Below are positions 1 through 64,000 of a stretch of 64,000 nt of DNA, one piece after another (the stretch's first letter is position 1; the number at the start of each line of letters is the position of its first letter). Below the pieces are notes generated by a model that was not told the origin of the DNA, did no database searches, and was given only the letters and a program-made list of their open reading frames with translations. The position numbers were made by a program, and so were the translations under genes. Location of the stretch: positions 1 through 64,000 of the forward strand of contig NZ_JAAKEN010000018.1 in assembly GCF_011039175.1 (NCBI RefSeq), read 5' to 3'. Source of the DNA: Slackia sp. ZJ119. Lineage in GTDB: Bacteria; Actinomycetota; Coriobacteriia; Coriobacteriales; Eggerthellaceae.

Positions 1-30
1 TTGTGAACCCGAAATGAGAAAGGTCGATCT

Positions 31-3000
31 ATGTCCAAGATCACTCCACTTTCCACCAAAACCTACGGGGGGGGGGCAAGGTTCTTAGCCTGATCCTTGC
101 AGGCACCCTCGCCCTCGGCATGACCCCCGCCGCCGCCCTGACCCAGGCGGCGATGGACGTTACGCCGGCTTATGCAACTGATACGGTCGATCCGACTCCT
201 CTTACGGACTGGAATAATCCTGATTTTAAAAAAATAGCCGTTGCTGACGCTAAGGCGACGCTGGTGGTCACCGGACCGGATGCGGTTACATATATGCCCG
301 AGAACCAGGATTTCAGCAGTGAAAACTTCGCCGCTCTTCTGACCATTGAACCGACGGGCGAGTCTGCGACGCCGGTGACCTACAAGCTTGATTCGGAGCT
401 GTTTGAGCTAACTCAGGTTAAAAAGGGTGAGGATTCCTCCGTCGTAGCTGATCAGGGTGTTGTGAGCGGCCTTGATGCTGGCACGTACACCGCCACCGTT
501 GCGCTTACCGATGGCGCACCGAAGGTTGTTAGTGCTTCTGACAGTCATATCGCCGCCCCGGATGCTGATAGCCCTGTTGCCATCACCAACAGCGAAGCAA
601 AGATCATCATCAACAAGACCCCCATCCCGAATTCTGCATTCGAGCCGGCCACGGGCTACGTGGGCGTCAGCACGGTGAGCGCACTCGAGGCTGCATCCAA
701 AGCTAACGTCAACATTCCAGGCTACGGCCTGTACAATCTGATGGATCCTGACGGAAGCAAGGGCTTGGCTTCTGCTCTTGTGGAATTTAAATACGGGACG
801 AACGCTACGGGCACTAGCACGCCCCTCGTTAATTCGGATTCGGACCCCAAGTTCGTAGATCCCGGCACCGTGGACGTGAAGGTCAAACTCACCACAGATG
901 GCGCGAAAAACTTCAAGCTCGCCACTCCCACCGGCACGGATGAAAGTGATGGAGCAGAGTACGTCACCGTCCAGGCTGCCATCGAAGCTGCGAAGAACTA
1001 TCAGGCCAAGTTCGTGACGACGACTAGCTTTACCGCCACGGAGTCTGGCGCGAGCGGGTTCACGGCTTGGAAGGCCGCTACTAACGACATCAAGACTGCG
1101 GTTGAAGGCGCCATCTCCGTCGAGATCCCTGCGGCCACCGAGGCCGGCAAGCCGACGCCGGTTACGCCTTCCAAGGTGACCTACACCACCGACAAGAACG
1201 TGCCGGTCGAGGTGAAGGATCTGGTTCCGGGCAAGTACTTTGCCGTCGTCAGCGTCGAGGGCGTGGATGATCCGGTCGCCAAGCTGCCCTTCGACATCAC
1301 GGGCAGCTTGGTGAGTGACGTCAACATCAAAGTCAACGGTGCCGCTGCGAACGTGGTCAAACTCGACTGGGAGAACAAGGACATCGAGCAGCAGATCAGG
1401 GACGGGTTCGCCGCCACGCTTGCCGGCGTGACCCCTGCCGTTCCGGTGAGCATCGACAACTTCAAGTTCGACGTGAAGACGCCGCTGCCTGAAGCCGACG
1501 GCACGGGCCAAGTGACGGTACTTCCCGCCGATGGCAGCGTGTACACGGGGTCCCAGACCATCACCTACACCTTTGGCACTGACCTGCCCGCCTTCAAGCT
1601 GAAGAACGCAAACAGGCCCTATGCGGGTTCCAGCGTAACGGCTAAAAACAGCAAGCATGACGGTTACCTCGTGACGGACCTGTTCGACATCCCGCAGGTG
1701 ACCGACGAGAGTGAGGCCGACGAAGACAAGAAGAAGCCGCTCAGTCCTACCGCAAGTGGCTCTGCGACCAACGACTTCGACGTGGCGGTCACCTATGTCG
1801 ATGCCGCCGGCAAGACGGTCGAAATCGAAGATCCTAATAAAGATGGCGACGACGCCGACGCGTACCTCTACGACGCCCGTACCTACACCATCACCGTCAA
1901 GGGTACCGGCGACTACGTCGGCACGCAGACCTTCCAGTTCACCATCGACCCGTACGAGGTGAAGGCCGAGAACGTGACCTGGAACGGCAACAAGAGCGGC
2001 GTCGTCTTCAACGCCTCCACGCGCGACTGGTACATCCCCTACAGCGGCAGCCCGCTGACGCCGACGCCGGTCATTGACGTCGGCTTCCCGGCCAGCGTGG
2101 GCACGTTCACGCCGAAGCCTTCCAATCCCAGCGACAAGACGCCGTGGAACTACACCATTGAATGGACCAACAACGAGAACGTCGGCAAGGGCGCCGCGGT
2201 GCTGAACTTCTCGGGCAATTACAAGGGCTCCGTCGAGATCCCGTTCAACATCACGCAGTGCGTGCTGAACTCCGCCAACGCCAGTGCCGTCGCCGACAAC
2301 CAGTTCGCCACCGGCTTCCCGGAGGACCCGACCGCCGCGAACGTCGTGAACCCCGTCGTCACCTACAAGCCCACCACGGGCGAACCGGTGACGCTGAGCC
2401 CCGCCGACTACGAGATCGGCAAGGTGACCAAGGGCGCCACGAGCAACGGCGTGACCACCTACGCCTTCGAGGTCAAGGGCAAGGGCAACTACACCGGCTC
2501 CTTCACGGGCACGTTCGCCACGTCCGACCAGGACATCAGCAAGCTGTGGACGGCCGAGGTTGCCAAGGGCGACTACGTCTACCAGATGGGCGCTAAGGTT
2601 CCCGCTACTGTCGTGGTGAAGAACGCCAAGACCAAGGAGACGGTCACCGAGGCCGGCAACTACCGCTTGGTCTACGAGAACGACACCAACGCCGGCACCG
2701 CCACGGTGAGGGTCGTGGGCATCGGCCAGTACGCCGGCGCCATCGAGCTGACCTACGAGATCGCCCCGCTGGAGATCTCGCAGAAGTCCGTGGCCGACAT
2801 CAAGACGACCGCCCCGGCGGCGGGCTACACGTTCGAGCCCGGCAAGGTGTTCGAGCCCGAAGTGGTTTGGAACACCTCGAAGATCAAGCCGAACAACTAC
2901 GCGGAAACTATTGATCTGAACAGGCTCGTCAACGACCTTGAGATCACCTATGCCGACAACGACAAGGCCGGCACCGCCCAGCTGATCGTCTCCGGCAAGG

Positions 3001-4193
3001 AGGACGGCAACGTCACCGGCTCCTACGCGGTCGACTTCGCCATCAACCCGGCCGACATCACGAAGGCGGCCGTCGACGTGGCCGCCGTTGCCCCGGGCGC
3101 TTCGGCGACCGACGCGGTGAAGGTCACGTTCGGCGAGACTGAGCTCGTGGCCGGCACCGACTACAAGGTGGCCGCCGCGGAAGGCGCGACGGTTCCCGGC
3201 ACGGTGGCCGTCACCGTCACCGGCGCGGGCAACTATGCCGGCGAGGTCAAGAAGGACGTCGACGTGCTCTACGACGTCGCGCAGGCTACCGTCACGGTCG
3301 AGGGCGCGGTCTACAACGGCTCGAAGCAGACGCCCAAGGTCGAGGTCAGCTACACGGCGGACGGCAAGAAGGTCGTCGTCGACCCGAAGGCCTACGACGT
3401 GAAGGTTGACGGCAACGCCACCGACGCCGGCACCTACAAGGTGACGGTGACGGGCGACAAGGCCGCCGGCTGGACGAACTCGGTTGTCAAGGACTTCGTG
3501 ATCGCCAAGGCCGCCGGCCCCAAGACCGCGACCGTGACCTACACCGCGGCCGGCATGCCAGTCGTAACGATCCCCGGCCTGACCGAAGGCAAGGACTTCA
3601 AGGTCACGCCTAACGAGGCCCAGGGCAAGCTCGCGATCACCTACATGGGCAACTACACCGGCTCCGCGACGGTCGACTACACGCCCGCGGCCAAGCCCGT
3701 GACTCCCGCCCCCGCCAAGCCCGCCGCCGGCAAGACCGGCTGGGTCGGCTCCGGCAACGACTGGGCCTACTACAAGGACGGCCAGGCCGTCAAGGGCGGC
3801 TGGGAGCTCATCGGCGGCGAGTGGTACCACTTCGAGAAGAGCGGCAAGATGACCAACACGAAGTGGTTCCAGGACGCCGACGGCACCTGGTACATGCTCA
3901 ACCAGTCCCACAAGGGCGAGTACGGAGCCATGCTCAAGGGCTGGCAGAAGGACGGAGGCGACTGGTACTACTTCGCCAAGTCCGGCGCCATGCAGTCCGG
4001 CTGGGCCAAGGTCGACGGCGAGTGGTACCTGCTGAACACCAAGCACGACGGCACCTACGGCCGCATGCTCACCGGCTGGCAGCAGGTCGGCGGCAAGTGG
4101 TACTACATGGACGCCTCCGGCAAAATGGCCGAAAACGAGTGGGTCGGCCGCTACTGGGTCAACGGCTCCGGCGTGTGGACGGCCACCCGCTAG
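31..4193 (+). CDS. Giant secreted repeat protein with C-terminal cell-wall-binding repeats, frame broken by a G10 tract
   Basis: ATG at 31 follows AGAAAGG at a good distance and opens MSKITPLSTKTYGGG, then reads into TGA at 91. The long frame (open to 4193) is offset by one base. An 11-G or 8-G tract joins the two into about 1387 aa with a textbook signal peptide: a basic start, the hydrophobic core VLSLILAGTLALG, and an AYA cleavage-type site near residue 49. The body has many immunoglobulin/MBG-like beta repeats with YxGS..TP and AGTYTxTV patterns. The last ~150 residues are GW..DGxWYYF-type choline/cell-wall-binding repeats. It is probably a wall-anchored adhesin or scaffold exposed at the surface. 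As written the sequence is OFF unless the tract length is wrong or variable. An internal start at 120 (ATG) would lack the charged N-region. Confidence 0.8.
67..76 (+). repeat. Poly-G tract (G10) inside the signal-peptide coding region
   Basis: Ten consecutive G lie 36 bases after the ATG at 31. With ten, the frame hits TGA at 91; with eleven or eight it enters the 4-kb reading frame. Tracts of this kind vary by slipped-strand mispairing in other bacteria and also attract sequencing errors. Confidence 0.9.
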
Positions 4194-4221
4194 GCCGCGC
4201 CTAGGCAGCCGCTGACGCTTC

Positions 4222-4259
4222 CCTGGGGCCGGGGCCTGGGCATCCGCCCCGGCCCCAGG
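4222..4259. repeat. Strong GC hairpin, possible member of the dispersed intergenic element family
   Basis: CCTGGGGCCGGGGC pairs perfectly with GCCCCGGCCCCAGG across a 10-base loop. The segment GGGCATCCGCCC is shared with the hairpin element at 24293-24374. There is no T tract, so it is not a classical terminator. Confidence 0.5.
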
Positions 4260-4686
4260 CCCGGCGGCTGGGGTCCGGGATTCTTCCCGCCCCGGCCCGC
4301 CGGGCCCCTCGGGGGAGCCGCCTTCCTGGGAGCCGGGGACCTGGGCTTTCGCTCCTGTCCTCGGCTTCTGCGGCCGGGACCAGGGCCTTCCGCCCGGACC
4401 CGGCCGCCAAGGGAGGCGCCGCCGCGAGGCGGCCCGCGGGGGCGCCTGCTGGCGCTTTCGAGCAGCCGCCCCCGTGGGCCGCCGGCCCACGGACGAGACG
4501 AGCCGCCGGGCGGGACCCCGGACGGCCCTTCGCACCCCCTCGCCCCGGGACAACCTTTCTGACCCGCCCGGAGCGGGGCCCCGGGCGCCGGCCTCCTTTC
4601 ACATACTGCCGGCGCCGGGACGGCGGCCGCCGCGCGACGACCTTTCTTCACCTCAGTTCACATCGCGCCGCGGCCGGCGGACACGC

Positions 4687-4726
4687 AAGGCGGCGGGAAG
4701 CAAAAAGCGCTTCCCGCCGCCTTTTT
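4687..4726 (+). terminator. Rho-independent terminator
   Basis: AAGGCGGCGGGAAGC pairs with GCTTCCCGCCGCCTT around an A-rich loop and is followed by a T run. It lies about 490 bases after the surface-protein stop, so it may end a long 3' untranslated region. Confidence 0.7.
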
Positions 4727-5146
4727 CGCGTCTCCGGGCGCCTGCCGACGGCTTTGGACGACGGCTTTCATGCTTGCTCGGGCCTTCGCAGCGACTCCGG
4801 ACGCCTTACGCCCCGGAGCCGGCGGACGGGACGGGCGGCTTCAAGCCTTGCCGGCAACAATGTTCCGCCCCTCGGCAGGCGGTTCCGTCACGGCGGCGCA
4901 GCCGAGGTCAAGCCAAAGGAGCGCCGAGACCTTGGCTCGGCGCGACGACGCGTCGAGGCGAAGCCGTCGCGGCGGAACCGCCGTCCCACAGCTTCGCGAC
5001 AACGCTTTCCATGCTTCCTCGGCCCTTCCCGGCAATCCCGGGCGCCTGGCGGCTCCACGGACCCAGCGGAGCCTCGTCGGCCCAGCCGCCGTCCGACGGC
5101 TTCGGCCGTCGATTCTCACAAGCGACGACGCGCCGCCCCCCTTCGA

Positions 5147-6373
5147 CTACCCCTCCACGATGTGCGCGTCTTCTTGCGCGACCGGTTCTTCGCCGCGCAC
5201 CTCGCGCAGCTTCTGCAAAAACTTGCGGTCGAGCTCGGCCAGCCCTTCTTCGGTTTCGGCCCATTGGTGCGTCAACGTGCCGAACGGCAGCTCGAACCCG
5301 CATGCTTCCAGGCCCTTGCACACCTCGTCAGGCCCTGATGCCTTCCAGCCGTACGATCCGAACGGGATGCCGATGCGCGTCCGCGGCGACAGCCCCTTCA
5401 GGTAGCACAAAAAGCTGGCGACGGTGGGCATCATGCCGTTGTTGAGCGACGGCGACCCCACGGCGATGTAGCGGGCGGACAAGACATCGGTCATGATGTC
5501 GGAGACGTGGTTCACTTTCAGGTCGAACAGCCGCGCGGGGATGCCTTCTTCGATGAACGCCTCCACCAGCTGCAGCGCCATGGCTTCGGTTGCGTGCCAC
5601 ATGGAGTCGTACACGACGATGGCGTAGTCGTCGGGCTCGAGGGAGGCCCATGTTTCGTAGGCGGCCATGATGTCGGCGATGTAGCTGCGCCAAATAATGC
5701 CGTGAGCAGGCGCGATGAGGTCGATTTCCGTGCCGGCGAGCGCGTCGAGCAGACGGCGCACGTGCTTGGAATAGGGCATCACGATGTTGGCGTAGTATTT
5801 CTTCGCCTGCTGGAGCACCTCGTCGCGGCCGACCTCGTCGTCGAAGTGCTTGGAGGACGCGAAGTGCTGGCCGAACGCGTCGTTGGAGAACAGGATGCGG
5901 TCGACGTCGGAATAGGTTGCCATGTTGTCGGGCCAGTGCACCATCATCGCATGGGTGAACGTGAGCGTGCGCTTGCCGATGGAAAGCGTGTCGCCGGACT
6001 TCACGGGCAGGTAGGCATAGTCGTCGCCGTAGTGGGCACGCAGGCCGCGTTCTCCCCACGGATCGCTCGTGACGATGACGGCGTTCGGCGCTTCCTGCAT
6101 GATGCGCGGAATGGCGCCGGAGTGGTCCTGCTCCACGTGGTTGGACACCACGTATTCGATGCGGGCGGGGTCGATGATGCCGGCGATGCGTTCGATCATT
6201 TCGTCCGCGAACGGGCCTTTGCACGTGTCGATGAGCGTGACGTGCTCGTCGACGATCAGGTAGGCGTTGTAGGTGGACCCGCGTTGGGTCGTGTATCCGT
6301 GGAAGTTGCGCTCGTTCCAGTCGATGCCGCCGACCCAGTAGACGTCCGGTTTGATCTCGATCGCTCGTAGCAT
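5147..6373 (-). CDS. A-type flavoprotein (flavodiiron protein, FprA family)
   Basis: Predicted cytosolic 408-aa flavodiiron protein that reduces O2 and/or NO using electrons from a rubredoxin- or flavin-type donor, protecting an anaerobe. The N-terminal metallo-beta-lactamase-like domain carries the di-iron ligand motif NHVEQDHSG (H79, E81, D83) and later HWPDN and APAHG ligands. The C-terminal flavodoxin domain starts near residue 250 with VVYDSMWHATE, the FMN phosphate loop. The ATG at 6373 was chosen because AAGAAAGGA precedes it by 7 bases and the protein then begins like family members; upstream codons are low-complexity. Monocistronic, with a short direct repeat over its likely promoter. 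No rubredoxin domain is fused. Confidence 0.92.
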   Translation of the reverse strand: MLRAIEIKPDVYWVGGIDWNERNFHGYTTQRGSTYNAYLIVDEHVTLIDTCKGPFADEMIERIAGIIDPARIEYVVSNHVEQDHSGAIPRIMQEAPNAVIVTSDPWGERGLRAHYGDDYAYLPVKSGDTLSIGKRTLTFTHAMMVHWPDNMATYSDVDRILFSNDAFGQHFASSKHFDDEVGRDEVLQQAKKYYANIVMPYSKHVRRLLDALAGTEIDLIAPAHGIIWRSYIADIMAAYETWASLEPDDYAIVVYDSMWHATEAMALQLVEAFIEEGIPARLFDLKVNHVSDIMTDVLSARYIAVGSPSLNNGMMPTVASFLCYLKGLSPRTRIGIPFGSYGWKASGPDEVCKGLEACGFELPFGTLTHQWAETEEGLAELDRKFLQKLREVRGEEPVAQEDAHIVEG

Positions 6374-6398
6374 GGAAGTCCTTTCTTGCATGGTTGCA

Positions 6399-6420
6399 CG
6401 ATAGGCCGATTGTAGGCCGA
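6399..6420 (-). promoter_or_regulatory. Likely -10 region with direct repeat upstream of the flavodiiron gene
   Basis: On the minus strand TCGGCCTA occurs twice 11 bases apart, flanking TACAAT, a plausible -10. Sites one helical turn apart over a promoter suggest a regulator-binding site. No good -35 is visible. Confidence 0.35.
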
Positions 6421-6638
6421 CGCCGCGCCGACCTGCGCGTATTGCTCTGCTTTTCCACGTCAGAGAGGGGAATTGTAATAAAACCGACACATGGGCCGGC
6501 GGGGAAGGGGCAGGCGAAGCGGGGCGTGGCGGGGAGCCTGGGGGGGAGGCCTGCGGCGGACGAAACGGGGCGTGGCGGGAGACGCAGGGTCGGCTTGCCG
6601 GCGGGTTCCCCGCGCCATTCCCTCGATCTGCGCCGCCG

Positions 6639-7244
6639 TCAGAAATCTTCCGTCTTGAACGTTTCGTACCCTTCGTAGGCGTAGCTCGCGTCAATGCCCT
6701 TCATGTAGACCTCGCGGTCGCGCACGCGATTCGTCAACGCGTCTCTGAGGAGCACTTTTATCTCAGTGCTCCGTATAGGGCTTCGCTCCATTGCTAGAAG
6801 ATAGTCTTGCTTGTCCACCTTGCTCCAGTCGACGACGTAGCCGATTTCTTGGCGAAGCATATGGTCGAGCCATATGCGCAGGCTGCGCCCATTGCCCTCT
6901 CTGAAAGGATGGGCGACGTTCATCTCGACGTACTTGTCGACGATCTCGTCAAAGGACGACTGCGGCATCTCCTCTATCTTTGAGACGGACTCCTTTAGAT
7001 ACAGGACAGGAGCGAACCTGAAATTGCCCTTGGATATGTTGATATCGCGCAACTTTCCTGCGAAGTCATAGACCTCGTCAAAGAGATGCCCGTGAATGAA
7101 GGCAAGGCTTTCGAAGGATCCTGCCTCATGCGCGGCAAGCAGGTCCTTTTCAAACAGTTCGGCGGCCTTCTGTTTCGATATGCGTTCTTCTTCGCGGGCA
7201 AGCGCTGCGGTGTCATTGATTGACAGCCTGTTTTGGAGAACCAA
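6639..7244 (-). CDS. Fic-domain AMP transferase, class III type
   Basis: 201-aa Fic protein. The active-site motif HPFREGNGR lies at residues 112-120 (catalytic H112, Mg-binding E/G/N/R pattern intact), so it is probably able to transfer AMP or a related nucleotide group to a target protein. The C-terminus carries SYAYEGY (S187...E191-G192), matching the S-x-x-x-E-G/N inhibitory-helix signature. This places it with single-domain class III Fic proteins that restrain themselves, and no separate antitoxin gene lies next to it. The start is TTG at 7244 after AAGGGG. Base composition is less GC-rich than its neighbours, which hints at transfer. The target is unknown. Confidence 0.88.
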   Translation of the reverse strand: MVLQNRLSINDTAALAREEERISKQKAAELFEKDLLAAHEAGSFESLAFIHGHLFDEVYDFAGKLRDINISKGNFRFAPVLYLKESVSKIEEMPQSSFDEIVDKYVEMNVAHPFREGNGRSLRIWLDHMLRQEIGYVVDWSKVDKQDYLLAMERSPIRSTEIKVLLRDALTNRVRDREVYMKGIDASYAYEGYETFKTEDF

Positions 7245-7269
7245 GGAGACCCCTTAAACGGTGCGGACA

Positions 7270-7297
7270 TAAAAAACGGTGCCCCATGAGGCACCGT
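7270..7297 (-). terminator. Rho-independent terminator after the tRNA pair
   Basis: Minus-strand ACGGTGCC and GGCACCGT form an 8-bp stem followed by a T6 run, directly after the tRNA-Glu CCA end and just before the fic gene. Confidence 0.85.
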
Positions 7298-7306
7298 ATG
7301 ATAATT

Positions 7307-7383
7307 TGGTAGCTCCGACCGGATTCGAACCGGCGACCTCCGCCTTGAGAGGGCGGCGTCCTAAACCGCTAGACGACGGAGCC
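7307..7383 (-). tRNA. tRNA-Glu (anticodon CTC)
   Basis: Cloverleaf with acceptor GGCTCCG pairing CGGAGCT, anticodon loop centred on CTC, T-arm GGTTCGAATCC, and encoded CCA. Decodes GAG. Confidence 0.95.
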
Positions 7384-7410
7384 ACATATGTTGTTGCGCT
7401 GCAGCGTAAG

Positions 7411-7484
7411 TGGCTGGGGTGGAAGGAGTCGAACCCTCACATACGGCACCAGAAACCGCTGTCCTGCCATTAGACGACACCCCA
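7411..7484 (-). tRNA. tRNA-Gln (anticodon CTG)
   Basis: Acceptor TGGGGTG pairs CACCCCA, anticodon loop TTCTGGT (CTG), T-arm GGTTCGACTCC, encoded CCA. It lies 27 bases upstream of tRNA-Glu in the same transcript. Confidence 0.93.
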
Positions 7485-7530
7485 TCGGACTTCCGATACA
7501 CACCCGCAAGAGGTGTGAGCGCGAGAAAGT

Positions 7531-7559
7531 ATATTACGGCAATACCCCACTCCCGTCAA
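7531..7559 (-). promoter_or_regulatory. Promoter of the tRNA-Gln/tRNA-Glu operon
   Basis: Minus strand TTGACG, 17-base spacer, TATAAT-like TAATAT. A near-consensus sigma-70 promoter about 45 bases upstream of tRNA-Gln. Confidence 0.85.
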
Positions 7560-7560
7560 G

Positions 7561-7939
7561 CGCTTTTTTCAACTTTTTTGGCCGAAAATGAAGAGAACGG
7601 CGAACGGCCTTGGAACACGCCGGGGGAGTTGGCGGAAGGACGGGGGATTGCCCCGTCTGGCAAGCCGGCGAGCTTCCCAACGATGGGGCGAACAACCAAA
7701 GGCAAAGCTGATGGGATTACTCAGCATTTCTCTATGATCGCGGCTGCCGATGTCGTGGGCGCCGTCGAAGCACGTCGTCGAGGCGCGGCGGCTTTCCTGG
7801 GGGGCGCACGTTGGCGTTGGCGGCGGATTGCACTGCGGCGAATTCGTCCCTTTTGGCCGCAACGCCGCCGTTCAGGCCGATTTTGTCCTCCAAACGGTGT
7901 AGCAATGGGGAGAAAATCCGAAATGGTTTCGGAGACGAT
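7561..7939. other. Intergenic stretch without a visible gene
   Basis: About 380 bases between the tRNA promoter and the lipoprotein promoter. No frame has both a ribosome site and protein-like composition; I see no structured element. Confidence 0.5.
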
Positions 7940-7967
7940 TTGAATTGTCGCCCGGTAGCGCTATGAT
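7940..7967 (+). promoter_or_regulatory. Promoter of the glucosaminidase-like lipoprotein gene
   Basis: TTGAAT, 16-base spacer, TATGAT, about 45 bases before the start codon at 8012. Confidence 0.65.
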
Positions 7968-8011
7968 GGCGCCCATCGATGTTCGAGCGCCGATGGGAGG
8001 AGGCCGCCGTC

Positions 8012-9016
8012 ATGATGAGGAAGCGCGATTCGGTTGCGCCGGGACGCATTGTCGTCTCGGGCGCATTGGCGGTTCTTCTGGGCGCATCGATGCTGCCGGG
8101 GTGCGTGCCGTCTGGAAGCGCGGAGGCCACAGAGCCTCCGGCAGACGCGGCTGCCCAGCAGGCCGACGAAGAAAAGCAAGCTGCCCTTGAGCGCAAGCGC
8201 GAGGCCTATGAGAACGCGCTTGAGGAGAAGCGGGCCGCCCGTGGCGAGGCCGCTGCAGCCGCAAGGGCCATCGGGGAAGAGATTCGCCGCCGCCAAGAGG
8301 CGCTGCAGGAGATCGCGTTCGTCGGCGAGGGCGTCGTGAACCACGGCGACACCAACACCAGCTCGGCCACGGCCCGTTCCACTTCCGCCGCCCGCGCTGC
8401 CGCCGAGGCCGCCGCTGCGGCGGCCGACGCCATCTCGTCTGCCGGCGAGATCGAGGGTTTCGGCGGTTTGGGCGGCGCGTATTCGGGCGGGGGCTACGAG
8501 CCGCCTGAGATGACCGACAAGCTCACCATCGACGACATTCTCGCGTGCAAGTCGCGCCAAGAATTGGTCGACCTGCTTGCGCCGGTGTACGCCCGCTACG
8601 CCCAGCAGTACGGCCTGCGCTATCCGGGCGTCTTCGCCGTGCAGACCATCTACGAAACGCTTGGCGGCATCGGGTCGGGCGGCTCCATCGCCAACTGCGC
8701 CCGGCAGGACAACAACTTGGCGGGTCTGAAATTCGTCGGCCAGGCCGGCGCCACCGAGGGCATCGTGTCCAGCGAAGGCGACCATTACGCCCATTTCCCC
8801 ACGGTGGAGGACTACATCGCCTATTGCATGAAGTTCGTCGGCACGTCGCAGACCCATTCCGACAGCCGCGCGGCGCAAAATTCTATGGTCGACTTCACCG
8901 ACGTGTACGTGCGCCGCTGGTTTTTGGGCGAAGGCAATGAAGACGTCTATCCGTATTACTACGAGAATATGTTGACTGATTACGTCACCTATGGCATGTC
9001 GAGCTACGAACTGTAG
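8012..9016 (+). CDS. Lipoprotein with glucosaminidase-type peptidoglycan hydrolase domain
   Basis: Start at 8012 follows GGAGGAGG at 8 bases; an ATG 33 bases earlier has no ribosome site. The 334-aa protein opens with a lipoprotein signal ending in the lipobox LPGC, so it is probably anchored on the outer face of the membrane. Residues ~45-130 are charged, Ala-rich and probably coiled coil. The C-terminal ~170 residues (QTIYETLGG..., DNNLAGLKF..., YAHFPTVEDYI) resemble the N-acetylglucosaminidase/lysozyme-like fold of Bax and flagellar-type hydrolases, with a putative catalytic Glu in the YETLGG helix. Likely role: peptidoglycan remodelling. Single-gene unit with its own promoter. Confidence 0.75.
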   Translation: MMRKRDSVAPGRIVVSGALAVLLGASMLPGCVPSGSAEATEPPADAAAQQADEEKQAALERKREAYENALEEKRAARGEAAAAARAIGEEIRRRQEALQEIAFVGEGVVNHGDTNTSSATARSTSAARAAAEAAAAAADAISSAGEIEGFGGLGGAYSGGGYEPPEMTDKLTIDDILACKSRQELVDLLAPVYARYAQQYGLRYPGVFAVQTIYETLGGIGSGGSIANCARQDNNLAGLKFVGQAGATEGIVSSEGDHYAHFPTVEDYIAYCMKFVGTSQTHSDSRAAQNSMVDFTDVYVRRWFLGEGNEDVYPYYYENMLTDYVTYGMSSYEL

Positions 9017-9045
9017 GCCGCGCCGGAGGCGGCGGCTTCGGTTCG

Positions 9046-10230
9046 TCACTTGAGCGGGCGTGCCACTGCCAGCACGGCGACGCTCAGCACGCCGTTCACG
9101 GCGGCGAGCAGCCAAAGCGATCCCGCATATCCCCACGCGCCCACCATGGGCCCGAACAGAAAGCTGAACACCGAGCAGCCGATGTAGGCGAACAGGTTGA
9201 CGGACCCGATGATGGCCGAGGTCTGACTGGGCTCGACAGCCACGAGCAGCATGCGCAGCGACGTGGAGTTCGTGATGCCCATCGACACGCTGAACAGGGC
9301 GCACGTGCCCAAAAACGCCGCCGTGGCGTGGGCGGCCAGCGTGCACGCCATGCCGACCGACGACGCGCACAGAAGCGCGATGCCCACCCATAAGGCGTGC
9401 TTGCGCGTCAGGCGGGCGGTCAGCGGGCCGCCGATCATGCTGGGCGCCATGGCGGCCGACAGCACAAGCGCGGCAAGCAGCGTGGACGACGAATGCAGCT
9501 CGGCCACGGCAAGCGGCGAGGAAAACGCTTGGAAGAACGACCCTGTCACCCACGTGGCCAGGTACGTGCAGTTCGCGATGAAAAACGCCCGCTTCGCGTT
9601 GCGCGGAATGAGCACCGACACCTTCAACACCGAGCGCTTCGAGGCGCGGACGGCCAGCGGATCGGGCACGAAGACGAGCCCGCACGCCGAGACGGCCAAA
9701 ATGGCGGCCATGGTCCCGAAGGCTGCCTGCGTGCTGTGCGTGGCGCCGAACAGCACCCCGACACCAACCGACCCCATCATGATGCCCACCATCGATCCGC
9801 AGCTGGCCATGGCAGACCCCAAAGAGAGGTTGTAACGCGAAATGCAGTCCACGATCAGGGCCGATACCGCGCTCATGGCAAGCCCGGCCGCGACGCCTTG
9901 CACGAACCGCGCCGCCAAAACCATGAACGAGTCGCGGGCCTGCAGGAACAGCAGGCAGCCGACAATGGCCAAAGCCACGGTCAAAAACGTGACGCGCCGG
10001 CGCCCGAACGCATCCGACAGGCGGCTGGCAAGCAGCAGCGTCAGCACGACGCCGCACAGATACCACAGCATCGTGTAGGAGACGTCGGCGTTCGTCAGGC
10101 CGATTTGGCTTTGAAACGTCGAGTACAAAGGGATTGGCACGGCGGTGGATGCGAACACCGCGAAAAAGATGAGAGAGGAGAAAACGAACCCCCGCATCGC
10201 CTGGCTTTTTGTGAGATCCCTGCGCTCCAT
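9046..10230 (-). CDS. Major facilitator superfamily transporter (drug-efflux type)
   Basis: 394-aa membrane protein with about 12 hydrophobic segments. The loop after helix 2 holds SRLSDAFGRRRV, the MFS motif A, and the second half has the related ARLTRKHAL. Size and layout fit DHA1-type exporters; the substrate cannot be inferred. The start at 10230 was chosen because AAAGGAG precedes it; an upstream in-frame ATG at 10290 adds 20 residues without a ribosome site. Convergent with the lipoprotein gene, with 29 bases between stops. Confidence 0.85.
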   Translation of the reverse strand: MERRDLTKSQAMRGFVFSSLIFFAVFASTAVPIPLYSTFQSQIGLTNADVSYTMLWYLCGVVLTLLLASRLSDAFGRRRVTFLTVALAIVGCLLFLQARDSFMVLAARFVQGVAAGLAMSAVSALIVDCISRYNLSLGSAMASCGSMVGIMMGSVGVGVLFGATHSTQAAFGTMAAILAVSACGLVFVPDPLAVRASKRSVLKVSVLIPRNAKRAFFIANCTYLATWVTGSFFQAFSSPLAVAELHSSSTLLAALVLSAAMAPSMIGGPLTARLTRKHALWVGIALLCASSVGMACTLAAHATAAFLGTCALFSVSMGITNSTSLRMLLVAVEPSQTSAIIGSVNLFAYIGCSVFSFLFGPMVGAWGYAGSLWLLAAVNGVLSVAVLAVARPLK

Positions 10231-10948
10231 GTCGCTCCTTTGCACGAAAAATTGCAGGGGCAGTATGGATTTCGGCTTTATCGAATGCAAGTGTTGCGGT
10301 TCAGAAAGTCAAATAAGGAGTGACCGGCGCTGCAAGAGCGGCGAGCGGGGTTGCAGGCGGGGCGTTGCGAGGGAGCGAGCGGGGTTGCAGGCGGGACGCT
10401 GCGGGGCCGCGGCCGAGCGGGGCGCAGCATGGCGCCGGTTTGCCGACAAAGAGGCGGCCTTTCTTGCGGAATAATGTGGAGAAAATGTGTATTGGAGACG
10501 CAAGAGCTGATTTGTGCGCACTGTTGCATCAAACAGCAAGAAAAACCTTCGGGGCGTAAGAAGAAACGCGGTATATATACCGCAAAATCAGCCGATTTGG
10601 GGACGAAAAGCGCCTTGTGGGTGACAATAATGCTGTAATTATGCGGTATCGGGGTGAAGAATCACTCGAAATGATGCGAGAACTGGCAAATATCGCCCGC
10701 AAAATCTCCAGTACATAAAACCTTCACATTGCTGGTGAGCGGGAAGCGTATGGAGCGGCTTGGAGAAGGCTCGCCAAGGATGAGGTTGGCGGCTTCGGCG
10801 TCGTTTTGGCCCGTGAGGGCCTCACCTGCCGTCGAAGGCGCGACACGGCCAGATAAACGAAGACCGCAACACCAAAGGGGATGCTGCGGTCTTCGAAACT
10901 CAGAGCCCGTGCGCCCACGGAGCGCTCGCGCGTTCACGCGTACGCTTC
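10231..10948. other. Intergenic region with short tandem repeat and a 16-bp palindrome
   Basis: No supported gene. Near 10336-10400 the phrase GAGCGGGGTTGCAGGCGGG is repeated twice within G-rich DNA. Around 10480-10720 the sequence becomes AT-richer and contains the perfect palindrome GCGGTATATATACCGC (10568-10583), which could be an operator. A 10-bp hairpin lies at 10859-10894. Confidence 0.45.
10859..10894 (-). terminator. Possible terminator of the 62-aa small gene
   Basis: GAAGACCGCA and TGCGGTCTTC form a perfect 10-bp stem. On the minus strand it is followed by GTTTATCT, a weak T run, about 55 bases after the stop of the small gene at 10949. Confidence 0.5.
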
Positions 10949-11137
10949 TTAGCGCATGCGGCGTCCGCCAAAGATGCGGGCGCGGCTTGTCATGCGGGCA
11001 TGGGTCTTGCGGTCGCTGCCGGCTCCGCGGCCGAGCGCCTCCATCTCGTAGGCGGACTGGCGTGCGTCGAGCGCGTGCCCCACATGGGTGCTGATCTCGT
11101 ACGCGTTGGCCTTGGCGGCAATCAGGTAGGCATTCAT
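10949..11137 (-). CDS. Small protein, 62 aa, unknown
   Basis: ATG at 11137 is preceded by AGAAAGGAAACCGT, an excellent ribosome site. The product begins MNAYLIAAKANAYEIS and ends with an Arg-rich tail (SRARIFGGRRMR), with no membrane segment. A likely hairpin terminator lies downstream. I do not recognise the family. The longer frame that starts at 11221 has no ribosome site. Confidence 0.5.
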   Translation of the reverse strand: MNAYLIAAKANAYEISTHVGHALDARQSAYEMEALGRGAGSDRKTHARMTSRARIFGGRRMR

Positions 11138-11633
11138 ACGGTTTCCTTTCTCATCAGATGCCTGTGCGCGATCCTTTTCACGCGTCTTGCGCCGGTCGCC
11201 GGAATTAGCTTGACATTCCACCGACCGTGCGCTACATAGCGAATATGCCAGAAAAATGTTACAACGGTGTTAACCGATGCCCGGGCACACGAGGTGCCCA
11301 AGCCGGGACTATTCCTCGTGCACGAGCATTCCTTGCACTGCACATAAGCGCAGGCGAGCGATGTATCAGAAAAAGGCGCGGCAAGACCGCAGATCCACAA
11401 AAAACAAAGCGTCTGCAGGGGAATATTGCTGAGTGTTTTGATCATCGAAACAAGGCTGCGAAAGGGAGGCCGGCGGCGGCGAAAGGCGAAACGCCGTCGG
11501 CCGCCGGGCTTCGTCGGGCAGCTGCGCCCGTCGCACGCCCGGGCGGGTGATGCTGCCCCCTCCGGCCGCCGGGCTTCGTCGGGCTGCTGCATCCGTCGCA
11601 CGCCGCCCCTTCGACTGCTGCCCCCCTCCGGCG
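11138..11633. other. Intergenic region ending in a tandem duplication
   Basis: No gene is supported. The left half is AT-richer and is presumably the promoter area of the small minus-strand gene. The right half contains two copies of a 65-base GC-rich unit (see 11499-11629). Confidence 0.45.
11499..11629. repeat. Two tandem copies of a ~65-bp GC-rich unit
   Basis: Both copies start GGCCGCCGGGCTTCGTCGGG (11499 and 11564) and continue with CTGC.. CCGTCGCACGCC, then diverge slightly before a C-rich end. They lie just after the stop of the membrane-protein gene and may be a recent duplication. Confidence 0.75.
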
Positions 11634-13715
11634 TCACTCCTGCGGCAGGATGCGGTAGAGGCGCATGTCGCCTTCTGCCAGCACCGCTTCGAAGCCGGGG
11701 GTGCCGTCGGCTATGGTGTCGATGCCTTTCCAGTCCTCGTCGTGCTTGTACAGCTCGATGTTGCTGTCGGGGTTGTGCGGCTTTCCCTGGTCAAGCTGCA
11801 GCACATAGGCGGCCCCGACGGAATCGACGGCGCCTTGCACGTCGGGCGATTCCGCAAATTCGGCAAGGTGCTTGCGGATGACCAGGCTGGCTGCGCTCGC
11901 GTCGTCGGGCGACGTGACGTCGCCGAGGGACCGAAAGTACAGGTTCACGTCCGTGGTGCTGGCGCCGAAAACGCTGCCGTCATAGGGCTGGTTGACGACA
12001 AGACCGCCTTTGGCGACCGACTGGACCTGTTGGAGAAACGCCCGCTCGTCCGCGTCGAGCGAATCGGGGCGAGACGCGTCGTTCCACCAGGAAAGGGTGC
12101 CGGCGACCTCGCCGAAAGGCGTCGACGCGGACAGCGGGCCGAAAGAGACGTTCGGACAGTACAGAAGCGCGGCTGCCGTTGCAAGCGCAGCGACTGCGGC
12201 GGCGGTGCAGCCGCGCGAGGACGCGTGCAGGCGCCGGGCCGCGCTCATGGCGAGCCGTGCGCAGGCGGCAAGGCCCAGGGACGCGACGGGAAAGCCTGCC
12301 AGGGCGACGATTCCCGCGATGCGGTAGGCGTCCGAATACCAAAAGCCGCACAGCACGGTTTTGAGCACGCCGTCGGTGCCCGCCGAAACGGCGTAGAGGA
12401 CAAGCGCCAAAACGTATGAGGCGGCAAGCCAGCGCAGGCGCCTCTCGCGCAGGGCGCACACGACTCCGACCAGGCACAGCGCCGCCAACAGCGCCTCGGT
12501 GCCGCTGCCGGGGAACGAAAGCGTCGCCGCGGCCGCGGCCGCTTCGGGCAGCGAGAGCGTGGCAGGCCACTCGAACGAGACGACCGACGCCAGCGGGGGT
12601 GCGAAGACGAGCGCGATCCAGGCGCCGCAGATGACGGCCGCCGCACCGATGCCGAACCCTGCCGCGCCGATGCGGGCTTGCCGCCCGCGCCAGCCCAAGG
12701 CGGCGGGAATGTCGCAGGCGCGTCCCACGCACAGCGGTGCCAGCAGAAACGCTTCGGTGAACAGGGCGTTTGGCTGGGTGAACACGCACGACGCGGCCGT
12801 GAGCGCGAAGGCGCAAAACAGCAGCGCCCGCTCGTTTTTGCGAAAGCCGTCTTGCAGGCCCAGCGCGAAAAGCGCGACGGCGCCGGGAACCGTGCAGAAG
12901 GCGGCCAGGTTCGAATACAGCGGCCCCCACGTAAGCAGGGTCCAAGGAAACGGCCCGAACGCGAGCATGGCCGCCGCGCCCGCGACCACGACGACGGGGC
13001 GCTTGGGAAAAAGCGCGTTCGCCAAAAAGCAGCAGCCCAGCGGCAGCACGAAGGCGAGCAGGGTGTAGTTCGCGGCGTTGGCCGCCAGGGTTGCCGGTGC
13101 GCCGACGGTTTCGGCGGCCATCGCGGCAAGGGCGTGCCAGCCGGAAGGGTAGTAGGAGGGCGACTCTTGAACCGGGGAGGCGCCCTGAGCGGCCAAGTCC
13201 TCATAAATGGAGCCTCCGAACAGGGAAAAGTCTCCCGATCCGGCGAATGCTGCGATAAGGTTCAAATGGGTGACGTTGTCCCATTTTTGGACGAATGAGC
13301 CCGGCCCGTCAAGCGAAAGCGCGAAGATGCCCGTCGCCAGGACGATCCCTGCCGCCACGTAGGCGGCAGGCGAGGCGCCCGCCAGCCCGACGGCGCAGCC
13401 CCGCAGCGAGAACAGCGGCACCGGCTCGAAGTCGAAGGCTCGCTTGTGCTCGTGGCGGCCCTTCCGGGCAAGGCCGCGCACCGCAAGGCCGACGACGCCG
13501 GGGGCGCATCCCAGCGCGAACAGCCCTACGGCTGAAAGCGGCACGCTCGCCGCCGAACAGGCGAGCGAGACGACGCCGTACAAAAGAAAAGTGCAGCCGG
13601 CCCCGGCGCCCAGCGCGATGAGCGGCGGCAGCCCCATCGCCGCCAGGGCGAGGCACCCTGGCGCGACGGCGTATGCGGCGGACGCGAGCGCGGCAAGGAA
13701 GAAGGTCGGCCACAT
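11634..13715 (-). CDS. Polytopic membrane protein, DUF6541-like
   Basis: 693 aa with many hydrophobic segments over the first ~530 residues and a soluble extracytoplasmic C-terminal part (~160 residues, with the Asp-rich NDASRPDSLDADERAFLQQV and a LYRILPQ end). Size and layout resemble actinobacterial DUF6541 proteins and GT-C glycosyltransferases, which use lipid-linked sugars outside the membrane. A proposed role is adding sugars to the polymer exported by this operon; this is inference from topology and neighbours. Last gene of the four-gene minus operon; the start lies 7 bases after the LicD stop. Confidence 0.7.
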   Translation of the reverse strand: MWPTFFLAALASAAYAVAPGCLALAAMGLPPLIALGAGAGCTFLLYGVVSLACSAASVPLSAVGLFALGCAPGVVGLAVRGLARKGRHEHKRAFDFEPVPLFSLRGCAVGLAGASPAAYVAAGIVLATGIFALSLDGPGSFVQKWDNVTHLNLIAAFAGSGDFSLFGGSIYEDLAAQGASPVQESPSYYPSGWHALAAMAAETVGAPATLAANAANYTLLAFVLPLGCCFLANALFPKRPVVVVAGAAAMLAFGPFPWTLLTWGPLYSNLAAFCTVPGAVALFALGLQDGFRKNERALLFCAFALTAASCVFTQPNALFTEAFLLAPLCVGRACDIPAALGWRGRQARIGAAGFGIGAAAVICGAWIALVFAPPLASVVSFEWPATLSLPEAAAAAATLSFPGSGTEALLAALCLVGVVCALRERRLRWLAASYVLALVLYAVSAGTDGVLKTVLCGFWYSDAYRIAGIVALAGFPVASLGLAACARLAMSAARRLHASSRGCTAAAVAALATAAALLYCPNVSFGPLSASTPFGEVAGTLSWWNDASRPDSLDADERAFLQQVQSVAKGGLVVNQPYDGSVFGASTTDVNLYFRSLGDVTSPDDASAASLVIRKHLAEFAESPDVQGAVDSVGAAYVLQLDQGKPHNPDSNIELYKHDEDWKGIDTIADGTPGFEAVLAEGDMRLYRILPQE

Positions 13716-13722
13716 GGCGGGC

Positions 13723-14814
13723 TCACCGCCCGGGCTCGCTCGGCGCGTCGTCCCATGCGGCCAGGTCGACGTGGCGAAAGTGCGTCTTGACGTCGCCCGG
13801 CATCGCGTACACGTCGCCGTAGGCCTGCTCGAGCACGGCGAGGGGGTCGTGAGGCCCCCAGCATTCGACGCCGTCGAACGTCATGCGCTGCAAGGGGAAG
13901 ACGTTTCCGGCGGGCGCGATCGTCGCCGCAGGGTAGTCCTCGTTTTCCGCGCCCCAAAGCAGCGCATGCCCGGCGCCTGTTTCTGCGCCGGCGGCCTTGC
14001 AAAGCGGGGCCAGACCGGCCTCTGCCCGCGCGAACGCTTCCGCGACCGGGCGCACCCGCGCGTCCGACGCGTCCAGGTAGGGCGCTTCCTCCCAAAACGT
14101 CAGGTCGGTCTTTTGCGCCTCGCGAAGGCGCTCTCGCGCCGAGGCGTGGGCGGCCAGGGCGGCGGCGCGGTCGTGCGCGTCTATGACGTCATAGGGAAAC
14201 AGGTCCAAAAAGCACGGCACGGCCTCGTCGGCCCAGCGGAAGCGCACCTGTTTGCAGCAGGCCCAAAAATCGTAGACGACGCTTACGCGGAAGCGCTCGT
14301 CGGCCTCGGCGGCGCAGGCGACGCGGTCCAGGTCTTGGCGCAGCAGCCCCAGGTCGATGTCGTCGTCCCAGGGGATGAAGCCTTTGTGTCGCACGGCGCC
14401 GAGCAGCGTGCCGCAGGCGATCCAGTACGTTGCGCCGCACGACGCGCACAGCTCGTCGAACGCGGCGAGCAGCTGCGTGCAAAGCTCCTGGTAGCGGCGC
14501 AGGCGCCCCTCGGCCGCGGGAATGTTCGCGAAGAAGCGCTTCTTCGCGTCGGCCAGGCTTTCGCCGTCGCGCCGGTAGGCGTCCCAGGCGAACAGCTCCA
14601 TTGCGGCGGCGTGCGCGTCCATGGCGCCTTGGGTGTGGCGAACCGCAGGCATGACAACCTCTTCGACCTCGTGCACCATGTGGCTGCGCAGCAGCACCAG
14701 GTCTTCTTGGACGGTGCGCACCCGGTTGTGGATGTCGCCCACCTCTTCGTACATCGCATGGAACGAGCGGGACGACGGCGGCAAAATCCCTTTTAATTTC
14801 GTAAGAAAACCCAT
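13723..14814 (-). CDS. LicD-family phosphotransferase
   Basis: 363 aa. The core motif GTLLGAVRHKGFIPWDDDID (residues ~135-155) is the signature of LicD proteins, which transfer phosphocholine or similar phospho-groups to wall polymers; the DDDID acidic cluster is the metal/nucleotide site. An N-terminal ~110-residue extension is helical and charged. The start at 14814 lies 2 bases after the ATPase stop, so translation is probably coupled. The location fits decoration of a teichoic-acid-like polymer. The choline-binding-like repeats on the surface protein at 31-4193 would suit a phosphocholine-type decoration, but this is not shown. Confidence 0.85.
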   Translation of the reverse strand: MGFLTKLKGILPPSSRSFHAMYEEVGDIHNRVRTVQEDLVLLRSHMVHEVEEVVMPAVRHTQGAMDAHAAAMELFAWDAYRRDGESLADAKKRFFANIPAAEGRLRRYQELCTQLLAAFDELCASCGATYWIACGTLLGAVRHKGFIPWDDDIDLGLLRQDLDRVACAAEADERFRVSVVYDFWACCKQVRFRWADEAVPCFLDLFPYDVIDAHDRAAALAAHASARERLREAQKTDLTFWEEAPYLDASDARVRPVAEAFARAEAGLAPLCKAAGAETGAGHALLWGAENEDYPAATIAPAGNVFPLQRMTFDGVECWGPHDPLAVLEQAYGDVYAMPGDVKTHFRHVDLAAWDDAPSEPGR

Positions 14815-14816
14815 GG

Positions 14817-16634
14817 TCAGCCTGTCTTTCGGCGGCTTTTCGCCAGCAGCATCTTGTCGGCCTCTTCGAACAGCGCCTCGCCTCCCACGACCGTGAGCGG
14901 GCAGTCCTCGCCGCTTTCGCGCACGGTCGTGACGGCTTGCGCGATGCTGTCCAGGTCGTCGGCGTCTTCGAACAGCACGCGGCACGACCGGCCGTGCAGG
15001 TAGGTGCCCAGCGCCAGCGCGTCGGACTCGTCGACGGCCGACAGCACTACGATCTCGCTGCCCGACCGGTCGATGCGCTGGTCGATCCAGTCGTTGATCA
15101 GGCGGTTCGCATGCGTCGGGTTGTCGCCGCACAAGCGTTCGACCGCCAGGGAGCGCGGCAGGGTCGCCAGCACGGCGTCGGGCAGGGAGATCTGCCCGCC
15201 CACGGCGAGCAGCGTGTCGAACCGGCCCGATTCGAGCGCCTCGCGCAAGGCTCCGTCGATGACGCCGGAATCGCGCAGGTAGAACAGCGCCGCGTCGCGC
15301 TCGAGCGTGTAGGGCAGAAGCGACAGGATGTCGCCCGTGCAGCCGTCCCAGGTGAGCACGGCCGTCGTGCCCGACGAGCCCAGCGCGTCCCAGGCGGCCA
15401 GCGCCACGTCGTGGGGGCTGTCGCCGTCGATGCGCTCGATGGCGGCGCCTTCGAAGAGCTTGCGCAGCTTCGCTTCCAGCGCCTCACTCACATGGCGTCG
15501 CCCGCCGACGAGCACGATCTTTTTCACGGGCAGCCCGTCCAGCGCACGCGCCGCGATGTCGGGCACGCCGTTTTCCTTGACGAGCAAAAGCGGCGCGTCC
15601 AAGCGCTTCGCCACGTGGTTGCCGAGCATGCACAGCGAGCTTTGCGACCCCGGCGCCAGCACGAGGGTGCCGCCAAACGCGTCCGGCTCGGCGAAGCGCG
15701 ACCGCTCGAACAGCTTCACGGCCGACCCGTAGCGGTCGTCCCCCGCGACGGTTTCCACGGCTTCATCCACGTCTTCCACGTCGGGCAGCTGCATGACCGA
15801 ATACACCAGCTCTTCGGCTTCGTTCGACCCGGTGTGCCCGCCGAGCATGCGGTAGAGCGTGCAGACGGTCTCGGCGTCGCCGATGGCCCGCAGATGCCCC
15901 TTCTCGATCCAGACGACCTTGTTGCACAAGCGCTCGACCTGTCCGGTCGAGTGCGACACGATAAGCACGGTGACCTGGTGGTCTTTGATGAGCGACTCGA
16001 TCTTGCGCTCGCATTTCTGCTGGAACATGAAGTCGCCCACGGCCAAGACCTCGTCGACGATGAGGATGTCGGGCACCACGACGGTGGCCACGGCGAACGC
16101 GACGCGCGCGATCATGCCCGACGAATAGTTCTTCATCGGCATGTCCAAAAACTGCTCGACTTCGGCAAAATCGACGATCTCGTCGAAATGGGCGTCGATG
16201 TATTCTTTGCTGTAGCCCAAAAGCGCCCCGTTGAGGTAGATGTTCTCCCGCGCCGTCAGCTCAAGGTCGAAACCAGCACCAAGTTCGATAAGAGGAGCGA
16301 TCGACCCGTTGATGACGCAGCGCCCCTCGGTCGGCTCAAGCACGCCGGCGATGATCTTCAAAAGCGTGGACTTCCCCGAGCCGTTCGTGCCCATGATGCC
16401 GTACACGTCTCCGCGCTTGATGTCGAACGATATGCCGTCGAGTGCGCGGAACTCCTTGAAGCGCAGCTCGTGGCGGGCAAGCGCGATGGCGTATTCTTTC
16501 AGCGAATTGAGCTGCTGGCTGGCCATGTTGAAGACCATGGACACGTCTTCGATGGCGACCATCGTCTCAAGCCGGGCGTCGGCCTCTTCGTCGAGCGTCG
16601 ACAGCAAAAACGTGGTGTTGACAACTTCGGGCAT
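14817..16634 (-). CDS. ABC exporter ATPase (Wzt/TagH type) fused to a CWB2-like domain
   Basis: 605 aa. The ATPase covers residues ~25-265, with Walker A GTNGSGKST (82-90), signature NYSSGM and Walker B ILIVDEVLAVGD, typical of polysaccharide/teichoic-acid exporters. Residues ~300-600 resemble tandem cell-wall-binding repeat 2 modules: DRYGSAVKLFER, TLVLAPGSQSSLCMLGNHVA, APLLLVKENGVP, IVLVGGRRHVSEALEAKL. CWB2 domains in clostridia bind anionic wall polymer outside the cell. Here one sits on a cytosolic ATPase with no signal peptide, where Wzt proteins carry their polymer-recognition domain. It probably selects the finished polymer for export. Start ATG at 16634 after GGAAAGG. Partner permease directly upstream. 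Confidence 0.85.
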   Translation of the reverse strand: MPEVVNTTFLLSTLDEEADARLETMVAIEDVSMVFNMASQQLNSLKEYAIALARHELRFKEFRALDGISFDIKRGDVYGIMGTNGSGKSTLLKIIAGVLEPTEGRCVINGSIAPLIELGAGFDLELTARENIYLNGALLGYSKEYIDAHFDEIVDFAEVEQFLDMPMKNYSSGMIARVAFAVATVVVPDILIVDEVLAVGDFMFQQKCERKIESLIKDHQVTVLIVSHSTGQVERLCNKVVWIEKGHLRAIGDAETVCTLYRMLGGHTGSNEAEELVYSVMQLPDVEDVDEAVETVAGDDRYGSAVKLFERSRFAEPDAFGGTLVLAPGSQSSLCMLGNHVAKRLDAPLLLVKENGVPDIAARALDGLPVKKIVLVGGRRHVSEALEAKLRKLFEGAAIERIDGDSPHDVALAAWDALGSSGTTAVLTWDGCTGDILSLLPYTLERDAALFYLRDSGVIDGALREALESGRFDTLLAVGGQISLPDAVLATLPRSLAVERLCGDNPTHANRLINDWIDQRIDRSGSEIVVLSAVDESDALALGTYLHGRSCRVLFEDADDLDSIAQAVTTVRESGEDCPLTVVGGEALFEEADKMLLAKSRRKTG

Positions 16635-16670
16635 GGGTGCCTTTCCGGGGCGGGCAAAACGATGCGGGCC

Positions 16671-17450
16671 CTATACGTACAGGATGAACTTCTTCTGGGT
16701 CTTGTGGAACACGAGCAGGCCGGCGCCGAGGGCGGCAAGCGCAAACCCCGCGCAGACGGCGTTTTCGACAAGGCTGGGCGTCTGTCCCCACAGCACGATC
16801 TCGCGGAAGTAGGTCACATAATAATACATGGGGTTCCACTGCATGACGGCCATCATCCAGCCCTGCAGGATGGACGTGGGGTAGAACAGCGGCGTGGCGT
16901 AGGTCCAAGCCGTCACGACGACGCTCCACAGGTGGATGACGTCGCGGAAGAAGACCGCCGCGGCCGAAAGCAAAAGCCCGATGCCGAAGCTGAACGTGAC
17001 CACGTAGACGAGCAGAAGCGGCAAAAACAGCACATTGGCCGTGGGAACGATGCGGAAAAACAGCAGCACGGCGGCCACCGCGATGAGCGAGAACAGAAAG
17101 TTCACAAGCTGGAACAGCACTTTTTCCAGCGGGAAGAGAATCTTGTGGATGCGTATCTTTTTGATGAGCGGCGCCGAGTCGATGATGGAGTTCATGGCGG
17201 TGGTGGTGGAATCGGCCATGAGCGCGAAGATGGTGTTGCCCAAAATCAGATACACGGGGAAGTTCTCGATCTCGAAGCGGAACATGAAGCTGAACACGGC
17301 CGTGAGCACGACCATCATGAGCAGGGGGTTCAGCACCGACCACAGGATTCCCAGGGCGCTGCGGCGGTACTTCAGCTTGAAGTCCTTCGACACCAGCATC
17401 GTGACAATGAACAGGTCTTTTTTCAGGCCTGTCGCCTCGTAGTCCGCCAC
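16671..17450 (-). CDS. ABC-2 type permease, wall-polymer exporter
   Basis: 259 aa with six hydrophobic segments, matching TagG/Wzm-type permeases: RRSALGILWSVLNPLL near residues 29-44 and the late MQWNPMYYYVTYFREI. It should form the channel for the ATPase encoded 36 bases downstream. The start is GTG at 17450 with GGGAG just upstream. First gene of the minus operon, divergent from the TagO-like gene across about 280 bases. Confidence 0.88.
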   Translation of the reverse strand: MADYEATGLKKDLFIVTMLVSKDFKLKYRRSALGILWSVLNPLLMMVVLTAVFSFMFRFEIENFPVYLILGNTIFALMADSTTTAMNSIIDSAPLIKKIRIHKILFPLEKVLFQLVNFLFSLIAVAAVLLFFRIVPTANVLFLPLLLVYVVTFSFGIGLLLSAAAVFFRDVIHLWSVVVTAWTYATPLFYPTSILQGWMMAVMQWNPMYYYVTYFREIVLWGQTPSLVENAVCAGFALAALGAGLLVFHKTQKKFILYV

Positions 17451-17687
17451 CGACTCCCTCGCTTTCTCCGCGCACTTGCGCCAAATGCATCAATCCTACC
17501 GAAAAGGGCCGCCGACCGCTGCCATTCCATAGAAAGGCCAGACGGGCGGCTCGGCCGCCGTTTCGCCTGCGCTGCGGCGATGCGTTGAGGCCGGGCTGCG
17601 ACGGCTCTCGCCCTGCCGGCGCGGCGCACTGTTTTGTTCCTTTCGGCGAAATGGGGGCGGGGCGTGCAATGCCGGTCTGCGGATTGC

Positions 17688-17693
17688 TATACT
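17688..17693 (+). promoter_or_regulatory. -10 element for the plus-strand polymer operon
   Basis: GCTATACT lies 40 bases before the start at 17734. The -35 (TGCAAT, 17 bases upstream) is weak. Confidence 0.5.
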
Positions 17694-17733
17694 AAGCAGG
17701 TTGTAATGCAAACGAGAGGTGTGCGCGTCGGCC

Positions 17734-18858
17734 ATGGAATGGTACCAGCCTGTCATAGTGTTTTGCGTGGCGTTCGTCGTCACGTACTGCATGGTGCCGG
17801 TTTCCAAGCGCATCGCGAAGGCTCTCGGCGCCATCGACTACCCGGGCAACCGCCGCGTCAACCGCCAGCCCGTTCCGCGCTGCGGCGGCATCGCGCTGTA
17901 CGCCGGCATGGCGGCCGCCTGCTTCATGGCGCTGGTGGGCGTGCGCTGCCTGGGGTGGACGTTCGAGGACTACTACGTGCTGGAGGGGATCGACTACCCG
18001 CTGCTGTTCGTCGGCGTCACGTTCGTGTTCACCGTCGGGCTCGTGGACGACGTCACCCAGCTTTCGGCTTTGGTGAAGCTTGCCGGGCAGATCACGGGCG
18101 CGGTCATCGTCGTGGCGGCGGGCGTGTCCATCGGCGGGGTGCGCAGCATCATCGAGGGCAACTATGTCGCGCTCGGATGGGCCGACTGGCCGCTCACCGT
18201 CGCCTACCTGGTCGTGTTCATCAACATCACGAACCTCATCGACGGCCTCGACGGGCTGGCGGCGGGCCTTATCGCCATCGTGTCGACGGCCTTCCTGTAT
18301 CTGGTGTGGGTGCGCGGCAGCTACCTGCTCATGTTCGCCTGCATCGCGCTCATCGCCTGCTGCCTGGCTTTTCTGCGCTTCAACTTCTTTCCGGCGTCCA
18401 TCTTCATGGGCGATTCCGGGTCGCACCTTTTAGGGCTGCTCGTCGGCATCGTGTCGGTGGTGGGCGTCGTGCGCACGCAGGGCTTCGTCGTCATGCTCGT
18501 GCCGCTCGTCATCGCCGGCGTGCCGGCCATCGACACGGTTTCGGCGTTCATTCGGCGTCTGCGCGGCCATCAAAGCCCTGGTCGCGCCGACATGGGGCAT
18601 GTGCACCACCGGCTCATGCGCGCCGGCCTCAGCCAAAAACGCGCCGTCGCGGTGCTGTGGCTCAGCTCTGCGGCGCTTGCGTTCGTCGGCTGCATGATGG
18701 TCGGCCTGTCGGGTCCGACGCGCTGGAGCCTGTTCGGCGTTTTGGCCGTCGTCATCTTTTTCGTCATCTGGCGGTTCGGCCTGTTCCGCCCCGTTTTGAA
18801 GCATCACTACGACAACCGCGACAAGCGCGGCCCGCGCCTGCCTCGCGACCAGCGCTAA
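17734..18858 (+). CDS. Undecaprenyl-phosphate sugar-1-phosphate transferase (WecA/TagO/MraY superfamily)
   Basis: About 374 aa with ~10-11 membrane segments. Motifs in order: GLVDDVTQL (catalytic Asp pair), NLIDGLDGLAAG, FMGDSGSHLLG and HVHHRLMRAG, as in enzymes that move a sugar-1-phosphate from UDP onto undecaprenyl phosphate and so start wall-polymer synthesis. ATG 17734 (MEWYQP) is preferred. A GTG at 17719 in the same frame would add five residues but lies on top of the likely ribosome site GAGAGG. First gene of the plus operon. Confidence 0.9.
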   Translation: MEWYQPVIVFCVAFVVTYCMVPVSKRIAKALGAIDYPGNRRVNRQPVPRCGGIALYAGMAAACFMALVGVRCLGWTFEDYYVLEGIDYPLLFVGVTFVFTVGLVDDVTQLSALVKLAGQITGAVIVVAAGVSIGGVRSIIEGNYVALGWADWPLTVAYLVVFINITNLIDGLDGLAAGLIAIVSTAFLYLVWVRGSYLLMFACIALIACCLAFLRFNFFPASIFMGDSGSHLLGLLVGIVSVVGVVRTQGFVVMLVPLVIAGVPAIDTVSAFIRRLRGHQSPGRADMGHVHHRLMRAGLSQKRAVAVLWLSSAALAFVGCMMVGLSGPTRWSLFGVLAVVIFFVIWRFGLFRPVLKHHYDNRDKRGPRLPRDQR

Positions 18859-18870
18859 GAAGGGGGGATC

Positions 18871-19998
18871 GTGGCAAAGGCACGCCAAGGAAAACATGCG
18901 GCGACCGCCCCGTCGCAGGGGCCGGTCGAGAAGTCCAAGGGGCGCACGGCGCTTGCCGTGCCCCAGGCGCCGCCGCCGAAGGGTCCCACGGCCGAACAGC
19001 GCAAGACGTCGCGGCGCAAGGCCTTCATCGCCGTGCTGTGCATGGCGCTGTTCAGCTGCCTGTATCTGGGCGCCGGCTACGTCGTGGCGGCCACCTTCCC
19101 CGACCGGCAGATAGACCAGCCGCAGGCGGCCGTCCCCTTCGACGTGGCCGAGTCGCAGACAGAGCAGCTGACCGACCCGTTCTACGTGCTGCTCATCGGG
19201 TCCGACTCGCGCAAGGGAACGGCGCTGTACACCGGAAAGCCCACCGACGGGTCCCAGGTCGACCAACGCTCCGACATCATGACGCTCATGCGCGTCGATC
19301 CGCAGACCTATCAGATCACGCTCGTGACCATTCCGCGCGACACGCAGCTGGTCGGCTCGCCGGTGAAGATCAACGAGTCGCTGACCGGCAACGACCCGAT
19401 GCAGGTGGTCGCGGCGGTCGAGCGTCTGTGCGGCGTCGAGGTCGACTACTACATGATGACGACGTTCGCCGGCTTCGAAGGGCTGGTGAACGCTTTGGGC
19501 GGGGTGGTGGTCGACGTGCCGCTCACCATCACGGTGGCCGATCCGCTCACGGCGATGCCGGTGACCGTCGAGGCGGGGGACGACCAGCGCCTCGACGGGG
19601 CGCAGGCGCTCGTGTTCGCGCGGGCTCGCAAGGAATACGTCGACTACCAAGACGTCTTCCGCCAGCAAAACGTGCGCACGCTGGAAGAGACCATGATCGA
19701 GCAGGTGCTCGGCGAAAACAGCAGTTCGAAGCTGGCGGGCGCCTTCGACGACCTGCGAGAGTTCACCGAGACTAACATCGATCTGGAGTCCGCCGCGCAG
19801 CTCGGTCTCGACTTCATGAAGCACCGCGACGAGATGGTCGTCTACTCGTGCAGCGGCCCGTACGACGGGGGCGAAAACGAGTCCGGCATGTGGGTCGTTC
19901 CCGAAGACCCGGAGACGTGGGCGGAGCTCATGAGCGCCGTTGACGCCGGCGAAGACCCGACCGGCATCGTGCCGCTGCCGGTTCTAGAAAAGCAGTAG
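18871..19998 (+). CDS. LytR-CpsA-Psr (LCP) family ligase
   Basis: 375 aa. A basic cytosolic N-terminus (~50 residues), one membrane helix (AFIAVLCMALFSCLYLGAGY), then an outside LCP domain with LLIGSDSR, RSDIMTLMRVDP, TIPRDTQL and an Arg-rich FARARK site. LCP enzymes move the finished polymer from undecaprenyl phosphate to peptidoglycan. GTG start at 18871 after AAGGGGGG. It follows the TagO-like gene by 12 bases, so initiation and attachment are co-transcribed. Confidence 0.9.
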   Translation: MAKARQGKHAATAPSQGPVEKSKGRTALAVPQAPPPKGPTAEQRKTSRRKAFIAVLCMALFSCLYLGAGYVVAATFPDRQIDQPQAAVPFDVAESQTEQLTDPFYVLLIGSDSRKGTALYTGKPTDGSQVDQRSDIMTLMRVDPQTYQITLVTIPRDTQLVGSPVKINESLTGNDPMQVVAAVERLCGVEVDYYMMTTFAGFEGLVNALGGVVVDVPLTITVADPLTAMPVTVEAGDDQRLDGAQALVFARARKEYVDYQDVFRQQNVRTLEETMIEQVLGENSSSKLAGAFDDLREFTETNIDLESAAQLGLDFMKHRDEMVVYSCSGPYDGGENESGMWVVPEDPETWAELMSAVDAGEDPTGIVPLPVLEKQ

Positions 19999-20065
19999 GA
20001 ATGCAACAGGACTCTTCGAGGTGTGTTACCATGGAGCATCTTGAAGAGAAAACGAATGGAGTTTC

Positions 20066-20878
20066 GTGCTGAACACCCTGGCCACCATATTCAAAGACAA
20101 CTGGGAATGGCGCAAGCAGATCGGCCGCCTCGCCATGTTCGAGCTGGTGAAGAAGTCGAGGGGCGCCGTGCTCAGCTGGGCGTGGTTTTTCATCAAGCCC
20201 GCCATTTACATCTTCTGCTTCTGGTTCGCGCTCGCCCTCGGCCTGCGCGTCGGCAGCCCCGACCCTTCCGCGCCGCCGTATCTGTTGTGGCTGTGCGCCG
20301 GCATCATTCCGTGGTTTTTCATGCAGGACATGCTCAGCACCGGCGTCGACGTCATGCACCGCTATCCTTATTTGGTCAACAAGATCAAATTCCCCTTGAG
20401 CGGCATCTCGTCCATCTTCACGCTGGCAACGATGATCGTGCAGCTCATGCTTATGGTCGCGCTGTTCGTTATCTATTTCGCCTGCGGCATGGGCTTTGAC
20501 GTGTACCTTTTGCAGGTGCCCGTGCTGCTTGCGCTCATGTTCATGTTCTGGGACGCCGTGTCCATTCTCTGCTCGCAGCTCAGCGCCATCAGCAAGGACT
20601 TTGCGAACCTCATCCACGCCATGGGCACGCCGTTTTTCTGGCTGTCCGGCGTGCTGTTCTCCGTGCAGGACATCAACGTCGGCTGGATCCAGACCATCCT
20701 CGACTTCAACCCCATCACCTTTTTCGTGACGGCGTTTCGCAATGCGTTCTACGACAAGACGTGGTTTTGGGAAGACACGTCCATGTGCGTGGGATTTCTC
20801 GTCGTGTTCGTTGCGACGGTCGTCGTGATGGCGGTCATCTACCGCAAGTTCAACGAGGAGGTGGCCGATGTCCTCTAG
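20066..20878 (+). CDS. Second ABC-2 permease for surface-polymer export
   Basis: 270 aa, six hydrophobic segments, N-terminal amphipathic part (IGRLAMFELVKKSRGAVLSW) and WIQTILDFNPITFFVTAFR near the end, as in teichoic-acid/O-antigen permeases. GTG start at 20066 with TGGAG upstream. The last 11 bases overlap the partner ATPase gene. It differs clearly from the permease at 16671, so the locus has two exporters. Confidence 0.88.
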   Translation: MLNTLATIFKDNWEWRKQIGRLAMFELVKKSRGAVLSWAWFFIKPAIYIFCFWFALALGLRVGSPDPSAPPYLLWLCAGIIPWFFMQDMLSTGVDVMHRYPYLVNKIKFPLSGISSIFTLATMIVQLMLMVALFVIYFACGMGFDVYLLQVPVLLALMFMFWDAVSILCSQLSAISKDFANLIHAMGTPFFWLSGVLFSVQDINVGWIQTILDFNPITFFVTAFRNAFYDKTWFWEDTSMCVGFLVVFVATVVVMAVIYRKFNEEVADVL

Positions 20879-21659
20879 CGAAGAGGGCGCAGCGGAAGAC
20901 AAGCTGCTGCGCAAGACGAGCATTTCCGACGAAGTGGTCATCGAATTCGACGACGTCACGAAGACCTACAACCTGTACAAAAACGACCGCGGACGCTTTC
21001 TCGGCATCTTCAACTACAACCGCAAAGGGTCGTTCCTCGGCAGCGTTGACGCCTGCAAGAACCTGTCGTTTTCGGTCAAGAAGGGCGAGGCGGTGGCGTT
21101 TCTCGGCCGCAACGGCGCCGGCAAGTCCACCACGCTCAAAATGGTGACGGGCGTGGCGCATCCCACGAGCGGCACCGTGAAGGTCAAAGGGCGCGTCTCG
21201 GCGCTGCTCGAGCTGACGGCCGGCTTCGACAAGCAGCTGACCGGGCGCGAGAACATCGCGCTGCGCGGCCAGATCATGGGGCTTACCCGTGCACAGATCA
21301 AAGAGCTCGAGCCGGGCATCATCGAATTCGCCGAGCTGGGGCTCTACATCGACCAGCCCATGCGCACCTATTCAAGCGGCATGAAGGCGCGGCTGGGCTT
21401 CGCCTTCGCGGTGGCCATCGAGCCGGAGATCCTCGTGGTCGACGAGGCGCTGTCGGTGGGCGACCGGGCCTTTCAGCGCAAGTGCATCGAGCGCATCCGG
21501 GAAATCATGATGGACGAGACGGTCACGGTGCTGTTCGTCACGCACGCTTCGTCCACGGCGCAGGAGTTCTGCAGCCGCGGCATCGTGCTCGACCATGGGC
21601 AGAAGGTCTTCGACGGCTCCATCAACGACGCCACCGACTACTACGAGAAGAACTACTAG
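20868..21659 (+). CDS. ABC ATPase for surface-polymer export (TagH/Wzt type)
   Basis: 263 aa. Walker A GRNGAGKSTT near residue 81, signature YSSGMKARLGFA, Walker B EILVVDEALSVGD. It ends shortly after the ATPase core (DATDYYEKNY), without the long C-terminal domain of the other ATPase at 14817. It overlaps its permease gene by 11 bases. Confidence 0.9.
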   Translation: MSSSEEGAAEDKLLRKTSISDEVVIEFDDVTKTYNLYKNDRGRFLGIFNYNRKGSFLGSVDACKNLSFSVKKGEAVAFLGRNGAGKSTTLKMVTGVAHPTSGTVKVKGRVSALLELTAGFDKQLTGRENIALRGQIMGLTRAQIKELEPGIIEFAELGLYIDQPMRTYSSGMKARLGFAFAVAIEPEILVVDEALSVGDRAFQRKCIERIREIMMDETVTVLFVTHASSTAQEFCSRGIVLDHGQKVFDGSINDATDYYEKNY

Positions 21660-21729
21660 GGGCGAAGGCATGGGTCGCACACGTCCAGTCCGCCTGCTGT
21701 TTTTGCGCGTCGGGCGCCGGTGAGGCGCG

Positions 21730-23025
21730 ATGGGTCCGGGCGAGGCGAAAGCGGCGCGGGATGCGCGGGAGGCGCACGGCGCGAACAGGGGCGACGCGCC
21801 CCGGAACGCGGCCGTCTCCGGTGCCGCCGGCAAGCGCGGCGCGGGCGTTTCGCGGCCTAAGGCTGCCGCCGTGGCGTGTTTGCGCGGGCTTTTGAACGCG
21901 TGGTACCGGCTGTGCCGCGCGGTGCTTCCGCGTCGAAACCAGGTGCTTTTGCTCTCGCGCCAAAGCGACGAGCCTTCTTGCGACTTCCAAGTGTTGTCCG
22001 GCCAGTTTCGCGCTCGAGGCTTTTCCGCGGTCGTCATGGCCAAGCGCCTCTCGCGCAAAAACGCGCCGGCCTACGGCTTGTTCGCCCTGCAACAGACGGC
22101 ACGCCTGGCCCAGTCCCGCCTGTGCGTCATCGACGGCTACAACCCCGTCGTCAGCCTGCTTTCCCTCGACGTCGCGCCGGCCGCGGGCCAAAGCGACGCG
22201 CGGCGGGCGGATCCGGTCGTCATCCAGATCTGGCACGCGTTCGGGGCGTTCAAGGCGTTCGGCCGCCAATCGACGGACACGGCGGAAAACTGCAGCGGGC
22301 AGACGGCGGATCTTTTGCGCATGCACAAAAACTACTCGTGGGCGGTCTGCTCGGGCGAGCGGTGCCGCGAGGCCTATGCAGACGCGTTCGGCATGCCGCT
22401 CGAACGCGTCGTCGCGAAGGAGCGCCCCTGGTTCTTCAAGCTCAAGCGCCTGGGGGAGGCCCGAAAAGCGAAGACGCCGCGCACAGGCGGGCCGCAGGGC
22501 ATCCTGTTCGCGCCCACGCTGCGCAAGAACCCGGATTCGCCGCGCCCTCTGAACGATCTGCACGAGGCGGGGGCGTGGAGGCGTTTGGAAGAAGGCGGCG
22601 CGGCAACGGTCGTCTGGTCGTTCCATCCGCTGGAGCGCAAAGACTGCGCCGGCGCGTCCACGCTCGACGCGCTCATGGCGAGCGACCTGCTCGTGACCGA
22701 CTACTCGTCGGTCGTGTTCGAAGCGTTCCTCCTGGGCGTGCCGACGCTGTTTTTCGTGCCCGACATCGACCGGTACCGCCGATCGCCCGGCCTCAACGCC
22801 GACCCGACGGCGCTGTGCCCGAGTTTGTGCTTTACCGACGAAGCGGCGCTGCTCAAGGCATTGGAAGGGTTCGCGTCGGGGGCTTGGGACTATCCTTGGG
22901 ACGAATACCGGCGGTTCGGCGCCAGCGCGTTTGACGAGGGCGACGCGCCGGAAGACGCCCTCGCAGACTTCGCCGCAAGCCGCCTGGGCGGCGGGACGGC
23001 GGGCGAGGGGCCCGGCAAGGCATAG
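21730..23025 (+). CDS. CDP-glycerol glycerophosphotransferase-like protein (TagB/TagF family)
   Basis: 431 aa. After a ~55-residue low-complexity start come the family motifs VIQIWHAFGAFKAFG, FAPTLRKN and LLVTDYSSVVFEAFLLGVPT, where the last is the CDP-alditol binding region. It should add glycerol-phosphate (or a related polyol phosphate) units to lipid-linked polymer in the cytosol. The N-terminus is uncertain; the true start may lie later, for example near the basic stretch before residue 55. Sits between the exporter genes and ugd. Confidence 0.82.
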   Translation: MGPGEAKAARDAREAHGANRGDAPRNAAVSGAAGKRGAGVSRPKAAAVACLRGLLNAWYRLCRAVLPRRNQVLLLSRQSDEPSCDFQVLSGQFRARGFSAVVMAKRLSRKNAPAYGLFALQQTARLAQSRLCVIDGYNPVVSLLSLDVAPAAGQSDARRADPVVIQIWHAFGAFKAFGRQSTDTAENCSGQTADLLRMHKNYSWAVCSGERCREAYADAFGMPLERVVAKERPWFFKLKRLGEARKAKTPRTGGPQGILFAPTLRKNPDSPRPLNDLHEAGAWRRLEEGGAATVVWSFHPLERKDCAGASTLDALMASDLLVTDYSSVVFEAFLLGVPTLFFVPDIDRYRRSPGLNADPTALCPSLCFTDEAALLKALEGFASGAWDYPWDEYRRFGASAFDEGDAPEDALADFAASRLGGGTAGEGPGKA

Positions 23026-23076
23026 ATGCGGCGTCTTCTGACGCAGAAACTGCCGCGTGCAACAGAAAGGAAACAC

Positions 23077-24294
23077 ATGAAGATCGCAATCGCTGGAACC
23101 GGGTATGTGGGGCTGTCGCTCGCGGTGCTGCTGTCTCAGCGCAACCCGGTCGTCGCCGTCGACGTCGTCCCGGAGAAGGTGGCGCTCATCAACGAGGGCA
23201 AAAGCCCCATCAAGGACCGGGAGATCGAAGCCTACCTGGCCGAGGCCGACCTTGACCTTGTGGCGACGGTCGACGGGCCGGCGGCCTACCGCGACGCCGA
23301 TCTGGTGGTCATCGCCACGCCGACCAACTACGACCCGCAGAAGAACTTCTTCGACACGAGCCACATCGAAGAGGTTGTCGACGCGGTGCTCGCCGTCAAC
23401 CCCGACGCGGTCATGGTCGTCAAGTCCACGGTGCCGGTCGGCTACACCAAGCGCATGACCGAACTGTATCCGCAGGCGAAGCTTTTGTTCTCTCCTGAAT
23501 TTCTGCGCGAAGGCAAGGCTTTGTACGACAATCTGCATCCCTCGCGCATCATCGTCGGCGTGCCGTCGGAATCGGCGCACGCGCCAGAGCTGAAACAGGC
23601 CGCCGAAACGTTCGCGGGCCTTCTGCGGGCCGGCTCTCTCGAGCCGGACACGCCGGTGCTCATCGTGCGGGCCACCGAGGCCGAGGCGGTCAAGCTTTTT
23701 GCGAACACCTATCTGGCGCTGCGCGTGGCCTATTTCAACGAGCTGGACACCTACGCCGAGATCCGCGGGCTCGACACGCGCCAGATCATCGAGGGCGTGT
23801 CGCTCGACCCGCGCATCGGCGGCCACTACAACAACCCCTCGTTCGGCTACGGCGGCTACTGCCTGCCGAAGGACTCGAAACAGCTGCTCGCGAACTACGA
23901 AGACGTGCCCGAAACGCTCATCCAGGCCATCGTCGATTCGAACCGCACGCGCAAGGACTTCATCGCCGACCGCGTGCTGGAGCTGGCGGGCTATCGCGAA
24001 AGCGAGGCGTCGAAGATCACGGTGGGCGCCTATCGCCTGACCATGAAAAACGACTCCGACAACTTCCGCTCTTCGGCCATCCAGGGCGTCATGAAGCGCA
24101 TCAAGGCCAAGGGCGTTCCGATGCTCGTCTTCGAGCCGACGCTTTCCGACGACGAGTTCTACGGCTCCGAGGTCGTGCGCGACTTCGCCGAATTCTGCGA
24201 CCGGTGCGACGTGATCATCGCCAACCGCATGACGGGCGAGCTCGAAGGGGTGAAGGAGAAGGTGTACACGCGCGACCTGTTCACGCGAGACTAG
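23077..24294 (+). CDS. ugd: UDP-glucose 6-dehydrogenase
   Basis: 405 aa. Rossmann motif GTGYVG at residues 7-12, [16 protein letters not shown] and the catalytic cysteine C262 in [12 protein letters not shown]. It oxidises UDP-glucose (or a related UDP-hexose) to the uronate with 2 NAD+, supplying an acidic sugar for the surface polymer. ATG 23077 follows AGAAAGGAAACAC; an in-frame upstream ATG at 23026 adds 17 residues without support. Last gene of the plus operon; a long hairpin element begins at its stop codon. Confidence 0.92.
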
Positions 24295-24374
24295 GGAAAC
24301 GCTGACCAAAGCCGTCTTGCTCCGGGCATCCGCCCTTCGGGCCCGGGGCTGGCGGAATTGACCAGCGTTTCCCT
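24293..24374. repeat. 82-base intergenic hairpin element (REP-like)
   Basis: Outer arms AGGGAAACGCTG and CAGCGTTTCCCT pair perfectly; inner arms CTCCGGGC and GCCCGGGG form a second stem. Related sequence occurs at 28364-28435 (AAGCCGTCTTG and GGCGTTTCCC shared), 30113-30151 and possibly 4222-4259. It overlaps the ugd stop codon and may protect or end the transcript. Confidence 0.75.
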
Positions 24375-24651
24375 GGGCCCTGCGCCCCCTTGGCGGCTTC
24401 GTGCGCTCTGGCGAAATAGGGTCATAAACTTCAATTATAGCAGACGTTCGTATCGTTTTCGTCACAGCACATGCAACGATATGTCAACATGAAACCAACA
24501 GTTGTGTTACGGGCGACGATCATATGTCGCATCGGCGATTGTGGCGACTTTGTGAAGATGTGCTTTTGCTAGATTCTTCCGTGGTGAATCTATTGGTTGA
24601 CCTGGGGAATTGGGGTATTTCTCAGACGGGGAGACAGCGAAGGTCGTGATA
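24375..24651. other. AT-richer intergenic stretch before the XRE regulator
   Basis: No gene seen. It contains an inverted repeat AGATTC...GAATCT (24571-24591) about 60 bases before the regulator gene, which may be its operator. No clear consensus promoter is visible. Confidence 0.4.
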
Positions 24652-25059
24652 ATGGTGAACATGTCGCAAAAATGCCGAAACGAAGCGGCACCGGTTTTGA
24701 CGGCTCACGTCGAAGAGGGAGGGGAAGCCAAGGAAGAACTGCAGGCGTTGCAGGAGGCTGTGCGGGCAAGCCGATGGATGGCCCCTCCGGAAACGCTGGA
24801 AGACTACCGCACCTATTTGGGGCGAAACGTCATCCGCCTGCGCTTCGAGGCGTCCTACACCAAGACGCACCTGGCCGATCTGCTTCACGTCAGCCGCCCG
24901 TTCATCGACCGCATCGAGAACGGATCGGCCAACCCGCGCCTTTCGTGCCTGCACGAGCTGTCGCTTGCCTTCGACACGACGATCGACGAGCTGTTGGCAT
25001 CGCCGCCTAAGGAGCACGAAAGCTACCGGCGCAGCCCGCTTGGCCTCTACGTCGAATAG
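24652..25059 (+). CDS. XRE-family helix-turn-helix regulator
   Basis: 135 aa. The HTH covers residues ~55-115: TKTHLADLLHVSRPFIDRIE then a SxNPRL recognition turn and a DTTIDELLA helix, as in Cro/C1-type regulators. A 45-residue acidic N-terminal extension precedes it. The start at 24652 follows GAAGG; ATG 24661 is also possible. Lies alone between the polymer locus and gap; its targets are not evident. Confidence 0.8.
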   Translation: MVNMSQKCRNEAAPVLTAHVEEGGEAKEELQALQEAVRASRWMAPPETLEDYRTYLGRNVIRLRFEASYTKTHLADLLHVSRPFIDRIENGSANPRLSCLHELSLAFDTTIDELLASPPKEHESYRRSPLGLYVE

Positions 25060-26208
<1,149 letters not shown>

Positions 26209-26234
26209 AGCATCCCTCCCTGTTGTCATGCACG

Positions 26235-26292
26235 AAGGCCGCCTAAGGACCCCTCTTCGCGACGAGCGATGAACGGGAGCCTGGGCGGCCTT
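26235..26292 (+). other. Long inverted repeat between gap and pgk
   Basis: AAGGCCGCC pairs with GGCGGCCTT across about 40 bases, followed by TTGTTCG. It could act as an mRNA-processing or weak termination element that sets the gap to pgk ratio. Confidence 0.4.
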
Positions 26293-26339
26293 GTTCGTTT
26301 CGGGGCTCATGCCCTTCCTGAGAGAAAAGGTGAAGCTGA

Positions 26340-27524
<1,185 letters not shown>

Positions 27525-27543
27525 CCCAGAAAGGAGCTGCCCT

Positions 27544-28314
27544 ATGGCACGCAAACCCATGATGGCCGGCAATTGGAAGATGAACAACACCGTCTCCGAA
27601 GCCGTGGTGCTGACGCAAGAAATTTCGAACCACTTCGAGAAGGACTGGGGCGACAGCGTGGACGTGGTCGTCTGCCCGCCGTTCGTCGACCTCAAGCCGG
27701 CCAAGACCGTCATCGACTTCGACAAGATGCCCATCGCCGTGGCGTCGCAGAACGTCTATTTCGAGCCTAAGGGCGCTTTCACCGGCGAAACCTCCGTGGC
27801 GATGATCCGAGAGATCGGCTGCGCGGGCTCCATCGTCGGCCATTCCGAGCGCCGTGAGTACTTCGGCGAGACGAACGAAGACGTGAACAAGAAGGTGAAG
27901 GCGCTCGTCGCGGCCGACCTGTACGCCATCGTGTGCGTCGGCGAATCGCTGGCCGTGCGCGAGAGCGGCGAGATGATCGACTTCGTGTGCGCCCAGGTGC
28001 GTGCCGCGTTTGCCGGCGTGTCCGTCGAGGACGCCAAGACGTGCGTTGTGGCCTACGAGCCCATCTGGGCCATCGGCACGGGCCGCACCGCCACGCCCGA
28101 GCAGGCCGAAGAGGTGTGCGCCGCCATTCGCGCAACGCTGGCCGAGCTGTACGGCGAAGAGGCGGCGGAGGACATGCGCGTGCTCTACGGCGGCTCGATG
28201 AACCCGGGCAACGTGGAAGCGCTGCTCGCCATGCCCAACATCGACGGCGGCCTCATCGGCGGCGCTGCTCTGAAGGCGGCTTCGTTCATCCAGCTCGTCG
28301 AGGCGTGCCTGTAG
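27544..28314 (+). CDS. tpiA: Triosephosphate isomerase
   Basis: 256 aa. N10 and K12 in AGNWKMN, catalytic H100 in GHSERR and E172 in AYEPIWAIGTG, then the phosphate loop YGGSMNPGN. Interconverts the two triose phosphates. AAAGGAG ribosome site 8 bases upstream. Followed by a repeat element and terminator. Confidence 0.97.
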   Translation: MARKPMMAGNWKMNNTVSEAVVLTQEISNHFEKDWGDSVDVVVCPPFVDLKPAKTVIDFDKMPIAVASQNVYFEPKGAFTGETSVAMIREIGCAGSIVGHSERREYFGETNEDVNKKVKALVAADLYAIVCVGESLAVRESGEMIDFVCAQVRAAFAGVSVEDAKTCVVAYEPIWAIGTGRTATPEQAEEVCAAIRATLAELYGEEAAEDMRVLYGGSMNPGNVEALLAMPNIDGGLIGGAALKAASFIQLVEACL

Positions 28315-28363
28315 CAGCGCATCGCGTGCGGCCGCGTCGGGCGCGAGGGAGGCGCCGATGAAA

Positions 28364-28435
28364 GCCGTCTTGGCCTGAAGCCTTCGGGCGCCGTCCTGCG
28401 GGCTTGGGGCCGACGGAGCCAGCCGGCGTTTCCCG
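28364..28435. repeat. Degenerate copy of the intergenic hairpin element
   Basis: Shares AAAGCCGTCTTG and GGCGTTTCCC with the element at 24293-24374, in the same order and orientation. Confidence 0.5.
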
Positions 28436-28458
28436 CGGCCGTCGGCGCGGCCGTTTTT
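28436..28458 (+). terminator. Rho-independent terminator after tpiA
   Basis: CGGCCG, a 6-base loop, CGGCCG, then TTTTT. A compact stem and T run about 120 bases after the tpiA stop, which separates gpmI transcription from the gap operon. Confidence 0.6.
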
Positions 28459-28526
28459 CCTGTACGAGAGCGCATGTGCCCGTGTCGGCGGCGCGGATGC
28501 GCTCGTTTTTCGGAAAGGGTCGGCCT

Positions 28527-30098
28527 ATGAGCGACTCAACTGTGACGCCGGAAGGGCTCACGCTTCCGGCCTGCCTTATCATCATGGACGGCTTTGGCAT
28601 CGACAAGGCCGGCGCGGGAAACGCCATTTCCCAGGCGAGCACGCCGAACCTCGACGCGCTGTTCGCCGACAGCCCGCACACGCGCCTGCAGGCTTCAGGC
28701 GAGGCGGTCGGCCTGCCTGACGGGCAGATGGGCAATTCCGAAGTAGGGCATCTCAACATCGGAGCCGGCCGCGTCGTGTTCCAGGAGCTGACGCGCATCA
28801 ACCGCGCGTGCGCCGACGGATCGCTGTCCGCGAACCCCGTGCTGAACGACGCCTTCGCGGCCGCATGCGCCGAGGGGGCAGCCCTGCATCTCATGGGGCT
28901 TCTGTCCGACGGCGGCGTGCATTCTTCGAACGAACATTTGTACGCGTTAATGCGTGCGGCAAAGGCTGCCGGCGTGCGCGACGTGCGCGTGCACTGCTTC
29001 ATGGACGGCCGCGACGTGCCGCCTTCGAGCGGCATCGACTACATTGACGAGTTGCAGCGCGTCTGCGACGATTTGACCGATGGCGCGTGCGCCTGCCAGA
29101 TCGCCACCATTTCCGGGCGCTACTATGCCATGGACCGCGACAACCGCTGGAACCGCGTCGAGCAGGCCTACAACGCCGTCATGTGCGCCACGCCCCTTGT
29201 CGATCGCACGCCCCACGACGTCATGGCACATTCCTACGACGAAGGCGTGACCGACGAATTCGTCGTGCCGTCGGCGCTTTCCGACCGCGGCATGCTCGAC
29301 GGAGACGCGGTGGTGTTCTTCAACTTCCGCCCCGACCGCGCCCGTGAGCTCACCCGCAGCATCGTCGACGCCGACTTCTCCGGCTTCGACCGTCCGCGCC
29401 GAGCGCAGGTCGCGTTCGTCTGCCTGACCGAGTACGACCCCGACATCGCCGCTCCGGTGGCCTTTGCGAAGGAGTTCCCGGAAAACGTGCTGGCGGACGT
29501 GCTGGCAGGCGCGGGCCTGCGCCAGTACCACATTGCCGAAACGGAGAAGTACGCCCACGTCACGTTCTTTTTGAACGGCGGCCGCGAAGAGCCGAAGGCG
29601 GCCGAGCAGCGCGTGCTCATACCCAGCCCGAAAGTGGCCACCTACGACCTGCAGCCCGAGATGAGCGAGCCGGAAGTCGCCGAAACGCTGGCGGCCGCCA
29701 TCCGGGCGGGCGAGGCCGACGTCTTCATCGTGAACTTCGCCAATCCCGACATGGTGGGGCATACCGGCGTGGTGGAGGCGGCTGTCAAGGCTGTGGAAGC
29801 GGTCGATGACGGCGTGGGAAAGGTGCTCGACGCCGTGCGGGAGGCCGGCGGCGTGGCGTTCGTCACGGCCGACCACGGCAACGCCGACCGCATGATCGCC
29901 GAGGACGGGTCGCCCTTCACGGCGCACACGACCGCTCCGGTGCCCTTCGCGTTCTTCGACGCCGCCGGCATCGGCAAGACGCTCGTCTGCGAAGAGGGGG
30001 CGCTGTGCGACATCGCGCCGACGCTGCTCGACGCCATAGGCGTGCCGGCTCCGGCCGAGATGACCGGTCGCTCGCTGCTTGTGGGCGCAGACGCATAA
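28527..30098 (+). CDS. gpmI: 2,3-bisphosphoglycerate-independent phosphoglycerate mutase
   Basis: 523 aa. Metal site D21 in IIMDGFG, phospho-acceptor S71 in GNSEVGH, later FNFRPDRAREL, NFANPDMVGHTG and TADHGNAD, completing the alkaline-phosphatase-type metal ligands. Converts 3- to 2-phosphoglycerate. The ATG at 28527 follows AAAGGG; codons upstream in the same frame run through the terminator and are not real. Confidence 0.96.
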   Translation: MSDSTVTPEGLTLPACLIIMDGFGIDKAGAGNAISQASTPNLDALFADSPHTRLQASGEAVGLPDGQMGNSEVGHLNIGAGRVVFQELTRINRACADGSLSANPVLNDAFAAACAEGAALHLMGLLSDGGVHSSNEHLYALMRAAKAAGVRDVRVHCFMDGRDVPPSSGIDYIDELQRVCDDLTDGACACQIATISGRYYAMDRDNRWNRVEQAYNAVMCATPLVDRTPHDVMAHSYDEGVTDEFVVPSALSDRGMLDGDAVVFFNFRPDRARELTRSIVDADFSGFDRPRRAQVAFVCLTEYDPDIAAPVAFAKEFPENVLADVLAGAGLRQYHIAETEKYAHVTFFLNGGREEPKAAEQRVLIPSPKVATYDLQPEMSEPEVAETLAAAIRAGEADVFIVNFANPDMVGHTGVVEAAVKAVEAVDDGVGKVLDAVREAGGVAFVTADHGNADRMIAEDGSPFTAHTTAPVPFAFFDAAGIGKTLVCEEGALCDIAPTLLDAIGVPAPAEMTGRSLLVGADA

Positions 30099-30112
30099 GA
30101 GCTGCGCATCGC

Positions 30113-30151
30113 CAGGGGAAACTCTGACTAAGGTAGTCAACGTTTCCCCTG
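30113..30151. repeat. Intergenic hairpin element after gpmI
   Basis: CAGGGGAAAC pairs with GTTTCCCCTG and, inside, GACTA pairs with TAGTC. Related by its GGGAAAC arm to the element after ugd. No T tract. Confidence 0.65.
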
Positions 30152-30231
30152 CGCCGTGCTTGGGCCCCGTTTCGCCCGTTCTGCCGCAATGCGCCGGTTC
30201 GTGGAGAATTGCGGTTCTTGCAACGAATCGC

Positions 30232-30260
30232 TTGTCCAAGGTGCGCCGCTTCTCTATAGT
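30232..30260 (+). promoter_or_regulatory. Promoter of secG
   Basis: TTGTCC, 17-base spacer, TATAGT; 37 bases before the secG start. Confidence 0.7.
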
Positions 30261-30297
30261 AGGTAAATTGCGTATTGGCATCGACGAAGGGGCAGTT

Positions 30298-30558
30298 TTG
30301 AACCCGATAGCTATCATCTTGCTTGTGCTGCTGATCCTTTCCGGGATTGGCCTCATCATCTTCATCCTGTTGCACTCCGGCAAAGGCACCGGCATCTCCG
30401 ACGCCATTGCCAGCTCGGTCTATTCGACCCAAACCGGCACGAGCATCGTGGAAAAGAACCTCGACCGCATTACCATTGCGCTCGTCATCGTCTTCATGGT
30501 CAGCCTCGTGCTGCTCATGATCTTCTATCCGCAGGGAAGCATCACGGCGGGTCAATAA
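30298..30558 (+). CDS. secG: Preprotein translocase subunit SecG
   Basis: 86 aa. Two membrane helices (LNPIAIILLVLLILSGIGLI and ITIALVIVFMVSLVLLMIFY) around the conserved loop LLHSGKGTGISDAI. It assists SecYE/SecA in protein export. Start TTG at 30298 after GAAGGGG. The position after gpmI and before tRNA-Leu fits the common Gram-positive order. Confidence 0.9.
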   Translation: MNPIAIILLVLLILSGIGLIIFILLHSGKGTGISDAIASSVYSTQTGTSIVEKNLDRITIALVIVFMVSLVLLMIFYPQGSITAGQ

Positions 30559-30632
30559 TTTTTTCAAATTGCCCCCTTTTCATCGATCAGGTATTGATGT
30601 ACACTGATCGCCGTTGCTTTTCAGCAACCAAT

Positions 30633-30721
30633 GTCGGAGTGGTGGAACGGCAGACACGCTAGCTTGAGGTGCTAGTGCCCACATCTCGGGTGTGCGGGTT
30701 CAAATCCCGCCTCCGACACCA
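30633..30721 (+). tRNA. tRNA-Leu (anticodon GAG), prophage target
   Basis: Class II tRNA: acceptor GTCGGAG/CTCCGAC, anticodon stem CTAGC/GCTAG around TTGAGGT (GAG), long variable arm, T-arm GGGTTCAAATCCC and encoded CCA. The prophage joins at its 3' end, leaving the tRNA whole. Confidence 0.96.
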
Positions 30722-32178
30722 GACGAACAAAGTGTGAACCCTTCCGAGGGTTCACACTTTTTTTGTGCCGCGAGCGTGACGCGAATCTCTTCCAAATCGC
30801 CAACTTCGTCACGGAAGTTGAATACGATCAGGGCGCAATCCGCGAACAGATACACTTTGTTGACCACGTTGCCAAAGACGAAATCCTCGTCCGAGCGATC
30901 GAAGCCGTGCGTCATGAACGACACGATATCGTCCTCCGTGACCTCGCATAGCTGGCTTGCGAGGATTCCGAGGCGGTTGTGAAGGTTCTTCAGCTGCAGC
31001 TTGATCTGCTCGTTACGCTCAACCATCTCGTCTGTGACGAAGCCATTCATAGCTGCCTTGGTCAGATTGTGCTGCTCGCGTTCTAAAGCTGCGATCTGTT
31101 GGTTTGCTGCCTCGATCTCCGCCTGTTCCTCTCCAGGCTCCGTGTATGCTTCGACAATGCGGCGGGCGACCATGCGCATCTTCTCCTCGTTCGAGCATAT
31201 GTCGAGTACTGCGTCTGCTATGGAGTCCTCAACAAGCTCGCGCCGCACCCACGAGCGGCTGCATCCGCCGTTTGCCTTGCAGGCATAGTAATAATAGCGA
31301 CGACCGCTCTTGCCGGTTCCGCCGCAGCCGTGCATGGGCTGGCCGCAGGAGCCGCAGTAGAGCTTTCCAGTCAGTCTGTAGTCCTCCCACGATTCATCGG
31401 CTCGGCGCTTCTTGGGAACGACGGCCTGCGAGCGCGAGAAGGTCAGCTCGTCTATGATCTGTGGCATGCCGTCCTCGACTTCAATGCCTCCCCATGAGTA
31501 TAGCCCCGTGTATGCTCTGCGGTTGAGGATGCGGTATGCCCAGTTGTAATCGACAGGTGTTCCCTTCGATGTAGTCCAGCCGCGTTCTGCCATGGTGCGG
31601 GCGATGGAGTTGACGTTCTCTCCTCTAATATGCAACGCGAACATCTCGCGGACGCATGCCGCCTCGCCCTCGTTGATGACGTACCTGCGCGTCTCTGGGT
31701 CGGTATCGTATCCGAACAGCTTGTATCCGTTGTTCCTGGCCTTGAAGGCGTTTCCCTCCATCCCTCGTCTCACCTTGCGTGCCAGATCGGCCACGTAGTA
31801 TTCGGACAGTATTTCAAGCAAGCCTTCCTGTAATCCGCCCTCGGGCGTATCTTCCACCTTCTCCATGGCTGAAATGACTCTGACTCCGCATTCGCGCAGT
31901 GCTTTCTTGTAAGTTGCCGAATCGTATCGGTCGCGGGAAAACCTATCGAACATGTAGACGACCACGTAATCAGATTCTGGGGCGTTCGCTATCATCTTGC
32001 GAAACTCCGGTCGTTGGTCGGTTTTTCCAGAAAGCGCGTAATCGGTGTACTGCCTCAAAATCTCAATGTCCTTGGCATTGCAGAAGTCTCGGCACACGCG
32101 TATCTGGTCGTCTATGGACGCCTCGCGCTGCTTGTCGGATGAATAGCGGGCGTAGAGTACGGCTGTTTTCTGTGTCAT
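30700..32178 (-). CDS. Large serine recombinase (integrase)
   Basis: 492 aa. The N-terminal resolvase domain has YARYSSDKQ (catalytic S13) and MFDRFSRDRYD. The recombinase domain follows, then a zinc ribbon (YCGSCGQPMHGC...YACKANGGCSR) and a coiled coil near 370-410. It integrates and, with a directionality factor, excises the phage. ATG 32178 after GGAGAGG. The final codons run through the tRNA-Leu terminator and tRNA 3' end, and the stop lies in the T-loop, so this C-terminus exists only in the lysogen. In the excised circle the same frame would continue from 63775 to a stop at 63689 (about 513 aa). Confidence 0.93.
   Translation of the reverse strand: MTQKTAVLYARYSSDKQREASIDDQIRVCRDFCNAKDIEILRQYTDYALSGKTDQRPEFRKMIANAPESDYVVVYMFDRFSRDRYDSATYKKALRECGVRVISAMEKVEDTPEGGLQEGLLEILSEYYVADLARKVRRGMEGNAFKARNNGYKLFGYDTDPETRRYVINEGEAACVREMFALHIRGENVNSIARTMAERGWTTSKGTPVDYNWAYRILNRRAYTGLYSWGGIEVEDGMPQIIDELTFSRSQAVVPKKRRADESWEDYRLTGKLYCGSCGQPMHGCGGTGKSGRRYYYYACKANGGCSRSWVRRELVEDSIADAVLDICSNEEKMRMVARRIVEAYTEPGEEQAEIEAANQQIAALEREQHNLTKAAMNGFVTDEMVERNEQIKLQLKNLHNRLGILASQLCEVTEDDIVSFMTHGFDRSDEDFVFGNVVNKVYLFADCALIVFNFRDEVGDLEEIRVTLAAQKKCEPSEGFTLCSSGVGGGI
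30716..30723. other. Left attachment core (attL)
   Basis: ACACCAGA spans the tRNA-Leu CCA end and recurs at 63768-63775. Short shared cores are normal for serine recombinases. The flanks are also alike after the core (CGAACA here, AACGAACA on the right). Confidence 0.65.
30729..30764 (+). terminator. Terminator after tRNA-Leu, also coding for the recombinase C-terminus
   Basis: AAAGTGTGAACCC and GGGTTCACACTTT form a 13-bp perfect stem, then T7. It ends tRNA-Leu transcription in the lysogen and on the other strand encodes KKCEPSEGFTLCS of the recombinase. Confidence 0.9.
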
Positions 32179-32418
32179 AATTGGGACCTCTCCTTTTTTT
32201 TGGGGGGGTACAGCCCCGGCGATGTGTCTTGGCGGACGCGCCGGGGCGCTTCTTTCTGTAGCTCTTATTTTTGCATTAAACGATCTCCTTGCCTTTTCTT
32301 GAGGACCACTGTGTTGGTCCTCAATTGCTGCTCCAGATAGTACGCGAATATATCTCCGTATTACGTTTCACACTTATCCTGATGTCCGGTCATGATATTC
32401 ATTAAGTTCTTGTCCGTT
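32179..32418. other. Leader of the recombinase gene with hairpin and homopolymer tract
   Basis: No gene. On the minus strand GCCCCGGCG/CGCCGGGGC hairpin (32213-32247) is followed by C7 and A8 (32194-32208) just before the recombinase ribosome site. Confidence 0.6.
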
Positions 32419-32748
32419 TCATGATTTCGGAAACGTTTGAGCAAATCCACCTGCTGCGGTCATAAGTGCTCGCTGACCATCAGGACTCATTTGCCGGTAG
32501 TAATCAATAAGTTGTTTTTCTTCGTCTGAGTACTCACTTGACTCTCCATAGAAGTCTGCAACATCGACGGAGAAGAAGCGACAAAGAGCGATAAGGGTGT
32601 CAGCGTCTGGTTGTCCTCGCCCAACCTCCCATGCACTTACGGTTTTGCCGCTTTTCCCAACTGCTGCGCCAACTTCATCAACGCTATATCCCTGTTCAGT
32701 GCGAAATCGTTTGATGGCTTGAGCGATGCGTTTTCTTATTATGTCCAT
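32419..32748 (-). CDS. Phage repressor, XRE family
   Basis: 109 aa. HTH at residues ~8-60 (YSVDEVGAAVGKSGKTVSAWE, then GRGQPDADTLIALCRFF), C-terminal acidic tail with EEKQLIDYYRQMSPDGQ, a common end of Gram-positive phage CI-like repressors. The start at 32748 has GAGGAGG 6 bases upstream. Divergent from the Cro-like gene across a region with two similar operators. Confidence 0.88.
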   Translation of the reverse strand: MDIIRKRIAQAIKRFRTEQGYSVDEVGAAVGKSGKTVSAWEVGRGQPDADTLIALCRFFSVDVADFYGESSEYSDEEKQLIDYYRQMSPDGQRALMTAAGGFAQTFPKS

Positions 32749-32772
32749 GTAACCTCCTCGTCGTTGTAGTTG

Positions 32773-32860
32773 ATTATAGGAGAAGCATAGCGAAAAAGCT
32801 ACATTTTGTAGGGTAAATATCATTAATTGGGCTTGGATTCCTATATTTTTACGGTATAGT
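32773..32860. promoter_or_regulatory. Divergent promoters of the lysogeny switch
   Basis: Minus strand TATAAT (32773-32778) serves the repressor. Plus strand TTGGAT, 16 bases, TATAGT (32833-32860) serves the rightward early genes. Confidence 0.7.
32798..32813. promoter_or_regulatory. Operator 1 of the lysogeny switch
   Basis: GCTACATTTTGTAGGG, a dyad (CTACA/TGTAG). Its complement CCCTACAAAATGTAGC closely matches the site at 32871-32885. It lies over the -35 area of the repressor promoter. Confidence 0.6.
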
Positions 32861-32870
32861 AAGCGAGAAG

Positions 32871-32885
32871 CCTACAAAACATAGG
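32871..32885. promoter_or_regulatory. Operator 2 of the lysogeny switch
   Basis: CCTACAAAACATAGG, similar to operator 1, placed just after the rightward start point and touching the ribosome site of the Cro-like gene. Binding here would block early transcription. Confidence 0.6.
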
Positions 32886-32896
32886 AAGGAGCAAAG

Positions 32897-33109
32897 ATGA
32901 AAGCTTATGAAGTGATCGATGCGAAAGTTCAGGAAAGGGGAATTACCAACGCAGAGCTTTCTCGCCGCACTGGTATTGATTCCGAACTCCTGCGCCGCAG
33001 CCTCATTGGTGCTCGCAAGATTGCGGCAGATGAATTCATTGTCCTTTGCCGCGAGCTCGAATTAAACATCAACAGCTTTAATTCCGTTGGGTCTGCTCCT
33101 GCGGTGTGA
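32897..33109 (+). CDS. Small Cro-like HTH protein
   Basis: 70 aa. ITNAELSRRTGIDSELLRRS is a helix-turn-helix of the XRE type followed by ADEFIVLCRELELN. First rightward gene, with AGGAAGGAG ribosome site. Likely the antagonist of the repressor. Confidence 0.8.
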   Translation: MKAYEVIDAKVQERGITNAELSRRTGIDSELLRRSLIGARKIAADEFIVLCRELELNINSFNSVGSAPAV

Positions 33110-33142
33110 TTGAGATTTTGAAGAAAGGAAGTGGGGCATCGA

Positions 33143-33250
33143 ATGAGTGCCGAAAAACAACATGCGGCCTTTTGCCAACGGCAGTTCGCACTCGACCTGT
33201 TCTGGCGCATACGTCTTTGGAAGTGGCTTGGAAAGCCGACTAAGAGGTAG
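33143..33250 (+). CDS. Possible 35-aa phage protein
   Basis: ATG at 33143 after AAAGGAAGTGGGG. Product starts MSAEKQHAAFC and is Trp/Arg-rich at the end. It ends two bases before the next GTG start. Short, and not recognised. Confidence 0.4.
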   Translation: MSAEKQHAAFCQRQFALDLFWRIRLWKWLGKPTKR

Positions 33251-33252
33251 CC

Positions 33253-33642
33253 GTGCGCTGGACAACTAGTGAAATACGTTACCTCGAAGAGCACGCTCAC
33301 GAAGGGGCGCGGGCGATAGCCGAAGCCCTCAATCGCTCCGTTGAATCAGTGCAGTGGCAGGCCAGCCAATACAGGATTTCTCTCCGCGTTAAGTGGCATT
33401 GCCCCAAATGCGGGCATTGGGTGCGCAAGCCCTTGAATAGCCGCACCGGATGGTGCGCGGTATGCACCAAGTCGGAGCGCCGGCATCAGCTGGAGCAGGA
33501 GGTACGTGATCTTGAAGAGGAGGTGAAGCGAGAGCAGGAAGAAAACCGCAAGCGACAGGCGCTTTACTCGCGCAAGAACCGTTTGAAGCAGAAAAAAGCC
33601 TCAAGCAAACCACAAGTCGTTCAAGAAAGGGGAAATACGTGA
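33253..33642 (+). CDS. Phage DNA-binding-like protein with HTH, zinc ribbon and coiled coil
   Basis: 129 aa. The N-terminal ~45 residues (WTTSEIRYLEEHAHEGARAI...) look like a SANT/Myb-like HTH found in small phage proteins. CPKCGHW...WCAVC is a zinc ribbon, then a charged coiled coil from ~75 and a basic tail. GTG start at 33253. Probably early regulation; function not established. Confidence 0.65.
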   Translation: MRWTTSEIRYLEEHAHEGARAIAEALNRSVESVQWQASQYRISLRVKWHCPKCGHWVRKPLNSRTGWCAVCTKSERRHQLEQEVRDLEEEVKREQEENRKRQALYSRKNRLKQKKASSKPQVVQERGNT

Positions 33643-33941
33643 AACGCTGCAAAAAAGAAGCGGGCGCTTACACCGACCAAAGTATCCGCGCCCGAACGCA
33701 GGCCCGAACCTGCATCGCAATGATACCACCGAGAGAGGTCGAACATCTAGCCCTCACCATGCCGCCCATGAACGCGGAGCATGCGTTTTGGATTCGCAAG
33801 GTGGACCGTGCCGTGCTGCGCGAGGTTCGCCGCCGAAGCGAGCGGCGTCGCGAGAGGGCCGTTGACGCGGCAATTGGCTTGGCGACGGCGGCTTCCGCGG
33901 CGTTTCTCCTCTACGCCGCCATGCTCTTCGCGTGCCTGTAG
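33639..33941 (+). CDS. Small phage membrane protein
   Basis: 100 aa. Arg-rich middle (LREVRRRSERRRERAV) then one C-terminal membrane helix (AASAAFLLYAAMLFACL). GTG start 33639 after AAAGGGG, overlapping the previous stop by four bases. Unknown function. Confidence 0.6.
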   Translation: MKRCKKEAGAYTDQSIRARTQARTCIAMIPPREVEHLALTMPPMNAEHAFWIRKVDRAVLREVRRRSERRRERAVDAAIGLATAASAAFLLYAAMLFACL

Positions 33942-33950
33942 GAGGCTTCC

Positions 33951-34283
33951 ATGGGATACGGCGAAGAATACGGCTCGAAGAAGAGGGGCGTTCAGGGCCA
34001 GATCCGCGGCATCGGCCTCGAAGGAGAGAAGGACGTGAAGGAGGCCCAGGCCTGGATCGACGCCAACGGGCACGCCTACAGGTTCATGGTCCGAAACGCC
34101 CGCAGGCTGCACCGCAAGGGCTACGTGTCGGCAAACTACCTCGTGAACATGGTCCGCAACGAGCTTCACGTGAAGGTAAAGAACGGCTGGTCGCCCGCGC
34201 TGGCTCGGATCATGGAGAACGACTTTCCCGACCTGAAAGGGGCGTTCCGCATGTACAAGAGCCAGAGCGACGGGTTCGTGTGA
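33951..34283 (+). CDS. Phage early protein, unknown
   Basis: 110 aa, soluble, rich in Lys/Arg (NARRLHRKGYVSANYLVNMVRNEL). AGGAGG ribosome site. The stop overlaps the start of the RusA-like gene (TGATG), suggesting coupled translation with a recombination gene. Family not recognised. Confidence 0.65.
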   Translation: MGYGEEYGSKKRGVQGQIRGIGLEGEKDVKEAQAWIDANGHAYRFMVRNARRLHRKGYVSANYLVNMVRNELHVKVKNGWSPALARIMENDFPDLKGAFRMYKSQSDGFV

Positions 34284-34741
34284 TGTGGCAGGCCAGGCAC
34301 GCAGGCAGCGCCAAGTGCGACATAGCGCTCGACAAGATTCCCACGAAGCAGCGCCCGCGCTGGAACGGCGGCAAGCGGCCCTACACGCCCAGGGGCACCG
34401 CGAATGCCGAGAAGGCGATCAGGAGCGCGTGGCTCGAGCAGGTGGGGCACCGCTGGACGGGCCACGAGGGGGAAGTGCGCGTGACGATTCTCGTCGAGCG
34501 CCCTCTTTGCAAGAGCAATCCGAAGTACTGGGCCGGCAGGGCCGACGTTGCGGCGCCGGACCTGGACAACATCGCAAAGCTCTGCTGCGACGCGTTGAAC
34601 GGCGTTGCCTACGCGGACGACAGGCAGGCGACGCGGCTCCACGTCGCCAGGCTTCCCCGCGCCCCGTTCCGCAGGCACTGCCGCATCCGCATCCGCATCG
34701 ACTACTACGAGGAAACCTACGTCAAGGAGAAAAGACGATGA
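34283..34741 (+). CDS. RusA-like Holliday-junction resolvase
   Basis: 152 aa. The C-terminal half has the RusA signature: APDLDNIAKLCCDALNG then VAYADDRQ, with the catalytic Asp residues intact, and ends with a basic strand-rich part. It cuts branched DNA before packaging. Start ATG 34283 overlaps the upstream stop. Confidence 0.88.
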   Translation: MWQARHAGSAKCDIALDKIPTKQRPRWNGGKRPYTPRGTANAEKAIRSAWLEQVGHRWTGHEGEVRVTILVERPLCKSNPKYWAGRADVAAPDLDNIAKLCCDALNGVAYADDRQATRLHVARLPRAPFRRHCRIRIRIDYYEETYVKEKRR

Positions 34742-35058
34742 AACAGGAAATCAAGGCCAGCTTCAAGCAGGCCACCATCAAGGCGGGGACCGCCACCCTG
34801 CAATTCGAAGTGCTGCCAAGCGCAGAAGGATTCACCGAGGTGATGAAGATGACGGGCGGCGTCGTGATGCTGACCGTCGAGACCGAGCAGCAGGAGCTGC
34901 CGCTTGATTGCGACAAGCCGGCAGAAGGCCAGACCACCATCAACAACTACTTCGTGAGCGCCGACACGGGAGAGGTCGCTGATTGCGAGGAAGCCATCGA
35001 GGCGGAGATAGTTGACTTCGGCCTTGCGCTGCCTGAAGGGAGCGAGACCGATGATTAA
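34738..35058 (+). CDS. Phage early protein, unknown
   Basis: 106 aa, acidic, with no recognised domain (MKQEIKASFKQATIKAG... SETDD). Good ribosome site AAGGAGAAAAG. Overlaps the RusA-like stop by 4 bases. Located in the recombination module. Confidence 0.65.
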   Translation: MKQEIKASFKQATIKAGTATLQFEVLPSAEGFTEVMKMTGGVVMLTVETEQQELPLDCDKPAEGQTTINNYFVSADTGEVADCEEAIEAEIVDFGLALPEGSETDD

Positions 35059-35179
35059 GGCAACTGCCAAAAAGCAAGACAAAGCGTTCGATCCCAGCGT
35101 TTTTGGCTTCGACGCCAGCTGTACGAACGGGAAGGCGCTGATTTTCTCGTCGGTTGCCACGCAAGGCGGTGGGGAATAG
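35051..35179 (+). CDS. Possible 42-aa phage protein
   Basis: ATG at 35051 overlaps the previous stop and the frame ends in TAG whose G starts the next gene's GTG. The product MIKATAKKQDKAFDPSVFGF... is unrecognised; this tight packing is the evidence. Confidence 0.5.
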   Translation: MIKATAKKQDKAFDPSVFGFDASCTNGKALIFSSVATQGGGE

Positions 35180-36084
35180 TGAAGATCACCAACGCATTGA
35201 ACCTCCCGCAGCCATTCGTCGACGCTGCGACGGGCGACCACAGGCACGTCGACAAGCGCTACGGCGCAACGGCCATCCTGAATGGCACTCGCGAGGCGAT
35301 CTTGCAGCGCAGGCACGACGACGAGATCACCGGCGACGTGGCCGACATGGTATGGGCCATCTTCGGAACCGCCGTCCACGGCATCCTGGAACAGGGCAGC
35401 GAGTCCTCAAGCCAAATCAAGGAGAACAAGCTTGTGGTCGACCTCCCCAACGGCTACCAGCTTTCAGGCGTGTTCGATTTGTACGACGACGCGACAGGGA
35501 CCGTAACGGACTACAAGACCGCCTCCGTGTGGAAGATCAAGTTCGGATGCCGGGAGGACTGGAAGCCGAAGGCGGGAACGGGCCAGTTCGACGATTGGCG
35601 CAAACAGACGCTCATATACTGCTGGATGCTTCGTCAGATCGGCTTCGACGCCCGCCGCGGCGAAATCGTGGCCCTTCTGAAAGACCACAGCAAGACGAAG
35701 GCCAAATTCAACAAACATCCGCCTCTGCCCGTGTGGCAGATAGGCTGGGACTTCGCCGCAGAGGACTTCGCGGCGATAGAGGCCTGGATCATGGAGAAGT
35801 TCGAGGAGATAGATCGCTGCGAGCAGCTGCCTGACGAAGAGCTTCCCCTTTGCACCGAGGCGGAGCGTTGGGCGCGTGCCGGAAAGTACGCGGTGATGAA
35901 GCCCGGCCGCAAATCCGCAATCAGGCTCTACGACAGCGAAGAGGACGCGCAGGCGCGTGCGGAGCGCGAAGGGAAGGGCTGCTACGTGCAGCACCGGCCC
36001 GGCATCGACCCCAAGTGCATGGACTACTGCTCGGCCTGCGAGTTCTGCACCTACTGGCAACAGGCATACGGCAAGGAGGCGTGA
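35179..36084 (+). CDS. PD-(D/E)XK superfamily nuclease
   Basis: 301 aa. SGVFDLYDD...TVTDYKTASVW gives the D...DxK core of RecB/Cas4/lambda-exonuclease-type nucleases (near residues 98-118). The C-terminus has CMDYCSACEFCTYW, a Cys cluster that may hold an Fe-S or zinc site as in Cas4/AddB-type enzymes. Together with the annealing protein and SSB downstream it suits a phage recombination system, as end-processing nuclease. GTG start. Confidence 0.82.
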   Translation: MKITNALNLPQPFVDAATGDHRHVDKRYGATAILNGTREAILQRRHDDEITGDVADMVWAIFGTAVHGILEQGSESSSQIKENKLVVDLPNGYQLSGVFDLYDDATGTVTDYKTASVWKIKFGCREDWKPKAGTGQFDDWRKQTLIYCWMLRQIGFDARRGEIVALLKDHSKTKAKFNKHPPLPVWQIGWDFAAEDFAAIEAWIMEKFEEIDRCEQLPDEELPLCTEAERWARAGKYAVMKPGRKSAIRLYDSEEDAQARAEREGKGCYVQHRPGIDPKCMDYCSACEFCTYWQQAYGKEA

Positions 36085-36086
36085 CC

Positions 36087-36353
36087 ATGGCAGAGCAGGT
36101 CTTCAAGAAGGAAGTCGACGGCTATTACGGAGGCGACTACAGAAACGATTTCTTCGGCGAATCGGAAATCATGGTGCATGTCACGCTTCGCGAATACCGC
36201 GACCTGGTCATCGACAAGGCGAGGCATGCCGAGGCGATCCGCCTGAAAGACGAGGAAATCCGCAAGGCCAACGGCGAGCGAGACGCGGCAAAGCAGCAGC
36301 TTCAAGGAATCCTTGAAAAGCTGGGCATCGAGAACGAAGGGGCGGAGTCATGA
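36087..36353 (+). CDS. Small coiled-coil phage protein
   Basis: 88 aa. N-terminal mixed part, C-terminal heptad-rich helix (KDEEIRKANGERDAAKQQLQ). ATG 36087 after AAGGAGG. Sits between the nuclease and the annealing protein; role unknown. Confidence 0.7.
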   Translation: MAEQVFKKEVDGYYGGDYRNDFFGESEIMVHVTLREYRDLVIDKARHAEAIRLKDEEIRKANGERDAAKQQLQGILEKLGIENEGAES

Positions 36354-37231
36354 GCGATTGCGCAGAGCGCCTCAACGAACCAAACGACGACATGGCTGAG
36401 AAGCGCGAGCTTCTGCGAAAGCCCTTCTCGCATGATGAAATCGAGAAGCTTCCGCGCTACACGGGCCAGAAGGTGGACGGGAGGATTCCCGCCGACGCGT
36501 ACGGGTACTGCAAGGAGTGCGGCAAGCGCCACGCCCTGCCCGCCGTCCATCTCGACTACGTGGGGCACGCCGGCATCACAGACCGCCTGAACGACGCAGA
36601 CCCGGAGTGGAACTGGGAGCCTTTGGCGTACGACGCCTGCGGCCTGCCGATGTACGACAGCAACGGCGGGCTTTGGATAAGGCTCACGGTGCTCGGCGTC
36701 ACGCGCTTCGGCTACGGCGACGCCCAGGGCAAGGTGGGGGCGAACGCGGTGAAGGAGACCATAGGAGACGCCATCCGCAACGCTGCAATGCGCTTCGGCG
36801 TCGCCACCTACCTTTGGAGCAAGTCCGAGAAGGCCGACAACCTGCGCGAGCACGCCGAGCCCGAGGAAGGCCGTGAAAGCCGGTCCAAGCCCCGGAACCG
36901 GCGCGACGGGGCAAGCGCCCGGCAACAGGTCGAAGCGCCCGCTGCGGCCAAGCAGAAGGCCTCAGCGGGGCGCAAGGAAGCGTTCGCGCACATAGCCAGG
37001 CTCAAGATGCGGGCAATCGAGGGCGGCGTGAAGGAAGACGGCGTCAACTCCTGGTTCGAGGCAAAGTTCGGCAAGGTCGGGATGAACCGCCTAAACGACG
37101 CGCAGTTGGAGGAAGTCGCCGAATACCTCGAAGGCATCGTGCGCGACGCCCAGCGTCTCGGGCAAGCGGGCGGCGGGCAAGCGGCGGAGCGCGGCGCGGG
37201 CGAAACAGAAGCAGACGGGGGTGCGAAGTGA
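36350..37231 (+). CDS. Single-strand annealing protein, Rad52/Sak-like
   Basis: 293 aa. Residues ~70-160 show the pattern of phage Rad52-type annealing proteins: DYVGHAGITDRLND, WIRLTVLGVTRFGYGDA, KETIGDAIRNAAMRFGVA. A low-complexity Lys/Ala linker and a helical tail follow. It probably anneals single strands in phage recombination with the nuclease upstream and SSB downstream. Overlaps both neighbours by four bases. Confidence 0.82.
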   Translation: MSDCAERLNEPNDDMAEKRELLRKPFSHDEIEKLPRYTGQKVDGRIPADAYGYCKECGKRHALPAVHLDYVGHAGITDRLNDADPEWNWEPLAYDACGLPMYDSNGGLWIRLTVLGVTRFGYGDAQGKVGANAVKETIGDAIRNAAMRFGVATYLWSKSEKADNLREHAEPEEGRESRSKPRNRRDGASARQQVEAPAAAKQKASAGRKEAFAHIARLKMRAIEGGVKEDGVNSWFEAKFGKVGMNRLNDAQLEEVAEYLEGIVRDAQRLGQAGGGQAAERGAGETEADGGAK

Positions 37232-37668
37232 GCATCAACAAAGCGTGCATAAGCGGCAACCTCGGGCGCGACCCGGAGCTTAGGGCTTCCGCGTCCGGAA
37301 CGGCGGTCTGCCAGTTCAGCGTATGCGTGAGCGACCGCAGGAAGAACCGGCAGGGCGAGTGGGAAGACGTTCCGAACTGGGTGGACGTCGCGTTCTTCGG
37401 CAGCCGCGCCGAGAGCATCCACAAGCACCTTGCCAAGGGCTCGCTGGTGTTCGTCTCCGGCAGGCTCCATCAGAGCACCTGGGAAGCCAGGGACGGCCAG
37501 AGGCGCAGCAAGCTGGAGATCGTCGGCGACGACATCCATTTCGGAGGCGGCGGCAGCCAGGGCCGGCAACGGCCCGCGCGGCCAGAACCGCAGCCAGGCT
37601 TCGGCTGCCAGGATCAGCCGGGCTTCGACGCTTCAGCGGGAGCGTACGACGAGGAAATTCCGTTCTAA
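37228..37668 (+). CDS. ssb: Single-stranded DNA-binding protein
   Basis: 146 aa. OB-fold with GNLGRDPELR, WVDVAFFGSRAE and GSLVFVSGRLH, a Gly/Gln-rich linker and the acidic tip DEEIPF that recruits partner proteins. GTG start overlapping the annealing-protein stop. Confidence 0.94.
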   Translation: MSINKACISGNLGRDPELRASASGTAVCQFSVCVSDRRKNRQGEWEDVPNWVDVAFFGSRAESIHKHLAKGSLVFVSGRLHQSTWEARDGQRRSKLEIVGDDIHFGGGGSQGRQRPARPEPQPGFGCQDQPGFDASAGAYDEEIPF

Positions 37669-37677
37669 GGGGATTCG

Positions 37678-38340
37678 ATGGGCAGATCGTTCACATGGTT
37701 CCCAAAGCTCACGAGAACGGTCGAGCGGGTGCCGGAGGGGCAGCGAGGCGTGCTCCTCTGGGCGCTCGCCCTCTACGGGACGGACGGCGTGGAGCCGGAG
37801 CTGGAGTACCCGTTGGACATGGCGTTCGAGGCGCTTAGGGACGATATAGACAACAGCTTGCGCAACCGCTTAGGGAACAAAGGGGGAAGGCCTAGGAAAA
37901 CGAAGGATTCAGGAGAAGAAACGGAGGTTCCAAAACCAGAAAACCCGGGTTTTGAGGAAGGAAACCGCCGTTCCGAAGCGCAGGAACCCAAACCAGACCA
38001 GACCATGCCAAACCAATCCAATACAGACCAGACTACTGGGGAGGTTCGCGCCATCGTCGCATACCTCAACTCCCAATCCGGTAAGCACTTCAGGGCCTCG
38101 GCGGCGTCGACGGCCAAGCCGATCAAGGCGCGGCTTGCCGAAGGATACTCCGTGGAGGACTTCAAGCGCGTGATCGACGTGATGTGCGCGGAGTGGCTCG
38201 GCGTCACGGCCAAGGACGGGCGCGACATGACGCAGTACCTGTGCCCGGAGACCCTTTTCGGCGGCAAGTTCGAGCGCTACCTGAACTCGCGCGGCAAGTC
38301 GGAAGGAGGCGGGCAGGATGTTTTTTCCCAGTACGCATGA
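37678..38340 (+). CDS. Phage replication protein with conserved phage C-terminal domain
   Basis: 220 aa. N-terminal ~75 residues are a DUF6291-like helical domain. The C-terminus (IVAYLNSQSGKHFRAS... LCPETLFGGKFERYLN) matches the conserved phage C-terminal domain of replisome-organiser proteins. The Asn/Gln/Pro-rich linker between them is encoded by AT-richer, repetitive DNA that could hold the origin. The DnaC-like gene overlaps its end. Confidence 0.75.
   Translation: MGRSFTWFPKLTRTVERVPEGQRGVLLWALALYGTDGVEPELEYPLDMAFEALRDDIDNSLRNRLGNKGGRPRKTKDSGEETEVPKPENPGFEEGNRRSEAQEPKPDQTMPNQSNTDQTTGEVRAIVAYLNSQSGKHFRASAASTAKPIKARLAEGYSVEDFKRVIDVMCAEWLGVTAKDGRDMTQYLCPETLFGGKFERYLNSRGKSEGGGQDVFSQYA
37900..38045. 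other. Candidate phage replication origin
   Basis: Within the replication gene: the 14-bp palindrome AAAACCCGGGTTTT (37940-37953) and repeated CCAAACCA/CAGACCAGAC phrases in DNA that is AT-richer than its surroundings, as in origins inside lambda-O-type genes. Confidence 0.3.
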
Positions 38341-39031
38341 GTGCCCGCATTGCGGCGCCGAGCTCAGGCTGCGCACCCTGGAGTTCAAAGACAGGCCGGT
38401 CTTTGCCGGCTGCGAGCCGTGCTCGTGCGACGGCGCTGCGAAGGAGCGCATGGAGGCGGAAAGGGCCGAGGCCGAGCGCGGGCGGCGCGATGCCGAGCTT
38501 GCAAGGCGCAGGGCGTACGAGAAGGCGGGCATAGCGCCGCGGTTCGAGGCGGCGAGCCACGCCATGGCGGCGGAATGCGCCGACTGCGTCCGCGACGGCG
38601 CGAACCTCTACGTCTGCGGAGGCGTGGGGACCGGCAAGACGACGCTTGCCGCGGCGGTCTCGCGCATCCTCGTCGACCAAGGCCTCAGCGTCAGGTTCAC
38701 GGCAATGTGGAAGATCCTGGACGCGATGAAGAGGGGGTTCGACGAGGGGCGCAGCCCGCTTCCGGCCTACCAGAAGGCCGAAGTGCTCGTGCTGGACGAC
38801 CTCGGCAAGGAAAGCCCGACCGACTTCGCGCTGGAGCGCATCTTCGCGCTGGTCGACGAGCGCTACGGCCGCCTTCTGCCAACCGTCGTCACGACCCAGT
38901 ACTCGCGCCAGGACATCGGCAGGAGGCTCGCCAAGAACGGCGACAAGGACACGGCGCAGGCTATCGTGTCAAGGCTTTTGCAGGACTGCCGGACCGTCGA
39001 GCTTTGCGGCGGGGACAGGAGGCTTCGATGA
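38318..39031 (+). CDS. DnaC/IstB-like helicase-loader ATPase
   Basis: 237 aa. N-terminal zinc-binding CPHCG...CEPCSC, charged helix, then AAA+ core: Walker A GGVGTGKTT, Walker B VLVLDDLGKE, sensor TTQYSR. Loads the host replicative helicase at the phage origin. Starts inside the replication gene. Confidence 0.88.
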   Translation: MFFPSTHECPHCGAELRLRTLEFKDRPVFAGCEPCSCDGAAKERMEAERAEAERGRRDAELARRRAYEKAGIAPRFEAASHAMAAECADCVRDGANLYVCGGVGTGKTTLAAAVSRILVDQGLSVRFTAMWKILDAMKRGFDEGRSPLPAYQKAEVLVLDDLGKESPTDFALERIFALVDERYGRLLPTVVTTQYSRQDIGRRLAKNGDKDTAQAIVSRLLQDCRTVELCGGDRRLR

Positions 39032-39504
39032 TCGAGCTTCACGGGCTGTCCTTCGAAAAGGCGATCCTCTACGGCCTGCCGCACATCGGGGCTCGCTATG
39101 CGCGAAGCGGCCAGAAGTGGGAGAGGAGCGGCGCGAGGAGGCACGAGCGGACGCAGGAATGGTGCGCCGTGTGCGGCAGGCCGTCCGAGAACTGCCACCA
39201 CGTCGTTCCCGTGTCGAACGGAGCAGTGTTCGAGCTTTGCACGCCGAACGGGACTTTCCCTTTGCGCTCGCCCCTGTTCGCCGTGTGCGGCAGCGGCACC
39301 ACGGGATGCCACAACGGCTTCCATGGCGGCGCATGGCTCAAGGCCAGATGGGTCTGGGACCTGCCAGAGCACAGGGAGGCCTGGTGCAGCGGGGAGCTTC
39401 TTTCGCGGTTCGCTCCGCACCACCCGGCCCTGTACTGCTACGGGCGATGGGAGATCGAGAACAGAAAGACCGGGCTCGTCGTGGCCCATCGAGAAAGGTA
39501 TTGA
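39028..39504 (+). CDS. HNH-like zinc-binding protein
   Basis: 158 aa. WCAVCGRPSENCHHVVPVSNG then CGSGTTGCHNGFH resembles a Cys4 HNH nuclease core with the HH pair. Possibly a phage HNH endonuclease or recombination NinG-like enzyme. ATGA overlap with the loader. Confidence 0.65.
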   Translation: MIELHGLSFEKAILYGLPHIGARYARSGQKWERSGARRHERTQEWCAVCGRPSENCHHVVPVSNGAVFELCTPNGTFPLRSPLFAVCGSGTTGCHNGFHGGAWLKARWVWDLPEHREAWCSGELLSRFAPHHPALYCYGRWEIENRKTGLVVAHRERY

Positions 39505-39505
39505 A

Positions 39506-39928
39506 ATGAGGATGAGCAAATACGACCTGATCACCGAGATCGCCATGCTTTGCGACGAGAAGGACGCCTGCAGGCGCGAGCTGGATGAGCTGCGGCGCGG
39601 AATCGAAGCCTGCGCGGCTGAAAGCGACGGCAAGGGGTTCAACGCGACCGACCTCATGTGCCTGAACGCAGGACGCAGGAAGATCTTCGAAGACTGCACC
39701 TACCCCTGGAACGGAGTGGAGGCCTGGCGCGACGAGGACACGGGCGAAGTCAAGTTCACCAGCTTCGAGAAGTTCCGCGAGAGCCGCTATGGCCGCTGCC
39801 CCGATTCAATGAGCAAGCGCGACTTCTTCGAGTACTTCGACGGCGACTTCCGCGCCGAGTACGAGGAGAGCAAGGCGCACGCCGTCGAGAGCCTCAAGGA
39901 GGGCGAAGATGAGCTTCGGGCTTCATGA
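39506..39928 (+). CDS. Phage protein, unknown
   Basis: 140 aa, acidic, starts with a charged helix (KYDLITEIAMLCDEKDACRREL), no recognised domain. Ribosome site GAGAAAGG. Overlaps the next small gene. Confidence 0.65.
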   Translation: MRMSKYDLITEIAMLCDEKDACRRELDELRRGIEACAAESDGKGFNATDLMCLNAGRRKIFEDCTYPWNGVEAWRDEDTGEVKFTSFEKFRESRYGRCPDSMSKRDFFEYFDGDFRAEYEESKAHAVESLKEGEDELRAS

Positions 39929-40073
39929 CAAGGATTGGGTGGACCAGGACGAGGCGGAGCCTGCAAAGTGCGGCGAATGCGAGTTCTGGGCCGAGTGCCC
40001 CTGCGGCTGCGGCTGGGGATGGTGCACCGACTCGCGCTGCGACTTCACGAAGGAGGACGAGCCGTGCGTCTAG
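39909..40073 (+). CDS. Cysteine-rich 54-aa phage protein
   Basis: ATG 39909 after GGGCGAAG. CGECEFWAECPCGCGWGWC with further Cys gives nine Cys in 54 residues, probably a zinc-binding knuckle. Role unknown. Confidence 0.6.
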   Translation: MSFGLHDKDWVDQDEAEPAKCGECEFWAECPCGCGWGWCTDSRCDFTKEDEPCV

Positions 40074-40204
40074 CCCTCCAAGGGTGCCTGCGCATGCTGG
40101 CGGCCGCCGCGTGCGCCGCGGTCGCCTTCTTCGGCTTCAGGGCGTTCGCCTGCTGGGCCATATTAAAAAAGCGTCTTGAAAAGCATAAACAAGTTATCGT
40201 TTAA
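40064..40204 (+). CDS. 46-aa single-span membrane protein
   Basis: GTG 40064 is preceded by AAGGAGGACGAGCC. One membrane helix (MLAAAACAAVAFFGFRAFAC) followed by a basic tail (KKRLEKHKQ). Unknown role. Confidence 0.55.
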   Translation: MRLALQGCLRMLAAAACAAVAFFGFRAFACWAILKKRLEKHKQVIV

Positions 40205-40205
40205 G

Positions 40206-40236
40206 TATTGCTATAAAGCAATAACTAGTTTATACT
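40206..40236 (+). promoter_or_regulatory. hicA promoter with palindromic operator
   Basis: TTGCTA, 17 bases, TATACT. The dyad TATTGC-TATAAA-GCAATA (40206-40223) covers the -35, the usual place for HicB autoregulation. Confidence 0.7.
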
Positions 40237-40262
40237 AAAGCTGCGGACGAAAGGAGGCGGGC

Positions 40263-40448
40263 ATGCAGCCACCGACGGTCCGAGAGGTCGCCAGGATGCT
40301 TCAGGCGGAGGGCTGGGAGCTGGACCGAACCAGAGGAGACCACCGACAGTACAGGAAAGGAGGAAGGGTGGTCACCGTAGCCGGGAAGCCCGGCGAGCAC
40401 CTTGACCGGGGCACGTGGGCGGCGGTGAAGAGGTCGGTCGGCTGGTGA
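40263..40448 (+). CDS. hicA: HicA toxin (mRNA interferase)
   Basis: 61 aa. EVARMLQAEGWELDRTRGDHRQYRK matches the HicA dsRBD-like fold; catalytic His in GDHRQY. Cleaves mRNA when free of antitoxin. AAGGAGG ribosome site, own promoter. Confidence 0.88.
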   Translation: MQPPTVREVARMLQAEGWELDRTRGDHRQYRKGGRVVTVAGKPGEHLDRGTWAAVKRSVGW

Positions 40449-40621
40449 CCGAGGAGGGGGCGGGGGCAGACAGGCTCCCGCCCGGCATCCGACCCGAAGC
40501 GCACGGCTTGGCGGCATCGCTTCGGGGCGAACGAGAGGATTCTACCACGGAGGGCTGCCGCAGCGAGGCCGACGGACGGGCGGAGAGGCCCAACGAGGAA
40601 GTGAGACGGGAGGAGCCATGA
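40445..40621 (+). CDS. Possible 58-aa protein between hicA and hicB
   Basis: GTG at 40445 overlaps the hicA stop (GTGA) and the frame ends in the TGA that overlaps the hicB ATG (ATGA). The product is Glu/Arg-rich and unordered-looking (VTEEGAGADRLPPG...). The junctions suggest real translation; it may only be a coupling leader. Confidence 0.4.
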   Translation: MTEEGAGADRLPPGIRPEAHGLAASLRGEREDSTTEGCRSEADGRAERPNEEVRREEP

Positions 40622-41052
40622 CTTACACGTACGAGGGGGTTATCGAGCAGGTGGACGGCGACTGGCTGGTAACCTTCCCCCAGTTCGACGGGACGTTCGG
40701 AGGGGGCAGGAGCATCCGCAAGGCGTGCGAGAACGCGGCGGAGGCCCTGCGCCTGCGGATCGCCGGCATGGTCGACGACGGAGAGCCGCTTCCGCGGGCC
40801 AGATTCAGCAGGCCGCCGCAGGCGGTGTTCTCGGTGGACGTCGACGAGCGCTACATCCAGGCGACCAAGACGGTGAGCGCGAAGGAGGCGGCGGAGATCC
40901 TGGGCATCAGCAAGGGCAGGGTGAGCACGCTCGTCAAGGAGGGCAAGCTCGACACCGTCCTGGTCGACGGCAGGAGCCGCGTCACCATCGCCAGCGTGAA
41001 CGAGCGCAAGCGCAACCCGCCCGCCCCGCACCGCCCGAGGTCCGGGCAGTGA
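40618..41052 (+). CDS. hicB: HicB antitoxin with C-terminal HTH
   Basis: 144 aa. Residues 1-60 are the HicB partial RNase-H-like fold (YEGVIEQVDGDWLVTFPQFD). The C-terminus has an excisionase/MerR-like HTH (VSAKEAAEILGISKGRVSTL) that should bind the hicA operator. Neutralises HicA; separated from hicA by 169 bases. Confidence 0.85.
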   Translation: MTYTYEGVIEQVDGDWLVTFPQFDGTFGGGRSIRKACENAAEALRLRIAGMVDDGEPLPRARFSRPPQAVFSVDVDERYIQATKTVSAKEAAEILGISKGRVSTLVKEGKLDTVLVDGRSRVTIASVNERKRNPPAPHRPRSGQ

Positions 41053-41438
41053 GCCGCACGCGCTCGTTCTGCCCGCACTGCGGATGCGTCGTGCCGGCGG
41101 GACAGAGGTGCCGCTGCCGCCCAAGGCCCAAGCGCAAGCCGACCAAGGGAGACCTTGCCCGCGGGCAGAGGGAGCCTTGGCGAAGCGAGTACTCGAGGTC
41201 CGAGTACCAGAGGGCGAGGCAGGAGGCGATAGATCGAACGAAGGGGCGCTGCTCGGACTGCGGGACGGTCTGCGCTCGGCTGGACGGCGGCAGGTGGCGC
41301 ACCGCAGGCATGGGCGGCGAGGTTGACCACGCCAGGGCGCTGCGCGAAGGCGGCACGAACGACCCCGGCAACCTTGAGCTTCGCTGCAAGAGCTGCCACG
41401 CCAAGGCCGACGCGGCAAGGAGGGCTCGTCGCCGCTGA
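41049..41438 (+). CDS. HNH endonuclease
   Basis: 129 aa. N-terminal zinc ribbon FCPHCGCVVPAGQRCRC, then HNH: CSDCG, EVDHARALREGG, NLELRCKSCHAKAD. The HNH before terminase in many phages aids packaging cleavage; here the methylase gene lies between. GTGA overlap with hicB. Confidence 0.85.
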   Translation: MSRTRSFCPHCGCVVPAGQRCRCRPRPKRKPTKGDLARGQREPWRSEYSRSEYQRARQEAIDRTKGRCSDCGTVCARLDGGRWRTAGMGGEVDHARALREGGTNDPGNLELRCKSCHAKADAARRARRR

Positions 41439-41479
41439 ACGCCTTCAGAAGCGCATATCGCCTGGCAGATGTCGATTAG

Positions 41480-41514
41480 CCTAACGTTAGGCTAACGTTA
41501 GACCCTAATATAAT
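41480..41514 (+). promoter_or_regulatory. Tandem palindromes and promoter before the methyltransferase/late region
   Basis: CTACGTTAG-type dyads: CTAACGTTAG at 41481-41490 and again at 41492-41501 (11-base period), followed by TATAAT (41509-41514). Probable repressor sites controlling the late region. Confidence 0.55.
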
Positions 41515-41896
41515 AGAAAGTAAAGTAAAGCAAGGGAACGGGAATGCAACCGAAACCCGAATCCAAGAGGAAAAGCAAAGCAACGGAAACGCAACCGGAA
41601 CCCGAATCCAAGAGAAAAAGAAAGAGAAAGAGAAAGACAACTGCAACCTCGAAAACGCGCAGAACTCCGCGCCTTGCCGCCAGCGTCAGAGCCTCTGCGC
41701 CGCACAGGCGTCTCCGGCGGAGCCCCCCCATACCCCTCCGAAAATCCAGGGGAAATCCTACCTACCCCGCGCCCCCTATTTATTTTCCGCCGCTGCGAAA
41801 TTGGGAGTCCGGGGGTGAGCCTGCATCCGAGCGGATTCCGAGCCGCTAAAGTCTCACGCCGCGCCTAGCCTTTCACGAGGCGAAAGGAGCGGCGCG
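41515..41896. other. Non-coding or weakly coding gap with 30-bp direct repeats
   Basis: Two near-identical 30-base units begin at 41546 and 41591 (GCAACCG.AACCCGAATCC core) followed by A/G-rich DNA. A frame from ATG 41544 encodes 101 basic, low-complexity residues (PESKRK repeats) and is doubtful. Confidence 0.5.
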
Positions 41897-43086
41897 ATGA
41901 AACCGATGCCAGAGCTTGAAATACGAGAGCTTCCCGTTGCGGAGCTCGTCCCGTATGCCAACAACGCAAAGAAGCACCCTGAGAAGCAGGTGGCGGAGAT
42001 CGCTGCCAGCATAGCTGAGTTCGGGAACTGCGACCCGATAGGCGTTTGGCGCAACGGGCAGGGGCGGGCCGAGATCGTCGAAGGCCACGGGCGCGTATTG
42101 GCGTTGAAGAAGCTGGGCGTCGAAACGGCGCCGGTCATATTCCTGGACCATCTGAGCGACGAGCAGCGGAGGGCCTACGCCCACGTCCACAACCAGACCA
42201 CGCTTTCAAGCGGCTTCGACTACGACGCGCTCGTGGCGGACATGGACAACTTGAACATGGACTGGGAGAACTTCGGCTTCGAAGACTACCTTTACGACCC
42301 AGACGAGGCGGCCGGCGTTGCAGACGAGGAGGTTCCGGAGACGATCGAATGCCGCTGCAGGCCCGGCGAGGTGTGGACGCTCGGAGCGCACCGCGTCATG
42401 TGCGGAAGCGCGACTGACGAATCGGACATGAGGAGACTTGCGGGGGGGGGGGGGTAGTTCAATTGCTGCTCACTGACCCGCCTTACGGCGTTTCGTACGT
42501 CGGCAAGACCAAGGACGCTCTGACGATCGAGAACGATTCAAAGGGCGATTCAGAGCTGCTCGACTTCCTCGTCGACGCGTTCTGCAACGCCAAGTCTTTC
42601 ATGGGCGACGGGGCGGCCTTCTACGTGTTTCATGCGGACAGCAAGGGGCATGTGTTCCGCAACGCGCTCGACGCGGCCGGCCTTGCCGTGCGCGAATGCC
42701 TCGTGTGGGTCAAGAACAGCCTTGTGCTCGGCAGGCAGGACTACCAGTGGAGGCACGAGCCGTGCCTTTACGGCTGGAAGGACGGGGCGCACAAGTGGTA
42801 CTCCGACCGCAAGCAGACCACGGTTCTCGAGTTCGACAGGCCGACGGCGAATCGGGAGCATCCGACCATGAAGCCCGTTCCTCTCCTGGCGTACCTCGTG
42901 TCGAACAGCACGAAGGCCGGCGACTCCGTGCTCGACGCGTTCGGCGGAAGCGGATCGACGCTCGTCGCCTGCGAGAAGCTCGGGCGCAGATGCCTCACGA
43001 TGGAGGTCGACCCGCACTACTGCGACGTTATCATCCAGCGCTGGGAGGGCATGACCGGGCTGAAGGCGGTCAAGGAGAATGCCTGA
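41897..43086 (+). CDS. ParB-like/DNA methyltransferase fusion, frame broken by a G13 tract
   Basis: Part one (41897-42457, 186 aa) is a ParB/Srx-like domain (LVPYANNAKKHPEKQVAEIA, WRNGQGRAEIVEGHGRVLA). Part two (to 43086) is a DNA methylase with motif IV TDPPYG and, later, motif I DAFGGSGST, the beta-class order used by N6-adenine/N4-cytosine enzymes. The parts are joined at 13 G; 14 or 11 would read through as one 396-aa protein (LAGGGGVVQLLLTDPPYG). As written translation stops at 42455. It may protect phage DNA from restriction or mark the host genome, switching ON and OFF by tract length. Confidence 0.85.
42442..42454 (+). repeat. Poly-G tract (G13) in the methyltransferase gene
   Basis: Thirteen G between the ParB-like and methylase parts. 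Directly followed by TAG in the first frame; adding one G (or losing two) opens the rest. Confidence 0.9.
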
Positions 43087-43228
43087 GAGGGCGAACCGCG
43101 GCCATCCTGGCGAGCCTGCCTGCTCGATTGCGGGAGCATCGGACGATCTGCCCGCGCTGGGCCTTCGCCGCCGCCAGGTCCGTCCTTGCGATTCGCCGAT
43201 TCCACGAGCGGAGGGAGCGAGAGCTTGA
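43079..43228 (+). CDS. Doubtful 49-aa frame between methylase and zinc-finger gene
   Basis: ATG overlaps the methylase stop and TGA overlaps the next TTG start. Poor ribosome site and Arg/Pro/Ala-rich product; the overlaps are its only support. Confidence 0.25.
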   Translation: MPERANRGHPGEPACSIAGASDDLPALGLRRRQVRPCDSPIPRAEGARA

Positions 43229-43524
43229 TCAAGAACTGCGAGATATGCGGGCGCGAGTACGTTGCGCAGCGCTCAACGGCAAAATACTGCTCGAACAGGT
43301 GCAGGCTCATGGCGCAGCGCGGCGTTGCGTTCAATGGCGAGCTCGAAGCGCCGGACGTGCGCGTCAGCATGACGCAGGAGGAGGTGCTTTCGCTGGTAGG
43401 CCGCGCCCATGACGCCGCGAGCGACCTTTCAAGGGCGTCCATGCTGACGCCCGCGCCCCTGTGCCTATCGCTGAAGGCGGTCTCGCAGAAGCTTTCGGAC
43501 GCTTTGAGGGCGGAGGGGCTGTGA
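43225..43524 (+). CDS. Small zinc-finger phage protein
   Basis: 99 aa from TTG 43225 after GGAGGGAG. N-terminal CEICGREYVAQRSTAKYCSNRC is a treble-clef zinc finger (as in DUF2116-like/MYND-like forms), then an Ala/Ser-rich helical part. It sits before the small terminase gene and overlaps it by four bases. Confidence 0.65.
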   Translation: MIKNCEICGREYVAQRSTAKYCSNRCRLMAQRGVAFNGELEAPDVRVSMTQEEVLSLVGRAHDAASDLSRASMLTPAPLCLSLKAVSQKLSDALRAEGL

Positions 43525-44063
43525 GGGGCAGGAAGCCGCAGCAGGGCGCTGCCAGGCGCGGAGCGAGCGACTCCTACGCCATGTCGAGGCCCGAGGAGGT
43601 CAGGGGCGTTGCGATGCCGCCCGACGTCATGGCAGACCCGGTGCAGTCGGAGATCTGGGCGTGGGTGGCTCCGCCCGTGAACCGCTTCACGGAACAGGAC
43701 GTGCCGAACCTCCGCCTGCTCGTCTACTGGCACGCCGTTGCCGCCCAGGCGCGGCAGGCCCTGCACTCGGACGACGGCACGGTTCGAATCTTCGACAAGA
43801 TAGGCGTGAAGCCCTTCAAGACGGAGGACGGGCGGAGCATCCCGCTTGTGCGGAAGAACCCCGCGCTGCAGGTCATGAAGGAGGCGAGCGCCGAGATCAG
43901 GGCGCTCTCGGACATGCTCGGCCTTTCGCCCCTCGCGCGTTCGAGGATAGGCCTCATGGACGCCGCCACGGTCAAGACCGCCGCCGACACCGCCGCCATG
44001 TTCCGCTCCATCGACGCCGCCTACGAGCTTCCGGAGGTCGTGGTGGAAGATGCGGAGGACTGA
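43521..44063 (+). CDS. Terminase small subunit, P27 type
   Basis: 180 aa. RGRKPQ N-terminus, EEVRGVAMPPDVMADPV, WAWVAPPVNRFTEQDVP and the helical tail KNPALQVMKEASAEIRALSDMLGLSP are the P27-family pattern. Recognises phage DNA for packaging. GTG 43521 after GGAGGGG; overlaps the large subunit start by 14 bases. Confidence 0.85.
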   Translation: MRGRKPQQGAARRGASDSYAMSRPEEVRGVAMPPDVMADPVQSEIWAWVAPPVNRFTEQDVPNLRLLVYWHAVAAQARQALHSDDGTVRIFDKIGVKPFKTEDGRSIPLVRKNPALQVMKEASAEIRALSDMLGLSPLARSRIGLMDAATVKTAADTAAMFRSIDAAYELPEVVVEDAED

Positions 44064-45519
44064 CACCGAATACGCGGCGGAGGGCCTGGCGATGGCTCGC
44101 GACTACGAGCGCTGCCTGTCGTCCATGTGCCGCCACGTGTCGAACGACCAGCACTACGGGCTTCCGTTCCTGCTCGAGCCCTTCCAGCGGGAGAACATGT
44201 GGAAGCCGATCTTCGCCTGCGGGCACATGGAAGGAGGGAGGTTCAAGCGGCGGTTCAGACGCGCCATATTCGGCCTTCCGTCCGGATACGGGAAGACGGA
44301 GTTCGCTGCGGCGCTGGTGATGACCGTCGCCACGATGGAGGTGGTCCACAACGGGCAGTACGGAGTCGTCGCGTCCTCCAAGGACCAGGTGCGCAACATA
44401 TTCGAGAAGATCGCCACGATGATAAAGCTCAACGCCACGTTCAAGGAGCAGTGGGACGTCGGGAAGGACGTGATCACGCACCGGGAGACGGGCGCGAAGA
44501 TCATGGTCCTGCCGAACAAGGCGGACGCCCTGGAATCGTGGCACTTCAACGTGCTCGTGTTCGACGAGCTCCACGTCTACCGCGACTCCAGGGTCTGGGA
44601 TGCTGGGCTGAAAGGCCAGAAGGTGCTGTGGAACCCGATGGCGATCGGGATCACCACCGCAGGCGACTCCCGCGAAGGCTTCCTGTGGGACACGCTGGAG
44701 AAGGCGGGCGAAGACCCGGGCATGTACCTCTACTGGCTCGGCCTGGACGACTCGGACGACATGGCCGAAAAGGCGTCGTGGGACAAGCTCATGTGCGCCC
44801 CGTGGGTGACGTGGGAGTCGATCGAGGACCAGCGCGGAATGGCGACCTCGAAGCGCTCCTTCGAGCGCTACACGGCGAACCGCTTTCCAGCGGACCGCGA
44901 CTCGTACTCCTGCTTCACGAGCAGGCAGCTGGACCGCTGCTGGCGCGGAAAGAACGACTTCGACTTCTCGAAGCCTTTCACGCTCGGCATAGACGGCGCG
45001 ACCTCCGGCGACAGCTTCGCGATAGTGGCGTACCAGTCGCGCAAGAACGAGAACGGCAAGGCCTGCGGCCATGCCAGGGAGTGGGTGTTCGACGAGCCGG
45101 ACGAGGAAACGGGGCACTACAACCTTTCTCAGATCATGGAGCTGATAGCGGGAATCTGCCAGCGGCACTGGCCGGAGGTGGTGGGGATCGACCCAAACCG
45201 CCTCATCGTGATGGATTCGCAGCTCCGCGACATCTACGGGATAGACACCGTCTCGTTCGCGCAGAACAACGCGACCATGTGCCAGGCGACGAGCCTGGTG
45301 ACGCATCTCGTCAGGAGCGGCAAGCTCAGGCTGAAGGGATGCCCGAAGCTCAGGGAGCACCTTGGGAACGCCGTCGAGGAAGAGCGGGAGCCGTACGGCA
45401 CGCGATTCGGCAAGGACTCGCGCAAATCAAAGATCGACGCCGCCATCGCGCTTGCGATCGCGGTGCTGGCCTACGAGAAGCTCGTGGACGGCAAGGAGGG
45501 CCACGTGCCCGTCTACTGA
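44050..45519 (+). CDS. Terminase large subunit
   Basis: 489 aa. ATPase Walker A GLPSGYGKTE (near residue 78), Walker B LVFDELHVY, then the nuclease domain with GIDGATSGDS, GIDPNR and a late KIDAAIAL Asp. Pumps and cuts DNA at the portal. Confidence 0.93.
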   Translation: MRRTDTEYAAEGLAMARDYERCLSSMCRHVSNDQHYGLPFLLEPFQRENMWKPIFACGHMEGGRFKRRFRRAIFGLPSGYGKTEFAAALVMTVATMEVVHNGQYGVVASSKDQVRNIFEKIATMIKLNATFKEQWDVGKDVITHRETGAKIMVLPNKADALESWHFNVLVFDELHVYRDSRVWDAGLKGQKVLWNPMAIGITTAGDSREGFLWDTLEKAGEDPGMYLYWLGLDDSDDMAEKASWDKLMCAPWVTWESIEDQRGMATSKRSFERYTANRFPADRDSYSCFTSRQLDRCWRGKNDFDFSKPFTLGIDGATSGDSFAIVAYQSRKNENGKACGHAREWVFDEPDEETGHYNLSQIMELIAGICQRHWPEVVGIDPNRLIVMDSQLRDIYGIDTVSFAQNNATMCQATSLVTHLVRSGKLRLKGCPKLREHLGNAVEEEREPYGTRFGKDSRKSKIDAAIALAIAVLAYEKLVDGKEGHVPVY

Positions 45520-45566
45520 TCTCACGCGCCCCGTAACGTCCGCTCATCGGACGAAAGGACAACGCT

Positions 45567-46826
45567 GTGGGATTGATGCAGAGGATCACCGACTGGCTGC
45601 TGACGCCTGCCATGCAGCCGCGAATGCTGGACGCGCCCGGCATGGCCGACGACGCGACGCGCCTGTTCGAGTACTCGAGCCTGTATTCCGTCGCCTACCT
45701 CGCCTGCGAGCAGACCAAGGCACGCTCGCTCGGATCGCTGCCCGTCTCCGTCTGCAGGAAGGACGGCGCGGGCCGCGAGAAGGTCGACCACCCGCTCTGC
45801 GACCTGCTCGCAGGGCGGGCGAACGACCTGATGACCGGTCGCGACCTGCGGCATTGGATATCGATCAGGCGCGACACCTTCGGCAACGCGTTCGTCTGGG
45901 TCGAATGGTCGCGCGGCAGGCCCGTCGCGCTGTGGCCCGTGACGTCGCACGTGCAGATCGACTTCGACAGGAGCGCTCCTGCGGGCCGAAGGGTGCGCTA
46001 CATCGTGCCCAACGGAGACAGGTACGTGCCGTCCGGCGCGTACTTTCCCGGCGAGGTGGTCAACGTCCGCGCCTCCGTGACCAAGGACGGCGTCCACGGC
46101 CAGTCGATCGCCAAGCTCGCCGCGCACGACGTCGGCCTTTCGGTCGATTTGGAAAAGTTCTACTCGGCGATGCTTAACAACGGCAACCACCAGCTCGGCC
46201 ACGTGGAGGTCCCGGAAGGCAGGATGAAGCCCGAGGACGTGGAGTCGCTCAAAAGGGCCGTGGAGGCCAAGCGCGGGATCGACGAGGCTGGCAAGTCGCC
46301 CATCTTCGGCTACGGAGCCAAGTGGGTGACGGACCAGCAGACGATGCGCGACGCCTCCCTGATCGAGCAGCAGGCCTGGGTCTTGCAGCAGGTGTGCCGC
46401 GCCTGCAACGTGCCGCCGTGGATGGTGTACGACAGCTCCGGCGGGAACGGCAAGTACGCGAACGCCGAAAGCTCCCGCGTCGACTACGTCACGAACACGA
46501 TCATGCCTGACGCGTGCGGCCTGGAAACCGAATTGAACGCGATCCTGGAGGCGATGGGCGAAGGCGGCCTGTACGTGAAGTTCGACCTCAACGGCCTTAT
46601 GCGCGGCGACAAGGCGTCCCAGGGGCGGTTCTACCGCGAGATGGTCTACATGGGAGCGATGACGCGGGCGGAGGTGCGCGAGAAGGAAGACCTGAACCCC
46701 ATACCGGGCCTGGACAGGCCGCTGGTTCCCGTGAACTACGGAATCCTGGAGCCGAACGGCGAGGTGACCGTGCTGGCCTCGCGCGGCGAGCCGTCGGACG
46801 GCATGCAGGCTGGAACGACGGACTAG
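45567..46826 (+). CDS. Portal protein, HK97 type
   Basis: 419 aa from GTG 45567 (GAAAGGAC site). SVAYLACEQTKARSLGSLPVSV, HPLCDLLAGRANDLMTG and YGAKWV...DASLIEQQAWV, then VPPWMV are typical of the HK97-like portal family. Forms the DNA gate of the head. Confidence 0.92.
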   Translation: MGLMQRITDWLLTPAMQPRMLDAPGMADDATRLFEYSSLYSVAYLACEQTKARSLGSLPVSVCRKDGAGREKVDHPLCDLLAGRANDLMTGRDLRHWISIRRDTFGNAFVWVEWSRGRPVALWPVTSHVQIDFDRSAPAGRRVRYIVPNGDRYVPSGAYFPGEVVNVRASVTKDGVHGQSIAKLAAHDVGLSVDLEKFYSAMLNNGNHQLGHVEVPEGRMKPEDVESLKRAVEAKRGIDEAGKSPIFGYGAKWVTDQQTMRDASLIEQQAWVLQQVCRACNVPPWMVYDSSGGNGKYANAESSRVDYVTNTIMPDACGLETELNAILEAMGEGGLYVKFDLNGLMRGDKASQGRFYREMVYMGAMTRAEVREKEDLNPIPGLDRPLVPVNYGILEPNGEVTVLASRGEPSDGMQAGTTD

Positions 46827-46839
46827 GAAAGGAAGAGCC

Positions 46840-47571
46840 ATGTTCGAAATCAGAAACGAGGCCGAAGGGGTCGAGATCCTGCTTTACGACCTCATCGGCG
46901 AAAGCACGGACTATTGGACCGGCAAGACCAGCGGAATATCGGCCAAGGCGTTCAAGGCCGCGCTGGACGAGGCGTCGCCGAAGCCCGTCAGCCTGCGCAT
47001 CGACAGCAGCGGCGGCGACGTGTTCGAGGCGTTCGCCATGTGCAGCGCGATACAGCGGTATCCGGGCAGGGTGACCGCACACGTCGACGGCCTTGCGGCT
47101 TCCGCCGCGTCATACGTAGCAGTCGTCTGCGACGACGTCGCGATGAACGACTACGCCTACATGATGATCCACTGCGCCAGCTCCTACGGGCGCGGCAACG
47201 CTCGCGAGCTCGAGGACGTCGCCGCCCGCCTGCGCAACATCGACGCGAACCTGGCCGCGATCTACCAGAAGCGCAGCAGCCTGAGCATCGAGCAGGTGCT
47301 TGACTATATGGCAGACGAGACGTGGTTCACGGCGTCCGACGCCATGGAGTGCGGCCTTTGCACCGAGGTCGTCGAAACCGAAGAGCGCATGGCCGCGTGT
47401 ATCGACCCCGCCGTCGCGAACTCCTACAGGCACGTTCCCGAAGGCGTCGCGCTTCGCAGCGCACAGGAGGAATCTCACGCGCCCCGTACAGTTTCCGTCG
47501 AGGCAGTCAAGGAGGCTGCTTACGCGATTCTGGACGGAAGAATCTACTGGAAGGAAGGCCGGAATGAATAG
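46840..47571 (+). CDS. ClpP-like prohead protease
   Basis: 243 aa. ClpP/crotonase fold: RIDSSGGDVFEA, catalytic Ser in GLAASAASYV, His in MMIHCASSYG, and Asp later. Trims the capsid scaffold domain during head maturation. AAGGAAGAG site; overlaps the capsid gene by 8 bases. Confidence 0.9.
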   Translation: MFEIRNEAEGVEILLYDLIGESTDYWTGKTSGISAKAFKAALDEASPKPVSLRIDSSGGDVFEAFAMCSAIQRYPGRVTAHVDGLAASAASYVAVVCDDVAMNDYAYMMIHCASSYGRGNARELEDVAARLRNIDANLAAIYQKRSSLSIEQVLDYMADETWFTASDAMECGLCTEVVETEERMAACIDPAVANSYRHVPEGVALRSAQEESHAPRTVSVEAVKEAAYAILDGRIYWKEGRNE

Positions 47572-48682
47572 CAAGCAGCTCTGGAACAGGCGCACCGCGC
47601 TTGTGGCGGCCATGAGCGAGGCCGCCGCTGCGGGAAGCATGGACGAGGCCCACCGCATAGAGGGCGAGGTCAGAGCGCTCGACGCCGTGATCGCCGAAGT
47701 GATCGAAGAGGAGGACGCCGCTCGAGCCGCGCACGCCTCCCATGCGGTCGCGTCCGAGAGCTCGACGCTCGGCGAGAGGCTTTTCGGCGCAAAGGCGGCG
47801 TTCGGCGGCATCCATCCCGGCTTCAAGGCGACCGCGCCCGTGAAGGACGCCGTGGGCGGCCTGCCAACGCCTCAGATCTACCGCCGAGACCTTCCCGGCC
47901 CCGTCGCGCCTCCGACAGGCTTTCTCGGGACGCTTCCGAAGGGGACCACGGACGGCGACGAGCACTTCTTCAAGACCCCCGTCCTCACCAACGCCGCTGC
48001 GGGATGGGCTTCGGGAAGCAAGCCCGAGTCCTCGCTTCAGTGGACGGAGGGCGTCGCCCACATCGAGACCATCGCCCACTGGATTCCGATCAAGAAGCAG
48101 ATGGCCAACCGATACAGCCAGCTTGAGGGCATCGTGTCCAACTCGCTCATGCTCGGCCTCGACCTCAAGTGCAACGAGTACGCGCTTCGCGGCTCCAACT
48201 CATCCGGCATCGTCGGCGTCGCCAACACCAGCGGCATCCTCACGCACGCCGTGCGCGGCGCTTCCGCCGGCAAGAACCTCAAGGACGAGTTCCACGCGAT
48301 GGCTCGCAAGGTGCGCGTCGCCTCCGGCATCGCCGCCGGCTACGTCTGCATCTCCCCGTACGCCATCGAAGAGCTTTCGCAGCTCAAGGACGGCGAGGGC
48401 CGCTACCTGTTCCCCGACATCTCAAACGGCGGCACCATCGCCGGCCTGCAGGTGGTGGAGGACGTGAACATGACGCACGCCGCCAAGGAAACCGCGCTCG
48501 TGTACTACGCCGGCGGCGCAACCTGGGACGTCGCAGACCCGCAGGAGGTCTCCGTCGGCCTCACCAACTCCCAGTTCATCCAGAACGAGTACACGATGCT
48601 CGCAGAGCTCACCGCCGCGCTGCGCGTGGACATGCCCGCCGCGTTCTGCTACTGCTCCGACCTCGGTCTGACGGCAGAGTAG
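47564..48682 (+). CDS. Major capsid protein, HK97 fold
   Basis: 372 aa. Charged helical N-terminal delta domain (~residues 1-70, expected to be removed by the protease upstream), then capsid body with GFLGTLPKGTT, WTEGVAHIETIAHWIPIKKQMAN, ALRGSNSSGIVGV and the end DMPAAFCYC. ATG 47564 after AAGGAAGG. Confidence 0.92.
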   Translation: MNSKQLWNRRTALVAAMSEAAAAGSMDEAHRIEGEVRALDAVIAEVIEEEDAARAAHASHAVASESSTLGERLFGAKAAFGGIHPGFKATAPVKDAVGGLPTPQIYRRDLPGPVAPPTGFLGTLPKGTTDGDEHFFKTPVLTNAAAGWASGSKPESSLQWTEGVAHIETIAHWIPIKKQMANRYSQLEGIVSNSLMLGLDLKCNEYALRGSNSSGIVGVANTSGILTHAVRGASAGKNLKDEFHAMARKVRVASGIAAGYVCISPYAIEELSQLKDGEGRYLFPDISNGGTIAGLQVVEDVNMTHAAKETALVYYAGGATWDVADPQEVSVGLTNSQFIQNEYTMLAELTAALRVDMPAAFCYCSDLGLTAE

Positions 48683-48692
48683 GGGGAACGCG

Positions 48693-48893
48693 ATGACCGG
48701 ATCGTACACAAGCCCCAAGCGCGTCGAGCGCGACGGCGTCCTGGTCGCCTTCGAAGGAGAAGCCATGACCATGGACGAGGCCGTTTCGCGCGGCCTCGTC
48801 AAGGGCGAGAAGCCCAAGAAGGCGACCGCCAAGGGCAGGCCTGCAGAGGCGGCCGAGGCCGACGAGCCTGCAGAGGACGCAAAGGAGGCCTAG
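48693..48893 (+). CDS. Small phage structural/head protein, unknown
   Basis: 66 aa. N-terminal SYTSPKRVERDGVLVAFEGEAMTM, then a Lys/Ala/Glu-rich tail. Position after the capsid gene suggests a head decoration or accessory protein; not proven. Confidence 0.6.
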   Translation: MTGSYTSPKRVERDGVLVAFEGEAMTMDEAVSRGLVKGEKPKKATAKGRPAEAAEADEPAEDAKEA

Positions 48894-48894
48894 C

Positions 48895-49662
48895 GTGCTG
48901 ACGGCGCCAGAAACCACCACGCGCGTCGCCAACTCCGAGGCGGTGTCCCTTTCGCTGGACGCGGATTCCGCTCTCTCCCAGGTCAGGCTCGTTCCCCGCT
49001 TCGGCGGGGAGCGGGTCTCGCCCCTTGTCGACGGCGCTTTCGACTTCCCGCACGTCGACGCGCCCGACAGCGTGAGGCTGGAATGGCTGGACGCGGAGGG
49101 AAGGAAGCTGTTCGCGTCGCACGTCGAAGTCGTGTCGACGCACTACTTCCGGCTTGCGGCGCTGCGCGGCTACGGCGACGGCCAGGACGACTTCGACCGC
49201 CTTTCCGACGAGGCGCTCTATTGGGCTCGGCAGGCCGCGACGGAGGTGTTCGAGGAGAACGCCCGCCGCGCCTTCGTGCGCCGCATCGGCAGGACGAAGG
49301 ACTACGGCAGGGAAAGCCTGCTGTACCTGGACCACAACGACGTGCACGAGCTTTTGACGGAAGGCTACAGGCTCGCGAGCGACTGCCAGGTCGAGCGCTC
49401 CGGAAGCATCGCGCGGCCCTTTCCCGCGTGGATCGAGTACGTTTACGGATGCGGCCACATGCCCGCCCAGGTCTCTCGCGCGGTGCTCGAGCTCGCGGCG
49501 TACATGCTGCGCCCGACCAACAGGCCGATAGGGGCGACCGGCGAGAGCACTGACGCGGGTTACATCCATTTCACCACGGCCGGCCGCGACGGGGCGACGG
49601 ACATTCCGGAAGTGAACGCCGCCATAGAGCAGTTCGGGCGCGGGGAGCGGCGCGTATGGTGA
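48895..49662 (+). CDS. Head-tail connector protein (gp6-like)
   Basis: 255 aa from GTG after AAAGGAGG. The C-terminal half (DEALYWARQAATEVFEENARRAFVRR, YLDHNDV, AVLELAAYMLRPTNRP) resembles connector/adaptor proteins that sit below the portal. Overlaps the next gene by 7 bases. Confidence 0.7.
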   Translation: MLTAPETTTRVANSEAVSLSLDADSALSQVRLVPRFGGERVSPLVDGAFDFPHVDAPDSVRLEWLDAEGRKLFASHVEVVSTHYFRLAALRGYGDGQDDFDRLSDEALYWARQAATEVFEENARRAFVRRIGRTKDYGRESLLYLDHNDVHELLTEGYRLASDCQVERSGSIARPFPAWIEYVYGCGHMPAQVSRAVLELAAYMLRPTNRPIGATGESTDAGYIHFTTAGRDGATDIPEVNAAIEQFGRGERRVW

Positions 49663-50153
49663 CGTTCGCGCTGGCAAGGAACGCCCTCAAGAGCCGCCTC
49701 GACGCCGTGTTCGGCTCCGAGGCGTTCGCGGACCTGTACCCGGGCGTGCAGCCGCCGAAGGTGTACCAGGGCTTTCCCGTCAACGAGCCTCCCTTCTACG
49801 TCGCGGTCGACGAGATCGTCGACGCCGCGGCATCGAGCGGCGCGGCGTCGATGGGGCATGCCCGCATCGACTTCACGCTCAACGTCTGGTGCTTCGCGCG
49901 GCATGCGAGCCTGGAGACGGCTGCGGACGCCCTGCTTTCGTACGTCGACGCCGTGTTCGCGTCGGTCTTGGCCGACCAGCAGCTCTGCATGGCCGTCGAC
50001 AGCGCCTTCCCGAGAGTCAGGGACGCGGGAACCGGCGCAGACGGCTCGAAGCGCTACGTCGCGGCGGCGACGGTCGAGGTCGCCTGCTCGGTCTGCTCCG
50101 CCTGCCACGCCGGGATAAAGGAGGTCGTAGATGCAATTGACGGCGAAAACTAG
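49656..50153 (+). CDS. Tail terminator/minor tail-like protein
   Basis: 165 aa. Size, position after the connector, and LARNALKSRLDAVFG..., strand-rich middle fit tail-completion proteins. Not strongly conserved. Confidence 0.5.
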   Translation: MVTFALARNALKSRLDAVFGSEAFADLYPGVQPPKVYQGFPVNEPPFYVAVDEIVDAAASSGAASMGHARIDFTLNVWCFARHASLETAADALLSYVDAVFASVLADQQLCMAVDSAFPRVRDAGTGADGSKRYVAAATVEVACSVCSACHAGIKEVVDAIDGEN

Positions 50154-50301
50154 GATCGTCGCCCATTTGGACGGGCGCGACATCCGCCTCGACGCCGGCG
50201 AGGCGTTCAGCGGCACGGAGCGCGAGGCCAGGCGGCTTCTCGCGCTGGGGCTCGTCGAAGGACGCCGGCAGAAAAGGAAAGAGGGAGCAAATGAGCGTTA
50301 A
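50131..50301 (+). CDS. Small 56-aa phage protein
   Basis: ATG 50131 after AGGAGG. Product: AHLDGRDIRLDAGEAF... EREARRLLALGLVE, a DUF7210-like mini-domain. Overlaps both neighbours. Probably a head-tail accessory protein. Confidence 0.6.
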   Translation: MQLTAKTRIVAHLDGRDIRLDAGEAFSGTEREARRLLALGLVEGRRQKRKEGANER

Positions 50302-51289
50302 CACTTCTATCGGGCTTATCGCCGTCTCGAAGCAGGACGGCAAGTCGAATCCGGCCTCGGAGCCGTCGTTCCAGCACGGCCTGACCGGCGGCCAGGTCTT
50401 CAAGCTCGACCGGACCGTCGAGAACGCCAACGTCTCGTGCGGCGTGCGGTCCGGAACCGACTCGTACGTCGATTCGATCGGAACCGGCGTGGATTTCGAG
50501 ACCTACGGCTATTCCGACGTCGTTCCCCTGTACTACTACGGTGCGCTCGGCAACATCGTCTCGTCCGAGGCCGACGGGAAGCCCGGGCTTCACCGCCACG
50601 TCGCGACGATGGGCGACTCGCTGCCGTACCTGACGTTCTGGGGGCGCATCGGGAACGAGTTCACCCGGACGGACTCTTGCAAGATCGACCAGCTTGAAAT
50701 GGAGTTCGAGGGCAACAAGCCGCTCTCGTTCGGCGTGACGGCGGTCGGGATGGGGGCGGCGCTCGGCCTTGACTCCATCCCCGGCGCGAGCGACCCTTCG
50801 TGCTTCGACGGGTACTTCGTCCCGACCGGCGGAACGTTCAAGATCGACACCGCGTCGTCCGCGCCGGTCGAGGCCCCGGTGCTGAAAGGCTCGCTCGCGC
50901 TTGCGAACTCGTGCGAGACGAGCCAGCTTGCGGGGCAGATAACGCCGGGGGCGGTCGACGAGGGGAAGCTGAAGTGCAGCGGAAGCGTCACCGTCAAGCC
51001 CGACGACCTGACGCCCTACAAGCAGATGGTGACCGGAAGCGCCAGCGGAAGGACGCCTACGGGGACGATGGTGTACGGGTCTTTCGAGTGGACGTTCCGC
51101 CATTCGAGGAACCCCGACCACACGCTCTCCATCTCGTCCGGACGCGTCCCGTTCACCTGCGACTTCCCGGAAGTGAACCCCGACGGCGGAGCCGCTGAGC
51201 TCGAGTTCTCGTTCGACGACATAGGCGTCGACACGCGCGACGGAAGCCCCGTCACCGTGGTCGTCGTCAACGCAACGGAAAGCTACTAG
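50291..51289 (+). CDS. Major tail (tube) protein
   Basis: 332 aa, beta-rich. MSVNTSIGLIAVSKQDG..., YYYGALGNIVSSE, MEFEGNKPLSFGVT, and the late FEWTFRHSRNPDH. It precedes the chaperone and tape-measure genes, as the tube protein should. AAAGAGGGAGC site. Confidence 0.75.
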   Translation: MSVNTSIGLIAVSKQDGKSNPASEPSFQHGLTGGQVFKLDRTVENANVSCGVRSGTDSYVDSIGTGVDFETYGYSDVVPLYYYGALGNIVSSEADGKPGLHRHVATMGDSLPYLTFWGRIGNEFTRTDSCKIDQLEMEFEGNKPLSFGVTAVGMGAALGLDSIPGASDPSCFDGYFVPTGGTFKIDTASSAPVEAPVLKGSLALANSCETSQLAGQITPGAVDEGKLKCSGSVTVKPDDLTPYKQMVTGSASGRTPTGTMVYGSFEWTFRHSRNPDHTLSISSGRVPFTCDFPEVNPDGGAAELEFSFDDIGVDTRDGSPVTVVVVNATESY

Positions 51290-51308
51290 GAACCGACAGG
51301 AGCGAGAA

Positions 51309-51638
51309 ATGAAGTACGGTGCAATCTTCAGCGTCGACGTGTACGACTTCGACCGCGAGACGGGCGAGACCATCATGACGCGCCCGTCGGACTACATCCA
51401 GATGCAGCTTTGGGGCGCGAAGCAGGACGCGAAGGCGATGCCGGAAGGCGTGCGCGACCTTCTGAACAACTACGCGATCGTGTACTTCGCCCTCAAGCGG
51501 CAGGGGCGTCTATCAGACTACGGCGTCGAAGACGGCCCGCTTTCGGCCGAAACGCTCGAAGGGCTTTCGGAGCGCGTATCGGTGTACGTCAGCTACGTCG
51601 GCGAGGACGACCTCCCTATGAAGGCGCAGAAGAAATAG
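51309..51638 (+). CDS. Tail assembly chaperone (gpG-like)
   Basis: 109 aa, acidic-neutral helical protein (YIQMQLWGAKQDAKAMPEG, LNNYAIVYFALKRQG) ahead of the tape measure gene. AGGAGCGAG site. Its end overlaps an open -1 frame that encodes the second chaperone. Confidence 0.75.
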   Translation: MKYGAIFSVDVYDFDRETGETIMTRPSDYIQMQLWGAKQDAKAMPEGVRDLLNNYAIVYFALKRQGRLSDYGVEDGPLSAETLEGLSERVSVYVSYVGEDDLPMKAQKK

Positions 51639-51832
51639 CCGGGATCGCCCTGGCGAGCGGGCAGAGCCCCTACGACCTCGCCCGCCTTCTGGAGCGGTAC
51701 CCGGATGTCTTCTGCGCCTATTACAGGCTCGTCCTCAAGCGGCTCGAAGGCGCTGAAGGGCGAAAGGGGCGCAGCTTCCAAGAGCGGCGAGAAGCGACGA
51801 GGCAGGCGAGGATCAGGGGGTTGAGGCGTTGA
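51600..51832 (+). CDS. Frameshift extension of the tail chaperone (gpGT-like)
   Basis: The -1 frame is open to 51832 with protein-like sequence (ASGQSPYDLARLLERYPDVF, CAYYRLVLKRLEG) but no start codon with a ribosome site. A -1 shift near the end of the first frame would give a 174-aa product, as in lambda G/GT. No canonical X XXY YYZ heptamer is visible. Confidence 0.6.
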
Positions 51833-52314
51833 AAGCGACGACGGTCGGAACGGCGGGCGGCGGGGCCTTCGTCCAGGTCGAAGGGCTCGCTTCGCTCATG
51901 CGCCACTTCAAGAACGTAGACCCCAGGCTCAAAAGGGCGTTTCAAAAGGCCCTCAAAGAGTCCGTCTCGCCCGTGCTCGAAAAGGCGCGGGCGAACGCCT
52001 CGTCCATATCGCTGAACGGGACGTACGCCGGCTCTCTGTCCATAGCGTCTCGGAAGGGCGGATCGATGTACGTCCTGAAATCCACCGACCCGGCGGCGGG
52101 CGTCAAGGAGTTCGCACGCCAAGGCGCGACGTACCGCCCAAAGCCGACCGACAAGCGCCGCAACGCGCGGTCCATGGCCTCGTTCCCCGTCGGCGTCCCC
52201 CGCAGGGCCAACGCCCCCCGCGCGATGATACCGGCCGTCGACGACAGCACGGAAGAGATCGTCGAGCGCATCGACGCTGCGCTCGCCGACGTGATGGACC
52301 AGGCAGGCGGCTAG
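51829..52314 (+). CDS. HK97 gp10-like tail-completion protein
   Basis: 161 aa. VEGLASLMRHFKNVDPRLKRAF then ARANASSISLNGTYAGSLSIASRK fits HK97-gp10/tail-completion proteins. Start TTG 51829 overlaps the chaperone stop. Its place after the chaperone is unusual; it normally precedes the tail tube. Confidence 0.65.
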   Translation: MKATTVGTAGGGAFVQVEGLASLMRHFKNVDPRLKRAFQKALKESVSPVLEKARANASSISLNGTYAGSLSIASRKGGSMYVLKSTDPAAGVKEFARQGATYRPKPTDKRRNARSMASFPVGVPRRANAPRAMIPAVDDSTEEIVERIDAALADVMDQAGG

Positions 52315-52316
52315 GC

Positions 52317-55300
52317 ATGGGCAAGGCATCGCTCACGATAAGCATAGGCGGAGAGTACGACAACAAGGCGATAGCCAGGGCGCAGGCAGACCTCAAGAAC
52401 TTCCAGATCGAGGCGGCCCGCTCGTCTTCCGGCATAGCCTCGTCGATAGTCGGCGTCGGCGACAAGCTCGTCGCGGCCGGGGGGAAGGTGTCGAGCTTCG
52501 GAAACAGCGTTTCTGGCATGGGAAAGAAGCTCACCGTCGCCGCCGTCCCGATCGCAGCGCTCGGCGCAGCTGCCGTGAAGTCGTTCACCGAGGTGGAAAA
52601 AGGCTCTCACGCCGTCATAAAGGCAACGGGCGCGACAGGCAAGGCCGCAGAAGAGCTGGTAGGCTGCTACCGCGAGGCGGCGGTGGGCGTCGTCGGCTCG
52701 TTCGAGGACATAGGCTCGGCAACCGGCGAGCTCAACACGCGCTTCGGTTTCGTCGGCAGGGAGCTCACGTCGGCGACGGAGCTCACCGCAAAGTACGCCA
52801 AGGTGACCGGCACGGACGCCACGCAGGCCGTTCAAGAGGTCGCGAGCCTCATGAACGACGCCGGCATAGAGGCCGGCGAGTACTCGAACGTGCTCGACAT
52901 GCTCACCGTCGCCGGGCAGGCGTCCGGCATAAGCGTCTCCAAGCTCGCGACGTCGGCGAACGACAACGCCGCCGCCTTGAAGGAGATGGGATTCTCGACC
53001 GAGGCCTCGATAGCCCTTCTGGCGAACTTCGAGAAAGAGGGAGCCGACACGACCGGCATCCTCGCAGGCATGAAGAAGGGCGTTGCGAACTGGGCGGAAG
53101 AAGGGAAGAACGCCGACGTCGAGTTCGGCAAGTTCGTGACCGGCGTCCAGGACGGCACGGTCACGCTCGCCGACGCGATAGAGGTCTTCGGGTCGAAGGC
53201 CGGGACCACGATGTACGACGCTGCCAAAAAGGGCCAGCTCGACTTCAAGAACATGTACGACGCGATCGTGAACGACTCTTCCGGCGCCCTCGACGAGGTG
53301 TACGAGAACACGCTCACGGCCCAGGACCGCATGGAGGTCGCCAGCAAGAAGATACAGGACAGGCTCGCCGACACCGGCGGCGTCATCCTGGAGAAGGTCG
53401 TTCCCGTCGTCGAGGCCGTGTGCGGCAAGATCGACGAGCTGGCCGGATGGTTCGACAGCCTTGACGGCAGCACGCAGGACGCGGTCGTCTCGTTCGGGCT
53501 GCTCGCCGTCGCGTCCGGGCCGGTGCTCGCCGCCGGCGGGGAGCTGATCTCCACTGCTGGGAACATAGTGAGCGGCGTGGGAAGGATGGCTACCGAGTTC
53601 GGCGTCTGGACGAACTCGCTCGGAGTCTCGAAAACGGCGGTCGACGGGGTTTCCGAGTCGAGCAAGGCTCTTGGGACGGCGGCGACGGCGGCGAGCGGCG
53701 GCGTCGGCAAGCTCGACTCTGGCGTGAGGATGCTCGACTCGGCCTGCAAGGCCACGGCCATCGGCCTCGTCGTGGCCCTCGTCGCCGACCTCGTCGGGCA
53801 GCTCGCCGCCTACGCGTCGCACGAGGCCCTCGTGAGCGACGCGACGGCCGGCATGACTGAGGCGATCGGCGAGGCGAAGGCCGCCTACGAAGGCTACGCG
53901 CCCTCGGTCTCCGGGGCCGCCGGCGCGATGGACGGCGCCGCCGCGAGCGCCGAAGGCTGCCTGAAGGCCCAGGCCGACCTTGCGAAGACGATGCGCGACA
54001 CGTGGAGCGACTACGGCACGAACGCCGCCATGGTAGACGCCTACGCGGCGACGATCGGGGAGCTTGCGGCCAAAGGGAGCCTGAGCGCGGCAGAGCAGGA
54101 GCGGCTGCGCGACGCCGTCCAGGGCTTCAACGAGATCACCGGCGAGAGCATATCGGTCGTCAACAGCCAGACAGGCGAGCTTTCCAAGCAGAAAGACGCG
54201 ATCCTCCAGGTGGCGGAGGCGTACAAGGTGGAGGCGGAGGCCGAGGCCGCGCGAGAGCTGTACAAGGAGACCACCAAGCAGCTCATACAGGACCAGCTGG
54301 CCCTGAAGGATGCCACCGACGAGCTTGCGGCGTCCGAAGAGGGGTTCGGGATCTGGCTCGGCGACTTCCCGGTCGTCGCCGACCCTGCGTCGCTGAAGCA
54401 CCGCGAGCTTCGAAAGAACGTCGAAGAGCTGACCGCCGCCGAGGAGAGCGCGTCGGAGACACTCGAGCAGCTCATGGGCGTCATGGCGTCCGGCTCTGGC
54501 AGGTTCGAAACGCTCGACTCAGCGCTCGAATCGTGCGGGGCGTCGATGGCCGACTTCGGCGACGCCTCAAGCGCCCAGCTCAGCGCATTGAGGGGAAGCT
54601 TCGACGGCTCGCTCAACAGCATCGTCCGGGCCTGCACCGAAAACGGCGTCCGCATCCCGTCGTCGCTCGCGAGCGCGATAACGGCCAATTCCGGGCTTCC
54701 GCAGGACGCCCAGCGGGCGATGTTCGACGCCCTGGTGCTCAACATGGCCGGCGGCAACGTCGAGGCCGCCGCAACGGCCCTGGGCCGCGACATAGACGAG
54801 GGGCTGCGAGCGGGGATCGAGGGAAGCGCGGCGATCCCCGAGGCGGCGATCGGGATCATGAGCGAAAGCGTCATCAGCAAGGCGAAGGAGAGCTTCCAGA
54901 GCAGCTCCCCGTCCCAGGTCATGGTGCAGCTCGGAGTCGACGTCGACGCTGGCCTCGCGAACGGGATCGACCAGACGGCGTCCTTGCCAATAGGCTCGAT
55001 GACGGCGCTGAACGCCAAAATGCAAGACCAGATCAAGGGATTCCCCGACTTCGCGAAGAAGACCGGCGACGAGTCGGGCAAAAGCCTTGCGAAGCACCTT
55101 TCGAGCCATGCCGGCAACGTCGGCAAATCCGCGTCTTCCCTCTGCGACAACGCGAAAAAGGGGATCTCGCCCATGCCCGGGGACGCCATGGCGACCGGCG
55201 ACGCGTCGGGATCGAACCTCGCGGCGCATCTCGGAAAGCACGCAGGCGGCGTGGGCGCGTCGTCGGCGAGCCTGCTCGCGTCGATGCGCAGCGGAGTCTC

Positions 55301-56174
55301 CCCGATGCCAGGCGACGCCAGGGGCACGGGCGACGCGTCGGGATCGAACCTCGCGGCGTCGCTCGGAAGGCACGCGGCGAACGTCGGCGGCTCTGCTTCG
55401 AGCCTCCTTTCTTCCATGAAGGGCGGAATAGCGCCGATGCCGTCCATGAGCGCCGACACGGGAACGGCCTCCGGGTCGAACCTCGCAAGCTCGCTGCAGA
55501 AGCAGTCGAGGTCGGTCAAGACGAGCGGAACGACCCTCAAGAACTCGGCCTACAACGGCGTCATGGCGGTCAAGAGCGAGTTCAGGTCGGTGGGCGGCGA
55601 GGCCGCTTCCGGGTTCTCGAGATCGATCTCCTCCAAAAGCGCCCACGGAAGCGGCAGGAAGCTCGGCAGCAGCGGCGTGTCCGGCCTGCGCAGCGGGTCG
55701 TCCGGATCGTACAGGGCCGGCACCGATTTCGCGTCCGGCTACGCCAACGGCATAGGGGCGGGAGGCTCCTGGGTGTACCAGCGGGCGTACGGGCTGGCGA
55801 GGCGGGCGGTCGCGGCCGTCAGCGACGCCCAGAGGTCGTCGTCTCCGTCGAAGGAGACCTTCGGGCTCGGCGTCGACTTCGGGGACGGCTACGGCGACGG
55901 CATCCGGGACAGGTACGGGCACGTCGAGAAGAGGGCGTTCGGGCTTGGGGAGAGGGCCGTCGAAGGGCTGCGCTCCGAGCCGCCGCTCCAGGCGTCCGCT
56001 CCCGGGAGCTCTTTCGGAAAAGGCGGCGTCGAGGGCAAGAGCGTGACGGTGAACATCTACGTCGATTCGAAAAAGGTGGAAAGCGGCGTGAGCCGGAAGA
56101 TGGACTCGGCTCTGGCCCAGGTCGTCGGAGAGGCGGAGAGGTACGCGAACATGGGAGGCCACTATGGATATTAG
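52317..56174 (+). CDS. Tape measure protein
   Basis: 1285 aa. Long helical/Ala-rich protein with a TP901-type N-terminal domain (VEKGSHAVIKATGATGKAAE..., LMNDAGIEAGEYSNVLD), hydrophobic segment near 490, and from ~915 four copies of a 44-residue repeat (TGDASGSNLAA...SPMPGD). Fixes tail length and helps DNA entry. Predicted tail of roughly 190 nm by the usual length rule (about 0.15 nm per residue). Confidence 0.93.
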   Translation: MGKASLTISIGGEYDNKAIARAQADLKNFQIEAARSSSGIASSIVGVGDKLVAAGGKVSSFGNSVSGMGKKLTVAAVPIAALGAAAVKSFTEVEKGSHAVIKATGATGKAAEELVGCYREAAVGVVGSFEDIGSATGELNTRFGFVGRELTSATELTAKYAKVTGTDATQAVQEVASLMNDAGIEAGEYSNVLDMLTVAGQASGISVSKLATSANDNAAALKEMGFSTEASIALLANFEKEGADTTGILAGMKKGVANWAEEGKNADVEFGKFVTGVQDGTVTLADAIEVFGSKAGTTMYDAAKKGQLDFKNMYDAIVNDSSGALDEVYENTLTAQDRMEVASKKIQDRLADTGGVILEKVVPVVEAVCGKIDELAGWFDSLDGSTQDAVVSFGLLAVASGPVLAAGGELISTAGNIVSGVGRMATEFGVWTNSLGVSKTAVDGVSESSKALGTAATAASGGVGKLDSGVRMLDSACKATAIGLVVALVADLVGQLAAYASHEALVSDATAGMTEAIGEAKAAYEGYAPSVSGAAGAMDGAAASAEGCLKAQADLAKTMRDTWSDYGTNAAMVDAYAATIGELAAKGSLSAAEQERLRDAVQGFNEITGESISVVNSQTGELSKQKDAILQVAEAYKVEAEAEAARELYKETTKQLIQDQLALKDATDELAASEEGFGIWLGDFPVVADPASLKHRELRKNVEELTAAEESASETLEQLMGVMASGSGRFETLDSALESCGASMADFGDASSAQLSALRGSFDGSLNSIVRACTENGVRIPSSLASAITANSGLPQDAQRAMFDALVLNMAGGNVEAAATALGRDIDEGLRAGIEGSAAIPEAAIGIMSESVISKAKESFQSSSPSQVMVQLGVDVDAGLANGIDQTASLPIGSMTALNAKMQDQIKGFPDFAKKTGDESGKSLAKHLSSHAGNVGKSASSLCDNAKKGISPMPGDAMATGDASGSNLAAHLGKHAGGVGASSASLLASMRSGVSPMPGDARGTGDASGSNLAASLGRHAANVGGSASSLLSSMKGGIAPMPSMSADTGTASGSNLASSLQKQSRSVKTSGTTLKNSAYNGVMAVKSEFRSVGGEAASGFSRSISSKSAHGSGRKLGSSGVSGLRSGSSGSYRAGTDFASGYANGIGAGGSWVYQRAYGLARRAVAAVSDAQRSSSPSKETFGLGVDFGDGYGDGIRDRYGHVEKRAFGLGERAVEGLRSEPPLQASAPGSSFGKGGVEGKSVTVNIYVDSKKVESGVSRKMDSALAQVVGEAERYANMGGHYGY
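55060..55590 (+). repeat. 132-bp repeats in the tape measure gene
   Basis: Four in-frame units of 44 codons; the central two are nearly identical (GCGACGCGTCGGGATCGAAC at the start of each, 132 bases apart). Confidence 0.85.
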
Positions 56175-57945
56175 GCCGGTATCAGGGCTGCGAGCGCGGT
56201 ACGTGTCAGACGCCGTCATAAGCCTCGAATGGGACGACGCGCAGCCTTACGACGGCGTTCTGGTGGAGTACAGGCGCGGCGTCGAATGGAAGAGGTACGC
56301 CAACGCGGGCTCTTCCGGAAGGTGCGAGTTCGTGCATGCCGAGCCGAACGGATGCTACGTGTTCAGGGCCGTCGCGTTCGTCGGAGGCGACCTCGCCGCC
56401 CCGGCCTACTCGAACGCGGTCTGCACGACGCCGGCCCCGCCGACCAGGCTTGAGGCCGTGCGCAACGGCGACAACACCGTGACGCTGGCGATCGGAAACG
56501 ACGCCCAGGAGCACGCAGAGGCGACCGAGCTGCAGCGCCTTCCGGAGGGCGGCGGATGGGAGCCGGCATCTACGGTAGACCCGTCGCTTCCGTCTTTCGT
56601 CGACGAGTTCGGAGGCCCTTGCCGCTACAGAGCCAGAAACGTCGCGTCTGGGCTGTGCTCGGCGTGGACGGAGACCGAGTTCGACGTCCCGGTCGTCGCT
56701 CCGCCCGCTCCCCCTTCCCTGTCGCATCCCGCCGACGGGGCGATAGTCGCGCTCGACGACGGCCCCGTCGCGGTCGAATGGGCCTACAACACAGTCGACG
56801 GCTCGCCCCAGGAGGCCGCCGAGGTCTGCTATGGGTTCGGCGACGACCTGCAGGTCGCGTCGGTCGGCGCCGAGACCCGCTGCGAGGTCCCTCTTCGAGA
56901 CGGCATGGCGGAGATGTCGGTCAAGGTGCGCTGCAAGGGCGCTGCCGACGGGTACTCCGGCTGGTCGGCCCCAAGGACGGTCAACGTCAAGAAGCGCCCG
57001 CGCGTCGTCGTCTCAAGCGTCGAGGCGTCGCGCTTCCCGGCCGTTTTCGAGTTCGACGTCTTCGACGAGAGCGGCGCCATGGCGTACGCGGTGGCGAAGG
57101 TCTCGAGGGGAGGCGAGGCGGTCTGCGAGAAGGTCGTCAGGGACGCGCGCGTCGTCTTGGGGGAGTCCGAGCTGCCGCTCTCGGACGGGGCTGAATACGT
57201 ATTCGAGGCGACGGTCGTGTCGACCTCGACGCTGAGCGGGACTGGCGCGGCGGCCTTCGTGGCCGAGTTCGACGCGCCGGCGAAGCCCGACCTGTACCTG
57301 AAGGAGTCGGACGGCGCGGTCGAGCTGTTCGCGCGGCCCGGAAAGGGCTCGCCCGTCGAAACGCGGTCGATAGCGGTGTTCCGCGCGAACCCCGACGGGA
57401 CGTCGACCGCCCTTGGAGGCGCCGGCGTCTCGGTGAGGCTGACCGACCGGATTCCCCCGCTCGACGCAGAGGTCGAGTACCGGGCCGTCGCCTACGCCGA
57501 CGACGGCTCGCAGGCCGCGTCCGTGCGAAAGACCGTCGTGAGGTCGGACGGGCGGATCTACTTCAACTGGGGCGAAGGGTTCTCGGAATGCGCCTATTGC
57601 TGGCGCAAGGCGTCCTTCGACGTCGGGGCCGAGGTCGAGAGCAAGACGTTCCGAGTCCTCGGGAGGCGCTCGCCCATGGTGTTCTTCGGCGAGCAGGAGT
57701 CGGTTTCTCCCTCCGTCTCCGCCCAGGTCCCGATAGCGGGGATAGGCCATCACGACCGCCGCGGCACGACGGAGGCGTTCAGGGAGCTTGGAAGGCACAG
57801 GGGCGTTGCCTGCCTGCGCCTGCCCTACAGCAGGGGCTTCAAGGCGTTCGTCGCCTGCAGCGTCAAGACGGCCGTCGACAACGAGCGCTACCTCATGGCG
57901 GACCTGAGCGTTGCGTGCGAGGAGGTCGACCATGGATTGGCTTAG
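56164..57945 (+). CDS. Distal-tail protein with fibronectin-III-like repeats
   Basis: 593 aa. Several FN3-like repeats (YDGVLVEYRRG.. CYVFRAVAF; VEWAYNTVDGS; YVFEATVVS) followed by a C-terminal domain with Trp (FNWGEGFSECAYCWRK). Probably part of the tail tip. GGGAGG site; overlaps the tape measure stop. Confidence 0.7.
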   Translation: MDIRPVSGLRARYVSDAVISLEWDDAQPYDGVLVEYRRGVEWKRYANAGSSGRCEFVHAEPNGCYVFRAVAFVGGDLAAPAYSNAVCTTPAPPTRLEAVRNGDNTVTLAIGNDAQEHAEATELQRLPEGGGWEPASTVDPSLPSFVDEFGGPCRYRARNVASGLCSAWTETEFDVPVVAPPAPPSLSHPADGAIVALDDGPVAVEWAYNTVDGSPQEAAEVCYGFGDDLQVASVGAETRCEVPLRDGMAEMSVKVRCKGAADGYSGWSAPRTVNVKKRPRVVVSSVEASRFPAVFEFDVFDESGAMAYAVAKVSRGGEAVCEKVVRDARVVLGESELPLSDGAEYVFEATVVSTSTLSGTGAAAFVAEFDAPAKPDLYLKESDGAVELFARPGKGSPVETRSIAVFRANPDGTSTALGGAGVSVRLTDRIPPLDAEVEYRAVAYADDGSQAASVRKTVVRSDGRIYFNWGEGFSECAYCWRKASFDVGAEVESKTFRVLGRRSPMVFFGEQESVSPSVSAQVPIAGIGHHDRRGTTEAFRELGRHRGVACLRLPYSRGFKAFVACSVKTAVDNERYLMADLSVACEEVDHGLA

Positions 57946-58978
57946 GTCGGGGCGGACGGACTCGTTCACGTTCCAGCGCATAGCGTGGCCCTCTTTCGAC
58001 TACGTCGGCGACATCGCATGCGTGACCTCGTGCTCGATAACGCGCTCGGCCGGGACCGGCCTGAAGGTCTCTGCGAGCCTCGGCGTGAGCGAAAGGCTCG
58101 CGATCGGCAACGACCTGGTGCGCATAGTCAGCCGCAGCGAGCTTGGCGGCGTGCGCGAGGACGTTGTCCACGCGACGCTCTTCGCGTCATGCCCGTCGCG
58201 CGACGCCTACTACGGAAGCTCCGAGGGCGTCGTCGACCTGTACAGCACCTTGACGGTCCTCGAAAAGAAGAAGGTCAGGAGCACCCTGTCGATTCCGGCG
58301 GGAACGAACGCGGTCGACTGGGCGCGGGAGGCCGTAGAGTCGCTCGGCCTCCGCTGCACCTTCGCGCCGTCCTCGGCGCGGCTGAACGTTGCCAAGACCT
58401 ACGAGCGCGACACGTCCTACCTTGCGGTCGTGAACGGCCTTCTCGACTTCGCCAACTACGCGAGCGCCGACGTGAACGGCTACGGCGGAATAGTCCTGAA
58501 GCCCTACGTCGATCCTTCTGGGCGCTCCGCCGCGCGAACGATAAGAAGCGACGCGGACGGGATCGCGGCACCGGAGTTCTCCATAGAGGAGGACTACTTC
58601 GACGTTCCGAACGTGGTGTCGCTCGTGTGCTCGAACGAGAAGGGGTCGTGTTCCGCGACGGCCGAGTTCTCAGACCCTGCCAGCCCGCTTTCGACCGCCA
58701 ACCGCTTCGAGGTCACCTACACCGAGCAGATAGACGACGTCGCCTCTCAGGCGGCCCTCGAGGCGAAGGCGAGGTCGCGCCTGCAGGACAAGCTGTCCTT
58801 CGTCGAGCGCACGACGGTCCGCCATCCGTACCTGCCTGACGAGGTCGGATCGGTATGGGCGGTCGAGTATCCGCAGGCCGGGTACTCCGTGCGCGGCACG
58901 ATCTACGAGCAGGACATCGAGATGGCCCCTGGAATGGAGACGAGAACGACGCTCAGGAGGTTCGTGGATGTTGGATGA
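57932..58978 (+). CDS. Tail-tip/baseplate protein (Tal-like)
   Basis: 348 aa from ATG 57932 (GAGGAGG). Beta-rich, with a middle part (TLSIPAGTNAVDWAREAVESL, TSYLAVVNGLLDFANY) like the N-terminal baseplate-hub region of siphophage tail-associated proteins; no clear peptidase motif. Overlaps the next small gene. Confidence 0.6.
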   Translation: MDWLRSGRTDSFTFQRIAWPSFDYVGDIACVTSCSITRSAGTGLKVSASLGVSERLAIGNDLVRIVSRSELGGVREDVVHATLFASCPSRDAYYGSSEGVVDLYSTLTVLEKKKVRSTLSIPAGTNAVDWAREAVESLGLRCTFAPSSARLNVAKTYERDTSYLAVVNGLLDFANYASADVNGYGGIVLKPYVDPSGRSAARTIRSDADGIAAPEFSIEEDYFDVPNVVSLVCSNEKGSCSATAEFSDPASPLSTANRFEVTYTEQIDDVASQAALEAKARSRLQDKLSFVERTTVRHPYLPDEVGSVWAVEYPQAGYSVRGTIYEQDIEMAPGMETRTTLRRFVDVG

Positions 58979-59198
58979 GTCGAAAAGGCTGGCGGCGATC
59001 GCCACCGCGAAGGGCGGCGGGCGCTTGCGCGTGAGGCGCGGGACGGTCGTGGCCGTGTCGGGCAGCTTCCTGGAGGTGGTCGTCGACGGCGACGGCGGAG
59101 CGACGACGGTTCCGGCCGCCTGCGACGCCGAGGCGGGCGACCGGGTCGTCGTCCTGTGCGACGGGACGGTGTGGGCGGCGATCGCTGCGTACAGATAG
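58968..59198 (+). CDS. Small tail protein, OB-like
   Basis: 76 aa, beta-rich (RGTVVAVSGSFLEVVVDGDGG, DRVVVLCDGTVW). Likely tail-hub accessory; not recognised further. Confidence 0.5.
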   Translation: MLDESKRLAAIATAKGGGRLRVRRGTVVAVSGSFLEVVVDGDGGATTVPAACDAEAGDRVVVLCDGTVWAAIAAYR

Positions 59199-59206
59199 GA
59201 GACGGA

Positions 59207-60016
59207 ATGGCAGAGCATGGAATAGTGCTTGACCTGAAGGCCGGCGTCGGCGATGGCAACCCTGCCCTGACGATACGGCAAGGAGAGCGCGACAGCGAGG
59301 TGATCAGGGCGGCCATCATGGACGACGGGGCGCCTGCCGACTTGTCGGGCCTTGCGGCGGTGTTCAACTGCATAACTCCAGGCGGAAACGTCGTGAGCGA
59401 CGACGCCTGCACCGTCGAGGGGAACGTCGTCACCTACGTGGTGAGCGAGCACGTCGCGGCGACCTCCGGTCTCATCAGGCTGGCATACTTCGACCTGGTC
59501 TCCGAGGACGCCTACCGAGACTCGACCGAAGGGATGCTCATAACCGTGTCCCCTTCGAACTCGTCGTGCGTCCCGCAGGACTACTACAGCACGCTCGCCC
59601 AGCTCACGTCGCAGTACTACGCGGCGATCAACGGAGCGAAGGAGCAGACGGCGAACCATGCGCTGCTGTTCGGCGAGGCGGAGCGCGGGCGGGCCGAGAG
59701 CCATGCGGCGGAAGAGGCCCGCCACGAAGCCTGGCTCCAAGAGGCTCAGGCAGACCTCGACGCCTGGTTCTCGCTGACGAGGTCGAAGGTCGACGCCTGG
59801 TACGAGGAGGAGGACGGCAAGCTCGACTCAGTGCTGAAGCTGGTGCGGGAGAACGTCAAGGCGACCGCAGACAACTCGGCCAAGGTGTCGGCGCTGTGGG
59901 GCGCGGTGTTCGCCCAGGTGACCGGCAACCCGTTCACGGCGTCGCTGGAAAGCCTCGACGGATTCACGGTGAGAAGCGGAGTTTGGGACGGCGACGCTGG
60001 AAGGCTGGTGTGCTAG
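59207..60016 (+). CDS. BppU-like baseplate upper protein
   Basis: 269 aa. N-terminal domain with LDLKAGVGDGNPALTIRQGERDSEV and TPGGNVVSD resembles phage BppU N-terminal domains, then a helical linker with WF..W repeats (AWFSLTRSKVDAWYEE) and a short C-terminal beta part. Joins receptor-binding proteins to the tail tip. Confidence 0.7.
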   Translation: MAEHGIVLDLKAGVGDGNPALTIRQGERDSEVIRAAIMDDGAPADLSGLAAVFNCITPGGNVVSDDACTVEGNVVTYVVSEHVAATSGLIRLAYFDLVSEDAYRDSTEGMLITVSPSNSSCVPQDYYSTLAQLTSQYYAAINGAKEQTANHALLFGEAERGRAESHAAEEARHEAWLQEAQADLDAWFSLTRSKVDAWYEEEDGKLDSVLKLVRENVKATADNSAKVSALWGAVFAQVTGNPFTASLESLDGFTVRSGVWDGDAGRLVC

Positions 60017-61717
60017 ATGGCGAGGACATTGGGGTCGCTCAACGTGGGCGACAAGGTGAAGTTCGGCAGCATCTACGGCGAGCCGATCGTCTGGCGCGTG
60101 CTCGAGCACGGGCACAGCGGGTACCCCGCCGGCGTCACGACGCTTCTGACGGACCGCATCGTCACGCTCAAATGCTTCGACGCTAAAGAGCCGGGCAACA
60201 GCGACATCGAACGGAGCAAATACGGCAACAACGATTGGGGCGTTTCCAACCTTCGCCAGTGGCTCAACAGCGACGCCGCCGCCGGCTGGTGGTACAGCGC
60301 CCAGCACGCCGCCGACGCGCCGCCGACCGGTTCGAATTGTTACGGCGGCTATAACCATTACAAGGACGAAGCAGGTTTTCTCGCAGGATTTACGGCACGG
60401 GAGCGCGGCATGCTGGTTTCAACGCCGCTGCAATATGCCGGTTGGAGTTCTAACACGGACTCTTCGACCGATAAGGTGTTTCTGCTGTCTATGACCGAAG
60501 TCGGCGATTATGCTCTTTCGGGCGATGGCGCCAAGTTCGCATGCTTCACCGACAGCGTTTCGCGGCTTGCCAGGCCCACTGCAAAGGCTGTCGAAAATTC
60601 TACTTACAAAGAAAGCAGACTCAACGCCGACTCGGGTTTTGATTACTGGCTGCGCACAGGCAGTTCTAACTCGAACATGGCTCGCCGCGTCGAAGGCAGA
60701 GGCGGCGTGTCACCCAATGGCGCGTACGCGGGTTTAGTCGGCGTTCGCCCCGCATGCAACCTGTCCTCTGGTGTCTATGTGTCAGACGCGACGGACGCCG
60801 ACGGCTGCCATGCGGTGGTATACAACAAGCCGCCGACGGCACCGGCAACGATAACGCTGCCCGACACCGTGCTGTCGGGAACAGCCTATCCGGTCGCATG
60901 GGGTGCTTCGACCGACCCCGACGGCGACGGCGTCGGCTACGTCCTGGAGAGGACGGTCGGCGGCGGCCAGTGGGAGCAGGTCTACGACGGGCCTGCAGAG
61001 TCGTTCGAGGACAGCGTCCCGAGAGGGTCGGGTACGGTCGCGTACCGCGTGAAGGCACGCGACGGCAATGGCGCCGAGAGCGGATGGACGCAGAGCGAAG
61101 AGCGGGAGGTCGTCGACAACCGCCTTCCGGAGATCGTCTCTGATTCTTCGACGGACGTGCCTTGCGACGTCGATCCGCCGTCTGTGACCTACTCCGTTTC
61201 AGACCCCGAAGGCGCCGCCGTGACGGTCGTCGAGTCCCTGGACGGCCGGGCCGTGCGCGAGTTCGAGGCCGCGCCTGGCCGGGAGGAAACGCTGTCGCTC
61301 GGCCATGAGGCGTGGCTCGCGGTGCCGAACGGCGAGCACGCCTACAAGGTGGAGGCGACAGACGCCAAGGGCGGCGTCGCGGCCAGGGAGTGGGCGTGGA
61401 CGAAGTCGGTGACCCGCGTCGACCTCGAGCTGGCCGAGCCGCTTCCCGCCGACGACATGCCGATGGTCGCGGCGGTCGGCGTCGTGGCGTCTGCCCCGCA
61501 GGGCAGCACGCTGACCGTCGAGGCGTGCAACAACGCCTACGACGAGCAGCCGGCCTGGGAGGACGTGACGGACAAGGTGCGCTCGCACAGAAAGATCGTG
61601 TTCCAGAACACAGAGAAGACGGCCGAGTCATGGGGCGTGAACGTGCGCGTGCGCCTCGAGCGCGGGAGCGCCGAGGGCGAGTGCTGGGTTCAGTCCATTT
61701 CGGGCAACTTCGAGTAA
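60017..61717 (+). CDS. Tail receptor-binding candidate with DUF6273 lectin-like domain
   Basis: 566 aa. Residues ~1-260: GDKVKFGSIYGEPIVWRVLEHG, LRQWLNSDA, SGFDYWLRTGSS and VGVRPACNLSS, a DUF6273/C-type-lectin-like fold often seen in surface ligands. Then two or more FN3/Ig-like domains. Codons in ~60340-60760 are AT-richer than the rest of the phage, which suggests a domain gained by transfer. ATG directly after the upstream stop. It probably binds the host receptor. Confidence 0.7.
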   Translation: MARTLGSLNVGDKVKFGSIYGEPIVWRVLEHGHSGYPAGVTTLLTDRIVTLKCFDAKEPGNSDIERSKYGNNDWGVSNLRQWLNSDAAAGWWYSAQHAADAPPTGSNCYGGYNHYKDEAGFLAGFTARERGMLVSTPLQYAGWSSNTDSSTDKVFLLSMTEVGDYALSGDGAKFACFTDSVSRLARPTAKAVENSTYKESRLNADSGFDYWLRTGSSNSNMARRVEGRGGVSPNGAYAGLVGVRPACNLSSGVYVSDATDADGCHAVVYNKPPTAPATITLPDTVLSGTAYPVAWGASTDPDGDGVGYVLERTVGGGQWEQVYDGPAESFEDSVPRGSGTVAYRVKARDGNGAESGWTQSEEREVVDNRLPEIVSDSSTDVPCDVDPPSVTYSVSDPEGAAVTVVESLDGRAVREFEAAPGREETLSLGHEAWLAVPNGEHAYKVEATDAKGGVAAREWAWTKSVTRVDLELAEPLPADDMPMVAAVGVVASAPQGSTLTVEACNNAYDEQPAWEDVTDKVRSHRKIVFQNTEKTAESWGVNVRVRLERGSAEGECWVQSISGNFE

Positions 61718-61726
61718 GGAGGGGCG

Positions 61727-61933
61727 ATGATACGCCACCGTGAGGACAGCATAAAGGCCATCAACGCCGCCAAGCGGGCGGCGGAAGAGCGAGAAGCGAT
61801 GCTCGACGGGGCGGCCGCCGCCATCGCCGGCGTCGAGGACGCCCTTTGCGACATGGACGCGGGCGTCGAAGGCAGGATCGCCGCCATAGAGGACGCGCTG
61901 TGCGAGCTTGACATGATGGGAGGGCGGCAATGA
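61727..61933 (+). CDS. Small coiled-coil tail protein
   Basis: 68 aa, heptads in two segments (ARREAMLDGAAAAIAGVEDAL, IAAIEDALCEL). AAGGAGG site. Likely baseplate/tail accessory. Confidence 0.55.
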   Translation: MIRHREDSIKAINAAKRAAEEREAMLDGAAAAIAGVEDALCDMDAGVEGRIAAIEDALCELDMMGGRQ

Positions 61934-62088
61934 ACGAGATATGGGCGAACCGCTTGATAGCGGGAACGAAGACGTGGGAACAGGTGCCCGCGTCGCGCAG
62001 GGAGGGCGTCGCCGCCGTGCTCGCCGAAAGGGTAGAGGTCGGCGAGTTGTCCGACGAGCGCCGGCGAGAGATCGTCGGGGAGCAATAG
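61930..62088 (+). CDS. XkdX-like 52-aa protein
   Basis: ANRLIAGTKTWEQVPASRREGVAAVL... ELSDERRREIVG matches the W..VP..R..V pattern of XkdX proteins near the lysis module. Overlaps the previous stop by four bases. Confidence 0.65.
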   Translation: MNEIWANRLIAGTKTWEQVPASRREGVAAVLAERVEVGELSDERRREIVGEQ

Positions 62089-62105
62089 AGGAAGGAGAAC
62101 GAAGG

Positions 62106-62522
62106 ATGGAAGGATTGGCCGTCGAATGGCAGCCCGTCGTTGTCGCGTCTTTGATGATGGCGCTCGACGTCGTCACGGGCTTTGCCGGGGCCGTCAAAAG
62201 CAGAAACATCCAATCGGGCAAGATGCGCGAGGGGCTTTGGCACAAGGCAGGGTTTTTCGGGCTTATCTCGCTTGCATTCGTCTACGAGGTCGCCGCGGCC
62301 TGGATGAACTTCGAAGCAGACGCAATGGGGCTCGGCGTCGCGGTCCCCGAGCTACCAGCAGTGTCCGGCGCGTGCATCTTCATCGTTGCGACCGAGGTCG
62401 TGTCGGTCTGCGAAAACCTCTGCACCTTGAACCCCGACGTCGCGAAGCTCCCGGTTGTCAAATCGATCAAGCAGCGCGGAAGCGACGGGGCAGGCCCTGG
62501 CGGCGGGCAAGGCCAGGACTAG
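62106..62522 (+). CDS. Holin (phage holin 4 family)
   Basis: 138 aa. Three hydrophobic segments (VVVASLMMALDVVTGFAGAV, AGFFGLISLAFVYEVAAAW, VSGACIFIVATEVVSVCE) and motif SxKMREGLWHK, typical of toxin-secretion/phage-lysis holins. Opens the membrane for the endolysin at the end of infection. Confidence 0.88.
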   Translation: MEGLAVEWQPVVVASLMMALDVVTGFAGAVKSRNIQSGKMREGLWHKAGFFGLISLAFVYEVAAAWMNFEADAMGLGVAVPELPAVSGACIFIVATEVVSVCENLCTLNPDVAKLPVVKSIKQRGSDGAGPGGGQGQD

Positions 62523-62538
62523 CTGACAGGAGGCGAAT

Positions 62539-63375
62539 ATGAGCAACAGCGGATTGGTGAACCACACGAACATCAGCCCCATGAAGACCGCGATGAGCGG
62601 CAAGAAGAACCGAAAGATCACCGTGCACCACATGGCGGGAAACCTCACGGTGGAGCAGTGCGGCAACGTCTTCCGCCAGCGCGAGGCGTCCGCCAACTAC
62701 GGCATCGGCAGCGACGGGCGCGTGGGCCTCTACGTGGACGAGGGGGACCGCAGCTGGGCGTCGAGCAGCAGCATCAACGACTCCCAGGCCGTCACCATAG
62801 AGGTGGCCAACAGCAAGGCTGGCGGCGACTGGCCGGTGTCGGACAAGGCGTGGGCCAAGCTCATAGACCTGTGCGTCGACATATGCCGGCGAAACGGGAT
62901 CAGCAAGCTCGTGTGGACCGGAGACGCGAGCGGCAGCCTCACCTGCCACTACATGTTCGCGGCGACCGCCTGCCCCGGGCCGTACCTCAAGGCCCGCATG
63001 CCGAAGCTCGCGAAGGCCGTCAACGACAGGCTGGGCGAGGCGCGGGTCGGCTGGATCAGGCAGGACGGCAAGTGGTACCTGTTCGACAAGGACGGGTGGA
63101 TGCTCGTCGGCTGGCAGAAGAAAGACGGCCGCTGGTACCATCTCGCATCAGACGGCGGCATGGACGAGGGCTGGCTGAAGGACGGCGGGTACTGGTACTA
63201 CCTCGAACCAGGCCATGGCCACATGCGCACCGGCTGGATCAAGGTCGGGAAGAAGGACTACTACCTCCATCCCAAGAAAGACGGCATCCACCCCGAAGGC
63301 TCAATGGTCGTAGGCCCCGCCGACATCGATGGAAAGCACTGCGAGTTCGGGGCGGACGGGGCGCTGGTCCTGTGA
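62539..63375 (+). CDS. Endolysin: N-acetylmuramoyl-L-alanine amidase with cell-wall-binding repeats
   Basis: 278 aa. Amidase_2 fold: ITVHHMAGN (H30/H31) with later TCHYMFAATACPG (His/Cys zinc side). From ~175, GWIRQDGKWYLFDKDG, GWQKKDGRWYHL, GYWYYLEPGHG choline-binding-like repeats bind the wall. Repeats resemble those in the host protein at 31-4193. AGGAGG site, follows the holin. Confidence 0.92.
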   Translation: MSNSGLVNHTNISPMKTAMSGKKNRKITVHHMAGNLTVEQCGNVFRQREASANYGIGSDGRVGLYVDEGDRSWASSSSINDSQAVTIEVANSKAGGDWPVSDKAWAKLIDLCVDICRRNGISKLVWTGDASGSLTCHYMFAATACPGPYLKARMPKLAKAVNDRLGEARVGWIRQDGKWYLFDKDGWMLVGWQKKDGRWYHLASDGGMDEGWLKDGGYWYYLEPGHGHMRTGWIKVGKKDYYLHPKKDGIHPEGSMVVGPADIDGKHCEFGADGALVL

Positions 63376-63560
63376 GGTTTGCGCTGCGAGCCGAATTGCG
63401 AGACCGACGTCCCGATGGCGGCTGTAGAATAGGTAGCGAGACCGATCTGGTCGATTGATCTCAAAACGGTGGTTTATGCATTCCTGCGCCAAGCCGTTTG
63501 TCTGCGGAAACGCAAAGGTTATTAACATGGTAAGGCTCGAAGTATAATTTCTGTGGGGTG
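63376..63560. other. AT-rich gap after the endolysin
   Basis: No gene; contains the TATAAT (63543-63548) of the next small gene, with TTAACA 15 bases upstream. Confidence 0.5.
63543..63548 (+). promoter_or_regulatory. -10 of the right-end small gene
   Basis: TATAAT with TTAACA upstream at a short spacing of 15; 22 bases before the start codon at 63570. Confidence 0.5.
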
Positions 63561-63569
63561 ATGTTTTAC

Positions 63570-63731
63570 ATGGAAAACGTTTCAAGCAATAAGAAAGTCA
63601 AGCGTTCGCTTCGTGAAAAACACATGGCGGATACGTTGCTTAAGCTGTATAAGCAATGGGTTGATGCAGGAAGACCTAACGTAAATGATCAGGCAGCCTT
63701 CACTAATGGTATAAGCAAACCGAAGCCATGA
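63570..63731 (+). CDS. 53-aa right-end gene, possible directionality factor or moron
   Basis: Starts MENVSSNKKVKRSLREKHMADTL: basic, helical, AT-rich DNA unlike the phage. GGGGTG upstream; ATG 63561 is an in-frame alternative. Own promoter, next to attR. A small basic protein near the recombinase in the circular form could be its directionality factor, but this is only position-based. Confidence 0.5.
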   Translation: MENVSSNKKVKRSLREKHMADTLLKLYKQWVDAGRPNVNDQAAFTNGISKPKP

Positions 63732-63767
63732 CGCAGTATGATGGGTTCCACCTTTCTTCTACATGGT

Positions 63768-63775
63768 ACACCAGA
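63768..63775. other. Right attachment core (attR)
   Basis: ACACCAGA again, followed by AACGAACAGCC and the terminator. See attL. Confidence 0.65.
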
Positions 63776-63782
63776 AACGAAC

Positions 63783-63808
63783 AGCCGCCTTCGGGCGGCT
63801 TTTTCTTT
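63783..63808 (+). terminator. Rho-independent terminator, presumed original tRNA-Leu terminator
   Basis: AGCCGCC TTCG GGCGGCT then T6CTTT. Directly after the right att core; joining across the cores places it after tRNA-Leu. Confidence 0.85.
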
Positions 63809-63862
63809 GCCTTCCAACCTTGCGGTCCCCTTGTCCTCACCGCATCGGCGCATGGCCTGCCG

Positions 63863-63871
63863 TGATATACT
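63863..63871 (+). promoter_or_regulatory. Extended -10 of the last gene
   Basis: TGATATACT, 32 bases before the start codon. Confidence 0.5.
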
Positions 63872-63903
63872 CTGCACGATTATGCAAACGGAAGGAGAGC
63901 GGT

Positions 63904-64000
63904 ATGACAAAGAGCATGTTACGGAAAGCGCTGTGGGGGTGCATGGCCGCCGTTGCTGCGTTGCTGCTGCTGCCGTGCGTCGCGTTCGCCGGCACGGTCC
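63904..64000 (+). CDS. Start of a secreted host protein (partial)
   Basis: ATG after AAGGAGAG. MTKSMLRKALWGCMAAVAALL with LLLPCVAFAGTV is a Sec signal peptide (AFA-G cleavage). Cut off by the window end. Confidence 0.75.
   Translation, partial: MTKSMLRKALWGCMAAVAALLLLPCVAFAGTV

Follow-up and report, generated by a model that had tools for sequence, protein, structure and literature searches.

At one end of a prophage of Slackia sp. ZJ119, the gene for a serine recombinase runs into the tRNA gene that served as the integration target, which raises the question of whether the integrated prophage and the excised circle encode the same enzyme. The window referred to below is the whole stretch of DNA analysed (64,000 nucleotides, contig NZ_JAAKEN010000018.1); its prophage is about 33 kb long and spans from tRNA-Leu(GAG) (30633-30721) to position 63775.

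Integration site and crossover

The following features define the prophage ends and the recombinase gene:

30633..30721, plus strand: tRNA-Leu gene, anticodon GAG, CCA encoded (ARAGORN), target of integration
30716..30723, plus strand: core ACACCAGA, copy at the left (attL) end, supported by the empty site in G136
63768..63775, plus strand: core ACACCAGA, copy at the right (attR) end
30700..32178, minus strand: 492-aa lysogen form of the large serine recombinase, C-terminus ...SSGVGGGI (open reading frame; PF00239, PF07508, PF13408)
63689..63775, minus strand: stranded tail-coding segment, SGVPCRRKVEPIILRHGFGLLIPLVKAA plus stop, the first three codons being shared; conserved in L003, L036, G152 and G344

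On the plus strand of the window, ACACCAGA occurs at the two prophage ends only. In G136, belonging to the same genus, the site is uninterrupted (99% over 141 of 149 nt) and reads from tRNA-Leu through ACACCAGA into the flank that in the window lies to the right of the prophage. The crossover can therefore be placed within or very near this octamer, at a resolution coarser than the single base. Two features expected of a serine-integrase element, an att core common to attL and attR and an empty attB in a relative, were both found for the element of the window.

Two C-termini encoded by the same gene

The resolvase, recombinase and zinc-ribbon domains (PF00239, PF07508 and PF13408, all above cut-offs) follow one another in the order of serine integrases. 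Since the gene points out of the prophage and into the tRNA, its last codons are antisense tRNA and, as the first-pass annotation had stated, its stop codon (30700-30702) lies in GGTTCAAATC, a stretch of the tRNA T-loop. The same annotation had proposed that past the core the frame goes on from 63775 for 28 codons up to a stop at 63689; joining the two ends at ACACCAGA yields this frame, with a product of 513 aa whose read-through across attP is predicted as ...GVPCRRKVEPII.... The two forms have 488 residues in common, followed by GGGI in the lysogen and by PCRRKVEPIILRHGFGLLIPLVKAA in the circle, the segment 63689..63775 becoming the 3' end of the gene once the circle forms. On the opposite (plus) strand, an ORF of 57 aa (63558-63731, MMFYMENVSSNKKVKRSLREKH...) overlaps the stranded tail.

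Other signals are embedded in, or adjacent to, the same DNA:

30729..30764, plus strand: terminator-like hairpin plus T run within the recombinase coding region (terminator scoring), likely used by the tRNA gene while the prophage is integrated
30729..30741, no strand assigned: AAAGTGTGAACCC, putative attP P' arm, which also makes up the 5' half of the terminator stem
63743..63755, no strand assigned: GGGTTCCACCTTT, proposed P arm of attP, an imperfect inverted repeat of the P' arm (10/13)
63783..63804, plus strand: hairpin plus T run, located behind the tRNA when the site is empty (same order in G136), presumably the tRNA's own terminator, displaced by the prophage

The first of these hairpins (30729-30760, with T's behind) scores as a terminator. 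It had been described as a 13-bp stem overlapped by the last twenty or so codons; the overlap holds for about the last 10-20 codons, whereas the stem measures 14 bp. Protein and terminator functions, together with a putative att-arm function, thus appear to be combined in the 3' end of the recombinase gene. A third copy of the arm-like 13-mer, at 30748-30760, is the 3' half of the terminator stem, and binding of the recombinase there might couple att binding to termination or autoregulation.

Circle forms and core breaks in related elements

Forms of the gene reading across attP were found in several relatives. In L003 (G117:C139), whose recombinase is 66% identical to that of the window, the frame passes the attP core into VPCGACREPAIIVLPHGFGLVIPLSA. 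The order of matches along this 32.5 kb contig fits a circular permutation of the window prophage; its ends do not overlap, the stretch corresponding to the last third of the prophage shows no DNA similarity, and a search of the locus for a tRNA found none. The attP form is also present on L036, a viral contig from a metagenome (68% identity), with the tail VPGDYSREPRVIALPCGFGIVIPLAS. The prophage of G152 is inserted in tRNA-Glu and its lysogen-form recombinase ends in SRGAPSGVRTRD...; at its far end, the core GCACCA (228161-228166) is followed in frame by GAPGKRLPEPTVITISGGFCIVISLKAA. The right end of this prophage is adjoined by the remnant of another recombinase C-terminus (L147, G152:C1 ~228155-228275, ...NEPARVNVSRVRTVEQWC), apparently a scar left by a previous element in that tRNA-Glu.

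A profile of four tails (window, L003, L036 and G152) was then used to search six genomes, three of which were themselves sources of the tails. In G344, absent from the profile, it matched RGVPGKGLPEPIPLPGGFGIIIPLRRA at E 2.5e-8. This tail is located at an 8-bp core shared with the attL of the same prophage, in the same frame, and its stop is not visible because the contig ends two bases further on; the recombinase had previously been known in the lysogen form only (L026/L118). In this search G354 gave no match, and G057, whose recombinase gene is devoid of its middle part, gave nothing below E 0.86. The locus L022 (G057:C150, 1277-1881) contains a tRNA-Leu(GAG) and the remains of a related recombinase, with the middle missing and a frame change before the tRNA. 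The circle form occurs in nature on viral contigs (L003, L036), and its tail is present at the far ends of prophages (G152, G344).

Breaks at the core can also be seen between close relatives. L039 matches L040 without a difference over 323 nt, and the two split directly past CTCCACCA, from where L039 enters the hairpin and L040 reads NCEQHGFS and a stop. Compared with tailed relatives, L041 and L050 depart at this point too, L053 and L078 a few bases past it, and L098 around it; the comparisons L052/L061, L060/L095 and L043/L057 were uninformative or ended by a contig end. The difference is also found among named phages. According to PMC11792537, the assembly of Pioen was made with DNA of virus-like particles from Faecalibacterium HTF-238 after heat treatment; the recombinase of this phage has the hairpin tail NQEQNEHRTTIQMVGNVFVLFCEIPNVTLT as C-terminus. 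Its relative Taranis diverges after CTCCACCA and shows no hairpin; the first part of the Taranis record is the end of the recombinase, and the record resembles that of a prophage. Lelie and Toutatis show the same tail difference at the protein level.

That lysogen and circle should encode different C-termini had also been predicted, and it is strongly supported by the joined frames, by the attP forms in relatives, by the core breaks and by the pair Pioen/Taranis. At the level of sequence, the C-terminal swap on integration and excision is confirmed.

Structure, recurrence and selection of the tail

An alignment search of IMG/VR retrieved 335 relatives, the best 80 of which were kept. Many relatives have a common C-terminal pattern, i.e., two short hydrophobic strands about a turn, as in NPAAIYFVGAVFVLVLPLPLDQR, NPNTLFFVKHCFGFVFIVEEV and RRTPEATVIVVRFGIVLACKLQI. 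AlphaFold2 models of L036 and L088 contain two C-terminal strands (pLDDT of the block about 77 and 84, respectively) preceded by a low-confidence linker, so that the tail is predicted to be a hydrophobic beta-hairpin. The solved recombinases (SPbeta YokA, Bxb1, A118 and phiC31) have the same domain order as the window-type enzymes and align to the L036 model over about residues 1-456; the tail lies beyond the aligned part and is barely covered.

Recurrence was assessed with leave-cluster-out profiles (37 clusters at 55% identity over the first 440 residues), trained on 42 tails chosen by eye, with a pass threshold of 2.9 bits, which is the 99th percentile for shuffled tails. The profile was passed by 47 of 133 proteins: 36 of the 42 tails picked by eye (the other six failing) and 11 unpicked proteins. 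Within the cluster of the window the attP forms scored 18.5 (L003), 10.9 (G152), 8.8 (window) and 5.7 bits (L036), with 0/100 shuffles each. None of the six lysogen entries of the same cluster passed (L026, L037, L038, L116, L117 and L118, several being copies of one element), including L037, an IMG/VR contig whose protein is identical to the window lysogen form and gave no match to the tail profile; likewise, none of the 28 listed tRNA- or tmRNA-integrated tails did.

The codon positions at which close pairs differ were also compared. Eleven pairs of hairpin tails, two of which contain one identical tail (L102, L105), gave 48/24/77 differences by codon position (p 7e-7), versus 48/42/39 (p 0.61) in eight pairs of tRNA-integrated tails, two of which are copies of each other (39/35/32 minus the copy). 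The split test superseded a count of 143/94/160 over 24 pairs in which the two kinds of tail had been pooled; inside the window's own cluster, the codon counts were too small to be telling.

These data bear on the possibility that attP merely overlaps the gene end, conservation being due to a constraint on attP DNA or to a chance frame. The tail is partly read from the proposed P arm (GAACCC giving the shared EP) and many relatives have no detectable tail; however, the hairpin sits beyond the proposed arm, it is mostly at third codon positions that the tails differ, the tail is detected with a profile built on other clusters, and the DNA 3' of the stop is unrelated in most pairs of the 24-pair test. 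Such a by-product is very improbable, and a chance open frame was rejected on the basis of the codon-position test and of the profile trained across clusters. Conservation caused by an opposite-strand gene was rejected as well: the plus-strand ORF of the window overlaps the tail, whereas that of L003 (1158-1421) stops short of the recombinase ORF end (1423). Judging from the sequence comparisons, the circle tail is a conserved element selected as protein in many large serine recombinases, and the case of the window is not unique.

That the hairpin is a rule among relatives was not supported by the joining of prophage ends: a hairpin tail was obtained in four of 15 prophages (window, G152, G134 and G024) and none was found in the other 11, some of the joined stretches being short (17.7 kb in G004, 40 kb in G003). 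The window and G152 are not independent cases here, because the profile included L003 and L036, relatives from the window cluster, and the G152 joins were made at arm repeats because a core of 6 bp, as in G152, falls short of the 7-bp threshold, this core being found by reading. None of the seven relatives with ...NEPAR-type or similar ends read from tRNA-Glu, Arg, Lys or Asn gave a hairpin. In a scan of the whole prophage with the same profile, which is weak, the tail ranked first both in the window (7.8 bits, E 3.7) and in G152 (E 0.021).

Recombinases of tRNA-integrated elements end in antisense-tRNA peptides, e.g., MVEPRGIEPLTSWLPAMRSPS or RDSNPRYPP; such ends are listed for L014, L017, L012, L120-L122, L132, L134, L139 and L142, and annotators may take them for genuine protein ends. 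The record of the integrase of Roseburia phage Shimadzu (LR596903.1 orf31, L035, 1420-3083) flags it as incomplete or a pseudogene; its open frame ends in the hairpin-like tail PVYFFKKVFAVVVNFTRK.

Possible function of the tail

The two reading frames, the crossover region, the presence of both forms among relatives and the selection of the tail as protein are shown by sequence. They fit a scheme, which we regard as probable, in which attP is located inside the 3' coding region of the recombinase, the circle encodes a hairpin-tailed enzyme of 513 aa and the tail acts in the unintegrated state, a role in direction being the likeliest. In this scheme the free circle encodes the full enzyme with its C-terminal beta-hairpin; integration into tRNA-Leu cuts the gene at the core and exchanges the last 25 residues for four antisense-tRNA residues, leaving the tail-coding end stranded at attR, and excision brings the tail back.

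In large serine recombinases the zinc-ribbon/coiled-coil part governs direction. The likeliest mechanism, still tentative, would be an action of the tail on this part. The enzyme made from the circle would then be biased toward attP x attB integration, and the one made from the lysogen, which has no tail, would carry out excision together with a directionality factor. Since the tail is selected as protein yet is joined to the enzyme in the circle alone, its function should lie in the phase in which the genome is not integrated, i.e., in establishment after infection or in the period after excision. Packaged tailed phages arise from lysogens, and it would therefore be the tail-less form that excises. 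The most likely effect would be a shift of the enzyme toward integration or against the reverse reaction; the second most likely would be a shorter life of the enzyme.

Integration might instead inactivate the enzyme, if the tail were essential: the lysogen form would be dead and excision locked until another integrase comes. The lysogen protein does lack a conserved part and has arbitrary host-encoded residues at its end. However, PMC11792537 describes Pioen and Lelie, whose free forms are tailed, as recovered from virus-like particles of their own lysogens, so some integrase excised them, and inactivation is the least probable of the readings considered here.

The main rival to a role in direction is a stability tag, with the circle form degraded via its hydrophobic C-terminus and integration removing the tag; if so, re-integration after excision would be limited, or integration would be a short burst. 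A close precedent exists in the repressor gp33 of mycobacteriophage BPs, which according to PMC4557955 is 136 aa long in the virus but shortened to 103 aa in the prophage; the 33 residues that attP encodes at its C-terminus target it for degradation. As described there, attP lies in a reading frame near its 3' end, and integration gives a different, shorter C-terminus while excision restores the longer one, as in the window. The BPs gene, however, is an immunity repressor and its tail is an ssrA-like degradation tag, whereas the window gene encodes a serine recombinase whose tail is a predicted beta-hairpin with ends that vary in relatives. A tag would agree with the hydrophobic nature of the tail and with the AA or similar ending seen in several tails; yet other ends are found (RR, KR, EV, QI), and what recurs is the spaced two-strand pattern. 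A stability tag is the less likely of the two readings.

Relation to known systems and implications

In archaeal SSV-type integrases, which are tyrosine recombinases, the att site also lies within the integrase gene, which is hence altered by integration; there the gene is split and disrupted, whereas the recombinase of the window exchanges its last 25 residues only and keeps its enzyme domains whole. In the mainly open-access literature searched, no description of a C-terminal swap in serine integrases was found, nor a report of an att-dependent C-terminus for YokA, Bxb1, A118 or phiC31.

How serine integrases decide between integration and excision is a key problem, and their application in genome engineering depends on it. 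A conserved tail unique to the circle-encoded enzyme offers a direct handle on it, since direction or lifetime might be adjusted by adding or removing the tail. When recombinases of this kind are obtained from prophage sequences, their C-terminus is not complete, its place being taken by residues that the host encodes, in many cases antisense tRNA; tools cloned from such sources may therefore be incomplete. As for the family, it is conceivable, though still doubtful, that a widespread group of phage serine integrases senses insertion of the phage through the structure of its own gene, the conserved hairpin being confined to the enzyme made from the free circle; this would be a self-encoded control of direction, besides the directionality factor, in which each recombination swaps in the version of the enzyme suited to the opposite reaction.
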